A stretch of DNA of 64,000 nucleotides from Halomonas denitrificans (lineage in GTDB: Bacteria > Pseudomonadota > Gammaproteobacteria > Xanthomonadales > Wenzhouxiangellaceae), in assembly GCA_019800895.1 (NCBI GenBank), contig JAHVKF010000001.1, positions 248,001 through 312,000 of the forward strand. Direction: 5' to 3'. The notes under the pieces were generated by a model. That model worked only from the letters and a program-made list of their open reading frames with translations, searched no databases and was not told where the DNA came from. Every line of letters starts with the position of its first letter. The first letter of the stretch is position 1. This document shows, one piece after another, positions 1 to 64,000 of this stretch. The position numbers were made by a program, and so were the translations under genes.

Positions 1-161
1 ACGGCGAATTCTGCGAGCACCTCCTCGAGAAAGCCGGCGTCGCCCTGGTACCGGGCTCGGCCTTCGGCGCCCCGGGCCACGTCCGGATTTCCTTCGCCTG
101 CAGCCTGGATACGCTGAAGGACGCGGTGTCGCGTATCGGCGAGGCGCTGCCGGCCGGCTGA
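1..161 (+). CDS. Class I aminotransferase, C-terminal end (partial)
   Basis: Only the last 52 residues are inside the window, read in the frame that starts at base 3 and stops with TGA at 159-161. The tail contains VALVPGSAFG followed by HVRISFACS and a closing helix. This is the C-terminal signature of PLP-dependent class I aspartate/aromatic aminotransferases, in which the arginine binds the substrate carboxylate. The exact substrate cannot be told from this fragment. A 296-base gap with a REP-like hairpin separates it from the pseudopilin gene. Confidence 0.8.
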   Translation, partial: GEFCEHLLEKAGVALVPGSAFGAPGHVRISFACSLDTLKDAVSRIGEALPAG

Positions 162-195
162 CCTGCCACCCGCACACCCCTGATCCACTCTCTTG

Positions 196-222
196 CCTGT
201 GGGAGCGCGCTTGCGCGCGACG
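196..222. repeat. REP-like palindrome
   Basis: The sequence CCTGTGGGAGCGCGC is followed by TTGCGCGCGA and forms a GCGCGC/GCGCGC hairpin. It resembles the GTGGGAGC...GCGA type of repetitive extragenic palindrome common in Pseudomonas and Xanthomonas relatives. A diverged relative lies at 34219-34241. The rest of the 162-457 gap shows no gene or other clear signal. Confidence 0.6.
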
Positions 223-457
223 TATCCATCGGTGCCGCCGAAGGAGTTCGGCGTCCGCGCAAGCCCCGCTCCCCGCGACACCGATCCACTCCGACCCGGA
301 CCGGGCTTGATGTACACGCCGTTGCGCAGGCCTCCTCGCAGGTCGATTTCCGACGCATCTCCGCGCCGATTTCCTACCCCGCAGCACGGCGACTTTCGGA
401 CGACCGCAGCCGACCCCGAACCCGATCATGGGCCTCCCACTCGTACGGAGATCGCCC

Positions 458-1000
458 ATGCCCCGTTTCCCCCGACGTTCGTTTCAGGGCTTCACGCTGA
501 TCGAACTGCTGGCCGCCCTGGCGCTGTTCGCCATCCTTGCCGGCCTGGCGCTCCCGGCGATGACCGGAATCCTGCAGGCGCAGCGCGTCGGCAGCACCGC
601 GAATACGCTGGTCGCCCACCTGAACCTGGCCCGGCTGCATGCGATCACCCGGCGCGAAGTGACCCTGGTCTGCCCCTCCCGGGACCGGATCAGCTGCTCC
701 GGCGAGAATCGCTGGGAGGACGGCTGGATCGTGTTCCGGGACCCGGACCGGAACCGGCAGGTGGATACCGGCGACGACCTGCTGCGCGTCGGCAACGGCG
801 TCGAGGGCCTGATCATCGACTCGGCCGGCCGGACCCGGGTCCGCTACCAGCCCGATGGCACCGCCGGCGGCACCAACCTGACGATCAAGCTCTGCAACCC
901 GCTTGCGCCGGACAACGCCCGAGCGGTCATCGTCTCCAACCCCGGGCGGCCCCGCGTCGGCGACCTCCCCGGCCACCTGGCCTGCCCGCGCCTGCCGTGA
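458..1000 (+). CDS. GspH/FimT-family type IV pseudopilin
   Basis: This encodes a 180-residue minor pseudopilin of a type II secretion system or type IV pilus. The start at 458 is preferred over the in-frame ATG at 428 because GGAG lies seven bases upstream. It leaves a short basic leader ending in glycine before FTLIELLAALALF, the prepilin peptidase (PilD) site with the conserved Glu at position 5. The hydrophobic N-terminal helix is followed by the GspH/FimT globular domain, including the typical ARLHAITRREVTLVCPS stretch and cysteines that may form a disulphide. No other pilin gene is adjacent, so it is an orphan copy here. FimT versus GspH cannot be separated by eye. Confidence 0.85.
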   Translation: MPRFPRRSFQGFTLIELLAALALFAILAGLALPAMTGILQAQRVGSTANTLVAHLNLARLHAITRREVTLVCPSRDRISCSGENRWEDGWIVFRDPDRNRQVDTGDDLLRVGNGVEGLIIDSAGRTRVRYQPDGTAGGTNLTIKLCNPLAPDNARAVIVSNPGRPRVGDLPGHLACPRLP

Positions 1001-1043
1001 CCCGGACGCGGAGGGAGAATCGGCAAAAAAAACGCCGCCCGGG

Positions 1044-1072
1044 TTGACGAACGCCGCCGCGCGTAGGAAAAT
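1044..1072 (+). promoter_or_regulatory. Sigma-70 promoter of tRNA-Asn
   Basis: A -35 TTGACG (1044-1049) and a -10 GAAAAT (1067-1072) are separated by 17 bases. They lie just upstream of the tRNA, in the only AT-enriched patch between the pseudopilin stop and the tRNA. The -35 matches consensus at five of six positions; the -10 is weaker. Confidence 0.6.
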
Positions 1073-1085
1073 ACGCGGCTTCCAT

Positions 1086-1162
1086 TCCCCGGTAGCTCAG
1101 CTGGTTAGAGCGGGTGACTGTTAATCACTAGGTCGTTGGTTCGAATCCGACCCGGGGAGCCA
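1086..1162 (+). tRNA. tRNA-Asn (GTT)
   Basis: This is a complete cloverleaf with the CCA tail encoded. The acceptor stem is TCCCCGG (1086-1092) with CCGGGGA (1152-1158), then discriminator G and CCA (1160-1162). The D-arm TAGCTCAGCTGGTTAGA and T-arm GTTCGAATC are canonical. The anticodon GTT (1120-1122) sits in a CTGTTAA loop and reads Asn codons. Confidence 0.96.
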
Positions 1163-1170
1163 AATTCGAC

Positions 1171-1204
1171 AAAGCCCCGCAGTTCGCTGCGGGGCTTTTT
1201 GTTT
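1171..1204 (+). terminator. Rho-independent terminator after tRNA-Asn
   Basis: A perfect GC-rich stem, GCCCCGCAG with CTGCGGGGC and a TTCG tetraloop, is followed by a run of T (1196-1200). It begins nine bases after the tRNA CCA end and terminates the monocistronic tRNA transcript. Confidence 0.93.
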
Positions 1205-1229
1205 GTCCTTCCTCCGGTCGTTCCCGCGG

Positions 1230-2255
1230 TCAGGATTCGAAACCGTCCGCGAAGATCACCTGTTCGCCGAGCGGGGTCTGGTTGAAGTACCAGCTGGTGT
1301 TGCTGGTCGACGCCATCTGCACGGTGGCACCATTAACCCGAAAGTGATTCGGACTGACAAAGGCACCGCCTACATTGCAGAACGCGAAGGACGACCCGGT
1401 GATCTGCACCGTGATGTCGCAACCGGACTGCACCCCGCCGTAGACCAGCTCCAGCTGGTAATCGTCGCCGGTGCCCTGGGTCTCGTCGAGACCGGATTGG
1501 CCGAGCCGGATCATCGCCACGTCATCGACGCCGAGCTGGCGCTGGTCCTCGTCGAAGAACGCGCCCTGCTGCATCACCGCTTCGCTGTTCGCGAAGCCGA
1601 GTGCTGCGCCGACATCGCGATCGGCGTTGGCCGCGAACAGGTCACCGCCGGGCAGGTCGGACAGGTCGTTGCTGTAGTTGGACGTATCGACCGGCTCGAA
1701 CAGTTCGAACGGGTTGTTGTTCGGATTGAACCAGTGGACGTTGATGTCGTCGCCGCGCACGTCGTCGGCCGACCCCTGAAGCCCGTCGGCGCCTGCATCG
1801 ACATCCAGCGTGCCATTCAGGCCGTTGCCGGCCTTGGTCCAATTGCGGCTGCCTTGCGGAAGCCCGGATTCGGTGGCCGCATTCGGATGCGCCAGCCCGA
1901 TGCAGTGGCCGATCTCGTGGACCAGCGTCGACTCGTAGTCGATCGAACCCGGCGGGATGTCGTTGGCGCCGCCGAAGAACAGGTTGGGGCTGGCGGCGGT
2001 CAACTGGTTCCAGGTGAAGATCGAGTTTTCCACGGACGTTTCCATTTCGGCGATCGACTCGCTCGACGGCGAGATGCAGACCGAGACCTGCAGCGTGCCG
2101 CCCGCACCGGTATAGCCGCTCGGATGCGTGATCCGCTCCGGGAACGCGTTGCCGTTCTGGTCGAGGGAGAATAGAAACGCTCCGGCCAGCGCCTGCGAAG
2201 ACAGCAGGAGCATGCCCGCGAGCCCGATCGTCGTCGTTGCGGTCCGGGTAATCAT
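1230..2255 (-). CDS. Secreted zincin metalloprotease with FADGFES tail
   Basis: This is a 341-residue exported protein. The ATG at 2255 is chosen because GGAGG lies seven bases upstream and a clear Sec signal peptide follows (basic start, GLAGMLLLSS core, ALA-G cleavage region). Residues 113-123 read HEIGHCIGLAH, the HExxHxxGxxH zinc-binding motif of metzincins and matrixin-like proteases, with the glutamate as general base. The remainder is rich in Asp, Asn and Gly, as in secreted calcium-stabilised proteins. The C-terminus, VIFADGFES, is shared with the Calx-beta protein at 61067-62188. Its start overlaps the stop of the upstream exported-protein gene (ATGA), so the two are translationally coupled. 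The substrate is unknown. Confidence 0.8.
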   Translation of the reverse strand: MITRTATTTIGLAGMLLLSSQALAGAFLFSLDQNGNAFPERITHPSGYTGAGGTLQVSVCISPSSESIAEMETSVENSIFTWNQLTAASPNLFFGGANDIPPGSIDYESTLVHEIGHCIGLAHPNAATESGLPQGSRNWTKAGNGLNGTLDVDAGADGLQGSADDVRGDDINVHWFNPNNNPFELFEPVDTSNYSNDLSDLPGGDLFAANADRDVGAALGFANSEAVMQQGAFFDEDQRQLGVDDVAMIRLGQSGLDETQGTGDDYQLELVYGGVQSGCDITVQITGSSFAFCNVGGAFVSPNHFRVNGATVQMASTSNTSWYFNQTPLGEQVIFADGFES

Positions 2256-2755
2256 CGCGCTGCCTCCTGCAGTTCGGAATTCATCAGCGAGAACCAGTCG
2301 CGTTCCAGGCGGTCGAGCCGCTGGAGGCGGACGTCGTCGATCCGCTGCGCCCACGCTTCCAGCGAGACCACGGTCACCGTCTCCAGCGGTCCGCGCTGCG
2401 CATCGACCAGCGCGAAGCGGGAGAATTCCGGGTCGGTCACGACGGCCATCGACCCGGCGGCGCGCGCCTGCACGGCGCGCTGGAGCTCGACGGAGTCGGT
2501 TCGGGCCGCCTCGAAGGCCGCGCGGAATTTCCGATAGGTTCCGGACGTCACGTCGATCCGGTGGTTGCCCGGATACGTCATGAACGCGGGCCGGTGGATG
2601 ATCATCCGGTCGTCGGGGGACAGTTCGATCCGCAACGTGTTGTCGGCTTCACCGATCAGCGTGTACTCGCGTTCGTAGACAAGCGTCTCGGCGGCAAGAC
2701 CCGTCGAAAGCAGCACCAGCAGCGCGCTGATGCCGATCGAAAACCGAGTGTTCAT
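2252..2755 (-). CDS. Exported protein of unknown function, coupled to the metalloprotease
   Basis: This encodes 167 residues. The start at 2755 is supported by GGAGG six bases upstream and by the signal peptide MNTRFSIGISALLVLLSTGLA, which predicts a periplasmic or secreted product. I recognise no domain. The mature part contains an extended beta-like region with paired Arg/Tyr residues and then a helical, Arg/Glu-rich C-terminal third ending in ELQEAAR. The gene overlaps the metalloprotease start by four bases, so the two were probably selected together. A chaperone, inhibitor or accessory role for the protease is only inference. Confidence 0.65.
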   Translation of the reverse strand: MNTRFSIGISALLVLLSTGLAAETLVYEREYTLIGEADNTLRIELSPDDRMIIHRPAFMTYPGNHRIDVTSGTYRKFRAAFEAARTDSVELQRAVQARAAGSMAVVTDPEFSRFALVDAQRGPLETVTVVSLEAWAQRIDDVRLQRLDRLERDWFSLMNSELQEAAR

Positions 2756-2826
2756 GGGCGTCCTCCGGTCGTGGCCAGCCTCGACGATACACCCGGCCCC
2801 GTCGCGGGGCAATCACGTCCGGGCCC

Positions 2827-4350
<1,524 letters not shown>

Positions 4351-4384
4351 GGCTAGTGCTACCGGGTTCGTTGCTGTTCGGATG

Positions 4385-4500
4385 TCAGGGGCCGAGATCA
4401 GGGGCCAGGGGTCAGGGGTCAGGGACTAGTAAAACTCCGGAATCGGGCGGAACTCTAGTCCCTAGTCCCTACTCCCTAGTCCCTTTCCTAGTCCCTTTCC
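4385..4500. repeat. AGGGACTAG/CTAGTCCCT repeat cluster between prfB and lysS
   Basis: The gap holds several direct AGGGGTCAGGG-type units on the left and repeated CTAGTCCCT units on the right. At the centre AGGGACTAG (4421-4429) faces CTAGTCCCT (4455-4463) as a perfect 9-base inverted repeat, with a further partly paired interior (ACTCCG with CGGAACT). The 16-mer AGGGGTCAGGGACTAG at 4414-4429 is identical to the terminal repeats of the four-helix-bundle element between carA and carB. No ORF lies inside, so this may be a remnant or a non-autonomous form. On the transcript it would fold as a large hairpin between prfB and lysS. Confidence 0.8.
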
Positions 4501-4501
4501 C

Positions 4502-5600
4502 CTATTCCAACCCCGCCTTCAGCGATGCGGCGACGAATTCGTCGAGGTCGCCGTCGAGGACCTTCTGCGTGTCCGTGCGCTCGACGCCGGTGCGGAGGTC
4601 CTTGATCCGCGACTGGTCGAGGACGTAGTTGCGGATCTGGCTGCCCCAGCCGATGTCGGCCTTCTCGTCCTCGGCGGCCTGGGCCTTCTCGCGCTGCTTC
4701 TGCATTTCCAGCTCGTAGAGCTTGGCCCGCAGCTGGCCCATCGCGCGGTCCTTGTTCTTGTGCTGGGAGCGATCGGTCTGGCACTGGACCACGATTCCGC
4801 TCGGCTCGTGGGTGATCCGCACGGCCGATTCGGTCCGGTTGACGTGCTGACCGCCGGCACCGGAGGCGCGGTAGACATCGATCCGCAGGTCGCTCGGGTC
4901 GATCTCGATCTCGATGTTGTCGTCGACTTCCGGCGACACGAACACCGAGGCGAACGAGGTATGGCGACGGTTGCCGGAGTCGTACGGCGACTTGCGCACG
5001 AGGCGGTGCACACCGGTCTCGGTCCGGCACCAGCCGTAGGCGAAGTCGCCCTCGACCCGGATCGTGGCGCTCTTGATGCCGGCCACGTCGCCGTCGGAGA
5101 CCTCGACCAGCTCGGCGCTCCAGTCGCGCGACTCGGCCCAGCGCAGGTACATGCGCAGCAGCATCTCCGCCCAGTCCTGGGCCTCCGTGCCGCCGGAGCC
5201 GGCCTGGATGTCGATGAAGCACGGCCGGTCGTCCATTTCGCCGGAGAACATGCGCTGGAACTCCAGCGCCTCGATCCGGCTGCGCAGCGACTTCAGGTCG
5301 GCCTCGACGCTGGCCAGGGTGTCGGGATCGTCTTCCTCGATCGCCATCTCCAGCAGCTCGCCCGTATCGCGGATGCCTTCGAAGACTTCGCGCTGCATCG
5401 TGACCGACTTGTCGAGTGCGGCCCGGTCCTTGTTCAGGCTCTGGGCCCGCTCGGCGTCGTCCCAGACCGACGGGTCCTCGAGCTCGCGATCGACTTCTTC
5501 GAGTTTTTCTACCTTGCCATCGTAGTCAAAGGTACCTCCTGAGCGACTCGGCTCGTCGGGAGAGGTCGTCGAGAAGGTTCTTCAGCGCGGTCTGTTCCAT
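4502..5600 (-). CDS. prfB: Peptide chain release factor 2 (programmed +1 frameshift)
   Basis: RF2 terminates translation at UGA and UAA. The gene is two segments, 5600-5529 (24 codons from ATG) and 5527-4502, joined by a +1 shift. The product is 365 residues, equal to E. coli RF2. The GGQ hydrolysis motif lies at about 249-251 (GAGGQHVNR). The stop-recognition tripeptide at about 204-206 reads SPY within RKSPYDSG, where the family normally has SPF. The in-frame UGA at 5528-5526 makes synthesis autoregulated by RF2 level. It lies between recJ (85 bases upstream) and lysS. A naive ORF caller would start it too late, at 5398. Confidence 0.97.
5524..5540 (-). promoter_or_regulatory. prfB programmed frameshift site
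   Basis: On the minus strand the sequence reads AGGAGG TAC CTT TGA C. The Shine-Dalgarno-like AGGAGG (5540-5535) sits three bases before the slippery CTT (5531-5529), which is followed by the in-frame TGA (5528-5526) and then C. This matches the E. coli prfB site except AGGAGG for AGGGGG and TAC for TAT. The peptidyl-tRNA on CTT slips to TTT and reading resumes at GAC. Confidence 0.97.
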
Positions 5601-5685
5601 GGAGCAGCAGGGCCTCGGGAATCAAAGCCGGGCATTGTACCGGTTCGAGCCCGAAGCGGAATCACCGCGGCGCACCCGCGGCGGT

Positions 5686-7386
5686 TCAATCCTCGCCCTC
5701 GACCCAGTGCTGGATGTTGAGCTGCGGCGTGACCCGGCCCCGCCAGCGGTTGACCTCGAGCCGGTAGGTGACGTGCAACGGATCCGGCAGGTCGCGATGG
5801 CACCAGTCGCCGGCCCGGAAGGCGATCGCGTCGAGCGCCGGTCCGCCGGAGATCGGTTCGAGGAGCATCTTCAGGTGATCGCTGCCGACCACGCGCCGCT
5901 CCAGCACCCGGAACCGGTCGTCGAACAGCGGTTCCTCCCAGCCCTGGCCCCAGGGGCCGGCGTCGGCCAGCGCCTCGGCCGTCTCGATGGTCAGTTCGCT
6001 GCCGGCGAGCGGGCCGTCGGTGCGGACCGCGTCGGGCGGGAAGTCGAGCGCCCGCACGTGGTCGTCGAAGGCGGCGCGGAACGCGTCCAGGTCCGCGGCC
6101 TCCAGGCTCAGGCCCGCCGCCCGGGCGTGGCCGCCGAAGCGGTCGATCAGGCCCGAATGGCGTGCATCGAGATCGGCGAGCAGGTCGCGCATGTGCACGC
6201 TGGCCGGCGAGCGGCACGAGCCCTTCAGCTCCCCGGACCCCGGCTCGGCCGGGGCGAACGCGATCACGGGCCGCTGGAGCTGCTCGCAGATGCGCGAGGC
6301 CACGAGGCCGACGACGCCGGGATGCCAGTCCGGGTCGTACAGGCACAGGCCGCCGCAGTCGCCGTCCAGGTCGGCGGTCAGTTCGGCGGCGAGGCGCTGG
6401 GCTGTCTCGACCATGTCGCTCTGCAGCTGCTGCCGGTCGCGATTGAAGCGGTCGAGCTCGCCGGCCAGCGCCATGGCCTCGTCGGCGTCGTCGGTCAGCA
6501 GGCAGCGGATGCCGATCGAGATGTCGTCGAGCCGTCCGGCGGCGTTCAGGCGCGGGCCGGCAATGAAGCCGAGATCGGCGGCGGTCACGTGGGTGAGGTT
6601 GCGGCCCGCGACCTCGAGCAGCGCGGCGACGCCGGGGGCGCAATGGCGGCGCCGAATCCGCTCCAGGCCCTGGCGGACCAGTCTCCGGTTGTTCTCGTCG
6701 AGCCGGACCAGGTCGGCCACCGTGCCGAGGGCCACCAGGTCGAGGAGACCGTCGAGACGGAACGAGGCGCCGTGTCCGCGCTTGCGCAGTTCGGCGCGCA
6801 CGCCGATCAACACGTAGAACAGCACCCCCACCCCGGCCAGGTTCGGCGACGGAAAATCGCAGTCCGGCCGATTGGGGTTGACGATCACGTCGGCGGCCGG
6901 GAGCTCCGGTCCGGGCAGGTGGTGGTCGGTGACCACGACCCTTACCCCCGCCTCGCGGACCCGGTCGACGCCGGCGATCGAACTGATCCCGTGGTCGACG
7001 GTCACCAGCACGTCCGGGTTCATGGCCAGGCATTCCTCGGCAAGCTTCGTGCTCAAGCCGTAGCCGTGCTTCATGCGATCCGGCATCCGCCATCGGACGT
7101 CGCCGGCGCCAAGCCCCCGCAGGCCGCGAACCGCGACTGCGGTGCCGGTCGCGCCATCGGCATCGAAGTCGCCGACGACCAGGATTCGCCGTCCCTGCTC
7201 GATGGCGTCGGCCAGCAGCGACGCGGCAGCGTCCAGGTCGGCCAGGGTCGGCGGCAGCATGGTGGCCAGGTCCAGCGCCGGCGGTTCGGTGCAGCCGCGT
7301 GCGGCGAGCACGCGACCGGCCACCGGGTGCAGGCCGGCGATCGGCGCGGGTACGCTGCGCCGGTGGACGCGGACCCGGCGGATCAT
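5686..7386 (-). CDS. recJ: Single-stranded-DNA-specific exonuclease RecJ
   Basis: RecJ is a 5-prime to 3-prime ssDNA exonuclease of the RecF pathway and of mismatch and base excision repair. The 566-residue protein shows the DHH phosphoesterase motifs in order: VVGDFDADGATG (about 70-81), the VTVDHG stretch (128-133) and VVVTDHH (150-156), which co-ordinate Mn2+ with their aspartates and histidines. DHHA1 and OB-fold parts follow. Its ATG overlaps the stop of the RpfE-like gene by four bases, and prfB follows after 85 bases. The recJ-prfB-lysS order is conserved in gammaproteobacteria. Confidence 0.95.
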   Translation of the reverse strand: MIRRVRVHRRSVPAPIAGLHPVAGRVLAARGCTEPPALDLATMLPPTLADLDAAASLLADAIEQGRRILVVGDFDADGATGTAVAVRGLRGLGAGDVRWRMPDRMKHGYGLSTKLAEECLAMNPDVLVTVDHGISSIAGVDRVREAGVRVVVTDHHLPGPELPAADVIVNPNRPDCDFPSPNLAGVGVLFYVLIGVRAELRKRGHGASFRLDGLLDLVALGTVADLVRLDENNRRLVRQGLERIRRRHCAPGVAALLEVAGRNLTHVTAADLGFIAGPRLNAAGRLDDISIGIRCLLTDDADEAMALAGELDRFNRDRQQLQSDMVETAQRLAAELTADLDGDCGGLCLYDPDWHPGVVGLVASRICEQLQRPVIAFAPAEPGSGELKGSCRSPASVHMRDLLADLDARHSGLIDRFGGHARAAGLSLEAADLDAFRAAFDDHVRALDFPPDAVRTDGPLAGSELTIETAEALADAGPWGQGWEEPLFDDRFRVLERRVVGSDHLKMLLEPISGGPALDAIAFRAGDWCHRDLPDPLHVTYRLEVNRWRGRVTPQLNIQHWVEGED

Positions 7387-8378
7387 CGCACGGCCTCCGC
7401 AGAAAACGGCCGGCGCCAGAACGCGAAGGGACTCCAGCGCCGGAGCCCGACCGTTCGCTCCGAGCCGATCAGGCGCACCGCGCCGAGCCGTCCGGACCGG
7501 AGGGCACGCCAGGCCGGCTCGAACACGCAGCGATCCAGCCCGACCAGGCGATCCGGCGCATCGGCGCCCAGCGTGGCCTCGACCAGCGTGGTGCCGGTCG
7601 GGTGGAGCCGTCCCTCGGGCCCGTACTCGTGATCATTATTGGACGCGCGGTCCGGCTCCTGCTCGCTCAAGAAATCCGCATCCACGTCCAGCCAGCGGGC
7701 CAGCCCCTCGCCCTCGGTCCGGTCGCCGGCCACGATCACGCGGGCGACCGGCGACGGATCGGGCCGCGCCGGCACGGACCCCGCGCCCCAGAACCAGAGG
7801 CCCAGGCCGGCCGAGCGCGGGTCATCGAGGGCCCGGAACTGGTGGAAGATCATCTGGGATTCGTTGATCAGCGCGTGCCAGCGAGCGGCGTCGGGGCCGC
7901 GCGGAAGGGTCTCGTCCAGGCGGCGCCCGACCGCGGCGTGCAGCGGCACGAAGGCGGCCTGCGGCGCTTCGGCGACGCGGATCCGTCCCGGCACGCCGTT
8001 CGTCGGCGGGTACCAGGCCAGTCCGGGCCGGTCGAACAATTCATGGAGTGCGTCGTGGAGCGGCGCCATCGACGGGGCCGACCAGTCCAGCGCGGCGGCC
8101 TGGCGGAGCCAGACCGCGGTCAGGTCGGGCTGCAGGTGGACCGGTTCGACGCGCAGCCAGGCCGAGCCCGCGGTGTCCGTCTCACCCGCCGCCAGCGTCG
8201 CGCGCGGGCCGGCGGCCGGGATCCGCTCCTGCCCGAGCGCCGCGGCCAGCGCCGCGTCGCCTCCGCCGCGTTCGATGCGGCCGAAGCCGAGCAGCCTGGC
8301 CAGACCCGGAGGCGCCTCCAGCCGCCCGTCGAGGACGTCGTCGAGCACCGGCAGCGCGACCAGGAGCTGCGCGGTCAC
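7383..8378 (-). CDS. RpfE-like conserved protein
   Basis: This is a 331-residue cytoplasmic protein without a signal peptide or membrane segment. Its position directly between greA and recJ is the one held by rpfE in Xanthomonas as I recall the locus. Stretches such as HLQPDLTAVWL and GLGLWFWGAG look like that family, which has been compared with cofactor-independent phosphoglycerate mutases. I see no complete metal-binding motif that would prove an enzymatic role. It overlaps recJ by four bases (ATGA) and follows greA after three. The identification rests mainly on context, and the function is unknown. Confidence 0.6.
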   Translation of the reverse strand: MTAQLLVALPVLDDVLDGRLEAPPGLARLLGFGRIERGGGDAALAAALGQERIPAAGPRATLAAGETDTAGSAWLRVEPVHLQPDLTAVWLRQAAALDWSAPSMAPLHDALHELFDRPGLAWYPPTNGVPGRIRVAEAPQAAFVPLHAAVGRRLDETLPRGPDAARWHALINESQMIFHQFRALDDPRSAGLGLWFWGAGSVPARPDPSPVARVIVAGDRTEGEGLARWLDVDADFLSEQEPDRASNNDHEYGPEGRLHPTGTTLVEATLGADAPDRLVGLDRCVFEPAWRALRSGRLGAVRLIGSERTVGLRRWSPFAFWRRPFSAEAVR

Positions 8379-8381
8379 GGC

Positions 8382-8873
8382 TCAGCCCTTCTCGTCGTAG
8401 CGGACCTCGACGATCTCGTAGACGCGATTGCCGTTCGGTGTCTTGACGTCCACCGTCTCGCCCTCCTCGCGGCCGATCAGCGCACGGGCCAGCGGGGCCG
8501 AGACGGCCAGGCGGCGCTCCTCCACGCTGGACTCGAGGTCGCCGACGATCTGCCAGTGGACTTCCTCGGCGCCCTCCACGTCTTCCAGCAGCGTGACGTG
8601 CGCGCCGAACACGACCTTGCCCTGGACGTCGAGCTCGGCGACGTCGATGATCCGCGCGTGCGACAGGGAGCTCTCGAGTTCCTGGATCCGGCCCTCGATG
8701 AAGCCCTGCTGTTCGCGCGCCGCGTGGTATTCGGCGTTCTCCTTCAGGTCACCGTGGGCGCGCGCCTCGGCGATCGCCTCGATGATCTTGGGTCGTTCTT
8801 CCTTCTTCAGGCGCTTGAGTTCTTCGCGCAGGCGCTCGGCGCCCTGCTTGGTCAGCGGTGTCTGCTGCGACAT
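8382..8873 (-). CDS. greA: Transcription elongation factor GreA
   Basis: GreA rescues backtracked RNA polymerase by stimulating transcript cleavage through the secondary channel. The 163-residue protein has the N-terminal coiled-coil finger with [16 protein letters not shown], including the acidic tip residues, and the C-terminal FKBP-like domain ending in the [13 protein letters not shown] strand. It lies seven bases after the carB stop and three bases before the RpfE-like gene, in one minus-strand operon. The carB-greA linkage is common in proteobacteria. Confidence 0.97.
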
Positions 8874-8880
8874 GGTTGCC

Positions 8881-12102
<3,222 letters not shown>

Positions 12103-12111
12103 GGCGTCAGT

Positions 12112-12558
12112 GGTCAGGGGTCAGGGACTAGGGGCTAGTGAAACCACGGTTTCACCTTCGGACGGATCGCGAACATAGCCACGCAACTTGGACTCGATCG
12201 CTCGCAACATACGGCCGATTTCCATGAGTTCGGAGTGAATACCAGCCGCTCGTTCGTCGTCCAGGTAGCGGACCCTGTAAGCGATCTCGATCTGAGTCTC
12301 GAGCTCCGCCAGGGAGCCGATCGCGATCGACACGAAGCGAGCGTAATCCTTCGTCGACCTTCGTGCGTTTCCTTCTGCGATGTTGGACGGGACGGAGACC
12401 GCTGTTCTTCGGATCTGCTGGGTCAACGCGAATCGTTCGCTGTCGGGAAAGCATTCGGTCAGCGCATATACTTCCTCGACAACGTCCATCGAGCGCTGCC
12501 ACACCTTGAGTTCTCGATAGCTTCGAAGCTGCATCACTAGTCCCTGACCCCTAGTCCC
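12112..12558 (-). mobile_element. Putative small element with inverted repeats and a four-helix-bundle gene
   Basis: AGGGGTCAGGGACTAG occurs at 12116-12131, and its exact reverse complement lies at 12537-12552. The repeats enclose a single small ORF on the minus strand, and additional GGGACTAG copies extend both ends. The left repeat contains the ORF stop; the right repeat contains the last carA codons and its TAG stop. The same 16-mer recurs at 4414-4429. No transposase is present and no target duplication is evident, so mobility would depend on another factor. The element class is inference; the repeats are directly visible. Confidence 0.65.
12121..12534 (-). CDS. Four-helix bundle protein (S23/IVS family)
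   Basis: This is a 137-residue helical protein starting at the ATG at 12534. It begins YRELKVWQRSMDVVEEVY and continues with TQQIRRTAVSVPSNIAEG and SLAELETQIEIA. These are the hallmarks of the S23 family first seen in 23S rRNA intervening sequences of Leptospira and Coxiella, which is structurally related to the Avd accessory protein of diversity-generating retroelements. It is not in an rRNA gene here. The ORF sits between carA and carB, flanked by inverted repeats that form its 3-prime end. Its base composition is visibly less GC-biased than the flanking car genes, suggesting transfer. The molecular function is unknown. Confidence 0.88.
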   Translation of the reverse strand: MQLRSYRELKVWQRSMDVVEEVYALTECFPDSERFALTQQIRRTAVSVPSNIAEGNARRSTKDYARFVSIAIGSLAELETQIEIAYRVRYLDDERAAGIHSELMEIGRMLRAIESKLRGYVRDPSEGETVVSLAPSP

Positions 12559-13693
12559 TCGACCCGCGTTCTTCACGCATCATTTCAACGAACGCCTGGA
12601 ACAGTGGCCGGAGGTCGTGGGGGCCGGGGCTGGCTTCGGGGTGGCCCTGGAAGCCCATGGCGGGGGCGTCGGTGATACGGATGCCCTGCAGGCTGCCGTC
12701 GAACAGCGAGCGGTGGGTGGCCTCGACGCGCTCGGGCAGGCTGGCTTCGTCGACCGCGAAGCCGTGGTTCTGGGACGTGATCATGACCCGACCGGTGGCC
12801 AGGTCCTGGACCGGGTGGTTCGCGCCGTGGTGGCCGAACTTCATCTTGACCGTCCGGGCGCCTGCGGCCAGGGCCAGCAACTGGTGGCCCAGGCAGATGC
12901 CGAAGGTCGGAACGGCACGATCCAGCAGCGTGCCGATCGCCTGGATCGCGTAGTCGCAGGGTTCCGGGTCGCCGGGGCCGTTCGACAGCATGACGCCATC
13001 GGGCGCGAGCGCCAGCACCTCGTCGGCCGGCGTCGTCGCGGGCACCACGGTGACGCGGCAGCCAGCGTCGACCAGCAGCCGCAGGATGTTGTGCTTGACC
13101 CCGTAGTCGTAGCAGACCACGTGCGGCGCCGGCTCGACCGGCGTCGGCGTGCGGGACTCGATCGCCGGCGAGCCCTCCGACCATTCGTGGCGCTCCGCGC
13201 AGGTGTTCTCGCGGGCCAGGTCCCGGCCGGTCATCGGCGGGCAGGCCCGGGCGGCTTCCAGCGCTTCGGCGGGATCGACCTCGTGATCGACCAGGATGCA
13301 ACCGTTCTGGGCACCGTTCTCCCGCAAGAGCGCGGTCAGCGCACGCGTGTCGATGCCGCCGATCGCGACCACGCCCTGCTCGACGAGCCACTCCGGCAGG
13401 GGCAACGTCGACCGCCAGGAACTCGCTCGCCGCGGGCAGTCGCGGACGATCAGGCCGGCCGCGCGGGCGCGGTCCGACTCGTTGTCCTCGGGGTTGGTGC
13501 CGGTGTTGCCGATGTGCGGCATGGTCAGGGTGACCAGCTGGCCGGCGTAGCTGGGATCGGTCAGGATCTCCTGGTAGCCGGTCATCGCGGTGTTGAACAC
13601 CACCTCGCCGACCGCCTTTCCGGGCGCACCAAAGCCGAACCCGGAAAACAGCGAACCGTCTTCCAGCGCCAGAACTGCCTTGAGATTGGACAA
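12551..13693 (-). CDS. carA: Carbamoyl-phosphate synthase small subunit (glutaminase)
   Basis: CarA hydrolyses glutamine and channels ammonia to CarB. The protein has 380 residues, typical for the family. The class I amidotransferase triad is present: Cys in [13 protein letters not shown], and His/Glu in [11 protein letters not shown]. The start is TTG at 13693, with GGAGG six bases upstream. The final residues GSRD and the TAG stop are written by the inverted repeat of the downstream element, so insertion appears to have replaced the original C-terminal tail. A 9-base inverted repeat precedes the ribosome binding site in the leader. Confidence 0.97.
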
Positions 13694-13715
13694 ATCGTGC
13701 CTCCCGATTCGCGAA

Positions 13716-13761
13716 GCGGCGTTCGGGAAGCTCGGTGAGATCGAGGCCCCGGGAACGCCGC
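13716..13761 (-). promoter_or_regulatory. Inverted repeat in the carA leader
   Basis: GCGGCGTTC (13716-13724) and GAACGCCGC (13753-13761) can pair as a 9-base stem just upstream of the carA Shine-Dalgarno. A second hairpin with CCGGTGGCC/GGCCACCGG arms spans 13820-13845. Both lie in the 234-base gap after dapB. Their roles are not known; attenuation or translational control of carA is possible. I saw no pyrimidine or arginine operator that I could defend. Confidence 0.4.
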
Positions 13762-13927
13762 TCGTCGAAGGGTCGCGTTGCGACCGGTTCGAGAGAGCAT
13801 TCTACGCCACATCGGCGGGCCGGTGGCCGCGCAGGGGGCCACCGGGAGTGGGCCGGAATCGATCGGCGACCCGGTCGGCCGGACCGCAGCGCCCGGCGTC
13901 GGCGCCGCTCCGGAATCCGTGGAGCAG

Positions 13928-14671
13928 TCAGTCGCGTGCGGGCTCGGCGTCCCCGTCGGCGAGCAGGTCGGACAGGCCGTAGCGGCCCGGCGACCGGCCC
14001 ACCATCCAGCGGGCCGCCCGCAGCGCGCCGCGCGCGAACAGGCTGCGGTCCGCAGCCCGGTGGGCAAGGGTCAGGCGTTCACCGGCCCCCAGGAAGTGGA
14101 TCTCGTGCTCCCCGACCACGTCGCCGCCGCGCAGCGCCTGGATGCCGATCCGGCCCGGGCGCCGCCGGCCGCCGCGATCGCCGTGGTCGAAGGACGAACC
14201 AGCCTCGAGGCCGCGCCCGGCGGCAGCCGACGCGGCGAGAGCCAGCGCGGTGCCCGACGGAGCATCGACCTTGTGCCGGTGGTGGGTCTCGAGGATTTCG
14301 ATGTCGAAGTCGTCGCCCAGGCGCCGCGCCGCTTCGCGGACCAGCGCGTCGAGGACGTGGACCCCGATCGAGAAATTGGCCTCGTGGCAGATCGCGATCC
14401 GCTCGGCGGCGGTGTCCAGCGCGGCGCGCTGGGCTTCATCGAGCCCCGTGGTACCGCTGACGAACGGCAGTCCGAAGTCCTCGGCGATCGAGAGCGCATG
14501 CAGCGCGGACCCGGGACTGGAAAAGTCGATCACGACCTCGGCATCGTCACGGCCCTGCAGCGGGTCGCCGGAGCGTCCCCGGCCGACGATCGTGAGCGTC
14601 GAATCCGCTTCCGCCAGCGATTCGATCAGTCGGCCGATCCGGCCGCTCGCGCCGTTCAGAAGAATGTTCAA
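13928..14671 (-). CDS. dapB: 4-hydroxy-tetrahydrodipicolinate reductase
   Basis: DapB reduces hydroxytetrahydrodipicolinate with NAD(P)H in lysine and diaminopimelate synthesis. The 247-residue protein begins at TTG 14671, preceded by GGAG six bases upstream; the resulting start, MNILLNGASGRIGRLI, is the Rossmann nucleotide-binding motif. The catalytic segment ETHHRHKVDAPSGTALA contains the His and Lys pair, and DFSSPGS and SGTTGLDE are also conserved. An upstream in-frame ATG at 14785 would overlap dnaJ and lacks family support. It lies 64 bases after dnaJ. Confidence 0.95.
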   Translation of the reverse strand: MNILLNGASGRIGRLIESLAEADSTLTIVGRGRSGDPLQGRDDAEVVIDFSSPGSALHALSIAEDFGLPFVSGTTGLDEAQRAALDTAAERIAICHEANFSIGVHVLDALVREAARRLGDDFDIEILETHHRHKVDAPSGTALALAASAAAGRGLEAGSSFDHGDRGGRRRPGRIGIQALRGGDVVGEHEIHFLGAGERLTLAHRAADRSLFARGALRAARWMVGRSPGRYGLSDLLADGDAEPARD

Positions 14672-14735
14672 GCGGGTCTCCGGTCGAACCGTCCGGGGCC
14701 AGTATAGCCGTGCCGCCCGGGGAATCCGGACGGGT

Positions 14736-15893
14736 TCAGAAGCCCATTCGATCGAAGAAATCGCGCACGCTGTCGGTCCAGCCACGCGACTTCGGGCTGT
14801 GGTCGACGCTCTGATCGGCGCCGAGGCTGTCTTCGAACTTCTTCAGCAGGTCCTTCTGCTCGCGGCTAAGATTGACCGGCGTTTCGACCAGCACCCGCAC
14901 CATCAGGTCGCCGGACCGGGAACTGCGGACCGACTTGACGCCCTTGCCCTTCAGACGGAAGGTCTTGCCGGTCTGGGTTTCGGCGGGAATCTTCAGCATG
15001 ACCGAGCCATCGAGGGTCGGCACCTTGATCTGGCCGCCGAGCATCGCGGTCGTCACGGGAATCGGGATTTCCGCGAACAGCTGGTCGCCGTCACGCGTGA
15101 ACAGCTTGTGGGGGCGCACGTGGATGTCCACGTACAGGTCGCCGGCGGTTCCGCCCTGCAGGCCGGCCCCACCCTCGCCCGACAGGCGGATGCGGTCGCC
15201 CTCGTCAACGCCAGGCGGCACCTTGACCTGCAGCGTGCGGGTTTCGCGAACCTGGCCGGTCCCGTCGCAACTGGTGCACGGATCGCTCACTTCGCGTCCG
15301 CTCCCGCCGCAGTTCGGGCAGGTCTGCTGGACCGAGAAGATGCCCTGCTGCATCCGCACCTGGCCGGCGCCGTTGCAGGTCGAACAGACGTTCATCTTGC
15401 CGCTGGTCGAGCCCGAGCCGCTGCAGTCCGAACACTTGCCGATGCCGGGCACCCGGATCTCGCGTTCGACGCCCTTCACCGCCTCTTCGAGGTCCAGTTC
15501 CAGCGTGTAGCGCAGGTCATGGCCGCGCCGCGAGCGCGCCTGGCCGGCGCCGCCGCGACGACGGCCGCCACCGAAGATGTCGCCGAAGATATCGCCGAAG
15601 ATGTCGTTGATGTCGCCGAAGCCGGCACCGCCGGCCCCGGCACCGCCGAACCCGCCCGGACCCTGGCCGTTGATCGCATCGTGGCCGTAGCGATCGTAGG
15701 CCGCGCGCTTCTGCGGATCCTTCAGGACCTCGTAGGCGAGCTTGGCTTCCTTGAACTTGTCCTGCGCCGTATCGTCATCGGGATTGCGATCCGGGTGGTA
15801 CTTCATCGCAAGACGGCGATAGGCCTTCTTCAGTTCGTCGTCGCCGGCGTCGCGCTTGACGCCCAGCACTTCGTAGAGATCGCGTTGGCTCAT
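14736..15893 (-). CDS. dnaJ: Chaperone protein DnaJ
   Basis: DnaJ is the Hsp40 co-chaperone that delivers clients to DnaK and stimulates its ATPase. The start at 15893 gives [12 protein letters not shown] and 385 residues. The J domain carries the HPD tripeptide in [12 protein letters not shown] Gly/Phe-rich linker with repeated IFGDIFGD follows. Four zinc-binding repeats then appear: [24 protein letters not shown] and CTSCDGTG. The C-terminal beta domains complete a type I DnaJ. It is 166 bases after dnaK; I found no sigma-32 promoter in that gap, so it probably depends on read-through from dnaK. Confidence 0.98.
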
Positions 15894-15923
15894 CGTCGTT
15901 CGGCCCCAGTGTTCCATTCGGCA

Positions 15924-15951
15924 CACGCCGCCGGATCGGGCCGGCGGCGTG
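15924..15951 (-). other. Strong GC hairpin in the dnaK-dnaJ gap
   Basis: CACGCCGCCGG (15924-15934) and CCGGCGGCGTG (15941-15951) form a perfect 11-base stem with a 6-base loop, about 30 bases upstream of the dnaJ start on the transcript. No T run follows, so it is not a standard terminator. It may be a partial terminator, RNA-processing or stability element that lowers dnaJ relative to dnaK. Confidence 0.55.
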
Positions 15952-16059
15952 CGCTTCCATGCGCTGTTCGGTCGTTCGCGAAATCCTTCCAGGAACCGAC
16001 CGCAGCGCGTTCGACCGTCGACGGATCACGGCCCGAACGGACCGACGATCCGCGTCCGA

Positions 16060-17976
<1,917 letters not shown>

Positions 17977-18070
17977 GGCTTCAGCATCCCGTTGGTTCGA
18001 ATCTGATTCTCGATGTCACTTCGGGTGACATGGATGACGCGAGGCCTCGACCTCGCCGGCTACTTCGGTG

Positions 18071-18098
18071 AATGGGGCTGGCCGGCCCCGTTTTCAAA
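18071..18098 (-). promoter_or_regulatory. Sigma-32 heat-shock promoter of dnaK
   Basis: On the minus strand TTTGAAA (18098-18092) is followed after 14 bases by CCCCATTCA (its CCCCAT at 18077-18072). The E. coli RpoH consensus is CTTGAAA and CCCCAT-T, so the match is near-perfect. The position, about 95 bases before the dnaK ATG, is appropriate. The grpE upstream region has the same -10 with the same 14-base spacer. Confidence 0.82.
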
Positions 18099-18138
18099 CC
18101 CTTCCGACGCGCCCGACCGCCCCGACCGGGCAAGGGCC

Positions 18139-18822
18139 TCAGGGCGCCTTTGCGACCACCACGCGCGCCGGGCGCAGAAGGCGGCCGTTCAGCGCGTACC
18201 CCTTCTGCAGGACCTCGATCACGCTGTCGGGTTCGGCGTCTTCGCTCGGCACCGCGGTCATAGCCTCGTGCCAGCTCGGATCGAACGGCTTGCCCGCCGG
18301 ATCGATGGTTTCCAGGCCGTGCGCTTCGAGCACCTTCAGGGCCAGCTTGCGAGTCAGCGCCAGGCCCTCGACCGCGCTCGACCCGTCGCCGTCGCCGACC
18401 GACTCCATGGCCTGGTCCAGCGAGTCGAGCACCGGGACGAAGTCGCGCATCACGCGCTCCAGCGCGAACTTGCGCGCCTTGTCCATCTCGCGCTCGAGGC
18501 GGCGCTCCTGGTTGACCATCTCGGCCTGGCTGCGGGCCAGCGCCTCGGTCAGGCGTTCGACCCGCGCGCCGAGGTCGGCTTGCGCTCCGTCCGCGGCCTC
18601 TGCCCGTCCGGATCCGGCGTCTGCACTCTCCTGGTCGGCGGCGTCCGCTTCGGGAGATTCGGGCCGCGCATCCGACGACTCGGCATCGCCGGAGCGATCC
18701 GCGCCGGCGCGGCGCGCGTCTTCCTTGCGCTCGCCATCGTTCCGCGCGTCCGGGCGCTGTTCGTCCTGCGCTGCGGTCGTGGATTCCGGGGATGTGTCCT
18801 GCGAACGGTCCTGCTCGCTCAT
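18139..18822 (-). CDS. grpE: Nucleotide exchange factor GrpE
   Basis: GrpE is a dimeric exchange factor that releases ADP from DnaK. The ATG at 18822 has AAGGAG nine bases upstream and gives 227 residues. About 85 acidic, low-complexity residues come first. A long coiled-coil helix follows (ARSQAEMVNQERRLEREMDK), then the beta-wing domain with the family signature HEAMTAVPSEDAEPDSVIEVLQKGY. The N-terminal extension is longer than in E. coli GrpE (197 residues) and is rich in Asp, Glu, Ala and Ser. It is the first gene of the grpE-dnaK-dnaJ series. Confidence 0.96.
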   Translation of the reverse strand: MSEQDRSQDTSPESTTAAQDEQRPDARNDGERKEDARRAGADRSGDAESSDARPESPEADAADQESADAGSGRAEAADGAQADLGARVERLTEALARSQAEMVNQERRLEREMDKARKFALERVMRDFVPVLDSLDQAMESVGDGDGSSAVEGLALTRKLALKVLEAHGLETIDPAGKPFDPSWHEAMTAVPSEDAEPDSVIEVLQKGYALNGRLLRPARVVVAKAP

Positions 18823-18902
18823 GGGCAACGGCTCCTTGGGCTGGTCGGCGCGCCTCGGCCGGCGGCGCCGACATTCGATTGAATGTGTCGACGGGGCGCA
18901 AC

Positions 18903-18928
18903 ATGGGGCCCGGTCGAAGCGAATCCAA
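18903..18928 (-). promoter_or_regulatory. Sigma-32-type promoter of grpE
   Basis: The minus strand shows TTGGAT (18928-18923), 14 bases, then CCCCATGTT (CCCCAT at 18908-18903). The -10 is a good RpoH match; the -35 has one change in the TTGAA core. The identical spacer at the dnaK promoter supports it. The divergent recN gene shares this intergenic region, where TACAAT (18933-18938, plus strand) could be its -10 box. Confidence 0.65.
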
Positions 18929-18989
18929 CCGATACAATAGCGAGACACTTCTTCTGCCGACCGGCCGGGCCGGACCGACCCAGGACTCC

Positions 18990-20657
18990 ATGCTGCGTTC
19001 GCTTGCCATCCGGGACTTCACGATCATCGACCGGCTCGAGCTCGAGTTCGGCGCCGGCTTCGGCGCGATCACCGGCGAGACCGGGGCCGGCAAGTCGATC
19101 CTGATCGACGCCCTCGGCCTGCTGCTGGGCGACCGCGCCGACTCCGCGGTGGTCGCGACCGATGCGGATCGCGCCGAGCTCAACGCCCTGTTCCAGCTCG
19201 ATCCGGATCACCCGGCCAGGGCCTGGCTCGCCGAACAGGCGATGGACGACGGCGATGAACTGCTGCTGCGCCGATCGGTGCCGGCCGACGGCGCCTCGCG
19301 CGGCTGGATCAACGGCCATCCGGCCACGGTCGGACAGATGAAGGACCTGGGCACCCTGCTGGTCGAGATCCACGGCCAGCACGAACACCAGCGCCTGGCC
19401 GACCCGGTCCATCAGCGACGCTGGCTGGACCGGGGGGTACCCGTGGAGCTGCGCCGCGCGGTTCGCGACGCCGCCCGTTCGCACGCCGATGCGCGTCGCG
19501 AACTCGCCGCACTGGACGAAGACACGGACGCCGATCCGGAGCTCCTGCGATTCCAGCTCGACGAACTCGACGCGCTGGACCTCGGCGACACCGAACTGGC
19601 GGACCTGGAGGCCGAACAGCGCCGCCTCGCGTCGGTCGAGGACCTGCAGCGCGCCGCCGCCGCCGCGATCGCCGCCCTGGACGGCGACGCCGACGGCAGC
19701 GATGCCGGAGCGGTCGCGCTGACCGTCCGCGGAATCCGCGCGATCGACGGCGTGACCGACCGGGACCCGGCGTTCGCGGAGGCACGGGAAATGCTCGCCA
19801 CGGCCCGGGTCCACCTCGAGGAATCGGGCCGGACCCTGACCCGCCTGGCCGAAACGCTGGAAGCCGATCCCGAGCGCCTCGACGCGGTCGATCGCCGGCT
19901 GGGCCGGATCATGGAACTGGCGCGCAAGCACCGCTGCGAGCCCGAAGCGCTCCCCGCCTTGCGCGGCGAGCTCCGCGATCGTCTCGAGCGGATCGACAAT
20001 GCGGCCGAGGCGCGCGAACGGGCCGAGCAGACGCTGCGGCAGCGGAGAGCGGAGTGGCTGGACGCGTCACGCGCGCTCCACGAGGCCCGGCAGTCCGCCG
20101 CGAACTCGATCGGCGAAGACGTCGCCGACGCGCTGAGCGCCCTGGGCATGGACACGGCCCGCATCGAGTTCGAGATCGACTTCGACGAGGGTGCTGCGGT
20201 TGCAGACCACGGTGCCGACCGGGTCGATTTCCTGTTCAGCGCCAACCCCGGCCAGCCGCCGCGTGCCCTGAAGCGGGTCGCGTCCGGCGGGGAACTGTCG
20301 CGCCTGAGCCTGGCGATGATCGTCGCGTCGGCGGAGCCCGCCCGGGGCGTGGTCCGGATCTTCGACGAGATCGACGCCGGCGTCGGCGGCGAGACGGCCC
20401 ACCGGGTCGGCGAGTTCCTGCATCGTGCCGGCGCCGACGGCCAGGCGTTCTGCGTCACTCACCTCGCCCAGGTGGCGGCCCGTGCGGACCGGCAGTACCG
20501 GGTCGTCAAGCAATCCGCCGACGGCCGGACGCGGGTTCGGGTGGACGCGCTGGATTCGGAGGCGAGGGTCGCCGAACTGGCGCGGATGCTGGGCTCGACC
20601 ACCGGGGAAACGAGCCGGCGTCACGCCGAAGCATTGCTCGAGGGGCGCGAGGCCTGA
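18990..20657 (+). CDS. recN: DNA repair protein RecN
   Basis: RecN is an SMC-like ATPase acting in double-strand-break repair. The start at 18990 gives MLRSLAIRDFTIIDRLELEF, the usual RecN beginning, and 555 residues. Walker A is GETGAGKS (about residues 30-37), followed by DALGLLLGDRAD. A long coiled coil occupies the middle. The signature SGGELSRLSLAMIV and Walker B IFDEIDAGVGGETA are near the C-terminus. I could not find a convincing LexA box in the 167-base gap to grpE, although recN is SOS-regulated in many bacteria. Confidence 0.97.
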   Translation: MLRSLAIRDFTIIDRLELEFGAGFGAITGETGAGKSILIDALGLLLGDRADSAVVATDADRAELNALFQLDPDHPARAWLAEQAMDDGDELLLRRSVPADGASRGWINGHPATVGQMKDLGTLLVEIHGQHEHQRLADPVHQRRWLDRGVPVELRRAVRDAARSHADARRELAALDEDTDADPELLRFQLDELDALDLGDTELADLEAEQRRLASVEDLQRAAAAAIAALDGDADGSDAGAVALTVRGIRAIDGVTDRDPAFAEAREMLATARVHLEESGRTLTRLAETLEADPERLDAVDRRLGRIMELARKHRCEPEALPALRGELRDRLERIDNAAEARERAEQTLRQRRAEWLDASRALHEARQSAANSIGEDVADALSALGMDTARIEFEIDFDEGAAVADHGADRVDFLFSANPGQPPRALKRVASGGELSRLSLAMIVASAEPARGVVRIFDEIDAGVGGETAHRVGEFLHRAGADGQAFCVTHLAQVAARADRQYRVVKQSADGRTRVRVDALDSEARVAELARMLGSTTGETSRRHAEALLEGREA

Positions 20658-20693
20658 CGCCCGGCACGAAGTCCGGGCCCCTGCGCCGCGGGC

Positions 20694-21131
20694 TCAGCCC
20701 CGCTTGCGACTGCCCTTCTTCTGCACGTAGAGCACCAGCGAGTGGTCGACGATCTCGAAGCCGTGCTTGCTCGCGATCTCGTCCTGCAGGCGCTCGATGT
20801 CGGCGTCGAAGAACTCCACCACTTCGCCCGTATCGAGGTCGACCATGTGATCGTGGTGGCCGCCCTCGTCCAGCTCGTAGCAGGCTTGCGGCGCACGGCC
20901 GGAGCCGTCGTCGAACATGTGCTTGCGCACCAGGCCGGCGGTTTCGAACTGGTTCAGCACGCGGTAGACGGTGGCCAGGCCGATGTCTTCGCCCTGGTCG
21001 ATCAGCAGCCGGTGAACGTCGTCGGCGGTGACGTGCTTCTGGTCGGCGCCGTCGAGCAACTGCAGGATGCGCAGCCTCGGCAGCGTGACCTTGAGCCCGG
21101 CCTTGCGCAGTTCGCGGGTTTCTTCGGACAT
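20694..21131 (-). CDS. fur: Ferric uptake regulator Fur
   Basis: Fur is the Fe2+-dependent repressor of iron uptake. The start at 21131 gives 145 residues beginning MSEETRELRKAGLKVTLPR. The winged helix contains DIGLATVYRVLNQFETAGLV. The metal-binding region reads GGHHDHMVDLDTGEVVEFFD; the CxxC pair of E. coli Fur is absent, as in Pseudomonas Fur. It converges with recN across a 36-base gap holding a 6-base hairpin and diverges from bamE. The short fur-bamE gap contains an AT-rich patch at about 21159-21170 that may hold the promoters. Confidence 0.95.
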   Translation of the reverse strand: MSEETRELRKAGLKVTLPRLRILQLLDGADQKHVTADDVHRLLIDQGEDIGLATVYRVLNQFETAGLVRKHMFDDGSGRAPQACYELDEGGHHDHMVDLDTGEVVEFFDADIERLQDEIASKHGFEIVDHSLVLYVQKKGSRKRG

Positions 21132-21201
21132 TCGGGGACCACCGGATAAGCGGAGCCGTATTGTATCATTCGGGTCGTTTTCGACGCGGTACTTCCTGCC
21201 C

Positions 21202-21633
21202 ATGATCCGACTCTTCCTGCTCGCGCTCGCCCTCCTCGCCGGCGGCTGCAACGTCATCTACAAGCAGAACATCCCGCAGGGCAACGTGCTCGACGAGGAC
21301 GACATGGAGCAACTGAGCGTGGGGCTGACCAAGCGCCAGGTCCTGGTGCTGCTCGGGTCGCCCGCCGTGCAGAGCCCGTTTCACGCCGACCGCTGGGACT
21401 ACGTGAATTCCTTCGCCCGCAGCGGCGACAAGGCCGAGCGCCGCACCTTGACCGTCCTGTTCGAGAACGACCGGGTGGTCGATTTCCACGGCAACTACCT
21501 CGACGATGCGGGCATTGCCGGCGTCGACCCGGAGGAGCTGGAAATCATCGACCCGGAGAGCAACCAGCCGATCCTGCCCCGGCGCGATCGCGACGACGAC
21601 GACGTGATTCCGCCGGCCGAACCGCCGCGCTGA
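21202..21633 (+). CDS. bamE: Outer membrane assembly lipoprotein BamE
   Basis: BamE is a lipoprotein of the BAM complex that inserts beta-barrel proteins. The 143-residue precursor has a type II signal peptide with the lipobox LAGGC, so the mature protein starts at a lipidated cysteine. The SmpA/OmlA domain is recognised by LTKRQVLVLLGSPAVQSPF and the DRWDYVNSF stretch. A low-complexity acidic and Pro-rich tail (RRDRDDDDVIPPAEPPR) ends the protein. It is divergent from fur, a common arrangement in gammaproteobacteria. Confidence 0.95.
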   Translation: MIRLFLLALALLAGGCNVIYKQNIPQGNVLDEDDMEQLSVGLTKRQVLVLLGSPAVQSPFHADRWDYVNSFARSGDKAERRTLTVLFENDRVVDFHGNYLDDAGIAGVDPEELEIIDPESNQPILPRRDRDDDDVIPPAEPPR

Positions 21634-21651
21634 ACGGGAGCCGCCGGGCCC

Positions 21652-21954
21652 TCAGCCGTTTCGGCGCTCGGCATTGAGCCGGCGCACTTCCTTCGGGTCC
21701 AGCTTCAGCGGCCGATACAACTCGACCCGATCGCCGTCGGCCAGCACCCGGTCCGGCCGACACAGCACACCGAAGATGCCGACATGGTCGTCGCGAACGT
21801 CCAGGTCCGGGAACCGCTGCTCGAGCCCGGAGGCCCGGATCGCGTCGGCCACGGTGCTGCCGGCGGGCAATTGGAGGGGAACCACCGCCTGTCGCTCCGG
21901 CCACGCCGCGGCGACTTCCACCCGCACTCGTTCGCCCTCGTCCGGCACGGCCAT
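21652..21954 (-). CDS. rnfH: RnfH family protein (UPF0125)
   Basis: This is a small ubiquitin-fold protein of about 100 residues. The family hallmarks are VADAIRASGLEQRFPDLD, VGIFG and the C-terminal DGDRVELYRPLKLDPKEVRR. The ATG at 21954 lies one base after the ratA stop; a GTG at 21978 that overlaps ratA is also possible. The ratA-rnfH pair next to bamE and smpB matches the E. coli order. Its biochemical role is not established; it is named after association with Rnf redox genes. Confidence 0.92.
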   Translation of the reverse strand: MAVPDEGERVRVEVAAAWPERQAVVPLQLPAGSTVADAIRASGLEQRFPDLDVRDDHVGIFGVLCRPDRVLADGDRVELYRPLKLDPKEVRRLNAERRNG

Positions 21955-21955
21955 T

Positions 21956-22384
21956 TCAGCCGTATAGCGCGTCGGCACGCCGGCAGAAATCGTCGACCAT
22001 GCGATTGGCGACCGAGACGAAGCCCCGGTTGAATGCGGCGGCGAGTACGGGGCTGTCGAAATCGAAACTCAGCATCAATTCGACCTTGCAGCCGATCCCG
22101 AGGTCGCCGAACCGCCATTCTCCGCCGAAGCGTCGGAACGGGCCCTCGTCGAGGTTCATCGTCAGACGCTCGCCCGGCTCCAGTTCGTTGCGGGTCGTGA
22201 ACTTGCGGGTCACTCCGGCGACGCTGACCTCCAGCGACGCCAGCTGGTGATGCTCGTCCTGCTCGTGGACTTCGGCCGAACGCACCCAGCCGAGAAAGCT
22301 CGGGTAGTGCTCGACGTCGCAGACCAGCTCGTACATCTGCTCCGGTGAATGGGTGACCAGTGCGGATCGGTTGACTTCAGGCAT
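21956..22384 (-). CDS. ratA: Ribosome association toxin RatA (START-like)
   Basis: This is a 142-residue protein of the polyketide cyclase/START family, homologous to E. coli RatA and mitochondrial Coq10. Conserved features are SPEQMYELVCDVEHYPSFLGWV near the start (only part quoted elsewhere), the FTTRNELEPGERLTM strand and FNRGFVSVANRMVDDFCRRA at the end. In E. coli RatA has been linked to 50S binding, while Coq10 relatives bind ubiquinone, so either role may apply. The start is 22384, with 22393 as an alternative. It is divergent from smpB and is followed by rnfH. Confidence 0.92.
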   Translation of the reverse strand: MPEVNRSALVTHSPEQMYELVCDVEHYPSFLGWVRSAEVHEQDEHHQLASLEVSVAGVTRKFTTRNELEPGERLTMNLDEGPFRRFGGEWRFGDLGIGCKVELMLSFDFDSPVLAAAFNRGFVSVANRMVDDFCRRADALYG

Positions 22385-22536
22385 GGCCGGCATGATACCC
22401 AACCCATCGCGAAGCGGGCGACGCGAGCGATCCCCGGCCCTGCGGCGGCACAGCCGCACTGCCGCCGATCCAGTAGACTGCCGCGAAGCGGCTCGAACCG
22501 TTTTCGCACCCCGACCCAGACCACGGCCTTTCGACC

Positions 22537-23010
22537 ATGAGCTCCTCGTCGCCCTCTTCGTCGTCCTCCACCATCGCCCTGAACAAGCGCGCCCGCTTCG
22601 AGTACCAGCTCGAGGACCGGACCGAGTGCGGCATTTCGCTGCTGGGCTGGGAAGTCAAGTCGCTGCGCGCCGGCAACGTGCAGTTCGGCGAAAGCCACGT
22701 GCTGCTTCGCGGCGGCGAGGCGTTCCTGTTCGGCTGCGTGATCCAGCCGATGACTTCGGCGTCGACCCACGTCGACACCGACCCCATGCGAACCCGGCGC
22801 CTGCTGCTGCACAAGCACGAACTCGACACCCTGATCGGCTCGGTCGAGCGCAAGGGCTACGCGCTGATTCCCACCGCGATGTACTGGAAGAAAGGCAAGG
22901 TCAAGGTCGAGATCGCGCTGGCCAAGGGCAAGAAGCAGCACGACAAGCGCCGGGCGCAGAAGGAACGCGACTGGGAGCGCGAGAAGGGCCGGATCCTCAA
23001 GCAGCGCTGA
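22537..23010 (+). CDS. smpB: SsrA-binding protein SmpB
   Basis: SmpB binds tmRNA and enables trans-translation on stalled ribosomes. The 157-residue protein has a Ser-rich N-terminus (MSSSSPSSSSSTIALNKRAR), the core GWEVKSLRAGNVQFGESHV and the basic C-terminal tail KGKKQHDKRRAQKERDWERE that enters the mRNA channel. Its tmRNA partner is encoded about 2.4 kb downstream on the same strand. The last 14 bases overlap the convergent dioxygenase gene. Confidence 0.97.
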   Translation: MSSSSPSSSSSTIALNKRARFEYQLEDRTECGISLLGWEVKSLRAGNVQFGESHVLLRGGEAFLFGCVIQPMTSASTHVDTDPMRTRRLLLHKHELDTLIGSVERKGYALIPTAMYWKKGKVKVEIALAKGKKQHDKRRAQKERDWEREKGRILKQR

Positions 23011-23794
23011 GCCGAGCGCGGTCGGCCCGGCCGAACACGATGGCGTCCATCGCGATCACGCCGCCCAGCCAGCCGCCATCGATCACTTCGACCTCGTCCA
23101 GCCCGCCGGCTGCGGCCGCGACCACCAGGGGCAGGTAATGCTCCGACGTCGGATGCGCGCGCGCCGCCCCCGGAGCGTCATTCCAACCCGAACACAGCCT
23201 TTCGGCATCCCCGTCGGAGATCGCCTCGATCAGCCACGACCGGAAAGCCCGCGCCTCCCGTCGACCTCGCTGGCCGTCGTCGAACAGGTCCTGCAGGCCG
23301 TGCGTCAGGCTGCCGGAGCCGACGACCAGTACGTCCAGTTCCCGCAGCGGCGCAAGGGCGCGACCCAGTTGCCACGCCGAAAGGCCGTCGAGGGTTCTCG
23401 GCAGCGACACCTGTACGACCGGAACATCGGCGTCGGGGAAGAGATGCAGCAGCGGCACCCAGGCGCCGTGGTCGAGCCCGCGACTCGGGTCGAGCCGCGC
23501 GGTCCGGCCCGCGGCGCTCACCAGGTCCACGGCCAGGGCGGCCAGCGCCGGATCACCCGGTGCCGGGTAGACGATCTCCCGTAGCGCGGGGTCGAAACCC
23601 CGGAAGTCGTGGATCGTCGGCGGCGCCGGGTGACCGGTGACGCGCAGGTCATCGGTCTGCCAATGCGCCGAGACGACCACGACTGCCCGGGGGCGTGCCA
23701 ACTGCCGGCCCAGCATCGTCAGCCGGTGGCCGATCGCGCCGGGGTCCAGCGCGAAGGTCGGCGCGCCGTGCGATACGAAAAGGCTGGGCAGCAT
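22997..23794 (-). CDS. LigB-type extradiol dioxygenase (4,5-DOPA dioxygenase family)
   Basis: This is a 265-residue member of the class III ring-cleaving dioxygenase family (YgiD/DODA). It starts MLPSLFVSHGAPTFAL, where the His of SHGAP is a predicted metal ligand. It also contains VVVSAHWQTDD, LDHGAWVPLLHLFPDADVP and the HPTSEHYLPLVVA motif, with further His ligands. Such proteins bind Fe or Zn and cleave catechols; the natural substrate in bacteria is often unknown. Its start lies one base after the doxX stop, so the two form an operon divergent from a LysR regulator. Confidence 0.9.
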   Translation of the reverse strand: MLPSLFVSHGAPTFALDPGAIGHRLTMLGRQLARPRAVVVVSAHWQTDDLRVTGHPAPPTIHDFRGFDPALREIVYPAPGDPALAALAVDLVSAAGRTARLDPSRGLDHGAWVPLLHLFPDADVPVVQVSLPRTLDGLSAWQLGRALAPLRELDVLVVGSGSLTHGLQDLFDDGQRGRREARAFRSWLIEAISDGDAERLCSGWNDAPGAARAHPTSEHYLPLVVAAAAGGLDEVEVIDGGWLGGVIAMDAIVFGRADRARLSAA

Positions 23795-23795
23795 C

Positions 23796-24275
23796 TCAGC
23801 CGTGCGCCTTCCGATCGGTGATCGCGCCGGTGATCGCGCCGGTGATCGCGCGATCGACGGACCAGCGCCCTGCACCACTGAAGGCCAGCGAGATCGAGAT
23901 CGCGAGCAGCGACAAGGCGAACTCGTAGCCGTTGTTCGCCATGAACAGGCCGTTTCCGATGTGGACCGCCAGGATCGCGACCAGCATGGTGATGGCCAGA
24001 ATGGCCGCGGCGGGCCGGACCAGGAGTCCGATCAGCAGCGCGATGCCTCCGAAGAACTCGGCGCTGCCGGCGAGGAGGGCCATCAGCCAGCCCGGCTCCA
24101 GCCCGATCGAGGCCATCCACTGGCCGGTGCCCTCCAGGCCGTAGCCGCCGAAGCTGCCGAACAGCTTCTGCGCACCGTGGGCGATGAAGATGATGCCGGC
24201 ACTCAGGCGGAGCGCCAGCGGCGCGAGCGAATCGGTCGTCGAAACCAGGCGTTGTACAGGGGTCGGTGCATTCAT
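23796..24275 (-). CDS. DoxX family membrane protein
   Basis: This is a 159-residue inner-membrane protein with four hydrophobic segments. The start at 24275 follows GGAGG about nine bases upstream. DoxX features are LRLSAGIIFIAHGAQKLFG, a GTGQWM stretch and LLAGSAEFFGGIALLIGLL. DoxX-family proteins have been tied to thiol and redox homeostasis. The C-terminus repeats the ITGA tetrapeptide because of a 12-base tandem repeat (23817-23850). It is cotranscribed with the dioxygenase and divergent from the LysR gene, which probably controls both. Confidence 0.9.
   Translation of the reverse strand: MNAPTPVQRLVSTTDSLAPLALRLSAGIIFIAHGAQKLFGSFGGYGLEGTGQWMASIGLEPGWLMALLAGSAEFFGGIALLIGLLVRPAAAILAITMLVAILAVHIGNGLFMANNGYEFALSLLAISISLAFSGAGRWSVDRAITGAITGAITDRKAHG
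23817..23850. repeat. 12-base tandem repeat in doxX
   Basis: The unit GGTGATCGCGCC is repeated about 2.8 times and encodes the ITGA repeats at the DoxX C-terminus. A second unrelated 12-base tandem repeat (CGGTGTTCGGTT, about 2.4 copies) lies at 24301-24328 upstream of doxX. Both look like recent slippage. Confidence 0.8.
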
Positions 24276-24438
24276 CGGTGGTTCTCCTCCAGTGATGGGT
24301 CGGTGTTCGGTTCGGTGTTCGGTTCGGTCGCCGGCCAGGTCCTGCCGCGGTCGAGATCCCGACGGAACACAGCGTATTTTTTCCACGCAGGAAGATAAAC
24401 AGCTATATAATTGAAATGCCTTTTCGATTTCCGCAACA

Positions 24439-25317
24439 ATGGATCGATTCACCGAAATGCAGGTCTTCGTCGCCGTCGTCGATGCCGGCAGCTTTACCGC
24501 AGCGGCGGATCGTCTGGATCTGTCGCGAGCCGCCGTTTCCCGCCATGTCGCGGCGCTGGAGCAGCGGCTCGGGGTCCGGCTGCTGAACCGGACGACCCGG
24601 TCGCTGTCCTTGACCGGCGATGGTGAACGGTTCCACGGCCGGGCCTCGGCACTGCTCGGCGAACTGGCCGAGGCCGAGGCCGAGCTGGCCGGCGCCGCCG
24701 AGCCACGGGGTCGCCTGCGGATCAATGTCCCGGTCTCCTACGGCCTGCTCCGTCTGGCCGGCCACTGGCCCGAATTCATGGCCAGGTTTCCCCTCGTCCG
24801 GCTCGACGTCACGCTGTCCGACCGCCTCGTCGACCTGGTCGAGGAAGGCTACGACCTGGCCGTCCGGATCGGCCGCCTGCCCAGCTCCAGCCTGGTGGCC
24901 CGCCGCCTCGCCACGACCCGACTGGTCCTGTGCGCGGCGCCCGACTACATCGAGCGTCACGGCGCGCCGGAATCGCCGGCCGACCTGGCAAGGCACGCCG
25001 TGCTCGCCTACAGCCTGTTCTCCGCCGGCGACCGCTGGCGATTCGACGGCCCGAACGGCAGCGAAGAGGTGAAGGTATCTCCAGTGTTCCGCTCCAACAG
25101 CGGGGACACCCTCGTCGCGGCGGCCGTGGCCGGCCGGGGCATCGTCCTGCAGCCGACCTTTCTCGTCGCGCGCGAGCTCGACCGGGGGCAGCTGACCGAA
25201 CTGCTGCCGGGCTACAGCGCCGGCGAGCTCGGCGTCCACGCGGTCTATCCCGCCCACCGGCACATGCCGTCCCGGCTCCGCGCGCTGGTCGATTTCCTGG
25301 TCGAGGCCCACGCTTGA
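24439..25317 (+). CDS. LysR-type transcriptional regulator
   Basis: This is a 292-residue LTTR. The N-terminal winged helix-turn-helix reads EMQVFVAVVDAGSFTAAADR, then SRAAVSRHVAALEQRLGVRLL and NRTTRSLSLTGDGE. The effector-binding domain follows, with RLRINVPVSYG and the DLAVRIGRLPSSSLVARRL type strand typical of the CrgA/DsdC-like subgroup. It is divergent from doxX and the dioxygenase. The 163-base gap is unusually AT-rich near the start and contains TATAAT at 24406-24411. LTTRs usually regulate the divergent operon, so catecholic or quinone-like inducers are plausible but unproven. Confidence 0.93.
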   Translation: MDRFTEMQVFVAVVDAGSFTAAADRLDLSRAAVSRHVAALEQRLGVRLLNRTTRSLSLTGDGERFHGRASALLGELAEAEAELAGAAEPRGRLRINVPVSYGLLRLAGHWPEFMARFPLVRLDVTLSDRLVDLVEEGYDLAVRIGRLPSSSLVARRLATTRLVLCAAPDYIERHGAPESPADLARHAVLAYSLFSAGDRWRFDGPNGSEEVKVSPVFRSNSGDTLVAAAVAGRGIVLQPTFLVARELDRGQLTELLPGYSAGELGVHAVYPAHRHMPSRLRALVDFLVEAHA

Positions 25318-25396
25318 AGACGACCGCGTCCGCAGCCATGTATAGTGTCGAGACGGAACTCGTCCGCGCAGTCGCGGTCGTAGTTCCCGTACCACC

Positions 25397-25753
25397 GGGG
25401 GCGTACTGGCTTCGACGTGGATCGGACGTACCCTGGGGCATGCCGAGGAGGCAGCAATCCTCGTAAAACCTGGCTGCAAATTGTTAGTTGCCAACGACGA
25501 CAACTACGCACTGGCCGCCTAAAAACCGGCCTGCTCTCCCCCGTTTGAGCCTGCGCTTTCGACGGGAGATCATTTAGCAGGATCGCTTCAGGTCGAGTCT
25601 CGGGGCCTGGAGTTAAACCAAACCGCGACTGGTCGTTCCACATGCCCTGCCCTTCGGGCGGTGGAATGACGAGAAACAATAGAACGGGCTAAGCATGTAG
25701 AACCAGGATCAGATGGTTCGCGGACGCGGGTTCGACTCCCGCCGCCTCCACCA
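25397..25753 (+). ncRNA. ssrA: tmRNA (ssrA), tag ANDDNYALAA
   Basis: This is a 357-base transfer-messenger RNA. The acceptor stem pairs GGGGGCG (25397-25403) with CGCCTCC (25743-25749), followed by A and CCA. The T-arm GCGGGTTCGACTCCCGC lies at 25726-25742. The reading frame is GCC at 25490 to TAA at 25520-25522 and encodes ANDDNYALAA, close to the standard ANDENYALAA, with the YALAA degron for ClpXP. The 5-prime domain starts GTACTGGCTTCGACG. smpB is nearby. A possible -10 TATAGT lies at 25341-25346, but I could not place a matching -35. Confidence 0.96.
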
Positions 25754-25768
25754 GATCCCCGGAGAGAG

Positions 25769-25793
25769 AGCCGGCCATTGCGCCGGCTTTTTC
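25769..25793 (+). terminator. Terminator of tmRNA
   Basis: AGCCGGC (25769-25775) pairs with GCCGGCT (25782-25788) around a 6-base loop, followed by five T (25788-25792). It lies 15 bases after the tmRNA CCA end. Confidence 0.9.
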
Positions 25794-25961
25794 GTGTCTG
25801 CCTGAACCAAGTCCGGCGGAAGTCGAACCCGCTTGGTTTGTACCCGGGCCTGCGGCCCGCGTCTTGCGCCTGGCGGCGCATCGACCCATGCGTCGCTACG
25901 CGACGATCCGATTGCGTGTACACCCACACGCAACGCCCCGCCGCCTCCACCAGATCCCCGG

Positions 25962-25995
25962 AAGGGACCAGCCATTGCGCCGGTCCCTTTTTTTA
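25962..25995 (+). terminator. Second copy of the tmRNA terminator
   Basis: AAGGGACC (25962-25969) pairs with GGTCCCTT (25982-25989), followed by a T run to 25994. The inner CCATTGCGCCGG is shared with the first terminator, while the outer stem has changed on both sides and still pairs. Confidence 0.88.
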
Positions 25996-26206
25996 TGGCC
26001 GGTTCGGGCGGGAGTCGAACCCGCCTTGTTTATATCCGAGGCTACGCCTCGCAGTCTGGCGCCTTTGGCGCCGCCGAACCGACGCTACGGTCTGTTGGAG
26101 GACGCTTGCGCGCGAACGCTTTCTGCTTTACCGCGAACACGGACCGCCAACATCACGGCATTGAACGTGCGTAACCTGCCGCTCGAAGGTGATCTACACT
26201 TCTTCG

Positions 26207-26635
26207 ATGATCTCGCTGTCCTCGAATCAGCCCCTGATCGGCGGCCTTCTGATCGGCCTGGCGGCACTGATGCTCCTGGCACTTCTCGGCCGCATTCTCG
26301 GCGTCAGCGGCATCATCTGGAACGCGGTGCGCCATCCTCGCGATTCCGCCTGGCGGTGGTGGTTCGTCGGCGGCATCGTTACCGGTGCTGCCCTGCTGCA
26401 CGGCGCCACCGGCCTGCCCGCCCCGGCCCCGAATCCCGCGGGGTGGCCCTGGGTCGTCGTGGCCGGCCTGCTGGTCGGGTTCGGAACACGCCTCGGAAGC
26501 GGCTGCACCAGCGGCCACGGGGTCTGCGGGATCGCTCGTCTTTCGCCGCGATCGATCGTCGCCACGCTGGTGTTCATGGCCCTCGGCGTGCTGACCGTCA
26601 CGCTGGTCCGCCACGGCTTCGGGGGTCTGGCGTGA
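26207..26635 (+). CDS. YeeE/YedE-family transporter, first half
   Basis: This is a 142-residue membrane protein with about four hydrophobic segments. It carries the sulphur-transport (YeeE/YedE, DUF395) motif [21 protein letters not shown], which contains the cysteines implicated in carrying sulphur species. The first residues [20 protein letters not shown] fit the N-terminal half of a split PmpA/PmpB-type transporter. Its TGA overlaps the GTG of the second half. The start at 26207 lacks a good Shine-Dalgarno; a GTG at 26189 is possible. Confidence 0.88.
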
Positions 26636-27093
26636 GGGCCTGGGCGAGCCTCGGCGCCGGCCTGCTGTTCGGCGGTGGCCTCGCCGTTTCAGGCATGACC
26701 GACACGTCCAAGGTGCTGGGCTTTCTCGACGTCTTCGGCGCCTGGGATCCGGACCTGGCCTTCGTGATGGGCGGTGCCCTGCTGGTCACGCTGATCGGAT
26801 TTCGCTGGGTCCTCTCCGCATCCGCGCCACGAATGGCCGAGCGCTTCGACCTGCCGACGGCGACCGAAACCGATCCGCGCCTTCTCTCCGGCGCGGCGCT
26901 GTTCGGCATCGGGTGGGGCCTCTACGGCTACTGTCCCGGGCCGGCGGTCGCAGCGCTGGCGTACCTCGACTGGCAGGCCGGCCTGTTCGTACTCTCGATG
27001 CTGGCCGGCATGGGGTTGGCCGATCGGCTTGCCGTTCCAGTACCGGCATCGGCGGCCGGCGGTCCACCCACCGGGGACGGCCAGCCGGATTGA
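26632..27093 (+). CDS. YeeE/YedE-family transporter, second half
   Basis: This is a 153-residue membrane protein starting at GTG 26632, which overlaps the first-half stop (GTGA). It begins [21 protein letters not shown], continues with the [21 protein letters not shown] signature of the DUF6691/YeeE second half, and contains [18 protein letters not shown] with a conserved cysteine. Together the two proteins should form one complete sulphur-compound (for example thiosulphate) transporter in the inner membrane. The C-terminal Ala/Pro/Gly tail is not conserved. Confidence 0.86.
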
Positions 27094-27145
27094 ACTCCGC
27101 GGCACCGGACCCGATCACTGAATCCCCCCCACCGAGTCTTCATTC

Positions 27146-28123
27146 ATGTCCGAAACCACTGCACGCGATTCCGCCCTTCTCACCATCGCCCTGTTTGCCG
27201 CCTTTTCGGACGGCGCCAAGCACGAACACGAACGCGAAGAGATCCGCCGCGTCGCCGATTCGCTGTCGGGCGACGGCGCGCCTGACCTGCGCGCGCTGTA
27301 CCAGGACGTGCTGCTGAACCGCACCACGCTGGCCGAGGCAACCGCGGTCCTCGAGGAAGACGGCGAGAAGCACCTGGCCTACGAGATCGCGGTCGGGGTC
27401 TGCGACGCGGACGGCCGGATGACCGACGCCGAACGGTCGTTCCTGGATACGTTGAAGGCCCAGCTGGGTCTGGAGGCCGATGAGACCGACGACATCGAAC
27501 GCGAAGCCGAGCAGGTGGTCGAGATGACCGAGGCAGCCGCGCCGGCCACCCTGCCCGTCTCGGCCAAGCCGGACCCGGGGCCGGCGGCCATGCCGCAGGT
27601 CGACGAGGCCGCGATGGACAAGCGCATCCTGAAGTACTCGATCCTCAACGGTGCGCTGGAGCTCCTTCCCCAGTCCTGGGCGTCGATGGCGATCATTCCG
27701 CTGCAGATCCGGATGGTCTATGGCATCGGCAAGGACTATGGCGTCGAGCTCGACCGCGGCCATATCAAGGAATTCCTCGCCACGCTGGGCGTCGGCATGA
27801 CCTCCCAGTACGTCGAGCAGTTCGGCCGAAAGCTGATCGGCGGCCTGTTCCGCGCCGCCGCCGGGCGCGGCGTCGGACGCCTCGGCCGCAGCGCAACGAG
27901 CATGGCCTTCTCCTTCGCAACGACCTACGCCCTTGGCCAGGTGGCGAAGCGCTACTACGCCGGCGGGCGGCGGATGAGCACCGACCTGCTCAAGCGGACC
28001 TTCGAGGAGGTCCTGGGCTCGGCGAAGCAGATGCAGGGCGAATACGTCCCGCAGATCGAGCAGAAGGCGCAGACCCTGGACATGGGCGAAGTGATGGGGC
28101 TGGTCAAGGGCAGCCGGGTCTGA
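27146..28123 (+). CDS. TerB-like and DUF697 domain protein
   Basis: This is a 325-residue protein. Residues about 5-115 form a helical TerB-like domain (LLTIALFAAFSDGAKHEHER; VCDADGRMTDAERSFLDTLK), a fold often found with tellurite-resistance and membrane-stress genes. After a Pro/Ala linker, residues about 155-270 match DUF697 (YcjF-like), a hydrophobic domain usually linked to GTPases, with LELLPQSWASMAIIPLQIRM and ATLGVGMTSQYVEQFGRK. No GTPase is adjacent. A membrane-associated stress role is inference. It converges with tsaC, 21 bases apart. Confidence 0.8.
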   Translation: MSETTARDSALLTIALFAAFSDGAKHEHEREEIRRVADSLSGDGAPDLRALYQDVLLNRTTLAEATAVLEEDGEKHLAYEIAVGVCDADGRMTDAERSFLDTLKAQLGLEADETDDIEREAEQVVEMTEAAAPATLPVSAKPDPGPAAMPQVDEAAMDKRILKYSILNGALELLPQSWASMAIIPLQIRMVYGIGKDYGVELDRGHIKEFLATLGVGMTSQYVEQFGRKLIGGLFRAAAGRGVGRLGRSATSMAFSFATTYALGQVAKRYYAGGRRMSTDLLKRTFEEVLGSAKQMQGEYVPQIEQKAQTLDMGEVMGLVKGSRV

Positions 28124-28144
28124 GCCGCCCGGCCGCAGCCCGTT

Positions 28145-29125
28145 TCAGTCGTCGCGGTCGGCGGCTGCGCGGCGCAGCCGGTCGCGGATGGCCTGCCAAT
28201 CGGGCCCTTCGGGCACCGCTTCGACCAGGATGACCGCCGGCCCGCGGGCGTCGGCGCGGCGCAGGGTCGCATAGAGCTCGCGGGCGTAGTCCTCGGCCCG
28301 GTCGGCGATACGGAACCAGCGGCATTGGTCGTGCAACGCATCGGGTCCACGTCGTGCGAGTACGGCGACGCTGCCGGTTTCCAGAGCCTCGGCGACGGTG
28401 GCGTCGAGCGCCTCGGGCGCGACCAGTCTCAGCGGCGCTTCCGGCGCGTAGTGCGACGGCAGTCGCCCCGAAGCGCGAGGGCCTTCGTTCTCCGGGGCCT
28501 CGGCCAGGGGCATCCCGATCACCTCCTCGAGGTCGGCGGCGGCAATCATGCCCGGACGAAGCAGGCGCGGCGCATCGCCGCTCAGGTCGACGATGGTGGA
28601 CTCGAGGCCCACGTCGCAGGCGCCGCCATCCAGCACCGCCACCACCTCGTCGTCGAACTCGTCGATCACGTGCGCCGCGGTGGTCGGGCTGACGTGGCCG
28701 AAGCGGTTGGCGGACGGCGCGGCCAGTGCGCCGCCGAAGCGCTTGAGGAGGGCCTGCGCGATCGGATGGGCGGGGACCCGCAGGCCGACGGTGGACTGGC
28801 CGCCGGTGATCACGTCGTCGACCCGAGGGCCGCGCTTCAGGATCAACGTCAGGGGCCCGGGCCAGAAGGCCGCGGCCAGGCGGCGTGCGGCGGCGGGCAC
28901 ATCGGCCGCCCAGCCGTCCAGAGACCCGGCGTCGGGCAGATGCACGATGACCGGGTGGTCGGCCGGGCGTCCCTTGGCGGCGAACACGCGCCGCACCGCG
29001 TCGGGATTGGCGGCGTCGGCCGCCAGCCCGTAGACAGTCTCGGTGGGAATGGCCACCAGCCGCCCCTCGCGCAGCCAGCCGGCGGCGCGCTCGAGGTCGG
29101 AGGCATCGATCCCCAGTCGAATCAT
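28145..29125 (-). CDS. tsaC: L-threonylcarbamoyladenylate synthase (Sua5/YrdC type)
   Basis: The enzyme makes threonylcarbamoyl-AMP from threonine, bicarbonate and ATP, the first step of t6A in tRNAs reading ANN codons. At 326 residues it is the long Sua5 form: an N-terminal YrdC domain with VAIPTETVYGLAADA, FAAKGRPADHPVIVHL, FWPGPLTLIL and APSANRFGHVSPT, then a linker containing LLRPGMI and SHYAPEAPL, and a C-terminal Sua5 domain. It is the last gene of the pyrC-sbtA-sbtB-tsaC series, 19 bases after sbtB. Confidence 0.94.
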   Translation of the reverse strand: MIRLGIDASDLERAAGWLREGRLVAIPTETVYGLAADAANPDAVRRVFAAKGRPADHPVIVHLPDAGSLDGWAADVPAAARRLAAAFWPGPLTLILKRGPRVDDVITGGQSTVGLRVPAHPIAQALLKRFGGALAAPSANRFGHVSPTTAAHVIDEFDDEVVAVLDGGACDVGLESTIVDLSGDAPRLLRPGMIAAADLEEVIGMPLAEAPENEGPRASGRLPSHYAPEAPLRLVAPEALDATVAEALETGSVAVLARRGPDALHDQCRWFRIADRAEDYARELYATLRRADARGPAVILVEAVPEGPDWQAIRDRLRRAAADRDD

Positions 29126-29144
29126 CGGCGCGATCGTCCCGGTC

Positions 29145-29456
29145 TCAGAACTTTTCCGGGCGCAGGACTTCGACCTCGCCGAGCAGCAGGATCATGGCGT
29201 AGTCGTCGTAGTAGACCTTCTGCAGGTGCTCGGCGATCCGGCGCGCGGTGGGCTCGTCGCAGACCACTTCGACCCGGATGTTGCCGCTGGCCTCCCACCC
29301 GGCGTCGCGAACGCCGCGATGGCCCTTGCCGCGCGCGTTCACGATCGTGTAGCCGTGCGCTCCGAGCTTCTCGAGGTCGCGGGTCAGCGCCGACTCCAGC
29401 ACCGCTTCGGTGATCACGGTCAGCAGCTTGCGTATGTTGTTGCGATTCGATTCCAT
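29145..29456 (-). CDS. sbtB: PII-like regulator SbtB
   Basis: This is a 103-residue ferredoxin-like trimeric PII relative. The ATG at 29456 is preferred because GGAG lies six bases upstream (an alternative ATG is at 29468). It reads NIRKLLTVITEAVLESAL, then GYTIVNARGKGHRGVRD in the T-loop region and IRVEVVCDEPTARRIAEHL, ending in LLLGEVEVLRPEKF. The canonical GlnB uridylylation Tyr is not in the expected place. The gene lies 30 bases after sbtA. Cyanobacterial SbtB binds adenine nucleotides including cAMP and inhibits SbtA, which fits this pairing. Confidence 0.82.
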   Translation of the reverse strand: MESNRNNIRKLLTVITEAVLESALTRDLEKLGAHGYTIVNARGKGHRGVRDAGWEASGNIRVEVVCDEPTARRIAEHLQKVYYDDYAMILLLGEVEVLRPEKF

Positions 29457-29486
29457 CGACGACTCCATCGAAACCCGGCAGCGCCC

Positions 29487-30422
29487 TCAGCCGGCCGCGT
29501 GGGCCCATTCGGCAAAGGTCCAGTACAGGGGAATGCCGACCAGCACGTTGAACGGGAAGGTGATGCCCAGCGACGCGGTCAGCGACAGCGTCGGATTGGC
29601 CTGGGGCACCGAGATGCGCATGGCCGCCGGTACGGCGATGTACGACGAACTGGCGGCCAGTACCGCGAACAGCATCGTCCCACCCGGGCTCATGCCCATC
29701 AGCAGGGCCAGGCCCGTACCGATGGCGCCGAACACGACCGGGACCACGGTACCGAAGGGAAGCAGGAAGAGCCCGTAGCGCTTGAGGCTGCCCGCCTGGG
29801 CGGCCGCGATCAGCCCCATCTCGAGCAGGAATACCGCGAGGATGCCCTTGAACAGGTCGAAGAACAACGGTTCGATCGACGTCAGGCCTTCGGGCCCGGC
29901 GATCCACCCGATCAAGAGACCGCCGATCAACAGCACCACGCCCTTGCCGAGAAACACTTCGTGACCGATGCTCTTCCAGTCCATCTTCGCGCGGAGTCCG
30001 CGCGCCAGCACGATGCCGACCAGGATCGCGGGCATTTCCAGCACCACGAGCAGCAGCGGCAGGTGGGCTTCGTAGTCGATCTCGCGCGTCACCAGCCAGG
30101 CCACGGCGACGGCAAAGGTCCCGACGCTGACCGAGCCGTAGTGCGCGGCGATCGACGCGGCGTCGGCCCGCTTGAAGCGGCCGACGTGCAGCAGCACCGG
30201 ATAGATCAGCAATGGCAGCGCGATGCCCATCACGATCGCGACGACGACGTCGGGCAACACCGAGAGGAACGGCTGCTCGGCGAGTTCGACGCCGCCCTTC
30301 AGGCCGATCGAAAGCAGCAGCAGCATGGAAACGAAGTCGTAGATCGCCGAGGGCAGGCGCAGCTCGGCGCGCAGCAGTCCGGCGGCCAGGCCGAAGAGGA
30401 AGAACAGCAGGATCGGGTCCAT
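29487..30422 (-). CDS. sbtA: SbtA-type sodium-dependent bicarbonate transporter
   Basis: This is a 311-residue inner-membrane protein with about ten hydrophobic segments. The ATG at 30422 has GGAGG nine bases upstream, inside the end of pyrC. Family features include MDPILLFFLFGLAAGLLRAE, a LPSAIYDFVSMLLLLSIGLKGG helix pair (DUF897), HYGSVSVGTFAVA, and PGGTMLFAVLAASSSYIAVP. SbtA imports HCO3- with Na+ in cyanobacteria; homologues occur in many heterotrophs. A tricarboxylate or other anion substrate cannot be excluded. The neighbouring sbtB supports the assignment. Confidence 0.86.
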   Translation of the reverse strand: MDPILLFFLFGLAAGLLRAELRLPSAIYDFVSMLLLLSIGLKGGVELAEQPFLSVLPDVVVAIVMGIALPLLIYPVLLHVGRFKRADAASIAAHYGSVSVGTFAVAVAWLVTREIDYEAHLPLLLVVLEMPAILVGIVLARGLRAKMDWKSIGHEVFLGKGVVLLIGGLLIGWIAGPEGLTSIEPLFFDLFKGILAVFLLEMGLIAAAQAGSLKRYGLFLLPFGTVVPVVFGAIGTGLALLMGMSPGGTMLFAVLAASSSYIAVPAAMRISVPQANPTLSLTASLGITFPFNVLVGIPLYWTFAEWAHAAG

Positions 30423-30426
30423 GCGG

Positions 30427-31467
30427 TCAGTCCTCCAACCGCCAGGCGACGCGGCCACCGGCGCGCAGGGGAACGATGGTCGAATCGGCGAACGGGAGCT
30501 CTTCGGGAACGGACCAGGGCGAGCGCGTCAGCGTGATCGTGCCGCGATTGCGCGGCAGCCGATAGAAGTCCGGACCGTGATGGCTGGCGAAGCCTTCCAG
30601 GCGGTCCAGCCTGCCGGTCGCCTCGAACACTTCGGCATACAGTTCGATCGCGTTCGGCGCGCTGAACACGCCGGCGCAACCGCAGTCGGATTCCTTCGCG
30701 CCCTTCGGGTGCGGCGCCGAATCGGTGCCGAGGAAGAATTTCGGGCTGCCCGAGGTGGCGGCCTCGACCAGCGCCCGGCGATGGCGCTCGCGCTTGATCA
30801 GCGGCAGGCAGTAGTGATGCGGACGCAGGCCGCCGTCGAACAAGGCGTTGCGGTTCAGCATCAGGTGGTGGACGGTCACGGTCGCCGCGACCCGGTCCGG
30901 GGCCGCGGACACGAAGTCGACCGCATCCGACGTGGTCACGTGCTCGAGCACCATGCGGAGCTCGGGAAGATCGCGCACCAGCCGATCGAGATGCCGTTCG
31001 ATGAACACCGCCTCGCGATCGAACACGTCGATCTCGCCGTCCGTGACTTCACCGTGCAGCAGCAGCGGGAGATCGACCTCCTGCATCGCCTCGAGCGCCG
31101 GCATGGCGCGCGCCAGGTCGGTCACGCCGCTGTCGGAGTTGGTGGTCGCACCGGCCGGGTAGTACTTGACCGCATGAACGAACTCGCATTCCGCCGCCCG
31201 ACGGATCTCGTCCGGCGTTGTGTTGTCGGTCAGGTAGAGGGTCATCAGCGGCTCGAAGGCAGCCTCGGCGGGCATCGCCGCGAGGATGCGATCGCGGTAG
31301 GCTGCGGCTCGCGCCACCGTGGTCACCGGTGGCTTGAGATTGGGCATCACGATCGCCCGCGCGAAGCACCGTCCGGTGGCGCCGAGCACGTCGGACAGTG
31401 CTTCACCGTCACGCACGTGCAGGTGCCAGTCGTCGGGTCGGGTCATGACGAGTCGATCGGTGGCCAC
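30427..31467 (-). CDS. pyrC: Dihydroorotase (type II, PyrC)
   Basis: PyrC cyclises carbamoyl aspartate to dihydroorotate in pyrimidine synthesis. The 346-residue length equals the E. coli enzyme. Zinc-site residues are visible: [12 protein letters not shown] (two His), the carbamylated-Lys region [28 protein letters not shown] and [12 protein letters not shown] (His ligands), and the catalytic Asp in [16 protein letters not shown]. The start is GTG at 31467; ATG at 31446 is an alternative. Only four bases separate it from sbtA. Confidence 0.97.
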
Positions 31468-31551
31468 GTCGAACTTCCGGGCAGGATTTCGTGCATTCTA
31501 CCGGGACCGACCCGCTCGATCCCGACCTTCCCGATTCGTTAGGATGAACCC

Positions 31552-32511
31552 ATGACCTTTGCCGTTCTCTCGATCGTCTGCGGGCTCGTCCTGCTCTTGT
31601 GGAGCGCGGAACGCTTCGTCGTTTCGGCCTCGGAACTCGCCTCCCGGCTCGGCATGTCGCCATTGCTGATCGGCATGATCGTCGTCGGCTTCGGCACCTC
31701 GGCGCCGGAGCTGACCGTGTCCGTGCTCGCCTCCGCGGGCGGCAACCCCGGCATCGCGCTCGGCAATGCCTACGGGTCCAATATCACCAACATCGCGCTG
31801 ATCCTCGGCCTGACGGCGGTGATCAGTCCGATCGCGGTGCAGTCCAGCGTCATCCGCCGCGAACTTCCGGCGCTGCTCGGCGTCACCGCGCTGGCCGCGT
31901 GGCAGCTCCTCGACGGGGAAGTTTCGCGGCTGGACGCCGGGGTGTTGCTGGCGGTGTTCGCCGCCCTGCTCGGCTGGAGCCTTCTCGAGGCCCGGCGGCA
32001 ACCGGCCGACGAACTCGGACGGGACGTCGCGCAGGAACTGGAGGTGCGACCCGACGCATCGCCCCGGCGCAGCCTGGCCTGGCTGGTCGTCGGCCTGGTC
32101 GTGCTGATCGCGAGCTCCCGGCTGCTGGTCTGGGGCGCGGTCGAGGTGGCGCAGGCGCTGGGCATGAGCGACCTGGTCATCGGCCTGACCATCGTCGCGG
32201 TCGGCACGTCGCTTCCAGAGCTGGCCTCGTCGCTGGTCGCCGCCCGCCGCGGAGAACACGACCTGGCGGTCGGCAACATCGTCGGCTCGAACCTGTTCAA
32301 TACGCTGATGGTGATCGGCGCGGCCGGGCTGACCCGCCCGCTGCCGGTCGGCGACAAGCTGCTCACCCGCGACCTCCCCGTGCTGGGCGGGGTCACCCTT
32401 CTGCTGCTGGTGATGGCGATCGGCGTCCGCGGCCCGGGCCGGATCAACCGGATCGAAGGCGGTGTCCTTCTCGCGGTCTTCGTCGCCTACACGGCCTGGC
32501 TGCTGACCTGA
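31552..32511 (+). CDS. Calcium/sodium antiporter (YrbG/CaCA family)
   Basis: This is a 319-residue inner-membrane exchanger built from two inverted five-helix repeats. Each repeat carries the alpha motif: VGFGTSAPELTVSVLA with GNAYGSNITNIALILG in the first, and VAVGTSLPELASSLVAA with GNIVGSNLFNTLMVIG in the second. The glutamates and asparagines form the Ca2+/Na+ sites in CaCA proteins such as NCX_Mj. It is divergent from pyrC and converges with the AEC transporter. Ion specificity is inferred from the family. Confidence 0.93.
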   Translation: MTFAVLSIVCGLVLLLWSAERFVVSASELASRLGMSPLLIGMIVVGFGTSAPELTVSVLASAGGNPGIALGNAYGSNITNIALILGLTAVISPIAVQSSVIRRELPALLGVTALAAWQLLDGEVSRLDAGVLLAVFAALLGWSLLEARRQPADELGRDVAQELEVRPDASPRRSLAWLVVGLVVLIASSRLLVWGAVEVAQALGMSDLVIGLTIVAVGTSLPELASSLVAARRGEHDLAVGNIVGSNLFNTLMVIGAAGLTRPLPVGDKLLTRDLPVLGGVTLLLLVMAIGVRGPGRINRIEGGVLLAVFVAYTAWLLT

Positions 32512-32524
32512 ACCCGGCGCTGCG

Positions 32525-33430
32525 CTAGGTCGACCCGACCAGCCACTGCCAGAGGGGCACGGTCGCGGCGGAAAACAGCACACCCCAGGCCACCATCGCC
32601 GAGGCCAGCTCCGGCGCCAGCCGGGCGCTGGAGGCGAGTGCGGCGGCCGTGATCATCGGCGGCATCGCGGACTCCAGCACCACCACGTCGCGAATCGGCG
32701 AGTCCGTGCCCAGCACCAGCGCAAGTCCGAGCGCGGCCGCAGGCAGGACCAGCAGCTTTCCTGCGAGCCCGAAGACCAGCGGCCATCGGTACTCGGCCAC
32801 GAGGCGAAGTTTCAGCTGCAACCCGACCGCCAGCGTGACCAGCGGCAGCAGCATGTCCGCCAGCGTCCCGGCCAGGGCCGAGAGCCAGTCCGGAAACCAT
32901 GCGTTGCCGAGCAGCAGCGCCGCGACCAGCGCGACGAACGGTGGAAAGGTCACCACGCGTCGAACGATGGCGCCGAACGCGGGCGCGTCGCCCTCGCCGA
33001 ACCAGGCCAGCACGAACAGGACGTGGGTGCAGACGATCAGGAACGAGCCGAACTGGTCGTAGACCACCGCATAGCGGACGAACTCGGCGCCGAGTAGCGC
33101 CTCGACCAGCGGAAAACCCAGGAACGACGTGTTGCCGAGCGGGATCAGCACCAGCAGCACCGCGGTCACCGGCCGGGAGAACCCGAACAGGCGTGCGCCG
33201 AGCAGGACGAGCCCGATCGTCAGGACCAGCAGCAGCCAGGGCACGACGATCAGCGGCAGGAGCGCCCAGGAGGCTTCCAGCGTGGGCACATGGATGAAGA
33301 TCAGCGCCGGCAGGCAAAGCACGATCACGACCCGGTTGAGCGTGTCGGCGGCGTTCACCGGCAGCACCCGGGCGGCCGCGAACAGCCGCCCGAGGGCGAT
33401 CAGCAGGAGGATGGTGCCGTAGGCCGCCAT
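32525..33430 (-). CDS. AEC family transporter
   Basis: This is a 301-residue protein with about ten predicted membrane helices in two halves, as in the auxin efflux carrier family. It starts MAAYGTILLLIALGRLFAAARVLP and contains LNRVVIVLCLPALIFIHVPTL, LIPLGNTSFLGFPLVEALLG and the C-terminal VVLESAMPPMITAAALAS. The broken helices around LGNTSFLGFP and SAMPP form the crossover in this family. Bacterial members carry organic acids such as malate; the substrate here is unknown. Confidence 0.88.
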   Translation of the reverse strand: MAAYGTILLLIALGRLFAAARVLPVNAADTLNRVVIVLCLPALIFIHVPTLEASWALLPLIVVPWLLLVLTIGLVLLGARLFGFSRPVTAVLLVLIPLGNTSFLGFPLVEALLGAEFVRYAVVYDQFGSFLIVCTHVLFVLAWFGEGDAPAFGAIVRRVVTFPPFVALVAALLLGNAWFPDWLSALAGTLADMLLPLVTLAVGLQLKLRLVAEYRWPLVFGLAGKLLVLPAAALGLALVLGTDSPIRDVVVLESAMPPMITAAALASSARLAPELASAMVAWGVLFSAATVPLWQWLVGST

Positions 33431-33464
33431 CGCCGTCGGTCAGAGGGCGTTCACGCGTCGGGCC

Positions 33465-34100
33465 TCACAGCCCCTCCAGCACGTCCGCACCTTCGGGGAC
33501 CTGGAACTCGAAGGTGCCGGGTTCGATCGCCGCGTTGCGCTCGATGTTCTCGAGCGTCAGCCGCGTCGACTGGCCGAAGGGGTCGAACAGGTCCAGCGCG
33601 TAGGGCATCGCGTCGACGAAGGTCAGGCGCGCCATCTCGATGCCTGCGTCCTCGGCCAGCGGTTCGAAGCGCAGCACGTTCGGTTCGCTCGACGGCAGCA
33701 CGCGATAGAAGGTCTCGAGCAGGTCCGGGCGGGTCAGCACCAGCATCGGCGAATCCTCCGGCGCCGGCTGCGGCCGGACCGTGACCTGTTCCAGCGCCTC
33801 GTCGTAGTGCCACAGCTGCTCGCCGTCGGCGACCAGGGCCTGCGGGAACGGCTCGAGGTAGTCCCAGCGGATGCGGTCCGGGGCCTGGAAGGCCATCCGA
33901 CCGGAACTCTGCTCGACCACCTCGTCGCGGCCGTCGACGGTGATCTGGGTGAACTCGGCGGTCAGGCTGTCCAGGTCCGCCGCGAACGCGTCGAGCAGCG
34001 TGCGCGCGTCGTCCTGCGCCAGCGCCGGCGCGGCGGCCAGCAGCAACGATCCGGCAAACAGCATCGGTAGTCTCACGGCGGTACCCCGGTTCGAAATCAT
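33465..34100 (-). CDS. lolA: Outer-membrane lipoprotein carrier protein LolA
   Basis: LolA ferries lipoproteins across the periplasm from LolCDE to LolB. The start at 34100 gives 211 residues with a signal peptide (LPMLFAGSLLLAAAPALA-Q). The open half-barrel is recognised by LTAEFTQITVDGRDEVVEQSSG, RPDRIRWDY-like FQAPDRIRWDYLEPFPQALV and DGEQLWHYDEALEQVTVRP. The open frame continues upstream through the repeat region to 34682, but that part is repeat sequence. The usual ftsK-lolA order is kept, with a 617-base repeat-rich insertion between. Confidence 0.94.
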   Translation of the reverse strand: MISNRGTAVRLPMLFAGSLLLAAAPALAQDDARTLLDAFAADLDSLTAEFTQITVDGRDEVVEQSSGRMAFQAPDRIRWDYLEPFPQALVADGEQLWHYDEALEQVTVRPQPAPEDSPMLVLTRPDLLETFYRVLPSSEPNVLRFEPLAEDAGIEMARLTFVDAMPYALDLFDPFGQSTRLTLENIERNAAIEPGTFEFQVPEGADVLEGL

Positions 34101-34218
34101 GGTGGGATTATGACCGCCCCGCCCTGAACGGTGGCTGAAGTCTCCCCTTCGCCCGGCAGGGCCGGCCAGCCAGCGTATTGCAGTGCGGAGATCGATCCGG
34201 CAGCTCGGAGCCCTCGAC

Positions 34219-34700
34219 TGTGGGAGTGAGCTCGCGAGCGAACATCGGCTTCCAGCACGACGCCCTGCATCACCGGACCACTGATTGCGGAGTGGACCGG
34301 GCGTCCCCCGGTGGCCGCCCCCCCGGATCCGATCCGGGGCAGGCTCCGCGCAGCGACCGGAGCGCACGCGCATGTGCGTGGGGATCGCGAGCACTGCCGG
34401 GCGCCGTTCGCGCAGCGATGCCTGGCAGGATGGGATTGGCGCTGGGGCGTCGCGAGCGGTTCGTGACCGGTGACCGCCGGAGCGCAGGAACCGCAGTGCA
34501 CTTGATGGGTGCATGAGGATTCCGAGCACCGCCGAGCGACGATCGCGGCTGGCGTGTGGCTCTTGACGAGCGAAGGCAGCTTCGGTCAACTTTGTCCGGA
34601 GCGTCACGAGCGGGCCGCTGGCGGTGATCGCCGGAGCGCAGCGACCGGAGCGCACGTGCATGTGCGTGAGGATCGCGAGCACCGCCGAGCGCCGTCAGCG
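34219..34700. repeat. Repeat-rich lolA-ftsK gap: REP plus three copies of a roughly 60-base repeat
   Basis: The 34101-34717 gap holds no supported gene. At 34219-34241 there is a REP-like TGTGGGAGTGAGCTCGCGAGC. Three related units follow at about 34345-34407, 34472-34535 and 34635-34697. They share GCGCAGCGACCGGAGCGCAC, a palindrome of the CGCACATGCATGTGCG type, then GGATCGCGAGCACCGCCGAG. Copies 1 and 3 are nearly identical; copy 2 is diverged. Segments ahead of copies 2 and 3 also match (GTGACCGCCGGAGCGCA and GTGATCGCCGGAGCGCA), so the larger unit is about 125-165 bases. Spacing is irregular and the spacers are not unique inserts, so it is not CRISPR. Confidence 0.82.
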
Positions 34701-34717
34701 GCCCGCGCAGTAGCTCC

Positions 34718-38229
<3,512 letters not shown>

Positions 38230-38242
38230 CCGGGACGCGGCC

Positions 38243-39322
38243 GTGGCCAACGCCGCCGGGCTCGACGTTGCCCGCTGGAACGCCCTGAACCGCGGCCGCA
38301 ACCCGTTCACCGACGCCCGCTTCCTGAATGCCGTCCGCGACGCCGGCTGCAGTGAAGGTGCAACCGGGTGGCACTGGGCGGACATGGACCTGCCGGCCTG
38401 GATCAAGCTGCATTCGCACGGCGAGTTCGTATTCGATTTCGCCTGGGCCGATGCTGCCCAGCGCAACGGGCTGGCCTGGTACCCGAAGCTGCTGGTCGCC
38501 GCACCGTTCACGCCGGTGACCGGCCCGCGCCTGTTCGGCACGGACGCCGACGCGCGCTTCGAGACGCTCGAGCGGATCGAAGCCCGGCTCGCAGACGACG
38601 GCCTGCCCGCGGCATCGATCAACTTCGGGGACGCGGCCGATGCCGAGGTCCTGGATCGATCGAGCTGGCTGCGGCGCTTCGGCTGGCAGTATCACTGGCA
38701 CAACCGCGACTGGTCCGACTTCGATGATTTTCTCGCCGCCCTGCGCGCCAAGCCGCGCAAGAACATTCGCCAGGAACGGCGCCGCGCGAATCGTGGCTGG
38801 ACCTACCGCTGGCTGGACGGCGCCACGATCGCCGACGAGGAACTGTCCACGGTCGCGGACTGCTACCGCACCACCCATCGGCTCTACGGCAACCGGCCCA
38901 GCCTCAACGAGGCGTTCTTTCGCGCCGCCGCCCGGGAATTCGGCGAGGACTTTCTCGTCTGCATGGCCGCGCGCGACGGTGAGGACCGCGCCTGCAGCGT
39001 GTTCTGGAAGTCGCCGACGACGCTCTACGGTCGCTACTGGGGTGCGCTGGAAGAAACCCGCGACGTCCATTTCGAGGCCTGCTACTACCGGGGCATCGAC
39101 TACTGCATCGAGCACGGCCTGCAGGCCTTCGAACCCGGTGCACAGGGCGAGCACAAGATCCGGCGCGGCTTCGTGCCGGTGAAGACGCGGTCCTGGCACT
39201 GGATCGCCCACCCGGGGCTGCGCGACGGAATCCGCCGCTGGCTGGCCATGGAGGCCGAGGCCCTCGAGGGCCTGCGAGAACGACTCGACGAACTGGTGCC
39301 CTTCCGGGAGGTCCGGCCATGA
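38243..39322 (+). CDS. COG3146-type N-acyltransferase (FemAB/GNAT-like)
   Basis: This is a 359-residue cytoplasmic protein if it starts at GTG 38243, 14 bases after trxB; an ATG at 38201 overlapping trxB is the alternative. The family pattern of this uncharacterised GNAT/FemAB-like group is visible: GRNPFTDARFLNAV near the start, then SINFGDAADAE, KNIRQERRRAN (the KNIRKERR-type motif), CYRTTHRLYGNRP and CYYRGIDYCIEHGLQAFEPG followed by GEHKIRRGFVP. It overlaps aat by four bases. FemAB enzymes and Aat both use aminoacyl-tRNA, so this protein may also act on an aminoacyl or acyl donor, but no substrate is known. Confidence 0.85.
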   Translation: MANAAGLDVARWNALNRGRNPFTDARFLNAVRDAGCSEGATGWHWADMDLPAWIKLHSHGEFVFDFAWADAAQRNGLAWYPKLLVAAPFTPVTGPRLFGTDADARFETLERIEARLADDGLPAASINFGDAADAEVLDRSSWLRRFGWQYHWHNRDWSDFDDFLAALRAKPRKNIRQERRRANRGWTYRWLDGATIADEELSTVADCYRTTHRLYGNRPSLNEAFFRAAAREFGEDFLVCMAARDGEDRACSVFWKSPTTLYGRYWGALEETRDVHFEACYYRGIDYCIEHGLQAFEPGAQGEHKIRRGFVPVKTRSWHWIAHPGLRDGIRRWLAMEAEALEGLRERLDELVPFREVRP

Positions 39323-40008
39323 GCGGCATCCCCTTTGCGGTTCCGGTCCTCGGCGATGCACCGGTGTTCCCGGACCCCGGGGCCGGCCGCCATCCCGACG
39401 GTCTGATCGCCGTCGGCGGGGACCTGTCGCGCGAGCGCCTGCTGGCCGGCTACCGCCAGGGCATCTTCCCGTGGTACGAGCCCGGGGGGCCGATCCTCTG
39501 GTGGTCGCCCGACCCGCGCGCAGTGCTGATTCCCGAGGCCGTTCACGTGCCGCGGCGGCTTCGGCGCACGCTCCGCCAGCAGCGCTTCGAGGTGACTCTG
39601 AACCGAGACTTCGCCGCGGTGATCGAGGCCTGCGCCGAGACCCGGCGCTTCGCCGAAGGCACGTGGATCACCGACGAGATGAAGGCGGCCTACATCGACC
39701 TGCACGAGCACGGCGATGCCTACAGCCTCGAGGTCCGGCTCGACGGTCGGCTGGTCGGTGGGGTCTACGGCGTCGCGGTCGGACGCGTGTTCTTCGCCGA
39801 ATCGAAGTTCCACCACGAGCGCGACGCGTCGAAAGTGGCGTTGATCGAGCTGATGAACCGGCTGCAGGACGCCGGCTTCCTGTTCTGCGACTGCCAGCTG
39901 TGGAATCCCCACCTGGAGCAATTCAATCTTCGCCTGCTCGATCGCCCGGACTTCCTGCGCCTGGTCCGTCACGGGACGCGCGAGCCGCGGCCCGAACTGG
40001 CCGAGTGA
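39319..40008 (+). CDS. aat: Leucyl/phenylalanyl-tRNA--protein transferase
   Basis: Aat adds Leu or Phe from tRNA to proteins with N-terminal Arg or Lys, marking them for ClpS/ClpAP degradation. The 229-residue protein shows FPDPGAGRHPDGLIAVGGDLS, YRQGIFPWYEPGGPILWWSP, FAEGTWITDEMKAAYIDLH, GVYGVAVGRVFFAESKFH and DCQLWNPHLEQFN, all conserved in the family. Its ATG overlaps the stop of the upstream acyltransferase gene. It converges with the zinc metallopeptidase gene. Confidence 0.97.
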   Translation: MSGIPFAVPVLGDAPVFPDPGAGRHPDGLIAVGGDLSRERLLAGYRQGIFPWYEPGGPILWWSPDPRAVLIPEAVHVPRRLRRTLRQQRFEVTLNRDFAAVIEACAETRRFAEGTWITDEMKAAYIDLHEHGDAYSLEVRLDGRLVGGVYGVAVGRVFFAESKFHHERDASKVALIELMNRLQDAGFLFCDCQLWNPHLEQFNLRLLDRPDFLRLVRHGTREPRPELAE

Positions 40009-40089
40009 CTGCCCCGGCGGGCGCCGGGCGCCCGTTCGAATTCACCTCGACGCTCCGACATGAACGCCGCGGAGCGATCCGGCGATTGA

Positions 40090-40947
40090 CTAGAGCCGCG
40101 CGGCCGCAAAGGTATCGCAGCGAGCCGGGTCCCCGCTCTCGAACCCGCGCCGGAACCAGCGCACCCGCTGCTCGGCGGTCCCGTGGGTGAAGGAATCGGG
40201 CACCACCGTGCCTCGCCCCTGGCGCTGCAGCCGATCGTCGCCGATCGCCGAGGCCGTGTTCAGCGCCTCTTCGATATCGCCCGGCTCGAGCCACCGGTGC
40301 CGCTCCTGCGCCCGGTGGCCCCAGACGCCGGCGTAGCAATCGGCCTGGAGCTCCTGGCGCACCAGCAGCCCTTGGGCGCCCTCGACGTTCTCGCCGCGCC
40401 GCCGCGCCTGCGAAACCACGTCCGTCGTTCCGGTCACGGTCTGCACGTGATGTCCGACTTCGTGCGCGATGACATAGGCCTCGGCGAAGTCCCCGCCGCC
40501 TCCGAGTCGGCGCTCCATCTGGTCGAAGAACGAGGTGTCGATGTAGACCTGGTTGTCGCCCGGGCAGTAGAACGGCCCCATCGCACTGCTGGCCCGACCG
40601 CAGGCCGACTGGACCTGCCCGCTGAACAACACCAGCGTCGGAGCCGGGTAGCGGGCGCCGCGCTCGGCGAACAGCTCGCTCCACACGTCCTCGGTTTCGC
40701 CGAGAATCGCTTCGATGAACGCCCTCGACTCGTCATCCGGCGGCGCGTCGGATCGCGTGTCCGCGCCCGGTGCACCCTGGTTCAACTGCTGCACCAGGCC
40801 GAGCATCTCCATCGGGCTCTTGCCCAGCAACAGGCCGACCACCAGCACGATGCCGATGCCCACGAGGCCGAGCCCGCCGCCGGCGGCCACGCGTCGGCCG
40901 CGGCGATCCTCGACGTTGCTGCTCCTTCGCGCGCGCTTCCATTTCAT
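40090..40947 (-). CDS. Neutral zinc metallopeptidase (YpfJ family)
   Basis: This is a 285-residue protein anchored by one N-terminal membrane helix (LGLVGIGIVLVVGLLLG). The start at 40947 has GAGGGAC upstream. The opening MKWKRARRSSNVEDRRG is typical of the family. The predicted periplasmic domain carries the zinc-binding HEVGHHVQ and later a QELQADCYAGVWGH segment with the third ligand. FYCPGDNQVYIDTSFFDQM is also conserved. Substrates of YpfJ-type enzymes are unknown. Confidence 0.93.
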   Translation of the reverse strand: MKWKRARRSSNVEDRRGRRVAAGGGLGLVGIGIVLVVGLLLGKSPMEMLGLVQQLNQGAPGADTRSDAPPDDESRAFIEAILGETEDVWSELFAERGARYPAPTLVLFSGQVQSACGRASSAMGPFYCPGDNQVYIDTSFFDQMERRLGGGGDFAEAYVIAHEVGHHVQTVTGTTDVVSQARRRGENVEGAQGLLVRQELQADCYAGVWGHRAQERHRWLEPGDIEEALNTASAIGDDRLQRQGRGTVVPDSFTHGTAEQRVRWFRRGFESGDPARCDTFAAARL

Positions 40948-41013
40948 GGTCCGTCCCTCATCGAACAATCCGTTCCGCCCGGATCGATTCCGGGCACGCG
41001 CGGCCCCGTCCCC

Positions 41014-42144
41014 TCATTCCAGCGGCGGCCGCAGCCACTGGTAGGCGTACCAGAACCAATCGCCGCTGCCGTCGGCGGCAGGCGCCGTGCAATTGACCTT
41101 GTTGCGCCCGGCCGAATCGATGCCGGAGACGTCGATCGCGAGCCGGAGCGGCGGCCCCGGGTCCAGCGCTTCGACCGCAAGAGTCGTGCCCGAGGAGCCG
41201 TAACAGGCCACGGCGTCGACGCGATAGGCGCCCTCGTCGATCGACAGCACCAGGCGCTCGAGCGGCTCCCTGGGACCGTCCCCGGGCGGATGCGGCTCGG
41301 CCGCGGAAACCGGCAACGGCCGCGAACGCACGGCACGTTCGAGGCGGTCGAGCCCATCGAAACCGGTCGCGAAGGGAAAACGCGGCACGGCGAGAAGATC
41401 GGTGCCGGCACCGACCGCCCCGGATCGCTGGACCAGGCCGAATTCGTGATGCCGAGCGACGCGCCGGGCCAGCGCTCGGCTGTCCTCGCCGTACGGGTAG
41501 GCGAACGCGCGCGGACTCCGTCCCGTTTCTTCCTCCAGCCGCCGGGCCGCTCGCGCCAGATCGGCATCGATTCGCTCGGTCCAGTCGGCCCGGGTCTCGC
41601 CGTCGCGCGGACCGGCAAGGTGTGCGTGGCTGGCCGAATGGCTTTCCAGCGAGGCGCCGGCCTCGGCCAGGGCCCGCAGCTGGTCCCAGCTCATGACGGG
41701 CCCTTCCCCGGCGTCGACCGCATCGGTATTGACGAACACCGTGTAGGGCCAGCCGCGCTCGGCGAGCATCGGGGCCGCCGTGTCGTGCACCGAGACCCAG
41801 GCGTCATCGAAGGTGATCGCGACCGAACGCTCGGGGACGGCCTCGCCCTTGCTGAGCGCCTCAAGCAGATCAAGCAGCGGCCGCACCGCGTAGCCCTCGT
41901 CGGCCAACCAGTCGAGGTGGGCCTCGAACCGTTCGGGCGTGACGCTGGTCGAGGCGGGCGTATCGTCGGCCACATGGTGATAAAGCAGGACCACGGCATG
42001 ATCGGCGGGCGGGCGCTGATCGGCATGCGCGTCGCCGATCGCCGAGAACAGCAGGGCCAGGGCCGGGGCCGCGAGGAACCCGCCCCAACGCGAAGCCGCG
42101 CCGCGTTGCAGCGTCGACGGCCTGGTCGAATCGCACCCCGTCAT
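41014..42144 (-). CDS. Exported polysaccharide deacetylase
   Basis: This is a 376-residue protein starting at ATG 42144, with an N-terminal hydrophobic signal (GGFLAAPALALLFSAIGDAHA). The NodB deacetylase fold is clear: AVVLLYHHVADDTP, VAITFDDAWVSV (catalytic Asp pair), SLESHSASHAHLAGPRDGE (metal-binding His residues) and RAFAYPYGED. The C-terminal 120 residues form an extra domain of unknown type. It overlaps the bax-like gene by four bases and ends the mltB-bax-deacetylase operon, suggesting action on peptidoglycan or a related amino-sugar polymer. Confidence 0.9.
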   Translation of the reverse strand: MTGCDSTRPSTLQRGAASRWGGFLAAPALALLFSAIGDAHADQRPPADHAVVLLYHHVADDTPASTSVTPERFEAHLDWLADEGYAVRPLLDLLEALSKGEAVPERSVAITFDDAWVSVHDTAAPMLAERGWPYTVFVNTDAVDAGEGPVMSWDQLRALAEAGASLESHSASHAHLAGPRDGETRADWTERIDADLARAARRLEEETGRSPRAFAYPYGEDSRALARRVARHHEFGLVQRSGAVGAGTDLLAVPRFPFATGFDGLDRLERAVRSRPLPVSAAEPHPPGDGPREPLERLVLSIDEGAYRVDAVACYGSSGTTLAVEALDPGPPLRLAIDVSGIDSAGRNKVNCTAPAADGSGDWFWYAYQWLRPPLE

Positions 42145-42977
42145 TGTCCGGCCTCGACCCGCGCCAGCGCCTCGTCGATCAGCGGGCGGTTGGTCCGGAT
42201 GACCGCCTTGATCTCGTCGACGTAGGCCTGGCGACGCTCCGAGTAGCGGATCAGGCCGTCGGCGAGGGCCAGGGCCCGTGGCGGCTCGCCGGCCTCGCGC
42301 AGGCCGGCACGGATCCGGCGCAGTGGTGCGTAGGCCGGGTGCGTGTTCAGGTTGTGCAGGTAGCGCCGGACCGACTGCCGTGGCGACTCGAAGGCCGCGA
42401 CCTCGTGGCGTGCGCCCTTCGAACGACGACGAGGAACCATGCCGCAGCCCGGTTCGTAGCACCACTGGCCGAACAGGTTGTTCGCCTGGCGCGCGAAGCG
42501 CGACCGGCCCCAGGCCGACTCGGCAGCGGCCTGCACCATCGCCAGCGCCGGCGGCACGGTGTCGATCCGCAGTTTCAGGGCGGCCACGGTCTCCTCGACC
42601 GTGCGCTCCGGGTCCGCTTCGAGTTCGTATTCGATCGCACGCGCGCGCAGCCATCGCCCGGCCCACCAACCCGGCGCCTGCCCTGCCTCGAGTCGGGCCT
42701 CGAGCGCGAGCAGGCGCTCGCGCTGCGCCGCGACCCGCGCATTCTCTTCGCGCACCAGCGGTGCCAGGAATTCGAAGAAGGCCTGCTTGCGCGCGTCGGC
42801 CGGTCCATCGAGGTCGAAATCGGGCAGCGGGCCGGGGGCCGGACGCAGGCCGAGAACCAGTGCGCCGGTGACCAGCAGCAGCGCGGCGAAGGCGACCAGG
42901 CCGTGGCCGAGGTGGAGCCCCCCGTCGGCGGACGGCAACGTCGTTTCGCGCTTCGTCTCCGTCGGCGGTGCGTTCAT
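42141..42977 (-). CDS. Bax-like glucosaminidase
   Basis: This is a 278-residue membrane-anchored protein starting at ATG 42977, where it overlaps the mltB stop. A transmembrane helix (GLVAFAALLLVTGALVLGLRP) is followed by a coiled region and the glycoside hydrolase 73-like domain, with PALAMVQAAAESAWGRSRFA and ANNLFGQWCYEPGCGMVP. The Glu in AAAESAWG is the expected catalytic acid. Family length matches E. coli Bax (about 274). The open frame extends upstream through mltB but only this part is homologous. A cell-wall hydrolase role is inferred. Confidence 0.9.
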   Translation of the reverse strand: MNAPPTETKRETTLPSADGGLHLGHGLVAFAALLLVTGALVLGLRPAPGPLPDFDLDGPADARKQAFFEFLAPLVREENARVAAQRERLLALEARLEAGQAPGWWAGRWLRARAIEYELEADPERTVEETVAALKLRIDTVPPALAMVQAAAESAWGRSRFARQANNLFGQWCYEPGCGMVPRRRSKGARHEVAAFESPRQSVRRYLHNLNTHPAYAPLRRIRAGLREAGEPPRALALADGLIRYSERRQAYVDEIKAVIRTNRPLIDEALARVEAGQ

Positions 42978-44233
42978 CGCTTCGATTCTCCCCCGTTGGT
43001 CAGGCGTTCGAGCGTTCGCTCGTCGGGGTAGCCGTCGGCGACCAGGCCCTCGGCCGCCTGCCAGTCGCGCAACGCGCTGCGGGTCGCCGGGCCCATGAGG
43101 CCGTCCGGCTCCCCGGGATCGAAGCCGAGGTCGAGCAGGCGGGTCTGCACATCGCGGATCGTCTGTACCGACGGCGCCCGCTCGATGTCGGGCAGGCCGG
43201 CGACCAGGTCGCCGCCGCCGGCGATCCGGTCGGCGAGGTGCCCGACCGCGATCGCATAGGACTGGGAGCGGTTCCAGGCCACGATCGCATCGAAGTTCGG
43301 GTAGACCAGGAACGCCGGCCCGCGGTGCCCCATCGGCACCAGGACGGCGGCCTCGATCTCGGCCGCCGGCAGTTCGGTGCCCGTGGCGGTACGAACGCCG
43401 AGCCCGCGCCAGTGATCCAGCGGCCGACGGTTGTCCAGTCCGGTCTGCTCGTAGGGAAACGCCTCCGGCAAGCGGACCTCCCGACCCCACCGCTCCCCAC
43501 GCTGCCAGCCGAGGGCCGCGAGGTAGTTGGCCGCCGAGGCCAGGGCATCGGGAACGCTGTTCCAGAGGTCGATGCGGCCGTCGTCGTCGCCGTCGACCGC
43601 GTGCCGCTGCCAGGTCGAGGGCATGAACTGCGTGTGCCCCATGGCACCGGCCCAGGAACCGCGCAGCGTGTCCGCCTCCAGCGACTCCCGCTCCATCAGC
43701 TCCAGCGCGATCATCAGCTCCTCGGTGAAGAACGCCGAGCGGCGCTCGTCGCAGGCCAGCGTGGCCAGCACGTCGAGCGTGGGCATGCCGCCGAGGAAGC
43801 CGCCGAAGTTGGTCTCCAGGCCCCAGAACGCCACCAGGTAGCGGCCGGGGACGCCGTACTCGCGGGTCAGGCGCGCCAGCAGCTCCGGATAGCTCGCAAG
43901 CATCAGGCGCCCGGTCGTGATTCGCGATGCGGTCACCCGGGCCCGCAGATACGCGGCGAACGACTGCCTGAATTCGGGCTGGGCCCGATCGAGCTCGATC
44001 ACCCGGGGCTGGTACTCGACCTCGGCCAGGGCGCCATCGACCAGCGAATCGGCCACGCCGCGCTGGCGGGCCGTATCCATCAGGCCCACCCGGCACGCGG
44101 AAAAGGCGGCTGCGGGCGTCTCCGCGTCGACCTCCTGGGCACGAAGACCCCCGGCCGAGAGCATGCTCAGTGCGGCGACCAGCGCGAACGCTCCCGGAAG
44201 CGGGGAAGGCCGGCGTGCTGCGAATGCCATCAT
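42974..44233 (-). CDS. Lytic murein transglycosylase, MltB-like, with peptidoglycan-binding domain
   Basis: This is a 419-residue exported enzyme that cleaves glycan strands to 1,6-anhydro ends. It has a signal peptide (LPGAFALVAALSMLSAGGLRA-Q). The SLT_2 catalytic domain holds the general acid Glu in VAFWGLETNFGGFLG, then GSWAGAMGHTQFMPSTW and GDDDGRIDLWNSVPDALASA. A C-terminal PG_binding_1 domain (VQTRLLDLGFDPGEPDGLMG) follows. No lipobox is seen, so it is periplasmic rather than a lipoprotein. It heads a coupled operon with bax and a deacetylase. Confidence 0.94.
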   Translation of the reverse strand: MMAFAARRPSPLPGAFALVAALSMLSAGGLRAQEVDAETPAAAFSACRVGLMDTARQRGVADSLVDGALAEVEYQPRVIELDRAQPEFRQSFAAYLRARVTASRITTGRLMLASYPELLARLTREYGVPGRYLVAFWGLETNFGGFLGGMPTLDVLATLACDERRSAFFTEELMIALELMERESLEADTLRGSWAGAMGHTQFMPSTWQRHAVDGDDDGRIDLWNSVPDALASAANYLAALGWQRGERWGREVRLPEAFPYEQTGLDNRRPLDHWRGLGVRTATGTELPAAEIEAAVLVPMGHRGPAFLVYPNFDAIVAWNRSQSYAIAVGHLADRIAGGGDLVAGLPDIERAPSVQTIRDVQTRLLDLGFDPGEPDGLMGPATRSALRDWQAAEGLVADGYPDERTLERLTNGGESKR

Positions 44234-44359
44234 CGAAGCTGCGTCTCCGTCACGATCACGATACCGATTGCGATTACGAGCAGGGCTTGGAGGATCGCAC
44301 CCCGAAGTGGTTCCCCGGTCGATGCCCGATCGACAAGGACGCGACCCGGAGCGGATGCG

Positions 44360-45025
44360 TCACGACGACCCTTCGAGGCTCTGGATGAACGCGTCGGCCT
44401 CGGCAATCGATGCGTTCATCGCCTCGACCAGCGCCTCCGTGTCGTCTTCGATACCGTCGAGCTCGGAACGCAGCGCCGCGATCGCGCGGGCGTTCAGGTT
44501 GTGCTTCAGGAACAGCACCTGGTCCTCGAAGGCTTCCAGCACGGGATCCATGGTGGCCTCGGCGCGCTGCATCGCAACGATCATCCGGCCGTAGCGCGAC
44601 CGCGTATCGCGCAGGAGTTCGGCGGATCGATCGCGCAGATTCGCGTTCTCGTAAGCGTCGAGCTCGTCTTCCCATTCGTCGAACAGGTCCTCGGCGACGT
44701 CGCGGATCGAGTCGATCCGATCCCGCACCCGTTCGGCGTCATCGACGCTGCGCGTGTACTCCCGGTCGAGCCGGTCGTAGAGATCCTCCAGGTCGCCGCC
44801 GTCGAACTCGACCGTGGCCCGGAACTGCTCCAGCGCCGAGGAAAACTGCTCGCGCGCATCGTCCTGGGCATCGCGTGCAGCCTCCACGCGGCTTCCAAGG
44901 ATGTCGCGCTTCTCGATGCCGAAGGATTCGAGCGTGCGGTACTTCGCGGCCTGGCAGCCGGCCAGCAACAGGAGACTGGCTGCGATCGGCAGCCATCGGG
45001 CGAATCGATCCGGCTTCGTCGTCAT
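44360..45025 (-). CDS. DUF2959 lipoprotein
   Basis: This is a 221-residue putative lipoprotein: the signal peptide ends in LLLLAGCQAAKY with a lipobox cysteine. The rest is almost wholly helical with long heptad-like stretches (AARDAQDDAREQFSSALEQF; DRIDSIRDVAEDLFDEWEDEL; VLFLKHNLNARAIAALRSEL), as in the DUF2959 family. It probably forms a coiled coil in the periplasm. The function is unknown. It is divergent from glutaminase and follows 126 bases from mltB. Confidence 0.87.
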   Translation of the reverse strand: MTTKPDRFARWLPIAASLLLLAGCQAAKYRTLESFGIEKRDILGSRVEAARDAQDDAREQFSSALEQFRATVEFDGGDLEDLYDRLDREYTRSVDDAERVRDRIDSIRDVAEDLFDEWEDELDAYENANLRDRSAELLRDTRSRYGRMIVAMQRAEATMDPVLEAFEDQVLFLKHNLNARAIAALRSELDGIEDDTEALVEAMNASIAEADAFIQSLEGSS

Positions 45026-45132
45026 GGCGCATTCCTCGTTCTGATGATTCGATGCGACAGTCTACCGAGAGCGGAGTTCGACCGCCGGCCGGACTTTGCT
45101 ACCCTGCCGCTCCGTTGCCCAGGAGCAGACCC

Positions 45133-46080
45133 ATGGCCCGCATCGACCCGACGAACATCGAGCAGGCGATCCGAGACTCGGCCGACGCTGCCCGTCCGCA
45201 CGCACGGAAGGGAGAGGTGGCCGACTACATTCCGCAGCTGGCCGAACTCGATCCGGACCGCTTCGGCCTGGCCCTGGTCGAGCTCGACGGACGCGAGCAC
45301 GTGGTCGGCGACGCCGACGAATGCTTCCCGATCCAGTCGATGTCGAAGCTGTTCGCACTGGTTCTGGCCATGCAGCGCCTGGGTAGCGACCGCGGCGTCA
45401 GCGAGGAGATCTGGACCCGCGTCGGGCGCGAGCCCTCCGGCGACCCGTTCAATTCCCTGGTCCAGCTCGAACACGAGCGCGGGATCCCTCGAAACCCCAT
45501 GATCAACGCGGGCGCGCTGGTCATCGCGGACCTCCTGATCGAGCACTGCAGCGATCCACTGGATTCGCTGACCGGCCTGATCGGCGAGCTGGCCGGCGAA
45601 CCGGTGCGGATCGATCCGGAGGTGGCCGCTGCAGAGGACGCCACCTCGCAGCGGAACAGGGCAATGGGCAACCTGATGGCCTCCTTCGGCAATCTCACCA
45701 ACGACATCGACGCGGTGCTCGATGTCTACAACCGGCAGTGCGCGATCACGATGAGCGCCCGGCAGATCGCTCGTTCGGTGCGTTTCCTGGCTGACGATGG
45801 CGTGGATCCGGCAAGCGGCCGGACCGTGCTCTCGGGCAGTCTCGCTCGCCGGGTGATGGCCGTGATGCTGACCTGCGGCACCTACGATGCCGCGGGCGAC
45901 TTCGCCTTCTCGGTCGGCCTGCCGTGCAAGAGCGGCGTGGCCGGCGGCATCCTCGCCGTGGCGCCCGACCACTCGGGAATCTGCGTGTGGTCGCCGCCGC
46001 TCGACGCCATGGGCAATTCCGTGGCCGGTCGCGTAGCCCTCCACGAACTCACGGAACGCCTGGAGCTGTCGATCTTCTGA
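45133..46080 (+). CDS. glsA: Glutaminase (GlsA family)
   Basis: The enzyme hydrolyses glutamine to glutamate and ammonia. The ATG at 45133 has AGGAG seven bases upstream and gives 315 residues, the usual length. The beta-lactamase-like Ser-x-x-Lys pair is in FPIQSMSKLFAL. Further family features are GREPSGDPFNSLVQLE, PRNPMINAGALVI, MGNLMASFGN, and the C-terminal GLPCKSGVAGGILAVAP and SPPLDAMGNSVAG. It is monocistronic by position. Roles in ammonia release or acid tolerance are known in relatives but cannot be judged here. Confidence 0.96.
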   Translation: MARIDPTNIEQAIRDSADAARPHARKGEVADYIPQLAELDPDRFGLALVELDGREHVVGDADECFPIQSMSKLFALVLAMQRLGSDRGVSEEIWTRVGREPSGDPFNSLVQLEHERGIPRNPMINAGALVIADLLIEHCSDPLDSLTGLIGELAGEPVRIDPEVAAAEDATSQRNRAMGNLMASFGNLTNDIDAVLDVYNRQCAITMSARQIARSVRFLADDGVDPASGRTVLSGSLARRVMAVMLTCGTYDAAGDFAFSVGLPCKSGVAGGILAVAPDHSGICVWSPPLDAMGNSVAGRVALHELTERLELSIF

Positions 46081-46159
46081 ACGTTCGGGACTTGTGACCC
46101 ATTGACCCGATGCCGCAACCGGGCGATGCTCGTCGCTGGTCCGGCCCGAATCCCTTTCC

Positions 46160-47053
46160 GTGTACAACCCACGCCACCTGTTCCGCGTCGCCCGGCGCGG
46201 ATTTGCCGACATGCTGCCGGCCTTGCGACAGGCCTTCAACGGCCGCAGCGACGACGACCGCCTCGATCGGATCTTCGGTCCCTGGCCGCGCCCGGCCGTC
46301 CTGGTGCTCGTCGCGGTCGGCCTGCTGTTCGGTTATGCACTCCAGGGCGTGCTGAACCCGATCGCAGGCATCCGGTTCATCAACCTGGCCGCGGTACTGC
46401 TCGGCGCGTCGTATGCCCTGCTCTACCGCCAATACCTGTTCAGCGACCCGCTGGCAGGCGAAGAGGATTTCCCCTGGCTCGCCGGCGCACTGATTCCGGG
46501 CGCGATCGCCCTGGTCCTGGTCGAGTTCATCGGCCGCTTGCTCGACGGCACCGGCACGCTCGCCGGTGCCCCGGCGTGGACGTCGATCGGTGGGGTCCTC
46601 GACGCGCTCGCCGATTCGCTCGGCGTCGCCGCCGGCCTGACGATTGCCGTGGCCGCGCTGTGCTACAGCAAGGCCTGGCGCGATGCGCTGGGTGCCCTGG
46701 TCCGGCGCCTGATCGCGTTCAAGATCATGGTCTGGGTGATGGTGCTGGTGTTCGTCGAGATCGGCATCGTGGGACCGATCCTCGGAGGCTTCGTGGAAGG
46801 CGTGCTGGGTATCGACGTGCCCGACTGGCTCGGCGACTTCGTCGACCAGCTGAGCTATGCGCTACTCGTTTCGATCATCTACCTGGCGATCATCGGCGGC
46901 ACCTGGACCGCGTGCCGCCGGGCCTTCCCCAAGCTGCTCGCGGAAGGCGACGTCGACATTCTCCAGGAACTGGAAACCATGGCCGAAGCTCCGGAGAAGC
47001 GTCGCTCGAAGGCACGCAAGGAGCGGGCTCAACGGGCCGCGTCCGACGAATAG
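46160..47053 (+). CDS. Multi-pass membrane protein of unknown function
   Basis: This is a 297-residue protein with about six hydrophobic stretches: PAVLVLVAVGLLFGYALQGV, FINLAAVLLGASYALLY, LIPGAIALVLVEFIGRLL, a segment near GLTIAVAALCY, IMVWVMVLVFVEIGIVG, and LLVSIIYLAIIGGTWTA. It has a basic N-terminus and a charged C-terminal tail rich in Lys, Arg and Glu. I recognise no family. The GTG at 46160 is the only plausible start near the glsA stop and lacks a clear Shine-Dalgarno. It may be a transporter-like or structural membrane protein. Confidence 0.6.
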   Translation: MYNPRHLFRVARRGFADMLPALRQAFNGRSDDDRLDRIFGPWPRPAVLVLVAVGLLFGYALQGVLNPIAGIRFINLAAVLLGASYALLYRQYLFSDPLAGEEDFPWLAGALIPGAIALVLVEFIGRLLDGTGTLAGAPAWTSIGGVLDALADSLGVAAGLTIAVAALCYSKAWRDALGALVRRLIAFKIMVWVMVLVFVEIGIVGPILGGFVEGVLGIDVPDWLGDFVDQLSYALLVSIIYLAIIGGTWTACRRAFPKLLAEGDVDILQELETMAEAPEKRRSKARKERAQRAASDE

Positions 47054-47114
47054 GATCGGGACGAAGCGTCCGGAGACGGCAATCGAGGTCCCACGCGTCT
47101 CGGCGACGCCCGTC

Positions 47115-47549
47115 TCAGCGCCGCTCGGCCACCTGCCGGGCAGCGATCCCGATTTCCAGCAGCAGGCAGACCAGCCCGCCGGTGATCAGCAGCATCGCGG
47201 CCATGAACAGCCCGGCCACCCAGACGCCGATTTCCAGCGCGGTCAATTCGCCGACGAACAGCGTCACCACCACCAGGCAGACCAGCACCGCGCTGGCAAC
47301 GCACAGACGGATCGAACCGTTGACGAAGCGTACCCGCCGGCGCAGCCGGTCCGTCTCCGCACGAAGCGCCTCCGCGTTGCTCGGCCTGTCGCCAAGCCCG
47401 GCATCGACGGCGCGCTTGCGGTCGATGATCCGCCCCAGCCGCGCGGAAAGCATGTTGAGGAAGCCGCCGATCGCAACCAGCAGGAAGACCGGCGTCAGCG
47501 CGGCCTGGATTACGGCGGCAACGGCTTCGATCGAGGGAACGGCATTCAT
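47115..47549 (-). CDS. DUF2721 family membrane protein
   Basis: This is a 144-residue protein, start ATG 47549 (an upstream ATG at 47573 is possible). Its N-terminus SIEAVAAVIQAALTPVFLLVAIGGFLNML (shown in part) followed by ARLGRIIDRKR is the DUF2721 signature. Two more helices lie at IRLCVASAVLVCLVVVTLF and GLFMAAMLLITGGLVCLLLE. The function is unknown; it is convergent with the preceding membrane protein gene. Confidence 0.82.
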   Translation of the reverse strand: MNAVPSIEAVAAVIQAALTPVFLLVAIGGFLNMLSARLGRIIDRKRAVDAGLGDRPSNAEALRAETDRLRRRVRFVNGSIRLCVASAVLVCLVVVTLFVGELTALEIGVWVAGLFMAAMLLITGGLVCLLLEIGIAARQVAERR

Positions 47550-47684
47550 CAGGGCACCGGGTTCGTGGAACATTCAGGGATCTCGAGTCTACAGATGGCG
47601 CGCCGACGCACGCGCTTCAAGCGACAGACCGCGTTGACGCCGACGCGTTACGGTCCCTGCTCACTCGAAACCGGACTCGACTCC

Positions 47685-48074
47685 ATGAGCCAGCAGACCC
47701 TTTCCATCGCATCGCCCCTGTTCAAGGCCCTGGCCGACCGAAGCTTCGACTCGGTCATGGTCACTCGTGCCACCGATGAACACGGTGCGTCGGAAATCGT
47801 GTTCGTCAACGACGCCTTCACCGATCTCACCGGCTACGGCCGCGACGAGGTCCTCGGCCGCACGCCGGGTTTCCTCCAGGGCGAGAAGACCGATCGCGCG
47901 GAACTCGAACGGCTCGAGGCCGACCTCCAGGCCGGGCGGCCGTTCCTCGGCCAGGCGATCAACTACCGCAAGGACGGCGAAGCGTTCGTCATGGAATGGA
48001 CCGTCCAGCGCGTCGCGGAGATCGACGGCGAGAGCTTCTACGTCGCGGTCCAGCGCAAGGCCGGCGATGCCTGA
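47685..48074 (+). CDS. Stand-alone LOV-like PAS protein lacking the photoactive cysteine
   Basis: This is a 129-residue single-domain protein. It aligns across a whole LOV core: IVFVNDAFTDLTGYGRDEVLG, then GRTPGFLQGEKTD, AINYRKDGEAFVMEW and FYVAVQRK. Canonical photoactive LOV domains read GRNCRFLQG, with the Cys forming a flavin adduct. Here the position is Pro, while the FLQG, NYRKDG and final Gln are kept. It may still bind flavin and signal by redox or radical chemistry, or be a degenerate PAS. No effector domain is attached. It converges with the HMG-CoA reductase gene. Confidence 0.8.
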   Translation: MSQQTLSIASPLFKALADRSFDSVMVTRATDEHGASEIVFVNDAFTDLTGYGRDEVLGRTPGFLQGEKTDRAELERLEADLQAGRPFLGQAINYRKDGEAFVMEWTVQRVAEIDGESFYVAVQRKAGDA

Positions 48075-48113
48075 GCGTCCCCACCGGGCCGGGAACGCCC
48101 GGCCCGGGCTTCG

Positions 48114-49676
48114 TCACTCACGGGTCGGGTCGTTGCGGCCGTAGCGATCGTGGCTGGACACCCAGTCCAGCGAGGAGATCGCGGCAGCGAGGGAGATTTC
48201 GCCCGCGAGTACCGTGCCGGCGACGATCTCGGCCAGCTTCATCACCTTACCGGCCCCGTCGCACCCCATCATCGCGAGGCATTCGCGCTGGGTCGGCAGC
48301 CCCGTTCCGCCGCCGACGGTTGCCACGATCAGGGACGGGAGCGTGATCGAGATGTACAGGTCCTTCTCGGGCGTCAGCTCGGTGTAGAGAATACCCGCCG
48401 ATGCTTCGGCCACGTTCGCGACGTCCTGCCCCGTCGCGATGAACATCGCCGTGATCGCATTGGCCGCATGGCAGCCGTTGTTGTTCGCGCCCGACAGCAT
48501 GCTGCCGACGTTGGCCACCCGGGCGTGGTGTGCCAGTTGTTCCGTGTCCGCATCCATCACGTCGCGCAGCACGTCCCGCTTGACCGTGCACTCGGCCACG
48601 ACCCGCTTCCCCCGCGTTCGCATGCTGTTGATCTGCGACGCTTTCTTGTCGGTCGCGAAGTTCGATTCGAGAAAGAAGTTTCGGACCCCGAAGTCGCTCG
48701 CCTGCCGGAGAATCCAGTTGCAGGCCGCGAAGGTGGCCTTGCCGACCATGTTCATCCCGGCCGCGTCGCCCGTTGTGAAGTTGAATCGCGTGAACACGAA
48801 GCGTGCCGCCAGGTAGTAATCGACGTGCTTGAGCGTGACGAACGGGTCCGACTCGGTACAGACCCGGCGAATCGCGTCCATGTGCTCGACCAGCCAGTCG
48901 GCGAAGTGCCGCGCCGTCGCGGCGTCATCGAACTCGAAGACCGGCGCTCGCTGCATGTTGTCCCCGACCACCGCGCACTTCACGCCGCCGGACGCGGCAA
49001 TGACCTTCATGCCGCGGTTGTACGAGGCCACCAACGTGCCTTCGGTGGTCGCCAACGGGACGTAGAACGCGCCCTTTGCATGCTCGCCGTGCACGTGGAG
49101 CGGTCCAGCGATGCCGAGCGGCACCTGCGCAACACCGGTCAGGTGCTCGATGTTGCCCTTGGTGATTTCCGGGTCGAACGAGAGCTTCGCGGCGTGTTCG
49201 AGCGAACTACCCGTGCGTTCGCGAACGAAGCGCTGGCGCTGCTCGATGATCCCGACTGCATGATCGTCGTCGGCCGAGCGCGGGACCGCGTCCGGGTCCC
49301 GGCGTCCCGTGGCCAGCGAATCACGCACATCGAAAGCCAGGCTTCCGAACGGTTGCGCGGTGAACTCCAGGACGATCTCGTGCTCGCCTTCGTCGAGCGC
49401 GGACCGGTCGATCGAGAGGGTCAGAAGCGCACCGAGCGGGAAGTCGACCGTCGAGCCGACCGCCAGGTCGTTCAACGGAATCGGATCGCCCCCGTCGAGC
49501 GAGACGCGAACCGTGGACGCGTCGATCGTTTCGCCGTCGATCACGATCCGGTCGATGGCCACCAGCGCCGCTGGTGCAAGGCGGTTCTTCAGCGAGAATC
49601 GAACGCCGCGATCGTCGTTCTTCAGGCTTCCGCGGTTGTAGGTCTTCTTCAGCAGTGCCCTGGGGATGAATCGCAC
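48114..49676 (-). CDS. Class I hydroxymethylglutaryl-CoA reductase with N-terminal extra domain
   Basis: The enzyme reduces HMG-CoA to mevalonate with NADPH. The GTG at 49676 has GGAG seven bases upstream, giving 520 residues. Residues about 130-520 form the catalytic domain, with active-site Glu in VPLATTEGTLVASYNRG, Lys in NFATDKKASQINSMR, Asp in ATGQDVAN, the nucleotide loop GDAAGMNMVGKAT and a C-terminal His in WVSSHDRYG. Residues 1-120 are a separate beta-rich domain (RFSLKNRLAPAALVAIDRIV) resembling the DUF6379/C-glycoside deglycosidase beta-subunit type. The pathway role is unclear because no other mevalonate gene is nearby. Confidence 0.9.
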   Translation of the reverse strand: MRFIPRALLKKTYNRGSLKNDDRGVRFSLKNRLAPAALVAIDRIVIDGETIDASTVRVSLDGGDPIPLNDLAVGSTVDFPLGALLTLSIDRSALDEGEHEIVLEFTAQPFGSLAFDVRDSLATGRRDPDAVPRSADDDHAVGIIEQRQRFVRERTGSSLEHAAKLSFDPEITKGNIEHLTGVAQVPLGIAGPLHVHGEHAKGAFYVPLATTEGTLVASYNRGMKVIAASGGVKCAVVGDNMQRAPVFEFDDAATARHFADWLVEHMDAIRRVCTESDPFVTLKHVDYYLAARFVFTRFNFTTGDAAGMNMVGKATFAACNWILRQASDFGVRNFFLESNFATDKKASQINSMRTRGKRVVAECTVKRDVLRDVMDADTEQLAHHARVANVGSMLSGANNNGCHAANAITAMFIATGQDVANVAEASAGILYTELTPEKDLYISITLPSLIVATVGGGTGLPTQRECLAMMGCDGAGKVMKLAEIVAGTVLAGEISLAAAISSLDWVSSHDRYGRNDPTRE

Positions 49677-49869
49677 GGCAGTTCTCCGGCCGACGGACCA
49701 GGTCCGATCATGGCAGCGCCCGACGCCCCAGCGGATGATCTGGATCAAATGGCGCGCTCTGCCTCATCGGCGAGCGTCGGCGACAGATGCCTTCTTCGGA
49801 GCCCTTCTTCAGGCATCTCCGGAAAGCAGCGGAACCGTTTCAGGAGACTGGCCTGCGATCGATCGCCGA

Positions 49870-50565
49870 TCAGTCCTCGATCGGCGGCGTCGGCAGCACC
49901 ATCAACTCGTGCACGTCGACGTGCTCCGGCTGGCTCAGCGCGTAGACCACCGAGCGGGCGACGTCCTCCGGCTTCAGCGCGTCCGGCTTCGGTTCATCGA
50001 AGAACGGTGTATCGACCATGCCGGGCTCGATCAGCGTGACCCGGACCCCGGTGCCGCGCAGCTCCTCGCGGAGGCCGTAGCCGATGGCCGAGACCGCCCA
50101 CTTGGTCGCCGAATAGAACGACCCGCTCAGGGTACGGCGGCCTGCCACGGAACCCGTCAGCAGGACGTGGCCGCGCGCCTTCTTGACGTGCTCGAGGGTG
50201 GCGCGCAGCGTGTAGGCAGCGCCGAGAATGTTGACCTCGGCCATGGTCCGCCAGCCGTCGACCGGTGCGCCGGAGAAGCCCCCGGGGCCGCCGCCGACGC
50301 CCGCATTGGCGAACACCGCGTCGATCCGGCCGTAGTGGTTGACCACCGTTTCCACCATGCGCTGCTGGGCCTCGAAGCGCGACACGTCGCAGGGCACCGC
50401 GAAGGCGCGCTCCCGGCCGAACTCCTTGACCAGCGCATCGAGCTTGTCGGTGCTGCGTGCGGTCAACGCCAGTCGATAGCCGGCGTCGACGGCTGCGCGC
50501 GCGGTCGCCGCGCCGATACCGGTCGAAGCGCCGGTAATGAGCAGGACCTTCTCGGATTCGGACAT
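49870..50565 (-). CDS. Short-chain dehydrogenase/reductase
   Basis: This is a 231-residue classical SDR. The ATG at 50565 has GAGGAG upstream. The cofactor motif is LLITGASTGIGAATARA, with NAG in VFANAGVGGGPG. The catalytic triad is Ser in LLTGSVAGRRT and Tyr-x-x-x-Lys in GSFYSATKWAVS. Arg in LALTARSTDKL suggests NADP preference. The C-terminal PGMVDTPFFDEPKPDALKPE is of the YdfG-like kind. The substrate is unknown. It lies 193 bases upstream of HMG-CoA reductase on the same strand. Confidence 0.9.
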   Translation of the reverse strand: MSESEKVLLITGASTGIGAATARAAVDAGYRLALTARSTDKLDALVKEFGRERAFAVPCDVSRFEAQQRMVETVVNHYGRIDAVFANAGVGGGPGGFSGAPVDGWRTMAEVNILGAAYTLRATLEHVKKARGHVLLTGSVAGRRTLSGSFYSATKWAVSAIGYGLREELRGTGVRVTLIEPGMVDTPFFDEPKPDALKPEDVARSVVYALSQPEHVDVHELMVLPTPPIED

Positions 50566-50659
50566 GATGTTCTCCTCGCGTTCGGATGGACTCGGACCGG
50601 CCGAAGGGTTCGACCGATCGATCTCCCGCAAAGCCTACCGGCCGGCCGCGAAGACCGGC

Positions 50660-51520
50660 TCAGGACTCCGGAGTCGCCTCCTCGGGCGGTGCGATGCGGC
50701 GAACGACGTCGAAGTACGCCCGCGGTGCGCTGGTGGCGTGGTGCGCGCCCGGCAACGGCAGGACCTCGAGCTCGAGGCCCGGGTCATCGGATTCCTGTCG
50801 GGCATCGATCCATTCCGCTGCCGGACCGCTGTATCGGGGGTCATCCTCGCTGCCGATGGCCAGCACCAGGCGCGTCGGCGGATCACCGCGCACGGTTTCG
50901 AGGTCCATGAAATACGCCGGGTTCGCATGGATCGCGGGGTTCACGGCCACGTAGGTCGTGAACAGCTCGGGCCGGGTCAGCGCCGCGTGGATCGCGAACT
51001 GACCGCCCAGCGACTGGCCCAGGAGCACTCGCCGGGCCGGGTCGATCCGGTAGTCGCGCTGCAGGCGCGGCAACAGCTCGTCGGCGAGGAAGTCCTGGTA
51101 GGCGTGGACACCGCCGAAATACTCGACCTCGTCCGACGGTGCCGTGTAGTCCGTACCGCGCAGGTTGCCGTTCGAATAGCCCAGCCCGCCGTAGGAGATG
51201 CCGACGACGATTACCTCGCCCGCGCTTCGCTCCGCTTCCATCATCAGCTGGAAGGGACTGAGCATGGGAAACAGGATGCCGCCGTCGAGCAGGAAGACCA
51301 TCGGGTAGGCGCGATCGGATTCTCGGTAGCTGCGCGGCAGCCGCACAAGGACGTGGAAGTCCCGCTGCAGCTGCTCGGCCGTGACCGTGAAGATCTCCCG
51401 ATCGCCGAGCCCGAACAGCGGGTCCGGTTTCGTCGCGTCCTCGGCCACCGGTCTTGCGCACGCGGCGGCAAGAAGCAGCAGCGCTGCGGCGCATCCCGCG
51501 TGCAAGCGATGCCGGACCAT
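50660..51520 (-). CDS. Exported alpha/beta-hydrolase (esterase, IroE/Fes-like)
   Basis: This is a 286-residue putative lipoprotein or secreted esterase with the signal LHAGCAAALLLLAAAC-ARP. The fold is that of the esterase D/enterochelin esterase group: YPMVFLLDGGILFPMLSPFQ, VIVVGISYGG, then the nucleophile elbow VLLGQSLGGQFAIHAAL, with Ser as nucleophile. The Asp (SEDDPRYSG) and the C-terminal His (GAHHATSAPRA) complete a triad. Siderophore ester or general carboxylester hydrolysis is possible; no siderophore genes are nearby. Confidence 0.86.
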   Translation of the reverse strand: MVRHRLHAGCAAALLLLAAACARPVAEDATKPDPLFGLGDREIFTVTAEQLQRDFHVLVRLPRSYRESDRAYPMVFLLDGGILFPMLSPFQLMMEAERSAGEVIVVGISYGGLGYSNGNLRGTDYTAPSDEVEYFGGVHAYQDFLADELLPRLQRDYRIDPARRVLLGQSLGGQFAIHAALTRPELFTTYVAVNPAIHANPAYFMDLETVRGDPPTRLVLAIGSEDDPRYSGPAAEWIDARQESDDPGLELEVLPLPGAHHATSAPRAYFDVVRRIAPPEEATPES

Positions 51521-51604
51521 GCGATTCCTCCCGGACTGGATGCGGGCAGACTAGCACGCAGCGGACCGGGCTAGACTGGGTATCCCTCCCCGAACGGATC
51601 GCGC

Positions 51605-52555
51605 ATGCACTCGCTCCGACCCTCGTTCCTCGTCCTCGCGACGCTCGCCGTCGGCCTGTGCGGGCGCGCCCTGCCCGCGCCGATCGCGGTCACCATCGAC
51701 GACCTTCCGCTCCAGGCGGTCCGCGACCGCGGCACCGCCGACATCGCAGCCATCAACGAGCGCCTGCTCGCGGCGCTCGGCAAGCACGGCATCAAGGCGG
51801 TCGGCTTCGTCAACGAGGTCAAGCTCGAAGTCGAAGGAACCGTCGATCCGGGCCGCGTCGACGTCCTGAGCGCATGGCTGGCGGCGGGTCACGAACTCGG
51901 TAACCACAGCTATTCGCACCCGGACCTGCACGCCACCCCGGTCGCCGAGTACCTCGCCGACATCGCCCGGGGCGATACGATCATCCGTCCGCTGGCCGAA
52001 CGGCATGGATCGTCGGTGCGCTACTTCCGTCACCCCTTCCTGCGTACCGGTCGATCGATCGAGGTGCGCGACACGGTTTTCCGCTGGCTGGCCGACCACG
52101 GCTACACCGTCGCCCCGGTCACGATCGACAACTCCGAGTGGATTTTCGCGGCGGCCTACTACCACGCGGACCGGAACGGCGACGAGGCCCTCAAGCAGCG
52201 CCTCGGCGAATCCTATGTCGACTACATGGCCGACAAGACCGCCTACTTCGTCGCAAACGGGCGACACTTGTTCGGTCGCGAGATCGCCCAGGTGCTCCTC
52301 CTTCACGTCAATCTGCTCAACGCGGACTGGTTCGATGCGCTGGCGGCCCGACTGACGAGCGAAGGGCACACGTTCCTCCCGCTCGAGGCCGCGCTGGCCG
52401 ACCCCGCCTACGAGAGCCGCGACCTCTGGACCGGACCCGGCGGCATCAGCTGGCTGCACCGATGGCTGCTCGCCGTCGGCGATCGATCGCAGTTCGCCGA
52501 CGAGCCGCGGACACCGCCCTGGGTGCTCGAGGCCGCGGGGCTCGACGCCGAATGA
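51605..52555 (+). CDS. Exported polysaccharide deacetylase (second copy)
   Basis: This is a 316-residue protein with a signal peptide (RPSFLVLATLAVGLCGRALPAP). NodB motifs are IAVTIDDLPLQAV (Asp pair), AAGHELGNHSYSHPDLHA (metal His residues) and VRYFRHPFLRTG, with a late LLLHVNLLNADWF segment. It differs clearly from the 41014-42144 deacetylase and belongs to the TIDDLP subgroup. It overlaps truC by four bases. The substrate is unknown; amino-sugar polymers are likely. Confidence 0.88.
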   Translation: MHSLRPSFLVLATLAVGLCGRALPAPIAVTIDDLPLQAVRDRGTADIAAINERLLAALGKHGIKAVGFVNEVKLEVEGTVDPGRVDVLSAWLAAGHELGNHSYSHPDLHATPVAEYLADIARGDTIIRPLAERHGSSVRYFRHPFLRTGRSIEVRDTVFRWLADHGYTVAPVTIDNSEWIFAAAYYHADRNGDEALKQRLGESYVDYMADKTAYFVANGRHLFGREIAQVLLLHVNLLNADWFDALAARLTSEGHTFLPLEAALADPAYESRDLWTGPGGISWLHRWLLAVGDRSQFADEPRTPPWVLEAAGLDAE

Positions 52556-53277
52556 CGCACGCCTGGGCCGACACGCCGATCGAGGTCCTGCACCGCGACG
52601 ACCGGATCGTCGTGGTCGCCAAGCCGTCCGGCCTGATGGTCCACCGGACGAACATCTCGCGCGACCGGGTGTTCCTGTCCGAAATCCTGCGGGAGCGGCT
52701 GGGTCAGCGCGTCTGGACCGTCCACCGGCTCGATCGGGCGACCTCCGGGGTGCTGGTCTGCGCCCTCGACGTCGAGGCCGCGGCCATTCTCGGCAAGCAG
52801 TTCATGGCCGGCACCGTCGAGAAACGCTACCTGGCGATCGTGCGCGGCTGGATCGACGACGAGGGCCTGATCGACAGGCCGCTGAAGCACGAGCAGCGCG
52901 GGGACCAGGAAGCGATGACCCGGTTCCGCTGCCTGGCTCGCGCCGAGATCGACGAACCCGTCGCGCCCCACCCCACGTCGCGCTACAGCCTCGTCGAGCT
53001 GAGGCCCGAAACCGGTCGCCGCCACCAGCTGCGCCGCCACCTGAACGGCCTGGCCCATCCGATCATCGGTGACGTCAACCACGGCGACCGTCGCCACAAC
53101 CGCCTGTTCCGGATGAAGTTCGCCAGCCACCGGCTGTTGCTCCACGCCGAACGGCTCGCCTTCGAGCACCCGGCAACCGCAGACCGGCTGGCCTTCCATG
53201 CCCCGCTGCCGGACGACATCCGACGCGTCCAGACCGCACTGGGCTGGAGTGAGTCTTCGCGCGAGACCGGACGTTGA
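52552..53277 (+). CDS. truC: tRNA pseudouridine(65) synthase TruC
   Basis: TruC isomerises U65 of tRNAs in the T-loop region. The 241-residue protein starts at ATG 52552 inside the deacetylase stop. RluA-family motifs are EVLHRDDRIVVVAKPSGLMVHR, the catalytic Asp in VHRLDRATSGVLV, and ETGRRHQLRRHLNGLAHPIIGD. The DVNHGDRRHNRLF segment is typical of TruC rather than RluA, RluC or RluD. No S4 domain is present. Linkage to the deacetylase is likely only for expression. Confidence 0.93.
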   Translation: MTHAWADTPIEVLHRDDRIVVVAKPSGLMVHRTNISRDRVFLSEILRERLGQRVWTVHRLDRATSGVLVCALDVEAAAILGKQFMAGTVEKRYLAIVRGWIDDEGLIDRPLKHEQRGDQEAMTRFRCLARAEIDEPVAPHPTSRYSLVELRPETGRRHQLRRHLNGLAHPIIGDVNHGDRRHNRLFRMKFASHRLLLHAERLAFEHPATADRLAFHAPLPDDIRRVQTALGWSESSRETGR

Positions 53278-53359
53278 GCCGACCCTCTCCGGCGTTCCGG
53301 AAGTCTGGCGCGGCCGGATGCAACGCTATACTCCGACCGGAGTTCTCGGAACGGAACCG

Positions 53360-55669
53360 ATGGTCATGAGCAATCGCGGAGCACTCGATCGCGATTCCGG
53401 AGGCATCGAATTCGTCTACCGCTTCGCCGGTTTCGAACTCGATCCGGTGCGTGAAACCCTGCACGACGCCGATGGCCCGGTGGCGCTTCGTGACCACGCT
53501 CTTCGGGTGCTGATCCTGCTGGTCGAACGCGCGCCCGCTACCGTGAGTCGAGACGACATTCTCGATCACGTATGGGGCCATCAAGCGCTGTCCGACAGCT
53601 CCATCGCGCAGGTCGTCCGGGACATTCGCAACGCGCTCGGCGATTCCGCCCGCCGTCCCGCGCTGGTCGCGACGCGCTACGGACGCGGTTACCAGTTTGT
53701 CGGCGAGGTGGTGCGTCACCGCCACGATGCGGGCGGAGCGACCCGAGCCGTGCGCACCCGCTCCGAGCGGACGCACCCACTACCCCGCGTCATTGCCGCG
53801 ATCCTGGTCGTAGCGGCTGCAATGCTGGCCTGGCAGGCGTTTCGCGGCAATTCTTCCGAACCGCGTGCCGACGGCGGCGAAGCGGTGACGCTGCGCGCGG
53901 TGGCCGCCGAAAGCGGCGAATCCCTGTCGTCGCCGCTGGTCGATTACCTGGCCATGCTCCTGGGGAACGAACTCGGCGCAGACCGTATCCGAGTGGCCGA
54001 TTCGGCCTCGCCACCAGACGACAGGGAAATCCGCGTGCGAATGGCGGCTGAGGAACAGGATGGCGACCGCCGCTTGGCCCTGGTGATCGATGGAGATTCG
54101 ATACATGGCCCGCGCTACCAGGCACGATTTGCCGAAGCCGACGAACTGGTCCGGCGAGGACTCGATGCGCTACTGGTCCGGGTGCGGGGTCAGGCGGACG
54201 AAGAGATCCGCCTCGATGCCGGCCTGGTCTCCCAGTCAAGTTTCGCGATCGAGACACTGCTTCGGGGGATGGCAGCTCAGCTGGCCGGCGACGTGCCACG
54301 AGCAGCCGAACTCTTCGAGGCCGCACTGGCCGAGGATCCGGCGTTCGAATTCGCGCGCTACGAATTGGCCATTGCAGTACGGAGGCTGGGCGATCGCGAG
54401 CGCTCCCTCGCGATCCTGGTCCCGATGCGAGAGCGCCTCGACAGCGATTTCTGGAGCCACCGGATCAACAATGCGATCGGGATCGCGCTGTGGCAGCTCG
54501 GTCGCCCCGACGATGCGCTCGACGCCTTTCGTCGTGCGGCGGAACGGGCCCGGTCGCCGTCGATTCGCGGCATCCTGTTGAACAATATCAGCCTGATCGA
54601 GCGTGACCTCGGTCAACTCGAACGGGCCGAGGCCAGCAGCCGGGAGGCGATACGCATCGCGGAACGCACGGACGCACTGCGCCTGGAGGGCTCGGCTCGA
54701 AGCACCCTCGCGTCGATCCTGCTCCGGCTCGACCGCGATGACGAGGCTCTTGAACATCTGGATCGGGCGCGGGAATGTTTCTACGAACGCGGGGACCAGG
54801 CCGGCTACGCTGCCGTGCTGAGTCGCACCGCGGCGCTGCGCGAAGCCCGCGGCGAGTACTCCGACAGCGAGACCTTGCTTCAGTTAACGATCGGCATCCG
54901 CGAGCAGCTGGGCGATGAGGACGGCGTGGCGGACCTGCGGATCCGGCTGGCCCGCCTGCATCGCTACGCCGGAAAATTCGGACCCGCCCGCAGGCTCGCC
55001 CGCACCGGTCTCGAGAAGGCGCAGACGATCGGCGAGGATGATCTCGTCATCGACGGCTATCGGGAGCTCGCGGCCGTGGCGCTCGCGGAGCGTCGCTTCG
55101 ACCAGGCGCGAAGCTATGGTCTCGAAGCCATGCGCATCGCCGAGCAGACCGGCCGCGAAGGCGATCAGCGCCTGATACGGCTTGGCCTGCTGGAGATCGA
55201 ACGGAGTGCAGGGGAACAGCCGTCGGACGCCGGTCTTGCCGCTACAGACGACTTGATCCGCGGCGCCGACGAGGTCGAAGACCTTGCGGTGTCGGTCCGC
55301 GCGCGGGTGCTGGCAGCCAGCTATTACCGGGGTCAGCAGCGATTCGACGACGCTCGACGGATTCTGCAGCGCGCGGCCGAGCTGGCCGGCGAAGACCGCA
55401 CGCTCGGCGTCGAGGTCGAGGCCGAGCGCGCCCGACTGGCGCTCGCTCGGTCCGCCCTCGACGAGGCCGATCGCGCATTGACCGAACTGGAGAGCCTGCG
55501 GGCCGCGCCTCATCCCTTGTTGATGCTTCGGGCCCGGCTTCAGGCGGCCCGCGGTGACCGGATCGAAGCGCTGGAAACGGCCGGGCTGGCCCGGTCTACC
55601 ATCGGCGACTGGTGGAGCCCTGCCGACCAGGAACGGCTCGCCGACTGGTCGGCGCAAACTCGGCCCTGA
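53360..55669 (+). CDS. CadC-like winged-helix transmembrane regulator with TPR array
   Basis: This is a 769-residue protein. Residues about 15-115 form an OmpR/PhoB-type winged helix (FAGFELDPVRETLHD; LRVLILLVERAPATVSRDDI; RDIRNALGDSARRPALVATR; YGRGYQF). One membrane helix follows (VIAAILVVAAAMLAWQAF), then a mixed region and a long array of TPR-like helices, for example FEFARYELAIAVRRLGDRER and SSREAIRIAERTDAL. The DNA-binding part is cytoplasmic and the TPR part periplasmic if the topology follows CadC. ATG 53366 is an alternative start. Its stop lies only five bases from the convergent secreted-protein gene. Confidence 0.88.
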   Translation: MVMSNRGALDRDSGGIEFVYRFAGFELDPVRETLHDADGPVALRDHALRVLILLVERAPATVSRDDILDHVWGHQALSDSSIAQVVRDIRNALGDSARRPALVATRYGRGYQFVGEVVRHRHDAGGATRAVRTRSERTHPLPRVIAAILVVAAAMLAWQAFRGNSSEPRADGGEAVTLRAVAAESGESLSSPLVDYLAMLLGNELGADRIRVADSASPPDDREIRVRMAAEEQDGDRRLALVIDGDSIHGPRYQARFAEADELVRRGLDALLVRVRGQADEEIRLDAGLVSQSSFAIETLLRGMAAQLAGDVPRAAELFEAALAEDPAFEFARYELAIAVRRLGDRERSLAILVPMRERLDSDFWSHRINNAIGIALWQLGRPDDALDAFRRAAERARSPSIRGILLNNISLIERDLGQLERAEASSREAIRIAERTDALRLEGSARSTLASILLRLDRDDEALEHLDRARECFYERGDQAGYAAVLSRTAALREARGEYSDSETLLQLTIGIREQLGDEDGVADLRIRLARLHRYAGKFGPARRLARTGLEKAQTIGEDDLVIDGYRELAAVALAERRFDQARSYGLEAMRIAEQTGREGDQRLIRLGLLEIERSAGEQPSDAGLAATDDLIRGADEVEDLAVSVRARVLAASYYRGQQRFDDARRILQRAAELAGEDRTLGVEVEAERARLALARSALDEADRALTELESLRAAPHPLLMLRARLQAARGDRIEALETAGLARSTIGDWWSPADQERLADWSAQTRP

Positions 55670-55673
55670 ACGC

Positions 55674-58052
55674 CTACTCGAAGGAGTCGAGGAAGACCTG
55701 TTCAGGCGAGCGGATGATCGCTCGCACCTCCCGATCGCGGTCGAGGGATACGCTGCAACTCGGCCCGCTACAGTCGCCGGCGAAGGACTGGAAACTCGAA
55801 CCGGCGTCAACCGTTACCTGCAAGGTCACCACCGTGCCCGCGTCGAACGTCGCCGAGCAAAGTCCCGGGCAATCGATCCGTTCTGCCGCCGGCAGATCGA
55901 ACACTCGTCCGCTGCCGGCGCCCTCCATGATGACCCTCAGCTCGTAGCCCGCGGGGCCGAACTCGGCGCCTACGGAGCGTGGCTGGTCCATCGAGAGCTG
56001 GCACCCGCCGTTGCCGCTGCAGTCGCCGGTCCAGGCAAGAAACGCCGAGCCCGGGTCCGCCTGCCACAGCAAGGTCACCGTTTCGCCCGACGCGAAACTC
56101 TCGCTGCAGTTGCCCGGGCAGTCGATTCCGATCGGTGAACTCGTCACCCGTCCCGGCCCATCGACGATGACCGTGAGCGGGTTTTCCGTACCGTAGGACG
56201 CCGTCACGCTTTGCGCCTGAGTCATCGGAACGCTGCAGCTCCCGGTTCCGGAACAGGGCCCCGACCATCCTTCGAAGACGAAGCCCGGGGCCGGGACCTG
56301 GGTGAGCTCTACGGTCGAGTCGGTGTCGAATTCAGCAAGGCAGACACCGGGGCAATCGATGCCGTCCGGAGAACTCAGGACCTGCCCGCTGCCACCCTGG
56401 ATCAGCACCTCGAGCGGGTACCGCTGCGGCGGAAAGAAGCCGGCCAGGGTGCTGCGATCCGAATCCATCAGCAAGGAGCACGATTGATCTCCCGAGCAGC
56501 CGCCGTTGAACCAGCTGGCGAAGGTGTGCCCGGGATCTGGGATGGCGGTCAATTCGACCACCGTCCCTCCGGCGAGGGGGACGCTGCATGTTCCTGGACA
56601 GTCGATGCCGGCCGGCGAACTGACTACCCGTCCGGATCCCGGGCCGATCACTTCCACGGTCAGGGTGTAGACCGCGCCGATCGGCTGCAGCTCGACCGCA
56701 CCACTGTCGCACAGGGATCCGCCGGCGCCCGCCCCTCCGGCCCGCGGGTTGCCAAGCTGGTCCGGCGTGGCTTCGCAGTGAATTCCGGCCTCCGGCAGGT
56801 CCACTGCCGGCCCGGCGGCCAGCGGCAGGTAATGGGCGCTATCGCCGTTGACCCTGTCGTCATCGATGATCGCATCGAGGTCGGGTTCGAACGCATCGAA
56901 ACCGAAAGATGGGCATTGGTCGTCGGGGTCGATGACGTTTCCATCCTGGGAATAGAAGCTCACGTTCGGGTCATTGGCGCTGCAGTCCAGCCCGAGAATA
57001 TCGCCGCCGACCGGGCGGCCGTTTCCGTGCAGGATGGTATTTCCGAACGCGACGCGACCCGATCCGCCGAAGGCTTCCTGGACATGGATTCCGTCGCCGA
57101 GCCCGGTCAGGCTGCCGCAGGACTCGGCCCGATTTCGAACCAGCGTCGACCGCATCAACTGGACGAACACGTCCTCGATGCCGGCAACGCCCGTATCGGC
57201 GATCGCGACCAGGTGGATCCCGCCGCCCACGCGGGCGATATTGTCGGCAAGCGTGCTGTCGTAGATGTAGGCCCGGGCACCGGTCGGCCCCACGGCTTCG
57301 ATTCTCAGTGCGCCCCCGGTTCCGGCCAGCGTGTCGCCGCGGCCGGGCGCGCAGACGATGTCGGCCGAATTGTCGACCAGGCTGCTGCGACGGATGGTCA
57401 ACTCGCCGTCGAATTGCGCGATGGCACCTCCGCCTTGCTCCGGATCGGTCGAGCTGGCGGAATTGCCGATCAAGTAGGAATCCTCGATGAGGACCGTCGC
57501 CTCGTCCATCCGGATGGCCCCTCCGAAGCGGAACAGGCCGCGCGCCAGGTTCTGTCTCAAGCGGGAGTTCCTGATCGTCATTTCCGCCTGGTACACACGA
57601 ATCGCACCACCGCCGACCATCAGTCCATCGGACCGGAAGTTGCTGAGTTCGACATCGTCCAGAAGGACCCGACCGCCGACGACGTCCAGCATGCGGAAGC
57701 CCTCGGGAGCCTGCGTCGCGCGCTCGATCCGCGCACCGTTGCCGAGAATGTCGAGCTCTCCCGTGATCGGCCGAACCGCGCTGTCGGCGCCCGTCCACGG
57801 CTGGTCGAGCAGATAGACATGGCCGGGCGCCAGCCAGAGCTGGTCCGCGCCGGTACCGGCCGGGCAATCGGCATATACCGCCCGATCGAACGCAGCATTC
57901 TCGAAGGCTTCGAGCAACGAACACCGACCGTCCTCGGCCACCTCCACCACTTCGCCGACGGGGATCACGGCGGCACGAACCGCCGTCGATCCGACGCTGA
58001 GCATTGCAACCGCAAGCAAGGTGCAAGAACTGAATCGATTCGAAACGAGCAT
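55674..58052 (-). CDS. Large secreted CSLREA/beta-helix protein with four cysteine-rich repeats
   Basis: This is a 792-residue exported protein. A signal peptide is followed by GRCSLLEAFENAAF (about 42-55), a CSLREA-type N-terminal motif of choice-of-anchor beta-helix proteins. Residues to about 450 form a parallel beta-helix. Four repeats of about 80 residues then occupy roughly 462-543, 544-624, 625-701 and 702-792, each with IDCPGxC and a second Cys pair such as GDCSGNGGC, predicting two disulphides each. The C-terminus is EQVFLDSFE, close to the FADGFES tail of two other window proteins. A surface adhesin or matrix role is inference. Confidence 0.85.
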   Translation of the reverse strand: MLVSNRFSSCTLLAVAMLSVGSTAVRAAVIPVGEVVEVAEDGRCSLLEAFENAAFDRAVYADCPAGTGADQLWLAPGHVYLLDQPWTGADSAVRPITGELDILGNGARIERATQAPEGFRMLDVVGGRVLLDDVELSNFRSDGLMVGGGAIRVYQAEMTIRNSRLRQNLARGLFRFGGAIRMDEATVLIEDSYLIGNSASSTDPEQGGGAIAQFDGELTIRRSSLVDNSADIVCAPGRGDTLAGTGGALRIEAVGPTGARAYIYDSTLADNIARVGGGIHLVAIADTGVAGIEDVFVQLMRSTLVRNRAESCGSLTGLGDGIHVQEAFGGSGRVAFGNTILHGNGRPVGGDILGLDCSANDPNVSFYSQDGNVIDPDDQCPSFGFDAFEPDLDAIIDDDRVNGDSAHYLPLAAGPAVDLPEAGIHCEATPDQLGNPRAGGAGAGGSLCDSGAVELQPIGAVYTLTVEVIGPGSGRVVSSPAGIDCPGTCSVPLAGGTVVELTAIPDPGHTFASWFNGGCSGDQSCSLLMDSDRSTLAGFFPPQRYPLEVLIQGGSGQVLSSPDGIDCPGVCLAEFDTDSTVELTQVPAPGFVFEGWSGPCSGTGSCSVPMTQAQSVTASYGTENPLTVIVDGPGRVTSSPIGIDCPGNCSESFASGETVTLLWQADPGSAFLAWTGDCSGNGGCQLSMDQPRSVGAEFGPAGYELRVIMEGAGSGRVFDLPAAERIDCPGLCSATFDAGTVVTLQVTVDAGSSFQSFAGDCSGPSCSVSLDRDREVRAIIRSPEQVFLDSFE

Positions 58053-58198
58053 GGGCCACCTCCGGAGCGAGCAGCTCTGACCCTAGCGAGAGTCCCGACG
58101 TCAATCCTCCAGACCTCGTGAAAGATGGTGAATCCCGTGCGATTCCACGTGGCGAAAGCGCGGTGCGGTACCGGATGCATTGCGCTGGAGCCGGAAGG

Positions 58199-58214
58199 GT
58201 GTTAATTTATACAG
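58199..58214 (+). promoter_or_regulatory. Possible LexA (SOS) box before the radical SAM gene
   Basis: GTGT-TAATTTAT-ACAG differs from the CTGT-N8-ACAG consensus by a single base. It ends one base before the ATG at 58216, in an AT-rich patch that stands out from the flanks. As I recall, the PA0069 homologue of P. aeruginosa is LexA-controlled, which makes the site plausible. A matching motif near recN was not found, so confidence is limited. Confidence 0.45.
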
Positions 58215-58215
58215 T

Positions 58216-59307
58216 ATGTCAGCCCAGGCACCCATCCCTCGCCCCCCTCTCGCCCGAGGACGCGGCAGCACCGGCAATCCGGACCACCGTTTTACCCGGA
58301 CCTCGTCGGAAATCGCTGACGACGGCTGGCCTCGAGAGATCGACGACCTGCCTCCCGTCCAGACCACGGTCACTGAGGAAACGGCGAGGTCGATCATCAG
58401 CCGCAACCAGTCGCCGGACGTGCCCTTCGAGCAGTCGATCAACCCCTATCGGGGCTGCGAGCACGGCTGCGTGTACTGCTTCGCCCGCCCTTCGCACAGC
58501 TACCTGTACCTGTCGCCGGGGCTGGATTTCGAGACGAAGCTGTTCTTCAAGCGGAATGCGCTGGAGCTTCTCGAAGCCGAACTGCGCAGGCCGAACTACC
58601 AGCCGAAGCCGATCGTGCTCGGCATCAACACCGATGCCTACCAGCCGATCGAGCGGAAACTGGGAATTACCCGACAATTGCTTGAATTGCTTCTGGAATA
58701 TCGACATCCGGTGTCGATCCTGACCAAGGGCATCACGATCCTGCGCGACCTCGACGTGCTCGGTGAACTGGCCGACCGCAACCTGCTGTCGGTCTCGGTG
58801 AGCCTGACCACGCTGGACAATGAACTGAAGCGAACGCTGGAACCGCGGACCGCCTCACCGGCGGGCCGGCTGAAGGTCCTTCGTGCGATGGCCGAACTCG
58901 GCCTGAAGCCGGGTGTGCTGATCGCCCCGGTCATCCCGCAGATCAACGACCGCGAGATCGAGGCCATGCTCGAGGCCGCAGCGGACGCCGGGGCAGGCTC
59001 GGCCGGCTACGTCCTGCTGCGACTGCCGCACGAACTGAAGACCGTGTTCCGCGACTGGCTGACCCAGCACTACCCCGACCGCGCGAAGCACGTCATGAGC
59101 CTGGTCCGGCAGATGCGCGGCGGGAAGGATTACGACAGCGCTTTCGGCACGCGGATGTCGGGCACCGGGCCGTTCGCCACCTTGATCCGTAATCGTTTCC
59201 GCAGGGCCCAGCGCCGGCTCGGTCTGACCGGCGACGACCGAGTCGAACTCGACGCGACCCGCTTCCGGTGCCCGACACGCAGCGGCGATCAACTCTCTCT
59301 GCTCTAG
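58216..59307 (+). CDS. PA0069-family radical SAM protein
   Basis: This is a 363-residue protein with the radical SAM [4Fe-4S] motif CEHGCVYC (CxxxCxxC) within YRGCEHGCVYCFARPSHSYL. Other family features are ARGRGSTGNPDHRF near the start, GINTDAYQPIERKLGITR, VSILTKGITILRDLD and SVSLTTLDNELKRTLEPRTA. The family is related to the spore photoproduct lyase type, but its reaction is not known. The ATG at 58216 lacks a well-spaced Shine-Dalgarno (AAGGG lies 16 bases upstream), so a leaderless or alternative start is possible. Confidence 0.9.
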   Translation: MSAQAPIPRPPLARGRGSTGNPDHRFTRTSSEIADDGWPREIDDLPPVQTTVTEETARSIISRNQSPDVPFEQSINPYRGCEHGCVYCFARPSHSYLYLSPGLDFETKLFFKRNALELLEAELRRPNYQPKPIVLGINTDAYQPIERKLGITRQLLELLLEYRHPVSILTKGITILRDLDVLGELADRNLLSVSVSLTTLDNELKRTLEPRTASPAGRLKVLRAMAELGLKPGVLIAPVIPQINDREIEAMLEAAADAGAGSAGYVLLRLPHELKTVFRDWLTQHYPDRAKHVMSLVRQMRGGKDYDSAFGTRMSGTGPFATLIRNRFRRAQRRLGLTGDDRVELDATRFRCPTRSGDQLSLL

Positions 59308-59325
59308 ATCCCGGCGTCGAAGCGC

Positions 59326-60756
59326 TCAGACCGGCTGGATCGCGCTGGACTCCTCGACGGCTTCGTCGACCGGTCGGAATATCACCCGGTTGCGTCCCCG
59401 GCGTTTGCCTTCGTACAGGCAGCGATCGGCTTGCTCGAGAAACTTCGCAACGGTCTCGCCGGCGGCTCGAGGGGGGATCAGCATCGCTCCGATCGTCATC
59501 GTCACGGGGAGACCGCCCGGCAACCAGCCTTCGGTGACCGAGCTGTCCTCCACCAGTCGCCGGATGCGCTCAAGTACCGCTTCTGCGTGTTCCGGGTCGG
59601 AACTCGGCAGCAACATGACGAATTCCTCGCCGCCGTAGCGGCACAGGAGGTCATCGGTCCGCAGTTGTCGTTCGATTCGATCGATCACCTTGCGCAGCAC
59701 CTCGTCGCCGACGCTATGGCCGTAGCGGTCGTTGATGCTCTTGAAGTGATCCAGATCGAGCAGCGCCAGGACCACCGACTGGCCAGTGCCGAGCCTGCGG
59801 TCCAGGAACGCAACCGAGTGCCGTTCGAAATAGCCCCGATTGAAGCACCTGGTCAATGCGTCGCGGTCCGCCATTTCACGCAGGTGTTCGAAGCGCTGAC
59901 GATAGGTCAGCAAGCCGAAGACCTCGCCGGCCGCCACGGTGCCATCCAGGGCTGCGGACCGTCGCCGTGAGCGCAGCAGGAAAGCAGCGACGACGATCGA
60001 GTACAGCAGGGAACTTGCCACCTTTCCGACCAGGTTCGAGACCAGGATGTCGTAGAAGCCCGGCGAGCCGAAGAAGCCACCGAACGTGAACAGCAGGGAG
60101 TCGAAGCTGACCACGATCAACATGGTCAGCATCACCCGCAGCAAGGCCGACCGCGGCATCCAGCGACCGAGCGCGTCGAACAGCAGGATGATCAGGAACA
60201 CGTCGAGAAACAGGACAATGGTCCCGACGACGAAGACCCGCAGATTCACGTCGAAGAATTCCGGCGGCATTTCATAGAGGTTCAAGGCGCCGCTGCTCTC
60301 GAGGTGCTGGCCGAACAGCACCATCAGGAGGCTGAGCGCGAAATTTGCGCCGATCAATCCGTACAGCAGCCGCCGGACCTCGAACGCGCCCTCTTCGACA
60401 TACACCACGAGGACCGCGAACAGCGTCGCGGTGAACAGGACGGCAGAGCCCGGGCTGATCATCAGCCCCGGCGCGACTTCGACGTACACCGCGACCGCCA
60501 TCAGCGTCTGCATGTGCTGCAGCACACCCAGCGCAAGGTAGAGCATTGCCAGACCGAAGACGTTTCTCAGCGCGATCAGGCCCAGCAGCAGGCCGGAGAC
60601 CACAAGGATCTCCGCCGCCATCAACGTCAGTTGCCATGCGGTTTCAGATGGAAACAAGGGAATCGGCTCCGATGCGGTCGGATGGGTTTCGGTGACAGCG
60701 ACAACGGACGTCCGGTCGGTCGCAACCGGCCCGCACGAACAGCAACCCGGTTCCAC
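59326..60756 (-). CDS. Membrane-bound diguanylate cyclase
   Basis: This enzyme makes cyclic di-GMP from two GTP. The 476-residue protein has about seven N-terminal membrane helices (about 40-260) as an uncharacterised sensory region. A linker leads to a complete GGDEF domain (about 290-460) with LLDLDHFKSINDRYGHSVGD and the active-site loop RYGGEEF (GGEEF at 375-379). The inhibitory I-site RTDD lies exactly five residues before it, so product feedback is expected. The GTG at 60756 is a tentative start; ATG at residue 46 would remove part of the first helix. It is convergent with the radical SAM gene. Confidence 0.9.
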   Translation of the reverse strand: MEPGCCSCGPVATDRTSVVAVTETHPTASEPIPLFPSETAWQLTLMAAEILVVSGLLLGLIALRNVFGLAMLYLALGVLQHMQTLMAVAVYVEVAPGLMISPGSAVLFTATLFAVLVVYVEEGAFEVRRLLYGLIGANFALSLLMVLFGQHLESSGALNLYEMPPEFFDVNLRVFVVGTIVLFLDVFLIILLFDALGRWMPRSALLRVMLTMLIVVSFDSLLFTFGGFFGSPGFYDILVSNLVGKVASSLLYSIVVAAFLLRSRRRSAALDGTVAAGEVFGLLTYRQRFEHLREMADRDALTRCFNRGYFERHSVAFLDRRLGTGQSVVLALLDLDHFKSINDRYGHSVGDEVLRKVIDRIERQLRTDDLLCRYGGEEFVMLLPSSDPEHAEAVLERIRRLVEDSSVTEGWLPGGLPVTMTIGAMLIPPRAAGETVAKFLEQADRCLYEGKRRGRNRVIFRPVDEAVEESSAIQPV

Positions 60757-61066
60757 CGCCGAAAGGGAACCTTTCGGAGGTCCGCTCCCTTGCGATGACG
60801 GCCCGAAGCCCGAACCGGGCGTTGCGGGCTTCGGAATTCGATCCGATCACGACCAGGCCTCGCTCGATCTACGCGCCCTTACCCCCCCAAGGTGCCGGCA
60901 ATCCCCTGCATCTTAGCCGGTGAAGGCTGCGAAGGCGAGACGTTCCGGGCAGAGCGAAGGCCCGGCAGGCGCTCGCCCCGCTCTCGGCAAGTTGCCGGCG
61001 AGTCGTCGGCGGACGGAGCAACGCTGCGACACGTTTCCCGATCCGGCCGCAGCGCGGTGCGATGCT
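60757..61066. other. Intergenic region with a 10-base inverted repeat
   Basis: This 310-base gap lies between the diguanylate cyclase start and the Calx-beta protein stop. I see no supportable gene. CCGAAGCCCG (60803-60812) and CGGGCTTCGG (60825-60834) form a perfect hairpin without a T run. I looked for a c-di-GMP riboswitch and found no GEMM signature. A C-run (60881-60890 region) is present. Confidence 0.55.
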
Positions 61067-62188
61067 TCAGCTTTCGAAGCCGTCGGCGAACAGGAAGTCC
61101 TCGTCGTCGCGGATCCGGACGGTGACCCGGCTCGGGTTGATCACCTGCGCGCCGTTGCTGGCCTGCACCAGGTCGACGAAGAAGACCTTGTCGCCGTCCA
61201 CGACCCCGTCGTCGAACAGGGTGATCGGCACGGTTCCGCTCGCCTGCCCGTCGGAGAACGCGGCGGACCCGGACGCACCGCCGAAGTCGATTCCCGACGT
61301 GGCCGTGCCGTCCACCGTCGTCCAGCTGACCGAGACGGGGCCCTCGTTCGGGCCGACCCGATCGATGATCAGGTTAACGCTGCCCTGCCCTTCGAGCACG
61401 TCGATGTCGGCCCGGCTCCAGCGCAGGTCGCCGGGAATCGGCGCCCGGACGGCGAAGACTGCATCCGTATCGGCCGGCTCCCAGCTGGCGTCGATCGCGG
61501 CGGGCTCGAAGGCCAGGGACCAGGGCCTGCCGGCCGCTGTCTGTTCGACGATGTCCTGATCGGAAAAGGCGAACCCCAACGCCGGTGTCGGCGAGGAAAA
61601 GCTGGCCAGGACCGAGCCCGTATCCAGCACGTGCACTGCATCGATGTTGCCGCTGCCCGGCCCCGCACGGAACAGGTTGAACACGCCGCCCGCAAATCGC
61701 ACCAGGTCGTCTGGCCGGAACACCGCCCCATCGAGCTCGACGGTGGCGTCGAACGAGACCACCAGGTCGCAGGTGCCGGGAACTCGACTGACCGCATCCA
61801 GGCCCACCCCGTCGGCGACTTGTACGGCCAACGCATCAAGTGCCTTTCCACCATCACTCTGGAACACATCGGCAGGCCGCATGACCACCCCCCCGATTTC
61901 CACCGTGCTGGAAACCGAGAACAGCGCGGGACCGCACGCGTCGGCCGCGTGAAAGGCATCGACGTCCGATCGATCCAGGGCGCCGAGAAACAGGACGGAA
62001 TCGGAAATTCCCGTCGAATTCCGATGAATCGTGATCGCATCATCGCTCGCGATCGAGTCCCCGCCGCCGGCTCCGGGCACGTTCGTGTGAATGTCCGAAG
62101 ACAGGTAGATCTCTTCGAGCGGCGTGCTGGAAAACGCCGGAGCCGGTACCAGCGACGCCAGGGCGAGAAAAGTCCTGGCGGCATTCAT
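61067..62188 (-). CDS. Secreted Calx-beta protein with FADGFES tail
   Basis: This is a 373-residue exported protein with a signal peptide (MNAARTFLALASLVPAPAFS). GGGAG lies about nine bases upstream of the ATG at 62188. The middle is a beta-rich domain without a name I can give. Residues about 265-360 form a Calx-beta domain: RADIDVLEGQGSVNLIIDR, WTTVDGTATSGIDFGG, and TVPITLFDDGVVDGDKVFFV, with calcium-binding acidic residues. The protein ends EDFLFADGFES, matching the metalloprotease at 1230-2255. It overlaps the upstream gene by one base (TGATG), so it is coupled to the beta-helix paralogues. Confidence 0.85.
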   Translation of the reverse strand: MNAARTFLALASLVPAPAFSSTPLEEIYLSSDIHTNVPGAGGGDSIASDDAITIHRNSTGISDSVLFLGALDRSDVDAFHAADACGPALFSVSSTVEIGGVVMRPADVFQSDGGKALDALAVQVADGVGLDAVSRVPGTCDLVVSFDATVELDGAVFRPDDLVRFAGGVFNLFRAGPGSGNIDAVHVLDTGSVLASFSSPTPALGFAFSDQDIVEQTAAGRPWSLAFEPAAIDASWEPADTDAVFAVRAPIPGDLRWSRADIDVLEGQGSVNLIIDRVGPNEGPVSVSWTTVDGTATSGIDFGGASGSAAFSDGQASGTVPITLFDDGVVDGDKVFFVDLVQASNGAQVINPSRVTVRIRDDEDFLFADGFES

Positions 62189-62883
62189 CAGCAGGCACTC
62201 CCATTGCAGAAATTGGTGTCCCCGAAGTTCGAGCAGAGCTGCTCCGGGATCATCCCGCCGGACCCGTTCGATCGAAAGGAATTCCCGCTGCAGACCCCGC
62301 TCGACACACCGGTACCGCCGTTGTTGGCGAACACGCTGTTGCGGATCACGAAGCTCGTGTTGGTCCACGCCCCCGTGCCTCCATTGTTCAGGAACAGCGC
62401 CGAATCGATTTGGCCATCGCCGTACACGCGCGCGCCCCTCAGACCGTTGTGCGCGATGCGCATGTCAGTCAGCCACAAGTTCGTCGCAACGATTCCGTTT
62501 TCCGGGAATCCCGTCACGGCGCCATTGAAGACGGTCAGCTGCCCGCTGTCGATTGCGATGATCCCCTCACCCACACTGAGTGGATCGCACGACGGCAGGT
62601 TGCCCGTGCACCGGGTCGGACCGATCAGGGCGTGTCCACCGAAATCCAGTGAAACTTCGAACGACCCCGGCGGAATCAGGATCCCGTTCGCGCCCAGCGG
62701 AACCTCGATGTTCGAGGTCAGACGATAGCTTCCCGATCGATCGATCGTGACGGGAAACCCCGGGGCGTCCCCCTCGAAGCATCCGATCGGGACGCACAGT
62801 TGATGAATTTCGAACCGGCCATCGGCAAAGGCCGATTGCCCGATCGACCAAAACAAGATGGCCATGCACCAAGCGATTCTCAT
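62188..62883 (-). CDS. Secreted beta-helix-like protein, paralogue A
   Basis: This is a 231-residue exported protein. The start has GGAGACAGAAC upstream. After a signal peptide (MRIAWCMAILFWSIGQSAFA) the mature N-terminus reads GRFEIHQLCVPIGCFEGDAPGFP, then SGSYRLTSNI. This block is nearly repeated in the next gene. The body has short repeated strands (NGIVATNLWLTDMRIAHNG; SFVIRNSVFANNGGTGV) typical of a right-handed parallel beta-helix. It ends GDTNFCNGSAC, with two cysteines. The function is unknown; a surface or matrix protein is plausible. Confidence 0.8.
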   Translation of the reverse strand: MRIAWCMAILFWSIGQSAFADGRFEIHQLCVPIGCFEGDAPGFPVTIDRSGSYRLTSNIEVPLGANGILIPPGSFEVSLDFGGHALIGPTRCTGNLPSCDPLSVGEGIIAIDSGQLTVFNGAVTGFPENGIVATNLWLTDMRIAHNGLRGARVYGDGQIDSALFLNNGGTGAWTNTSFVIRNSVFANNGGTGVSSGVCSGNSFRSNGSGGMIPEQLCSNFGDTNFCNGSAC

Positions 62884-63034
62884 GTTCTGTCTCCAGATCT
62901 ATTTGTAAACGGGCTGTATAGTTCGAGACGTCGCAGTCACGGACATATAGAGATCCAGTCCGGGTAGACCCGAACCATGCCTTTGCTCCACAGTAGGGCC
63001 CTGGACCCCACCTCAGCATGCGTGCGCGGCTCGA

Positions 63035-63757
63035 TCAGATGTCCGGACACAATGCACCGGAGCAGGAGTTGCCGCCAATCTGAACAGGACAGAGCAGGTC
63101 AATGGTCGACCCGTTTCCGTTTCTGTTGAGCTGGTTTCCAGTGCAGCTTTCTGCAAAGATTCCAGTTGACCCGGTTTCGTTGACCACGCTGTAGAGCACC
63201 AGAGCGTTCGGTGCGAAAATGCCCGATTCCCCGATCACGTTCACATTGACGCCTTCGACTCGGCCTGGGGCGAGTGAACTCACGCCGTGCTCTCGACAAT
63301 GGCTAATTCCAAGGTCGCGCACGATCATGGAAAGAACCTCCGCTTCGATCGAAACACAACTCTCGTTGAACCCTTCGACGGTCCCGTTCTCGATCATCAC
63401 GTGATCGACTCGCGCGGCGCCGGTCACGCGGATTCCGGAATCGACCAACGTGCCGAGACAAACAGGCGGAGACCCGGAGCAATTGGTGGGTCCGCCCACG
63501 GTGAATCCGCTGAGGTCGAGGGAGACTTGCGGTGCTTGAATGTCGATCACGGCGTCAAGTGCTTGTCCTCCGGAAGTAACCAGGTTGGACGTCAGGCGAT
63601 AGCTGCCGGACTGGGAGATTTCGATCGGAAAGCCCGGCGCATCTCCCGCAAAGCAACCGCTCGAAACGCAAAGCTGATTGATTTCATAGCGCCCACCGGC
63701 CACTGCGGTGGCCGGTTGCAGCACGGCAAAAAGGCAGAAGACAGCCAAACACCTCAT
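63035..63757 (-). CDS. Secreted beta-helix-like protein, paralogue B
   Basis: This is a 240-residue exported protein with a signal peptide (MRCLAVFCLFAVLQPATAVA). The mature start GRYEINQLCVSSGCFAGDAP is followed by GFPIEISQSGSYRLTSN, clearly homologous to paralogue A. The body has beta-helix-type strands and extra cysteines. It ends GGNSCSGALCPDI, again with a paired-Cys tail. Its ATG overlaps the stop of paralogue C (ATGA), and a 151-base gap separates it from paralogue A, so the cluster is probably one or two transcripts. Confidence 0.8.
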   Translation of the reverse strand: MRCLAVFCLFAVLQPATAVAGGRYEINQLCVSSGCFAGDAPGFPIEISQSGSYRLTSNLVTSGGQALDAVIDIQAPQVSLDLSGFTVGGPTNCSGSPPVCLGTLVDSGIRVTGAARVDHVMIENGTVEGFNESCVSIEAEVLSMIVRDLGISHCREHGVSSLAPGRVEGVNVNVIGESGIFAPNALVLYSVVNETGSTGIFAESCTGNQLNRNGNGSTIDLLCPVQIGGNSCSGALCPDI

Positions 63758-64000
63758 GGACAGAACCCTCCATTGCAGAGATTGCCGTCGATCTGCACGT
63801 CGCAGCTTTCTTCCGGGAGCCCCTGGCCGTCCCCGTTGTCCCGGAATACGTTGCGGATGCAGGTCCCTCCATCCGCTCCCTCGCTGTAGTTGTTGATGAA
63901 CTGGCTGTCCCGGATCTGGATCGCTTCGGTTGCCCGGATTCCGGCAAAGCCGCTTCGGCCGACCATGACCGAGTCCACGACGCCGTAGCCGCCGGACGCG
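63754..64000 (-). CDS. Secreted beta-helix-like protein, paralogue C (partial, 5-prime end outside)
   Basis: Only the last 81 residues are inside the window. The frame is open to base 64000. It contains GYGVVDSVMVGRSGFAGIRA and QIRDSQFINNYSEGADG, beta-helix-like strands, and ends SCDVQIDGNLCNGGFCP. The tail matches those of paralogues A and B. The N-terminus should carry the GRxEIxQLC block if it is a full paralogue. Confidence 0.7.
   Translation of the reverse strand, partial: ASGGYGVVDSVMVGRSGFAGIRATEAIQIRDSQFINNYSEGADGGTCIRNVFRDNGDGQGLPEESCDVQIDGNLCNGGFCP

Follow-up and report, generated by a model that had tools for sequence, protein, structure and literature searches.

We consider it likely that the sbtA and sbtB genes lying between pyrC and sua5 in Halomonas denitrificans form a bicarbonate-supply cassette, one that has repeatedly been placed beside bicarbonate users (here Sua5) and that serves anabolism rather than carbon fixation. 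The four genes run head to tail on the minus strand of the window, the 64,000-nucleotide stretch of DNA that was analysed, with the order and positions given in the original prediction. First in the run is pyrC (30427..31467), encoding a dihydroorotase of the dimeric type (TIGR00856, 474 bits against a cut-off of 293). It is followed by sbtA (29487..30422), whose product belongs to the SSSYIA subfamily of the Na+/bicarbonate symporter family (Sbt_1) by its PF05982 match, fold match and residues, then by a gene for an SbtB-like PII protein (29145..29468; PF00543, matches to 2cz4 and SbtB, and alignment), and finally by sua5 (28145..29125), encoding threonylcarbamoyl-AMP synthase (TsaC2; TIGR00057 and Sua5_C). 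Gaps of 4 and 19 bases separate pyrC from sbtA and sbtB from sua5, as predicted, whereas the 30 bases predicted between sbtA and sbtB hold only if sbtB begins at its second Met (Met5, at 29456), which has GGAG ahead of it; from the first Met the gap is 18 bases.

The four genes are probably carried on a single transcript. Its promoter region is presumed, from the DNA letters, to be the intergenic region at 31468..31551, between pyrC and a divergent Na+/Ca2+ exchanger gene (31552-32511, plus strand). A consensus promoter scan of this region matched nothing and an Rfam scan returned nothing at the gathering threshold, and on these grounds an RNA element or promoter was dropped as a feature. Two terminator-like sites were seen, against 1.3 expected.

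The last gene encodes the long Sua5/TsaC2 form, with the YrdC domain (PF01300) and the Sua5 C-terminal domain (PF03481) under TIGR00057; the tsaC first proposed for this position was correct as to the threonylcarbamoyl-AMP synthase family, but not as to the short TsaC form. Sua5 uses threonine, ATP and bicarbonate as substrates, and a bicarbonate-transporter family gene does therefore lie beside one for a bicarbonate-consuming enzyme, as had been proposed. Flux into t6A is small, so Sua5 alone would hardly need a pump. For human YRDC, a Sua5 homologue, a Km of 13 mM for bicarbonate is reported (PMC5951830). Taking RuBisCO in the genome as the mark of a CO2-concentrating mechanism, we found no match to the large subunit (PF00016) in the window's genome (G000, 99.98% complete), in line with the suggested use outside carbon fixation; the same search gave matches in 5 of 14 control genomes. 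A search for beta-class carbonic anhydrase found one in the window's genome. Bicarbonate import is thus not strictly required for making bicarbonate, and the idea of a cell that lacks carbonic anhydrase and hence depends on SbtA was rejected. Across the family, beta carbonic anhydrase occurs in none of 14 genomes with only low-identity SbtA, in eight of nine with the window type and in 10 of 20 without SbtA, a pattern that is suggestive but may reflect one clade and includes some incomplete genomes.

Bicarbonate-consuming enzymes are enriched around sbtA. With tblastn used to detect neighbours, 43 of the 156 non-redundant loci had one within 2.5 kb (PurK 27, Sua5 10, biotin carboxylase 5, PEP carboxylase 1). 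A gene for carbonic anhydrase lies near sbtA in 12 loci, and 12 more have carboxysome-type genes; this last count, made once the held-out test was complete, took in whole loci instead of the 2.5 kb. The original prediction took sbtAB beside unrelated genes as a sign of coincidence; this describes 90 of the 156 loci, which have none of the bicarbonate-related genes searched for, but not the loci with bicarbonate-related neighbours. The bicarbonate idea itself came from viewing loci L032-L101, and in the first locus set a consumer lay near sbtA in 14 of 57. Under a rule fixed before new loci were fetched, the held-out loci gave 22 of 62, excluding the rule's secondary genes (carbonic anhydrase, AccD and MCC-beta); the main held-out order (centre G1038), source of most PurK cases, was picked when a nearby biotin carboxylase was already known for one of its members. 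Because loci within an order are related, Fisher values overstate independence, and change counts on an SbtA tree built by a quick method are safer: the PurK label changes 14 times (starred branches force at least 10 of these), the Sua5 label six times (at least three forced) and the biotin carboxylase label three times (all three forced). Short gaps, measured from longest-ORF starts, separate sbtA from purE (6 bases, L224), a carboxyltransferase gene from sbtA (3 bases, L253) and sbtA from ppc (32 bases, L264).

A narrower purpose, with SbtAB dedicated to pyrimidine and t6A synthesis and SbtB sensing nucleotides, was first proposed, and we regard it as unlikely. The Sua5 side of this proposal has some support: the order pyrC-sbtAB-sua5 occurs in six of 43 family genomes, the window's own included, and Sua5 recurs near sbtA with the forced changes given above. 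The pyrimidine side is not supported, since bicarbonate is not a substrate of PyrC and CarA was found within 2.5 kb of sbtA at none of 157 loci. The lone CarB match near sbtA in that set is a 22% cross-match to biotin carboxylase, and carAB was rejected as a partner. pyrC lies near sbtA in 5 of 157 loci and is not adjacent in two genomes with sbtAB-sua5 (G099 and G188); its presence in the window is most likely as the operon partner of sua5. PurK is also a commoner partner than Sua5, in a sample weighted towards one order.

In four other family genomes pyrC and sua5 are joined without sbtAB. On the tree, these empty sites fall together in a single nested clade, which makes loss of sbtAB the simpler reading, and insertion of sbtAB into an older pyrC-sua5 pair was set aside. 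Plasmid-borne and scattered copies of sbtAB also occur. Such loss and scatter, with the 90 loci lacking a bicarbonate-related neighbour, would fit a dispensable sbtAB that rides by chance inside a well-expressed housekeeping operon, a reading we hold to be less likely still, as the partners that recur are bicarbonate enzymes. Of the 157 loci, 3 had matches to any of 35 non-bicarbonate biosynthetic enzymes, a rate per enzyme about 70-fold lower, and loci anchored on another Na+ symporter (SBF) had consumers in 0 of 40, these controls being 40 of 59 listed places (ranks 1-38, 42 and 43), not dereplicated and with several short contigs. The 4-8 kb flank of sbtA, 400 kb in total, gave no consumer matches.

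The product of sbtA matches PF05982 along the full-length domain (E 1.1e-111, residues 3-304), and its AlphaFold model (mean pLDDT 86.8) gives TM-scores of 0.91 to SbtA 7egl and 0.92 to 8zor. The SbtA assignment is thereby borne out at the level of family and fold, and the protein probably transports bicarbonate. The published putative bicarbonate ligands S114, Y140, S324 and S327 correspond to S, L, S and A in the window protein, and the same split is found in nearly all of 157 aligned SbtA sequences. Wherever the position is present, Y140 is replaced by L, V, A or M, S327 by Ala (Val once) and D325 by Tyr, while S114 and S324 are kept, with a single Gly at S114. The replacements could mean that the substrate of SSSYIA-type SbtA is a different small anion or a carboxylate, its adjacency to bicarbonate enzymes having some other cause; we give this slightly less credence again, given the two retained serines, the SbtA fold, and members located at carboxysome loci and next to bicarbonate enzymes of several kinds.

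In 29 of 157 loci the neighbours of sbtA include a LysR regulator that matches an NhaR-like query (24-100% identity, with 25 of the 29 at 35% or above); one of these is confirmed as NhaR by NF008284, and NhaA lies near sbtA in five loci. These neighbours, and the Na+/Ca2+ exchanger gene divergent from pyrC, would suit Na+ and pH homeostasis, with Na+/bicarbonate import buffering the cytoplasm and the enzyme neighbours secondary, but this is very improbable, as neighbours such as PurK, Ppc, biotin carboxylase, Sua5 or the carboxysome do not follow from it and as Na+ entering with bicarbonate raises the Na+ load.

The predicted PII-like partner directly after sbtA is present, with a P-II domain (PF00543, E 8e-23) and with TTHA0516 (2cz4), then cyanobacterial SbtB, as its nearest PDB sequences. 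The alignment shows a GKGxRxxR loop in common with the genes that follow sbtA in Acaryochloris and Pseudanabaena. The window protein has a T-loop five residues shorter than those of the two cyanobacterial sequences, and the C-terminal CGPxGC redox loop is absent from it and from the five other non-cyanobacterial sequences aligned. This tail is not defining for SbtB, as it is conserved in only some homologues (PMC8352866). sbtB follows sbtA in 69 of 70 loci of one locus set, the exception (L101) having no usable SbtA match; in 75 of the 157 loci, SbtB could not be recognised within 2.5 kb of sbtA. Gating of SbtA by this protein is plausible by homology.

SbtA is familiar chiefly as a bicarbonate pump of photosynthetic bacteria. 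Cyanobacterial SbtA-SbtB (Synechocystis slr1512-slr1513; 7egl and 7cyf) shares with the window the transporter family and fold, the adjoining PII-like partner, and S114 and S324. The window SbtA is about 28-30% identical to cyanobacterial SbtA, reads SSSYIA where the latter reads SSSDIS and has Leu for Y140, and its operon partners are biosynthetic in a genome with no RuBisCO found. Closer relatives, 64% identical to it, adjoin cbbQ/cbbO-type and carboxysome genes. SbtA proteins at carboxysome loci of chemoautotrophic Gammaproteobacteria (Thioalkalivibrio and others) share 42-67% identity with the window SbtA (above 50% in 8 of 12) and carry the same SSSYIA signature; they presumably feed carboxysomal RuBisCO, which the window operon lacks. 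MpsAB is not known to belong to the SbtA family. According to PMC8567241, it provides inorganic carbon for growth of a non-autotroph, S. aureus, as proposed here for SbtA, and replaces carbonic anhydrase there, whereas the window's genome has one. Sbt proteins from autotrophic Thiomicrospira are reported to restore growth at low CO2 to E. coli that lacks carbonic anhydrase (PMC12628692); one of them, Sbt-CS, an SbtA at a carboxysome locus, is among the closest known counterparts of the window SbtA at the level of the Sbt family. The literature examined treats SbtA as part of the carbon-concentrating mechanism and does no more than mention SbtA-like proteins of heterotrophs; among the open-licence papers listed, no title or abstract linked heterotroph sbtA with purK, ppc, pyruvate carboxylase or sua5.

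In the supply cassette that we favour, pyrC-sbtA-sbtB-sua5 would be one operon in which SbtA imports bicarbonate together with Na+ and SbtB probably gates it by adenylate status. The raised cytosolic bicarbonate would go to anabolic carboxylations instead of carbon fixation; Sua5 would be the direct beneficiary in the operon, making threonylcarbamoyl-AMP for t6A, and carbamoyl phosphate, purine and fatty-acid synthesis could also be supplied through the shared pool. The sua5 linkage would then be one case of sbtA(B) with purEK, biotin carboxylase pairs, ppc, sua5, carbonic anhydrase or an autotroph carboxysome locus. Several observations count against this reading: the 90 loci without such a neighbour, the two altered residues among four at the bicarbonate site, the beta carbonic anhydrase, the family clade that keeps pyrC-sua5 without sbtAB, the small t6A flux, and carAB, a major consumer, not being found within 2.5 kb.

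A broader proposal, which we advance tentatively and rate at somewhat below even chances, is that SSSYIA-type SbtA is a general anabolic bicarbonate supply of non-autotrophic proteobacteria, re-plugged into growth-limiting carboxylation operons (purEK, pyruvate carboxylase, ppc, MCC and sua5, or the carboxysome in autotrophs). Its substrate site would have been rebuilt, with a Tyr lost at 140 and gained at 325, SbtB would tie import to adenylate status, and t6A modification of tRNA would here become a step that responds to bicarbonate and energy. Should the pattern hold, a bicarbonate importer is tied, in many bacteria, to enzymes of purine synthesis, tRNA modification and anaplerosis. This would help to account for growth when CO2 is low and the pH alkaline, point to a role for many genes that are annotated but unstudied, and provide new variants of SbtA for use in engineering.

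The identities of the neighbouring enzymes were checked by family models. PurK was the NCBIfam best match in all 18 of the 27 cases checked, 14 of them above the cut-off (L071, L099, L245 and L269 fell below), and Ppc and the two Sua5 proteins tested were above theirs. All 10 carbonic anhydrases tested belong to PF00484. The carboxylase pair of L044, with short frames, fell below the cut-off. In L253 and L140, NCBIfam names the biotin carboxylase an acetyl-CoA carboxylase subunit, and its partner passes the cut-offs of both pyruvate carboxylase subunit B and oxaloacetate decarboxylase alpha; we read this pair as pyruvate carboxylase.

Four genes lie in succession on the window's minus strand: pyrC (31467–30427; TIGR00856), sbtA (30422–29487; PF05982), an sbtB-like PII gene (29468–29145; PF00543) and sua5 (29125–28145; TIGR00057 and Sua5_C), which confirms the gene order of the original prediction. 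Successive genes are separated by 4, 18 or 30, and 19 bases; the predicted 4 and 19 stand as given, and the predicted 30 applies only with the sbtB start at Met5 (29456), the gap otherwise being 18. By eye, GGAG lies six bases ahead of the Met5 start, and the GGAGG for sbtA falls within the 3′ end of pyrC. The operon is flanked by genes for a TerB/DUF533-like protein (27146–28123) and a Na+/Ca2+ exchanger (31552–32511), relatives of which recur around sbtAB at several other loci; these flanks are a conserved chromosomal neighbourhood.

The AlphaFold model of the window SbtA (pLDDT 86.8, 28-row alignment) finds its best structure matches in Synechocystis SbtA (7egl, TM 0.91; 8zor, TM 0.92), whereas bile-acid symporter structures reach TM ≤0.65. 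The putative bicarbonate ligands of SbtA are Ser114, Tyr140, Ser324 and Ser327 (PMC8352866), and the window protein has Ser, Leu, Ser and Ala at these positions. Among 157 non-redundant relatives, gaps aside, Ser114 is present in all but one and Ser324 in all, while the Tyr140 position is always Leu, Val, Ala or Met, the Asp325 position is Tyr throughout, and the Ser327 position is Ala with a single Val exception; two cyanobacterial SbtA proteins retain Tyr140, Asp325 and Ser327. Because Ser114 and Ser324 are kept while the other three residues are replaced, window-type SbtA is, to judge from the sequences, a subfamily (SSSYIA type) with a partly rebuilt substrate site. The SbtB-like protein retains GKGxRxxR and lacks the CGPxGC tail, and its T-loop is five residues shorter than those of two cyanobacterial SbtB proteins.

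The neighbours of sbtA were surveyed by tblastn (E ≤1e-8, query coverage ≥30%) with E. coli CarA, CarB, PurK, AccC, Ppc and CynS and the window's Sua5 as queries, counting matches within 2.5 kb. In the first set (loci dereplicated at 85%, SbtA sharing roughly 50% identity or more with the window's), 14 of 57 loci had a bicarbonate-enzyme match, compared with 1 of 19 lower-identity loci; as controls, loci of another Na+ symporter family, SBF, gave 0 of 40, and 400 kb of 4–8 kb flanks gave none. The hypothesis itself came from some of these loci, so a held-out test was written down beforehand. It fetched 80 new loci, of which 62 were non-redundant and 22 had a match, the figure being 13 of 18 where SbtA identity to the window's was roughly 50% or higher. 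Less striking than this result are the first-set loci fetched after the idea arose (L124–L148, L155–L168), with 4 of 39 matching (L140, L141, L142, L159), three of them close relatives.

Pooling the loci left 157 SbtA after dereplication at 90%, of which 156 had sufficient flank; the order of G1038 is over-represented among them and supplies most PurK cases. A bicarbonate consumer is present at 43 of the 156 loci (PurK 27, Sua5 10, biotin carboxylase 5, PEP carboxylase 1). Carbonic anhydrase lies near sbtA at 12 loci, one also with biotin carboxylase, and carboxysome shell or CbbQ/CbbO-type genes at 12 further loci; at least one of these gene types is found at 66 loci and none at 90. As a check on specificity, queries with 35 E. 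coli biosynthetic enzymes for which bicarbonate is not a substrate gave matches at 3 of 157 loci in total (guaA once, ilvD twice).

PurK was the best NCBIfam match of all 18 PurK tested, 14 exceeding a curated cut-off, and cut-offs were likewise exceeded by Ppc (L264), PurE (L224), Sua5 (L037, L213) and, for PF00484, all 10 carbonic anhydrases tested. A biotin carboxylase (NF005525) precedes a 605-residue protein at L253 and L140, and we read the pair as a two-subunit pyruvate carboxylase; the 605-residue protein scores above the cut-offs of both the pyruvate carboxylase subunit B and the OadA models, and may instead be an oxaloacetate decarboxylase partner. At four loci (L039, L044, L047, L074) an MCC-type cluster is read from AccC together with MCC-beta-like and HMG-CoA-lyase-like genes, the latter pair being assigned by eye. 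Around sbtA in Thioalkalivibrio lie genes for a BMC shell protein, CbbQ, a VWA protein that by eye is CbbO, a pterin-4a-like protein and a ferritin; at L126 and L129 (SbtA 64% identical to the window's) CbbQ is no more than 132 bases away, and a BMC gene is 5 kb distant. Beta-type carbonic anhydrase is the recurrent neighbour of lower-identity SbtA (L166, L271–L273, L276, L279–L281, L284, L286, L288; PF00484 in 9 of 9 tested), all except L288 from other classes of the phylum.

These associations recur on the SbtA tree (quick method; INDEPENDENCE), where gains and losses were counted alike. It takes 14 changes to explain the PurK label, of which starred branches force at least 10; the corresponding figures are 6 and 3 for Sua5, 3 and 3 for biotin carboxylase alone, and 7 and 5 for carbonic anhydrase alone. 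PurK occurs in five gene orders: purEK-sbtAB (L058, L216, L218), sbtAB-purEK (L059, L219, L221, L223), sbtAB-purKE (L071, L099, L269), sbtA-purEK with no recognised sbtB (L224–L229, L233–L239, L245, L251) and purKE-sbtA (L159, L258, L262). With longest-ORF starts, the gaps are 6 bases from sbtA to purE (L224), 3 from the carboxyltransferase gene to sbtA (L253) and 32 from sbtA to ppc (L264).

Within the family Wenzhouxiangellaceae, window-type SbtA is present in 9 of 43 genomes. The order pyrC-sbtAB-sua5 holds in six (G000, the window's own, G051, G104, G065, G220, G009); in G099 and G188 sbtAB-sua5 has pyrC elsewhere, and in G037 SbtA adjoins neither gene. In four genomes lacking an SbtA match (G058, G197, G209, G213) pyrC and sua5 are directly joined, with 11–22 bases between matches, and in two others the pair is interrupted by other sequence, 1.3 or 4.2 kb long. 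The four empty sites form one clade nested in the rest on both Sua5 and PyrC trees, where 3 or 2 changes account for the presence of sbtAB; of the two candidate directions of change, loss explains the pattern more simply than insertion. Beta carbonic anhydrase matches occur in 8 of 9 family genomes with window-type SbtA and in none of the 14 with only low-identity SbtA, a group in which SbtA has possibly replaced the enzyme and which may be one clade.

The window's genome (3.2 Mb, 99.98% complete) encodes one SbtA, whose closest named relative is that of Wenzhouxiangella sp. XN79A (92%), and one beta carbonic anhydrase. It gave no match to the RuBisCO large subunit, as the original prediction of a heterotroph anticipated; we use that word for no RuBisCO found and nothing more. 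In the proposed mechanism, SbtA would import bicarbonate together with Na+, with SbtB as a possible gate; import, gating and a single pyrC-sbtA-sbtB-sua5 transcript are unproven. Sua5 would gain from a larger pool despite its small flux, because the Km for bicarbonate is 13 mM in its human homologue YRDC and 31 mM for mitochondrial t6A formation (PMC5951830). A transporter would enlarge the pool for every consumer, so exclusive delivery to Sua5 is not proposed. Coupling of uptake to pyrimidine and t6A synthesis was right in direction, as bicarbonate for biosynthesis, and too narrow in target: pyrimidines are unsupported, with CarA matching near none of 157 loci and CarB at one, a 22% cross-match.

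Bicarbonate is the PurK substrate, and cyanobacterial purK mutants are reported to require high CO2 (PMC10880623). The same source describes inorganic-carbon transporter and carbonic anhydrase genes as widely distributed among autotrophic and heterotrophic organisms alike, and reports that they lie together with autotrophic-pathway genes. Two Sbt proteins of the autotroph Thiomicrospira pelophila are reported to restore low-CO2 growth to E. coli lacking yadF and cynT (PMC12628692), and inorganic-carbon supply in a non-autotroph is already known from MpsAB (PMC8567241). Our literature search found no report linking sbtA to purK, ppc, pyruvate carboxylase or sua5.

At 29 of 157 loci, a LysR regulator that matches an NhaR-like query is encoded no more than 2.5 kb from sbtA (24–100% identity, 25 at ≥35%), and that of L059 (1283–2194) passes the NhaR model; sodium-responsive control of sbtAB is possible. 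Contigs titled Luteimonas terricola, Azoarcus taiwanensis, Luteimonas aestuarii and Pollutimonas subterranea (L066–L069) share identical gene spacing and identities around sbtAB, a likeness reflecting recent transfer or contaminated assemblies. Plasmid-borne sbtA near the window type (about 67–70%; L212, L211) occurs in Arthrobacter sp. U41, A. crystallopoietes and Pseudomonas hygromyciniae (pSDM007), and on the U41 plasmid a small gene annotated as a transcriptional regulator follows sbtA by 5 bases.
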